From the NCBI GenBank assembly GCA_031270925.1, contig JAISWY010000253.1, positions 1-10,392 of the forward strand: a DNA stretch of 10,392 nt, written 5' to 3'. The position numbers and the translations under genes were made by a program. Under the pieces are notes generated by a model that worked only from the letters and a program-made list of their open reading frames with translations, was not told the DNA's origin and did not search any database. The stretch's first letter is position 1, and the number at the start of each line of letters is the position of its first letter. This stretch comes from Candidatus Symbiothrix sp. (GTDB lineage Bacteria > Bacteroidota > Bacteroidia > Bacteroidales > Azobacteroidaceae). This document shows positions 1 to 10,392 of the stretch, piece by piece.

Positions 1-131
1 CGAAGGCTCCAGCCTTCGTCGAGTTAAAAGCAAGCGTCCTCGCTTGCGGCATGTCTGGAGACATGCTTTTAAGCCGACGTAGGCAGAGCCTACGCCGAGC
101 GGGGGGTGCATTGAAAAGTCAATAGCACCTC
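1..131. repeat. Array of five adjacent short hairpins, four of them cloverleaf-like
   Basis: Five inverted repeats lie end to end. They are 1-18 (8-bp arms, 2-nt loop), 30-47 (7-bp arms, loop TCCT), 49-66 (8-bp arms, loop GG), 78-94 (7-bp arms, loop AGA) and 105-129 (two 5-bp stem segments, loop AAAG, one bulged A). An outer pairing TTAAAAGC (24-31) with GCTTTTAA (65-72), extended by CGTCG (17-21) with CGACG (75-79), encloses hairpins 2 and 3, so the block can fold as a branched structure. The arms differ in sequence, yet the first four centres look related (CTCCAG, GTCCTC, CTGGAG, GCAGAG on the plus strand). No open reading frame crosses it. It resembles dispersed non-coding palindromic repeats of Bacteroidota genomes (recollection, not searched). 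The array may continue left of the window. Confidence 0.7.
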
Positions 132-141
132 AAAAAAAGAT

Positions 142-558
142 TTAGCCCCAATTATCGACTTCCGCAGCGGTGGGTTTGAACTTTTTGCCCAAGATTTCGA
201 TTTGGCTCGCCCATTTCAATTCATGTCCTGTGGCTTCCCAATCTTTCGGGAAAGCGACGGAAAGTCCATATTCTTCAGCTTTGGCCATTTGCGGATAAAC
301 CCATAAATTGCCTGAATATTGGGTAGTTAGCATATCCGTCCACCAATCATTGGTCGGAATCGGCAAGCCTCGCTGTTTTTCGGTAATGTAAATTTTGCGC
401 GTTTCCATAAAACGGCTTTGGTCTCCGCCGTGCTCATCGGTGCGACTCTTATATAAAGGAGTGTATTCGGCATAACCGCCTTTTCCAAGCTGTACCGGCT
501 GTTGAGCTGAAAGTGAAAATACTAAAGTAATTCCCAAAAGAAGAAGATTGTATTTCAT
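142..558 (-). pseudogene. N-terminal remnant of a secreted glycoside hydrolase (GH81-like)
   Basis: This 138-residue frame begins with a clear signal peptide (residues 1-18, hydrophobic LLLLGITLVF, then SLSA before QQ). Residues 64-95 carry the segment GLPIPTNDWWTDML followed by YSGNLWVYPQ, which resembles the N-terminal start of GH81-type endo-beta-1,3-glucanases (PIPTN motif) and related secreted Bacteroidota glycosyl hydrolases. Such enzymes are usually several hundred residues long. This one stops after residue 138 (VDNWG, TAA at 142-144), so the catalytic region is missing. The break lies about 11 bp from the hairpin array, which suggests a deletion or insertion there. The start at 558 is supported by the signal peptide and by a TACCTTTG box (594-587) upstream. 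The signal peptide and truncation are clear. The GH81 assignment rests on memory of short motifs and is only moderately certain. Confidence 0.6.
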
Positions 559-586
559 GATGAAAAATAGATTTTCGGATGTGCTG

Positions 587-594
587 CAAAGGTA
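587..594 (-). promoter_or_regulatory. Bacteroidota -7 box for the glycoside hydrolase remnant
   Basis: Reading on the minus strand, TACCTTTG matches the Bacteroidota -7 consensus TAnnTTTG exactly and ends 28 nt before the ATG at 558. No convincing TTTG-type -33 box is visible about 20 bp further upstream, so strength is uncertain. If active, it would transcribe only the truncated gene. Confidence 0.55.
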
Positions 595-719
595 AGTTGT
601 ATATTTGAATCGAAATGCCTTTTTACACTCTCAAAAATTCAATTTCAAGTTTTTTTAACTCAACATTCATACTACATCGTAATTTTTAAACTTCTATGTA
701 TTAGACTATTATAAATAAG

Positions 720-735
720 TATGTTGTAAAACATA
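720..735. promoter_or_regulatory. 16-bp perfect inverted repeat, possible operator
   Basis: TATGTT GTAA AACATA is a perfect 6-bp inverted repeat with a 4-nt spacer. It lies in the AT-rich divergent intergenic region between the glycoside hydrolase remnant and the regulator, about 50 bp upstream of a possible regulator promoter. Its position suits an operator for autoregulation or control of the divergent gene, but AT-rich DNA yields such palindromes by chance. No second copy was seen in the window. Confidence 0.25.
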
Positions 736-767
736 TTTCACAATGCAATTCAATGGAAAAAAAGCCG

Positions 768-775
768 TAAACTTG
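768..775 (+). promoter_or_regulatory. Possible weak -7 box for the regulator gene
   Basis: TAAACTTG differs from the TAnnTTTG consensus at one position and ends 22 nt before the ATG at 798, a normal spacing for Bacteroidota leaders. No clear -33 element is seen. It is the best candidate in this intergenic region, but weak. Confidence 0.3.
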
Positions 776-797
776 AAGTCGAATTAAGTATTGATTT

Positions 798-2450
798 ATG
801 AAAAGAATTTGTGTTTTATTCATCTTCCGGTATTTTTTTATTGCACAAGCGGCGGCGATTTATCCCACCGTTCATAATTTTTCACGCCTGCAATCCAATG
901 CGGGAACACAAAACTGGGACATTATCCAGCATGCTAATAATTGGATGTATTTTGCCAACAACCAAGGCATATTGGAATACGACGGCTATCACTGGACAAT
1001 TTATCCGATTGCGAACTATACGAATGTCAGGTCGTTATATTACGATGAAACGGATAACCGCATCTATGCCGGAGCGTTCAACGAATTTGGTTATTATGAA
1101 CGCGATGCGCTCGGAATGTTGAAATATCGCTCGCTCGTACAATATATTTATTCTTCCGAACGCAGCTTTAACGAGATTTGGCGCATCGGAAAAAGTAAGG
1201 AAACCATTTTCTTTCAAGGAGATAGGGAAATTTTCCGGATGAATGGCAATAAAATCGCCAAGTTGAATTTCCCGTATAAGATTGAATGTGCGGCTTTTGT
1301 TCACGACATTTTGCTGGTGGCTTCGCGCGAAGAGGGCGTGATAAGCGTGAACGGAGATTTACTGATGCCTTTGCCCGGAAATGAGCATTTGAAAAACAAG
1401 AAAATCTGCGCCATGCTGCCGTGGAATGCCCAGCAAATCTTATTCGTAACGGCCAACAGCGGCCTGTTTCTCTACGACGGACGATCGATTCGGCCTTTCA
1501 CCACGGATATAGACCGTTTTCTGCAACAAAACCAAATCTTCTGCGCCGAAATAAACGGCGCTAAATTAGCCTTGGGAACTGTTCGTAACGGCGTGATTAT
1601 CAAAGATTTGAAAACAAATGAAACCATCGGCGCCAATGTGAGTTCGGGCTTGCAAAACAATACGGTTCTGAGCTTGGCTTTCGACAAACAGGGCAATTTG
1701 TGGCTGGGATTAGACAAAGGTATTGATTATGTGATGATTAACTCACCAATTTACAATCTTTTCGGCGACGAACGGCTCTACGGCTCCGGTTATTGCTCGC
1801 TGGTGCGCGGCAATCAATTATATTTGGGAACTAATCAAGGCCTCTATGTTACCGGATTTCCGGTACACACATCGCCCGAATCGTTCCCAATTCATCTTTA
1901 CGACCGGCTTCTTGGTCAAGTTTGGAGTTTGACGGAAATACAAAACACGCTTTTTTGCGGCGCCGACCAAGGTGGATTTATCCTCAAAAACGGTGTGGCG
2001 GAACGAATCAAAGAAATCAACGGTACATGGAAATTCATTGAATTACAAAAACATCCGAATTACGTTTTAGGTTCGTCGTACAGCGGATTCTTTCTACTGA
2101 AAAAAGAAAGCGGAAGTTGGAAATTTGTCCGGCACCTCAAAGGTTTCAACGAATCGGGCGGAATGTTTGAAGAAGATTCCACCGGAAATATCTGGTTTTG
2201 CCATTGGATGAAAGGTATTTCCAAACTCTCTTTCGATGCGGAAATGAGCAATTTTTCAGTCGAGCATTTCGGCGCCGGAAAAGGACTCTCGACTAACCAG
2301 AACTATGTTTTAGTCAAAATCAACGGCGAAATCATCGTTTCGGGCAACGATGGGTTTTTCCGTTATAATCCCGTGAGCGACCGTATGGAACATGCCAAAG
2401 ATTACGAAGAACGCTTCGGCATACATCCCCATGCGGTGCGCTTGAAATAA
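798..2450 (+). CDS. Triple-Y/LuxR-type membrane regulator, N-terminal part (periplasmic beta-propeller), ended by in-frame stop
   Basis: This is the N-terminal 550 residues of a one-component regulator of the Bacteroidota type: signal peptide, periplasmic two-component-regulator-like propeller, Y_Y_Y domain, one membrane helix, coiled coil and cytoplasmic LuxR-type HTH. Here we see the signal peptide (residues 1 to about 20, ending AQAAA) and several propeller blades with typical strands. Examples are GILEYDGYHW near 58, GLFLYDG near 222, DKQGNLWLGLDKG near 296 and DSTGNIWF near 459. The frame ends with TAA at 2448-2450, and the same frame continues at once as the next entry, so together they make a normal-length protein of about 966 residues. 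The stop falls inside the last propeller region. As it stands, this part would be an exported propeller with no membrane anchor or DNA-binding domain. The family normally senses sugars or oligosaccharides and controls nearby utilisation genes, which fits the divergent glycoside hydrolase remnant. Confidence 0.85.
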   Translation: MKRICVLFIFRYFFIAQAAAIYPTVHNFSRLQSNAGTQNWDIIQHANNWMYFANNQGILEYDGYHWTIYPIANYTNVRSLYYDETDNRIYAGAFNEFGYYERDALGMLKYRSLVQYIYSSERSFNEIWRIGKSKETIFFQGDREIFRMNGNKIAKLNFPYKIECAAFVHDILLVASREEGVISVNGDLLMPLPGNEHLKNKKICAMLPWNAQQILFVTANSGLFLYDGRSIRPFTTDIDRFLQQNQIFCAEINGAKLALGTVRNGVIIKDLKTNETIGANVSSGLQNNTVLSLAFDKQGNLWLGLDKGIDYVMINSPIYNLFGDERLYGSGYCSLVRGNQLYLGTNQGLYVTGFPVHTSPESFPIHLYDRLLGQVWSLTEIQNTLFCGADQGGFILKNGVAERIKEINGTWKFIELQKHPNYVLGSSYSGFFLLKKESGSWKFVRHLKGFNESGGMFEEDSTGNIWFCHWMKGISKLSFDAEMSNFSVEHFGAGKGLSTNQNYVLVKINGEIIVSGNDGFFRYNPVSDRMEHAKDYEERFGIHPHAVRLK

Positions 2451-3701
2451 ATGCCTACCGGCGTTATTTGGTGCATTTCGTCCTATTATTTCGATATTCC
2501 CAAAAAACAAAAAAACGGCCGATATACAGTCGATCAACCCTCGTTTTTCGCCTATCTGAAAAATAATTTAATCATTGGTTTTGAGCATTTTAATACTATC
2601 GATTCAAGCAATATTCTGATTAGCACCGAAAACGGTTTCGCTTGGCTCGACCGTAAGCGCGACAAAACATCGACAGGATTGCCGCAATCGTTCCAAATCA
2701 TGATCCAAAAAGTGTTTTTGACCAATGAAAAAGATTCGCTTTTATCGGGATATCTTACTCAACAACAAGCTATTCCAAAATTGAAATACCGCGATAACTC
2801 GATTCGTTTTGAATACACAGCGCCCGAATATCGCGACGAACGTGCGGTAACTTACAGCTATCGTTTGGAAAATTTCGATTCCGATTGGTCGGCGTGGTCG
2901 GAAAACAACAGCAAAGAGTACACCAAACTGCCCAAAGGGACTTACTCATTCCTCGTGCGGGCGCGTAACGAATTGGCAACCAACATAGTAGAGACTTCCT
3001 ATCCTTTCACAATTTTGCCGCCGTGGTATGAAAGCCTGTGGGCGATCATGGTTTATACTCTCTTATTAATCGGAATTATTGCACTGTTAATAAGATACAT
3101 AAGAAAAAAATCGACGGAAGGCGCTCGGAAAATGGAAATCCAAAAAGAACAGGAAATGCAGGAAAAAGAAAAGATTTTTCAAGCCGATACGCAAGAAAAA
3201 GAAAAGGAAATCGTATCGCTGAAAAATCAAAAATTGCAATACGAACTGCGCCACAAATCGCAAGAGTTAGCTAATTCAACGATGAACGTGATCCGGAAAA
3301 ACGAAATATTGCTCGAATTGAACAAAATCATTGAAAAAATACATGAAGACATGAATAAATCGGATACCGAAAAATTGCAGCCAAACATCCGTAAACGATT
3401 GAAAATCATGCAACAAGAGATCAAACAAAACATCGAACGCGACGACAATTGGAAAAAATTTGCCGAAAATTTCGATTTGATTTACGAAAATTATCTCAAA
3501 CGACTGAAAGAGCGTTTTCCCGAACTGACGAAGAATGATTTGCGGCTTTGTGCTTATCTGAAAATGGGGCTTAGCTCGAAAGATATGGCGCCGTTGCTCA
3601 ATGTGTCGTACCGGAGTGTGGAGATGTGTCGTTATCGTATCCGGCAGAAATTGGATTTGGCGCGGGATGTTAATTTGATGGATTTTTTGCAGGAGCTTTG
3701 A
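2451..3701 (+). CDS. Triple-Y/LuxR-type membrane regulator, C-terminal part (Y_Y_Y, TM helix, HTH)
   Basis: These 416 residues continue the preceding frame directly after its TAA; the ATG at 2451 is the very next codon. Visible in order are the last propeller strand (GVIWCISSYYF, residues 4-14), the Y_Y_Y domain (about 113-187, with YRLENFDSDWSAW and GTYSFLVRARN), and a membrane helix (about 194-216). A long charged coiled-coil region follows (about 217-340), then a LuxR-type HTH (about 355-403: FPELTKNDLRLCAYLKMGLS, then SVEMCRYRIRQKL). Restarted at 2451 this half would lack a signal peptide, so its sensory part could not normally reach the periplasm. Hence it is probably a fragment of one protein rather than an independent gene. 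Termination-reinitiation at TAAATG, a nonsense mutation or a sequencing error are the options. The frame is otherwise open to the HTH end, so any disruption is recent. Domain identity is confident; functional state is not. Confidence 0.85.
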   Translation: MPTGVIWCISSYYFDIPKKQKNGRYTVDQPSFFAYLKNNLIIGFEHFNTIDSSNILISTENGFAWLDRKRDKTSTGLPQSFQIMIQKVFLTNEKDSLLSGYLTQQQAIPKLKYRDNSIRFEYTAPEYRDERAVTYSYRLENFDSDWSAWSENNSKEYTKLPKGTYSFLVRARNELATNIVETSYPFTILPPWYESLWAIMVYTLLLIGIIALLIRYIRKKSTEGARKMEIQKEQEMQEKEKIFQADTQEKEKEIVSLKNQKLQYELRHKSQELANSTMNVIRKNEILLELNKIIEKIHEDMNKSDTEKLQPNIRKRLKIMQQEIKQNIERDDNWKKFAENFDLIYENYLKRLKERFPELTKNDLRLCAYLKMGLSSKDMAPLLNVSYRSVEMCRYRIRQKLDLARDVNLMDFLQEL

Positions 3702-3769
3702 GGTAAAACAATGCTCTCAATGGCAATAACGGCTCAGTTGCAAGTAATGGGATAATAATGGTAAATCAG

Positions 3770-3804
3770 ATGTCTCGACTTCGCTACGCTTCGCTCGACA
3801 TGAC
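3770..3804. repeat. Short palindromic intergenic repeat
   Basis: Arms ATGTCTCGA (3770-3778) and TCGACAT (3795-3801) pair with small bulges around a centre containing TTCGCT twice (3780-3785 and 3790-3795, ten bases apart). It sits in the 160-bp gap between two convergent genes. Sequences of this CGACTTCGCTCGA type recur as dispersed intergenic repeats in many Bacteroidota genomes (from memory). No T-run follows on either strand, so it is not a classical terminator, though it could still stop or stabilise transcripts from both sides. Confidence 0.5.
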
Positions 3805-3861
3805 GCGCTTCCCTTGTGAGTGATGAGGAAACAGTTACAGTGTGGACAGAATAAAATTCAC

Positions 3862-4971
3862 TTATATTTTAATCAACTCGTAATCTATCGTTCCTAACCC
3901 AATTTCTTCGGCGTATTGCAATCCCGCCAACCAATTGGTATTGGGATGAATCATCGTGAATTTATCGACATTCTGCAACTCGCCGTAGTGTTGAGTTTTC
4001 AAAACGGTATTCAAATTGGCACCCGCCTGCGTAACCATATCGGCAGAAGCTTTATCCAAAGCCACGGGATCGAACGATGCGGCAATCCCGATATTCGGTA
4101 CAATGGCGGCATCATTGCAAGCCCAGCAATCGCAATTCGGCGAAACATCCATAATGAAATTGATATGGAAATTCGGTTTGTCCTTCAAAACAGCCGCCGT
4201 GTATTCCGCAATCTTGTAATTCATCACATCGGTTGCATTGTCCCAAACCGGCTGCGCAGCCTCGAATTGGCATACTGCCACGCACTGACCGCAACCAAGG
4301 CATTTCTCATAATCGATTTTAGCTTTCTTATTGACGTTCAAGTGAATTGCGTCGGAGGCACAATAGCGCACGCATTGCCCGCAGGACGTACAAGCCTCCT
4401 CATCGACAATCGGTTGCGACGAAGAATGTAATTCCAATTTACCGGTGCGCGAGGCCGAACCCATTCCAAGGTTTTTCAACGCGCCGCCGAAACCCGCCTG
4501 CTCATGTCCCTTGAAATGGTTCATCGAAACAATAATATCAGCGTCGGCAATGGCAGCGCCGATTTTGGCCGTTTTGCAATACTTCAAATCAATTGAAATT
4601 CCGCGGTAATCGATGGCTTTCAATCCGTCGGCGATAATCACAGGGCAAGGAACGACCATCGGATTGAATCCGTTTTCAAACGCGCTTTCCAAATGGTCGA
4701 TCGCATTGGAGCGCCGACCGAGATACAATGTATTCGAATCGGTCAAAAACGGCTTGGCCTCTTTCGACAATAAAAACCGAACCAAGCGTCCTGCGTAATT
4801 GGCCCGGATATAAGCCAAATTTCCCGGCTCGCCGAAATGGATTTTCACGGCCGTGAACTTATCCTTGAAATCAATTTGCTCAATTCCCGCGCGTTTAATT
4901 AAACTCTCCAACTTGTCCAATAGATTGCGACCGGGTTTGGTGCGCATATCTGTAAAAAATACTTTTGCCAT
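3862..4971 (-). CDS. DUF362 protein with two 4Fe-4S ferredoxin motifs
   Basis: This 369-residue protein has no signal peptide and is probably cytoplasmic. Its DUF362 signature is seen in the segment starting NHFKGHEQAGFGG and continuing with ALKNLGMG (residues 151-171). A ferredoxin-like insert follows with C194-x2-C197-x2-C200-x3-C204 and C224-x2-C227-x2-C230-x3-C234, enough for two 4Fe-4S clusters. Near the end, SPNCDCWAC holds three more cysteines (280, 282, 285), possibly another metal site, before the DPVALD segment (301-306) that recurs in this family. The molecular function of DUF362 is not established; an electron-transfer or metal-dependent role is inference. The length fits a complete protein. 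The start at 4971 gives the usual MAKVFFTDMR beginning. It lies 23 nt downstream of a small membrane-protein gene and is probably cotranscribed with it. It is convergent with the regulator gene. Confidence 0.9.
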   Translation of the reverse strand: MAKVFFTDMRTKPGRNLLDKLESLIKRAGIEQIDFKDKFTAVKIHFGEPGNLAYIRANYAGRLVRFLLSKEAKPFLTDSNTLYLGRRSNAIDHLESAFENGFNPMVVPCPVIIADGLKAIDYRGISIDLKYCKTAKIGAAIADADIIVSMNHFKGHEQAGFGGALKNLGMGSASRTGKLELHSSSQPIVDEEACTSCGQCVRYCASDAIHLNVNKKAKIDYEKCLGCGQCVAVCQFEAAQPVWDNATDVMNYKIAEYTAAVLKDKPNFHINFIMDVSPNCDCWACNDAAIVPNIGIAASFDPVALDKASADMVTQAGANLNTVLKTQHYGELQNVDKFTMIHPNTNWLAGLQYAEEIGLGTIDYELIKI

Positions 4972-4994
4972 AATATTTTTATTTCAAATGATTT

Positions 4995-5165
4995 TTAATT
5001 GATGTATTTTTTTGTGAGTGTATAAACGATCATCCCGACTGTAACCAATATCCAACCGGTAAGTAGCGACCCATTGGTCTGAAGCGACGTGAAAAACGGC
5101 GTAATCAGAAATAATACGCCAAGCAATACTAAAAAGACACCTGTATTTGTCAGGAAAGATTTCAT
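4995..5165 (-). CDS. Small two-helix membrane protein, 56 aa
   Basis: An ATG at 5165-5163 opens a 56-residue frame ending in TAA at 4997-4995. The protein has two hydrophobic stretches, residues 8-25 (TGVFLVLLGVLFLITPFF) and about 34-49 (LLTGWILVTVGMIVYT). They are joined by a short polar loop (TSLQTNGS), and the tail is basic (KKYIN), so a small inner-membrane hairpin is likely. I do not recognise a named family, although comparable small membrane proteins are common in Bacteroidota. It precedes the DUF362 gene by 23 nt on the same strand, suggesting a two-gene operon. Support comes from the hydrophobic pattern, the clean start and stop, and the tight spacing. The frame is short enough that homologues are needed for certainty. 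Confidence 0.7.
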   Translation of the reverse strand: MKSFLTNTGVFLVLLGVLFLITPFFTSLQTNGSLLTGWILVTVGMIVYTLTKKYIN

Positions 5166-5182
5166 TTGTTCGAAATTTTCTG

Positions 5183-5190
5183 CAAATTAA
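5183..5190 (-). promoter_or_regulatory. Possible weak -7 box for the small membrane protein/DUF362 operon
   Basis: On the minus strand TTAATTTG differs from TAnnTTTG at one position and lies 17 nt before the ATG at 5165. It is the only near match in the upstream region. No clear -33 box accompanies it. Confidence 0.3.
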
Positions 5191-5244
5191 AGCAAAATTT
5201 GCCGGATTGCGAAATTATATTGAAGGAGAACTGATTTTTCTATA

Positions 5245-5268
5245 ATCTTGATTTTAGGGATCTTGATT
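5245..5268 (+). promoter_or_regulatory. Direct repeat upstream of the nuclease operon promoter, possible activator site
   Basis: ATCTTGATT occurs twice, at 5245-5253 and 5260-5268, 15 bp start to start. The pair sits about 53-76 bp upstream of the TACTTTTG box (5321-5328), a position suitable for a transcriptional activator. There is no direct evidence for binding. AT-rich intergenic DNA can produce such repeats by chance. Confidence 0.3.
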
Positions 5269-5320
5269 ATTTATCAATATTTTGTAATATATATTTAACT
5301 TTTATTTCGGAAATAATTAT

Positions 5321-5328
5321 TACTTTTG
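5321..5328 (+). promoter_or_regulatory. Bacteroidota -7 box for the nuclease/TonB receptor operon
   Basis: TACTTTTG fits TAnnTTTG exactly and ends 19 nt before the ATG at 5348. The -33 region near 5301 reads TTTA rather than TTTG, so this element is imperfect. It is the only good promoter match before the three plus-strand genes, consistent with one transcript covering all of them. Confidence 0.6.
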
Positions 5329-5347
5329 CCAAGAAATATTAAATTAT

Positions 5348-6139
5348 ATGAAAAATTATTTGCATCAGGTAGCAGTTGTTTTGAGTAGTTTATTCTTTGT
5401 TTCTAGCCCGTTCTCGGCTTTCGCATGGGGAAGCTTGGGGCATCGAATCATCGGCGAGATGAGCGAAAGCCTGCTGAACGAAAAAGCGAAAGCGCAAATC
5501 TTCGCGCTTACCGACAATGCGAGCGTCGCCATGGTTTCCAATTGGGGCGACGAAGTTCGGTCGGACAAGCAATACGATTATACCTCTAATTGGCATTATA
5601 CCAATATTGCCGGCGGATTGAGTCGCGCGGCTTTCGATTCTATTGCGGTAAAGCAAGATAACGGGCAAAATATTTATCAGGTACTTTTACTGACCGCTTA
5701 TTTGAAACAAGTTCCCAACGATACGGCGATGCTTAAAATGCTGATTCATTTGGTGGAAGATATGCACTGCCCGATGCACTTGGGACATGCCGAAGACAAG
5801 GGCGGAAACACGGTTCAAATCACATGGTTTCGCAATAAATCGAATCTGCACAGCCTTTGGGATAGCGGATTGATTAATTTCCAAAAACTAAGTTATACCG
5901 AATATGCAACGCATTTGATGCGGGTAAACTCCTTGCAAAATATTCCGTTCGACGGAGATGAAAACACTATTCTCGATTGGGCTTGGGAAACTTACACCAA
6001 TACGCAAACAATATACGCTTCTGTTGGGGAAACCGAGAAAGCTTACGAATATGTCTATCATTATAAACCCTTGTTGGAACGGAGTTTAGTGAAGGCCGCC
6101 GAACATTTGGCTGCACTCCTTATTTACATCTATCAATAA
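5348..6139 (+). CDS. Exported S1/P1-type zinc nuclease
   Basis: This 263-residue protein belongs to the S1/P1 nuclease family (phospholipase C/P1 fold), trinuclear-zinc enzymes that cleave single-stranded nucleic acids and remove 3' phosphates from nucleotides. The signal peptide spans residues 1-26 and ends SAFA, so cleavage would expose W27 as the new N-terminus, whose amino group is a zinc ligand in the family. The other ligands of P1 nuclease all have counterparts here: H32 (WGSLGH), D68 (NWGDE), H83 (NWHYTNI), H134, D138 and H144 (HLVEDMHCPMH), and H168 and D172 (NLHSLWD). The length matches the family, so the enzyme should be active in the periplasm or outside the cell. The ATG at 5348 gives the signal peptide and follows a good -7 box. 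The TonB receptor gene starts 40 nt downstream on the same strand, suggesting an operon for using nucleic acids. Confidence 0.93.
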   Translation: MKNYLHQVAVVLSSLFFVSSPFSAFAWGSLGHRIIGEMSESLLNEKAKAQIFALTDNASVAMVSNWGDEVRSDKQYDYTSNWHYTNIAGGLSRAAFDSIAVKQDNGQNIYQVLLLTAYLKQVPNDTAMLKMLIHLVEDMHCPMHLGHAEDKGGNTVQITWFRNKSNLHSLWDSGLINFQKLSYTEYATHLMRVNSLQNIPFDGDENTILDWAWETYTNTQTIYASVGETEKAYEYVYHYKPLLERSLVKAAEHLAALLIYIYQ

Positions 6140-6179
6140 TAGATACACATCAATTTCATTCATTCTAAATTATAAATTT

Positions 6180-8849
6180 ATGAAAATCAGACAGTTGAAA
6201 AGGGTTACTTTTTTGGTAACAACTTTGTTTTGGGCTTTCGCTGCGGCCGCCCAAACTACCGTAAAAGGACAATTAACGGACGCCGCAACGGGCGAGCCGC
6301 TGGTGGGTGTTTCGATTAGCGTGCAAGGCACTACACGAGGCACCGTCAGCGATTTGGATGGAATGTTTACTATCGAAACAGCGGGAAATGAAACTCTATC
6401 TTTCAAGTATGTCGGTTATAAACCCGTTCTGAAAGGAATTAAAACAGGGGCGGTGGATTTGAAAACCATCGCGATGGAATCCGACGCTTTCGCGTTGGAC
6501 GACGTGATTATCACTTCCTCTATCGCCGTTGAACGCCAAACGCCGGTAGCGCTTTCGAGCATCACACCGCAGATTATCGAGGAAAAACTTGGAACAAAAG
6601 AATTTCCCGAAATCTTGAACTCAACGCCGGGCGTGTATGCTACCAAGCAGGGCGGCGGTTTCGGCGATTCGCGTATCAACTTGCGCGGTTTTGAATCGGC
6701 CAACGTTGCCGTAATGGTCAATGGTGTTCCGATGAACGATATGGAATGGGGCGGCGTGTATTGGAGCAATTGGGCCGGATTGGGCGACGTTACTCGTTTG
6801 ATGCAGGTGCAGCGCGGTTTGGGAGCGTCGAAAGTTTCCGCTCCTTCGGTGGGCGGTTCTATTAATATCATTACAAAAAGTACCGACGCCAAAAAAGGCG
6901 GTGCGGTTTCATACGCGATGGGGAATGACGGCTACAATAAAGTATCGTTCAGCGTTTCTACCGGTTTGATGGACAACGGTTGGGCGATAACCTTACTTGG
7001 CGCAAAAACGTCGGGCAACGGCTATATTCAGGGAACCGAATTTGAAGGATATTCCTATTTCTTCAACATTGCAAAACGAATCGGCACAAGCCAGCAACTT
7101 TCGCTGACCGCTTTCGGCGCTCCGCAATGGCACAACCAACGCTACAATGGCGACAAATTGTTTATTTCCGACTGGCAAACCAAAAAAGACGGATACCGCT
7201 ACAACCCTTCTTACGGGTTTGCCAACAATGGACAACGCAAAACCGCATCGTATAACTACTACCACAAACCGCAAATTTCACTCAACCATTTGTGGGACAT
7301 CAACGAAAAATCAAATATTTCGACCGCATTGTACACTTCTATCGGACGTGGCGGCGGATACGGAGCGCGTGGCAACAACAGCAACGACCTTTACGGAACA
7401 ACAAATGGGGTTTTGAACACTAAATACCGCACTATCGAAGGTTATATGGATTACGCCCAACTGGAAGCCGATAACGCGGCTAATCCCAACGGTTCGCAGG
7501 CGATTATCGCAAGTTCGCGCAACGAACACAACTGGTATGGCTTGCTTTCGACTTATACTACTAAAATTCAGAATATCGACCTTTATACAGGTATTGATAT
7601 GCGGTATTACGAAGGTATGCACGATGCGATAATTGTGGATTTGATGGGCGGCGAATTTTTTATTGATCCCGACCGCGCCAACCTACTCAACTCGCGCCGC
7701 AATGATCCCGCCTACACCAATGCCCGTCTGCGCGAAGGCGACATTGTGTATCGCGATAATACCGGTTACGTTGCCCAAGAAGGTGTTTTTGCACAAGCTG
7801 AATATTCAAAAAACGCACTGAATGTTTTTGTTTCGGGTTCGCTGTCGAACAGTTCGTACTGGAAAATCGACCATTTTTATCTTAATAACGAAAAATCGGC
7901 TGTCGGAAATTTCTTGGGCTATACGGCAAAAGGCGGCGCCAATTATAATTTGAATCCACTGCACAACGTGTTTGCCAATATCGGTTACATTTCGCGTGCG
8001 CCGTTTATGAGCGGTGGTTATTTTACCAACATTCATCGAAGTAATGTTGTGAATAAGGACGCTGTAAATGAAAAAGTATTTTCGATTGAACTTGGCTACG
8101 GTTTCCGCTCTCAATATTTGACGGCAAATCTCAACCTTTATCGCACAAACTGGCTCGACAGAACAACGATTCGCACACTCGGAGACGGCCAAAACGACCC
8201 TGTTGTAAACTTGACGGGTATTGATGCGCTGCATCAGGGTATCGAACTCGAAGTTGTGGCTAAACCAATTAAAAGATTGGAAATAAAAGGGATGCTTTCG
8301 CTTGGCGACTGGCGCTGGATTAACAACGCTTCGGGATATGTATATAGTAAAGACGGGCAACCGGTAAATAAAAGCGGCAAACCGATTGATGCCAACGACA
8401 ATCCGATTGCGGAATTTTCGACCGACCACGATCGCGTAATTATGAACCTCGAAAACGTGAAAGTGGGCAATTCGGCGCAGACAACCGCCTTTTTGGGCGT
8501 TCAATACGAATTGCTTAAAAACTTCAATACAGGACTTGATTTTCATTGGTACGCCGACAACTATGCCGACTTTAAAATTTCGGCAAACAGTGGAGAAACA
8601 ACATACATTACTCCTTGGAAAATCCCCGCGGCCGGCATTCTCGACTTTAATGCCAATTACCGTTTCAAAATCGGCGGACTCGACGCTACGCTCTACGGTA
8701 ACATCGATAATTTGCTCAACCAAGAGTATATCGCAGATGCACAAGATTTAACGCCTACAACAGCCGAACCCGACGAATGGAAAAACGGCGTTTCGGTAAT
8801 ATACGGCTTTGGTCGTACCTATTCGGTAAGTCTGAAAGTTAAATTTTAA
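6180..8849 (+). CDS. TonB-dependent outer-membrane receptor
   Basis: This 889-residue protein is a TonB-dependent receptor for energised import across the outer membrane. The signal peptide is residues 1-24 (ending AAAA before QTT). A carboxypeptidase-regulatory-like beta-sandwich follows (about 27-108: VKGQLTDAATGEPLVGVSIS to VGYKPVL), as is usual in Bacteroidota receptors. DDVIITSS near 106-113 resembles a TonB box. The plug domain spans about 120-235 with INLRGFESANVAVMVNGVPM, VYWSNWAGL and GGSINIITK. The rest is a beta-barrel ending in an aromatic residue (YSVSLKVKF, F889), the usual outer-membrane assembly signal. No SusD homologue follows, so it is not a SusC/SusD pair; instead a lipoprotein with a choice-of-anchor-J-like domain starts 26 nt downstream. 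The substrate cannot be read from the sequence. The preceding nuclease gene suggests nucleic-acid fragments, nucleotides or phosphate, as inference. The frame is intact and the length is normal. Confidence 0.93.
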   Translation: MKIRQLKRVTFLVTTLFWAFAAAAQTTVKGQLTDAATGEPLVGVSISVQGTTRGTVSDLDGMFTIETAGNETLSFKYVGYKPVLKGIKTGAVDLKTIAMESDAFALDDVIITSSIAVERQTPVALSSITPQIIEEKLGTKEFPEILNSTPGVYATKQGGGFGDSRINLRGFESANVAVMVNGVPMNDMEWGGVYWSNWAGLGDVTRLMQVQRGLGASKVSAPSVGGSINIITKSTDAKKGGAVSYAMGNDGYNKVSFSVSTGLMDNGWAITLLGAKTSGNGYIQGTEFEGYSYFFNIAKRIGTSQQLSLTAFGAPQWHNQRYNGDKLFISDWQTKKDGYRYNPSYGFANNGQRKTASYNYYHKPQISLNHLWDINEKSNISTALYTSIGRGGGYGARGNNSNDLYGTTNGVLNTKYRTIEGYMDYAQLEADNAANPNGSQAIIASSRNEHNWYGLLSTYTTKIQNIDLYTGIDMRYYEGMHDAIIVDLMGGEFFIDPDRANLLNSRRNDPAYTNARLREGDIVYRDNTGYVAQEGVFAQAEYSKNALNVFVSGSLSNSSYWKIDHFYLNNEKSAVGNFLGYTAKGGANYNLNPLHNVFANIGYISRAPFMSGGYFTNIHRSNVVNKDAVNEKVFSIELGYGFRSQYLTANLNLYRTNWLDRTTIRTLGDGQNDPVVNLTGIDALHQGIELEVVAKPIKRLEIKGMLSLGDWRWINNASGYVYSKDGQPVNKSGKPIDANDNPIAEFSTDHDRVIMNLENVKVGNSAQTTAFLGVQYELLKNFNTGLDFHWYADNYADFKISANSGETTYITPWKIPAAGILDFNANYRFKIGGLDATLYGNIDNLLNQEYIADAQDLTPTTAEPDEWKNGVSVIYGFGRTYSVSLKVKF

Positions 8850-8875
8850 TCATTAACATATTAAATTTTTATAAA

Positions 8876-10392
8876 ATGAGAAAAAATATATTTTTCACAG
8901 TTGTAATCGCCATGCTTGTTTTCGCAGCCTGCGATTACCATAAGGATTTCGACGGTTTGGACGAACTCGTCAATAAAACAGAAGCTGTTACTTTCGAATA
9001 TACCGTTGTAAATGAAGATTTTGCAATTATTGCAACGGAATTGAAGAAAAATAAAAACGCTGCCGACTCGCTGACTGCTACGGCATTGAGCAAAAACAAA
9101 ATTTTTTCGGTTGATTATCCGGCTATGCAATATCTGCCTTCTCTGTTGAAAGTCAAATATCCCGGCGCAAGCAAAAACTCGGCAGTAAAAGTTACTTTCG
9201 CTTACAAAAACGGCTCAACAGGATTTTACAAACTGACATCTGATAATTATACTCAGATTTGGGATGGTGTTTCTACCGTTGGTGCGCTGACGCCGTCGAA
9301 ACCTGCAAATTCGATTGTTCCCGACTTGCTTGCCGGCAAATATCCGAAGGCCTTGGATGGCGATGTGAAAATTGTGGAATATGAATATTCCGATACCGAA
9401 CCGGGGCAAAATGAAACGGTTGTACCACAGTTAGATGAAAATTTCAACAGTTTTACAACTACCGGAACGGATAAATATTTCAGCGACCAAGAAGATGCCA
9501 AAGCTTGGAAAGGCGTTACGGAAACAGGCGTGTTGCAACCCGATATTCGCGCATATTCAGGCAATAATTATGTGCAGTTTTCGGCACACCGTTCTTCTAA
9601 TCCGGATGTAAATGCCGGCGATCTTCAAAAAATGTGGGCGGTTTCGCCGGCTGTGGACATTCGCGATGGCTCAAAACTCTCGTTTGAAACTGCTGGCGGA
9701 TATTTTAATGCCTCGACCGTTTTTGAAGTGTATGCGCTTGACAGCGACAATCCCGTAACGGCAAACAAAACCAAACTCGAAGGTTGGCATCTTGCCGAAA
9801 CGGACGACATTGTTTCTGGAAGTTACACGCCGTTTATGCCGTCGGGCGAGATTGATTTGTCGGATTTTGCAGGAACAACACAATACATCGGTTTTTGTTA
9901 TACCGGAACAAGCGGAAGCGGTAATTCAACTACTTATCAACTTGATAATGTAAATATTTCTTATACCGATATTTCAACTGCTGTTAGCGAAAAAGAAACC
10001 CGCTTCGGTTATTTCAAATTCGAAAACGCGGTATGGAGCAATATTGATAAAGATTTCTATCAACTTGCCGAAGAAGATTATCAGAAGATTGGAAAAACCG
10101 AGATTGCTGTTGCCGATGCGCCCCAATATTTGCCTATACTTTTGCAACAGAAAGCTCCTTATGCACAATCGGGCGATATTAAAGTCATGGTTTACAAAAC
10201 TTCTGCTACAGCGAATGCCGCCGACGAATATGTTTATAAAGACGGAGCGTGGTCGCCTGTTTCGTTTGTTGAAACCCAAACCGAACAATACAGATTTTCA
10301 GGCTGGGATCATCAAGCATGGGTTTTCGATCCTTCTATTTATGTAACAATGAAAAAAGGTATCGCCGAAACAGACGATTATATGCTTGTTAC
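8876..10392 (+). CDS. Surface lipoprotein with repeated motif and choice-of-anchor-J-like domain (partial, runs off the window)
   Basis: An uninterrupted frame from the ATG at 8876 gives 505 complete codons before the window ends. Residues 1-18 are a lipoprotein signal peptide followed by Cys19 (MLVFAAC), and the acidic stretch after it (CDYHKDFDGLDE) may favour surface export. Residues about 186-366 look like a choice-of-anchor-J or DUF5017-type beta-sandwich: LDENFNSF at the start, GNNYVQFSAHR, MWAVSPAVDI, and TTYQLDNVNISYTD at the end. A motif of the form YLPxLLxxKxPxAxxGDxKVxxxY occurs three times, at residues 86-112, 147-173 and 418-442, flanking this domain. GWDHQAWVFDPSIYVTM (479-491 region) looks like the end of the last repeat unit. 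The gene follows the TonB receptor by 26 nt, so it is probably its extracellular partner, in the place SusD holds elsewhere. Its ligand is unknown. More domains may follow beyond the window. Confidence 0.8.
   Translation, partial: MRKNIFFTVVIAMLVFAACDYHKDFDGLDELVNKTEAVTFEYTVVNEDFAIIATELKKNKNAADSLTATALSKNKIFSVDYPAMQYLPSLLKVKYPGASKNSAVKVTFAYKNGSTGFYKLTSDNYTQIWDGVSTVGALTPSKPANSIVPDLLAGKYPKALDGDVKIVEYEYSDTEPGQNETVVPQLDENFNSFTTTGTDKYFSDQEDAKAWKGVTETGVLQPDIRAYSGNNYVQFSAHRSSNPDVNAGDLQKMWAVSPAVDIRDGSKLSFETAGGYFNASTVFEVYALDSDNPVTANKTKLEGWHLAETDDIVSGSYTPFMPSGEIDLSDFAGTTQYIGFCYTGTSGSGNSTTYQLDNVNISYTDISTAVSEKETRFGYFKFENAVWSNIDKDFYQLAEEDYQKIGKTEIAVADAPQYLPILLQQKAPYAQSGDIKVMVYKTSATANAADEYVYKDGAWSPVSFVETQTEQYRFSGWDHQAWVFDPSIYVTMKKGIAETDDYMLV

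What the first reader, a model, noticed from the sequence alone, without database searches (positions are those of the whole stretch)
5348..10392. Putative nucleic-acid scavenging operon: S1/P1 nuclease, TonB receptor, anchor-J lipoprotein
Three tightly spaced plus-strand genes (gaps of 40 and 26 nt) behind one promoter encode an exported nuclease, an outer-membrane importer and a surface lipoprotein in the position where SusD would sit. The layout parallels polysaccharide utilisation loci but with a nuclease as the degrading enzyme. I recall anchor-J/TonB pairs beside endonuclease/phosphatase genes in Bacteroidota, so such a gene might follow beyond the window. This is the best candidate here for a little-described system.
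Basis: inference. Interest (0 to 1): 0.7.

Follow-up and report, generated by a model that had tools for sequence, protein, structure and literature searches.

The report
Nucleic-acid import locus with swappable nucleases
A bacterium probably from a termite gut carries three adjacent genes for an exported nuclease, an outer-membrane importer and its surface partner; in relatives the importer stays while the neighbouring nuclease changes type, which suggests a machine for taking up DNA or RNA.

Summary
In detail: three plus-strand genes with gaps of 40 and 26 nt encode an S1/P1 nuclease, a TonB-dependent receptor (TBDR) below the SusC cut-off, and a choice-of-anchor-J lipoprotein cut by the contig end. 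Receptor plus lipoprotein is the conserved unit (adjacent in 77 of 80 named loci). The S1/P1 trio recurs in four other loci, one in another family with a nuclease only 33-35% identical. Elsewhere the pair has Endonuclease_NS (13 loci), a 5'-nucleotidase (3) or Endonuclease I (2) nearby; 20 more distant receptors of the same kind, without the lipoprotein, have a secreted Endonuclease I just downstream in 15 and a PLD-like enzyme in 3. A related TBDR/anchor-J pair sits beside an Exo_endo_phos_3 gene in 23 of 25 loci, Riemerella columbina included; in Riemerella such a pair is essential for natural transformation (PMC8459023). So nucleic-acid import is well supported by neighbourhood, though scavenging and DNA uptake for transformation cannot be separated, most pair loci show no nuclease, and binding, transport and growth data are lacking. 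A new variant of a known kind: TBDR, surface partner and exported hydrolase.

The parts
5321..5328 (+). Candidate Bacteroidota -7 promoter element TACTTTTG (TAnnTTTG); no match in the gaps between the three genes
   Evidence: pattern only; motif recalled; no experiment
5348..6139 (+). S1/P1-type zinc nuclease, 263 aa, type I signal peptide by inspection; predicted mature N-terminus at Trp27; metal-site motifs present
6180..8849 (+). TonB-dependent outer-membrane receptor, 889 aa, with N-terminal CarbopepD_reg_2 domain; below the SusC/RagA cut-off
8876..10390 (+). Choice-of-anchor-J lipoprotein (lipobox Cys19), first 505 aa; cut by the contig end (the 19 relatives aligned are 624-665 aa)

Best explanation
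The locus encodes a nucleic-acid uptake route. SHOWN: three adjacent co-directional genes; a nuclease with an exported N-terminus and metal-site motifs; a TBDR; an anchor-J lipoprotein; repeated association of this receptor lineage and of a related TBDR/anchor-J pair with unrelated nuclease or nucleotidase families. INFERRED: the lipoprotein sits on the cell surface over the TBDR and captures DNA or RNA or its fragments; the TBDR brings them through the outer membrane with TonB energy; the S1/P1 nuclease cuts them, most likely in the periplasm, to nucleotides for phosphate, nucleoside and carbon supply. In Bacteroides the cutting enzyme is mostly a lipoprotein, and in more distant lineages a T9SS-tailed secreted Endonuclease I, so there cutting may come first, outside the cell. 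The related pair of Riemerella serves natural transformation, so the ligand is probably nucleic acid, with the local nuclease deciding what happens to it.
For: Pair adjacency in 77 of 80 named loci. Endonuclease_NS at exactly +2, same strand, in 13 loci and at no other place in the flanks held of those 87 pair loci; 3 of the 13 were scanned with Pfam directly, and in the 7 whose genomes were searched whole with PF01223 all 7 were found again. S1/P1 at exactly -1 in the window, L077, L117, L119 and L247, and before a SusC-sized TBDR and a true SusD in L342. 5'-nucleotidase within three genes in L042, L048 and L169. Receptor-lipoprotein-Endonuclease_NS-Exo_endo_phos_3 in a row in Phocaeicola coprocola (L096) and Bacteroides sp. 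An322 (L103). Endonuclease I within +1 to +3 in 15 of 20 further receptors picked by receptor similarity alone. Related pair beside an Exo_endo_phos_3-type gene in 23 of 25 loci, including Riemerella columbina (L209; named through) and, as receptor plus nuclease, the window's own genome (L277). The S1/P1 neighbour needs 4 changes on the receptor tree. In R. anatipestifer both genes of such a pair are essential for transformation and tonB mutants are impaired (PMC8459023, PMC8383284; abstracts and passages read).
Against: Of 84 pair loci not picked by their nuclease, 66 have none of four profiled families within three genes (65 if Endonuclease I is added), although some contigs end early. Of 26 related receptors called without the lipoprotein, none has the four families and one has Endonuclease I. 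S1/P1 stands alone in G006 (L118). The lipoprotein is strongly acidic (pI 4.5, net -26), unlike a simple DNA-binding surface; the DUF5689 proteins of R. anatipestifer (5.41) and R. columbina (4.99) are acidic too, so this does not decide. The window pair is not the orthologue of the Riemerella pair (23% identity, separate clades). No ligand, transcription or growth data exist.
Confidence: 0.67

Rival explanations
1. The pair imports something else (for example a metal complex, vitamin, peptide or glycan), and the nuclease is a co-regulated or chance neighbour.
For: Most pair loci have none of the nuclease families tested; the lipoprotein jelly-roll resembles carbohydrate-binding and MAM-type folds; the receptor model resembles siderophore, PQQ and copper receptors, as any TBDR would.
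Against: Five unrelated nucleic-acid hydrolase families recur close to these receptors, often at fixed positions; the related Riemerella pair is essential for transformation.
Confidence: 0.15
2. The pair is a DNA-uptake machine for natural transformation, and the nuclease trims incoming DNA for ComEC rather than feeding the cell.
For: Related TBDR/anchor-J pair essential for transformation in R. anatipestifer, tonB mutants impaired (PMC8459023, PMC8383284); the window's genome has a comEC match; Endonuclease_NS is the family of the pneumococcal competence nuclease EndA (recalled).
Against: Window pair and Riemerella pair fall in separate clades, the window lipoprotein shows no DUF5689, and the same genome has a Riemerella-type receptor on another contig beside an Exo_endo_phos_3 gene. 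S1/P1 enzymes degrade single strands to nucleotides (recalled), which would destroy transforming DNA. comEC is widespread (10 of 14 control genomes).
Confidence: 0.13
3. The nuclease acts apart from the pair, clearing extracellular DNA or RNA (biofilm, competitor or phage nucleic acid), and merely lies upstream.
For: S1/P1 stands without the pair in G006, and 23 of the 26 S1/P1-bearing Bacteroidales genomes show no receptor match within 1.5 kb (the others are the window, L233/L247 and the SusC-like L245/L342); an extracellular DNase of B. thetaiotaomicron, BT3563, acts in biofilms (PMC11078008, passages read).
Against: Tight same-strand spacing (29-40 nt in the window, L117, L119 and L247; 126 nt in L077) and recurrence beside four separately placed receptor lineages.
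Confidence: 0.1

Closest known systems
Riemerella natural-transformation pair RA0C_RS04915 / RA0C_RS04920 (PMC8459023)
   Same: TBDR-like outer-membrane protein with carboxypeptidase-regulatory domain followed by an anchor-J protein with DUF5017 similarity (passages); receptors of the matching type align end to end with the window's (hhalign 100%), the anchor-J domains align (99.6%), and 3 of 7 window-type lipoproteins scanned match DUF5017; a nuclease gene is adjacent in R. columbina (L209)
   Different: 23% identity and separate receptor clade; lipoprotein carries DUF5689, absent from the window's; adjacent nuclease is Exo_endo_phos_3-type and divergent
SusCD polysaccharide utilisation loci
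   Same: Layout: exported hydrolase, TonB-dependent barrel, surface lipoprotein; one S1/P1 gene does precede a true SusC-sized/SusD pair (L342)
   Different: Window receptor 89 bits against the 368-bit SusC cut-off; its lipoprotein is a jelly-roll anchor-J protein with no SusD match; hydrolase is a nuclease
Phosphate utilisation systems (PusCD) of Flavobacterium (PMC8115612)
   Same: TBDR plus surface protein plus phosphoesterase, proposed to scavenge phosphodiesters including nucleic acids (abstract and passages read)
   Different: Those complexes are SusCD-like; the EndA nucleases listed there (pf04231 with pf00932) are marked orphan
B. thetaiotaomicron extracellular DNase BT3563 (PMC11078008)
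   Same: An exported DNase of a gut Bacteroidales
   Different: Its genomic neighbours could not be checked here (the primary paper is not held); reported role is in biofilm (passages)

Membership tests
S1/P1 nuclease | PF02265 match over the curated cut-off | tested here: met
   139.5 bits against 29.5; best solved relative 8qjl, E 2.5e-29
S1/P1 nuclease | Mature N-terminal Trp and His/Asp zinc-ligand motifs | tested here: met
   Motifs WGSLGH at 27, DEVR at 68, WHYTN at 82, HLVEDMHCPMH at 134, HSLWD at 168; ligand roles and cleavage site recalled or by inspection
S1/P1 nuclease | Nuclease activity | not testable with these tools
   needs enzyme assay
SusC/SusD system | Receptor over the SusC/RagA cut-off (TIGR04056) | tested here: not met
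   89.4 bits against 368.25
SusC/SusD system | SusD-family lipoprotein after the receptor | tested here: not met
   No Pfam match at E 0.01; choice_anch_J instead; no SusD among the 50 fold matches listed
Riemerella-type transformation pair | TBDR in the same clade | tested here: not met
   Riemerella-type rows form one branch (100*), the window's kind another (93), quick tree. How the two join relative to other TBDRs is unresolved
Riemerella-type transformation pair | Anchor-J domain in the partner | tested here: met
   NF038128 over cut-off; profile match over 184 columns
Riemerella-type transformation pair | DUF5689 domain in the partner | tested here: not met
   No Pfam match in the 505 aa held; no DUF5689 in seven other window-type lipoproteins of 387-799 aa
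Riemerella-type transformation pair | Needed for natural transformation | not testable with these tools
   needs mutants

The most novel reading that the evidence does not exclude
Bacteroidota have a widespread TonB-powered outer-membrane importer for DNA or RNA, a TBDR lineage with an anchor-J lipoprotein or other surface partner, that is paired with freely exchanged nucleases: S1/P1, Endonuclease_NS, Endonuclease I, Exo_endo_phos_3 and 5'-nucleotidase. One branch feeds transformation and another feeds nucleotide and phosphate supply.
Probability: 0.5. Interest if true: 0.82.

Novelty: new variant of a known kind. Interest (0 to 1): 0.66.

Why it matters
TBDRs are known mainly for iron complexes, vitamins and glycans (recalled), and how DNA crosses the outer membrane of competent Bacteroidota rests on a speculative model (so called in PMC8459023). 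If this TBDR lineage imports nucleic acids, one gene family would link nutrient scavenging and gene transfer, and culturable gut species with receptor-lipoprotein-nuclease operons make it directly testable.

Tried and rejected
SusC/SusD membership: rejected on cut-offs. Direct orthology with the Riemerella transformation pair: rejected. Reading past 10392 in the same genome: not possible, the window is the contig. comEC near the pairs: not seen by similarity in the 20 wide loci and the 20, but the query was one partial sequence from the window's genome, so this is weak. Structure models: the receptor model is poor (pLDDT 67.9, residues 101-237 under 50) and its fold matches say only 'TBDR'; the lipoprotein model (pLDDT 80.5) gives jelly-roll matches, not a ligand. 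Independent-pairs test of lipoprotein against nuclease on the receptor tree: no power (4 pairs, median p 1). Literature: nine searches of an open-licence library listed no paper that I could recognise as describing a nuclease-TBDR-anchor-J locus; 'DUF5689' is held in one paper only. Subscription papers and preprints were not searched, and listings were read rather than all papers.

A contrast I had drawn first, 18 of 84 pair loci with one of four nuclease families against 0 of 26 receptors without the lipoprotein, does not stand: checking showed Endonuclease I directly after the receptor in L170, then in most of 20 further loci without the lipoprotein. The nuclease link belongs to the receptor lineage, not to the lipoprotein alone. 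This raised my confidence from 0.60 to 0.67. Doubtful rows among the 26: L101 and L108 (lipoprotein may be missed by gene calling), L255, L256 and L278 (downstream side cut by the contig end); L170 also has a housekeeping-type exodeoxyribonuclease III three genes away.

Caveats on counts: the Endonuclease_NS, 5'-nucleotidase, Exo_endo_phos_3 and Endonuclease I profiles were built partly from the neighbour genes they then found, so their presence there is circular (independently supported); their positions and their absence elsewhere are not. L117, L119 and L247 were fetched because of their nuclease. The 20 loci were chosen by receptor similarity after L170 had been seen; all 20 are counted. 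The Endonuclease I profile includes a T9SS tail, and its hits on tail alone (L055, L202, L209 and others) were not counted. Gene calling was a longest-ORF script with ATG starts. In the neighbour tallies, genes of the four families, genes cut by locus ends and genes over 1300 aa were left out.
Full report
WHAT IS THERE. Its genus includes two genomes of 1.0-1.2 Mb, and named relatives of the nuclease include Dysgonamonadaceae and Prevotellaceae metagenome bins; the host is probably a termite-gut Bacteroidales (the link of such bins with termites is recalled). Three plus-strand genes lie at 5348-6139, 6180-8849 and 8876-10390, gaps 40 and 26 nt, the last cut by the contig end. The nuclease is PF02265 (139.5 bits) with an exported N-terminus and metal-site motifs starting at the predicted mature Trp27. 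The receptor has CarbopepD_reg_2, plug and barrel domains but 89.4 bits against the 368.25 cut-off for SusC. The third protein is a lipoprotein (Cys19) with a choice-of-anchor-J domain. A TAnnTTTG element lies 19 nt before the nuclease start, and none lies in the two gaps.

THE PAIR IS THE CONSERVED UNIT. A scan of species genomes with the receptor alignment gave 80 named loci (the best 80 of 558 confirmed). The gene directly after the receptor belongs to one lipoprotein cluster in 77 of 80, mostly within about 40 nt, with exceptions up to several hundred. S1/P1 lies upstream in 1 of these 80 (L077, a Dysgonamonadaceae bin). In the window's genus S1/P1 is found in 5 of 38 genomes: three have it directly before the pair (window, G017 = L117, G061 = L119), one stands without the pair (G006 = L118), and in the fifth (G031 = L120) the side where the pair would lie is cut by the contig end. 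In the order, 26 of 393 genomes have an S1/P1 match. A receptor lies directly after it in three: the window; G556 (L247), where the full trio has gaps of 34 and 37 nt although the nuclease is only 33-35% identical; and G676 (L342), where S1/P1 precedes a 1141-aa TBDR and a true SusD protein, gaps 42 and 10 nt. Another trio is suggested, not shown, by a nuclease and a receptor that both lie on contigs of 4653 bases named Dysgonamonadaceae (P0176, P0007).

THE NUCLEASE IS EXCHANGED. On a quick maximum-likelihood tree of 99 receptors the S1/P1-bearing receptors sit in four places, needing 4 changes of that label among 64 rows. Window and L117 share 67% in the nuclease but 48% in the receptor and 33% in the lipoprotein; L117 and L077 share 60%, 48% and 60%. 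This mosaic points to repeated re-pairing or recombination. In other loci of the same pair the neighbour is a different enzyme. Endonuclease_NS (PF01223) lies at exactly +2 in 13 of the 80 named loci and nowhere else in the flanks held. A 5'-nucleotidase lies in L042, L048 (Odoribacter laneus, one gene between, assigned by clustering with L042) and L169. Endonuclease I lies at -2 in L169 and +3 in L250. An Exo_endo_phos_3-type gene lies within three genes in L044, L096 and L103; the last two, Phocaeicola coprocola DSM 17136 and Bacteroides sp. An322, have receptor, lipoprotein, Endonuclease_NS and Exo_endo_phos_3 in a row, confirmed with the Pfam models. Of 84 pair loci not fetched for their nuclease, 18 have one of the four first families within three genes, 19 with Endonuclease I; the rest have none of these. 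Pfam tallies of 37 downstream and 40 upstream same-strand neighbours show no further nuclease family among the 25 commonest entries listed in each, apart from one PLD-like protein upstream. PF01223 has 26 copies in 16 of 19 genomes searched, several of them chosen because they carry it; 14 of the 26 lie away from a pair in the flanks held.

RECEPTORS WITHOUT THE LIPOPROTEIN. Of 26 related receptors called without the anchor-J partner, none has the first four families within three genes, but L170 is followed after 19 nt by a T9SS-tailed Endonuclease I (PF04231, 97.7 bits). I therefore fetched 20 further receptors, chosen by receptor similarity only. Fifteen of 20 have an Endonuclease I at +1 to +3 on the same strand (17 of 25 proteins scanned match PF04231, the other two being L169 and L250). 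Three more (L344, and by 37-38% identity to it L359 and L360) have at +1 a T9SS-tailed PLD-like protein, which in L344 also carries DUF5689. L347 and L350 have neither. The gene before the receptor is a T9SS-tailed lamin-tail-domain protein in 19 of 20.

A RELATED PAIR WITH A KNOWN PHENOTYPE. PMC8459023 (abstract and passages read) reports that markerless deletion of RA0C_RS04915 (outer-membrane protein with carboxypeptidase-regulatory domain) or of RA0C_RS04920 (choice-of-anchor J, DUF5689, DUF5017) abolishes natural transformation of Riemerella anatipestifer; PMC8383284 (abstract and passages) reports that tonBA and tonBB mutants are impaired, the latter explained there by iron supply. To find such pairs I searched DUF5689 in 40 genomes of one family: 35 of 40 had it. 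In 20 wide loci from these genomes it follows a TBDR, and an Exo_endo_phos_3-type gene is next to that TBDR in 18 (Pfam identity for L203). With L277 and L279-L282, 23 of 25 such receptors have it adjacent to the pair, the exceptions being L202 and L218. One of the genomes is Riemerella columbina: the lipoprotein of L209 is identical to the protein so named, and both lie on a contig of 2,044,714 bases. R. columbina is reported naturally competent (PMC7965970, abstract and passages). R. anatipestifer proteins named DUF5689 are 60-62% identical to it; identity with RA0C_RS04920 by accession was not checked. A second genome of the same genus code (G337, L341) has the same arrangement.

HOW THE TWO PAIRS RELATE. 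The receptors align end to end (840 columns, 23% identity, probability 100%) and the anchor-J domains align (184 columns, 99.6%), but they form separate branches, and the window lipoprotein shows no DUF5689. The window's genome carries both kinds: a Riemerella-type receptor on contig C83, cut by the contig end before any lipoprotein, with an Exo_endo_phos_3 gene 137 nt away, divergent (L277). In Dysgonomonas macrotermitis, Odoribacter laneus and Bacteroides sp. GM023 the Riemerella-type pair has both Exo_endo_phos_3 and Endonuclease_NS nearby (L279-L282).

MECHANISM. Location signals differ by enzyme: the 26 S1/P1 seeds printed (of 38) and the 26 Exo_endo_phos_3 seeds show no lipobox, 12 of 13 Endonuclease_NS sequences match a lipobox pattern, and the Endonuclease I proteins beside the lipoprotein-free receptors mostly carry a T9SS tail (Por_Secre_tail in 19 of the 25 proteins scanned). 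The likeliest scheme is capture at the surface, TonB-driven entry through the receptor, and cutting outside or in the periplasm according to the enzyme; for the window, periplasmic S1/P1 digestion. Binding, transport and periplasmic location are inferred. The acidic lipoprotein (pI 4.5) is a point against plain charge-driven DNA binding, but the R. anatipestifer and R. columbina DUF5689 proteins are acidic as well (5.41 and 4.99). Models of the lipoprotein (pLDDT 80.5) and receptor (67.9) give only general folds.

VERDICT. In the searched library I found no description of such a locus.

Noticed in passing
window 798-3701: Two abutting + frames (550 aa with a Reg_prop repeat; 416 aa with Y_Y_Y and a LuxR-type HTH below its cut-off) look like one sensor-regulator read as two ORFs; the first ends in TAA directly before the second's ATG.
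   Followed up: no
window 3862-4971 (-): DUF362 plus 4Fe-4S ferredoxin-type protein, on the strand opposite the operon.
   Followed up: no
L343-L362, e.g. L343:10509-11477: A lamin-tail-domain protein with a T9SS tail lies just before the receptor in 19 of 20 loci whose receptor is followed mostly by Endonuclease I; it may replace the anchor-J lipoprotein as surface partner.
   Followed up: partly
L344:11596-13797: DUF5689, the domain of the Riemerella transformation protein, is fused to a PLD-like domain and a T9SS tail directly after a window-type receptor.
   Followed up: no
L342 (G676): S1/P1 nuclease, SusC-sized TBDR and SusD in a row, with a glycerophosphodiester phosphodiesterase-like gene two genes further: a SusCD locus that may target phosphodiesters.
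   Followed up: partly
L153-L158: A solitary TBDR of the same broad kind, without anchor-J partner, recurs with conserved neighbours; several loci carry what looks like a phosphoglucose isomerase gene just upstream (my reading of the sequence, not scanned).
   Followed up: partly
L279 5631-7325 and L280 10030-11796: An unidentified protein of 564-588 aa with a lipoprotein-like start lies between Endonuclease_NS and the Riemerella-type receptor in Dysgonomonas macrotermitis and Odoribacter laneus.
   Followed up: no
L296 and L330 (window's own genome, contigs C200 and C237): Further Endonuclease_NS and Exo_endo_phos_3 genes of the same genome with no receptor match in the flanks held.
   Followed up: partly
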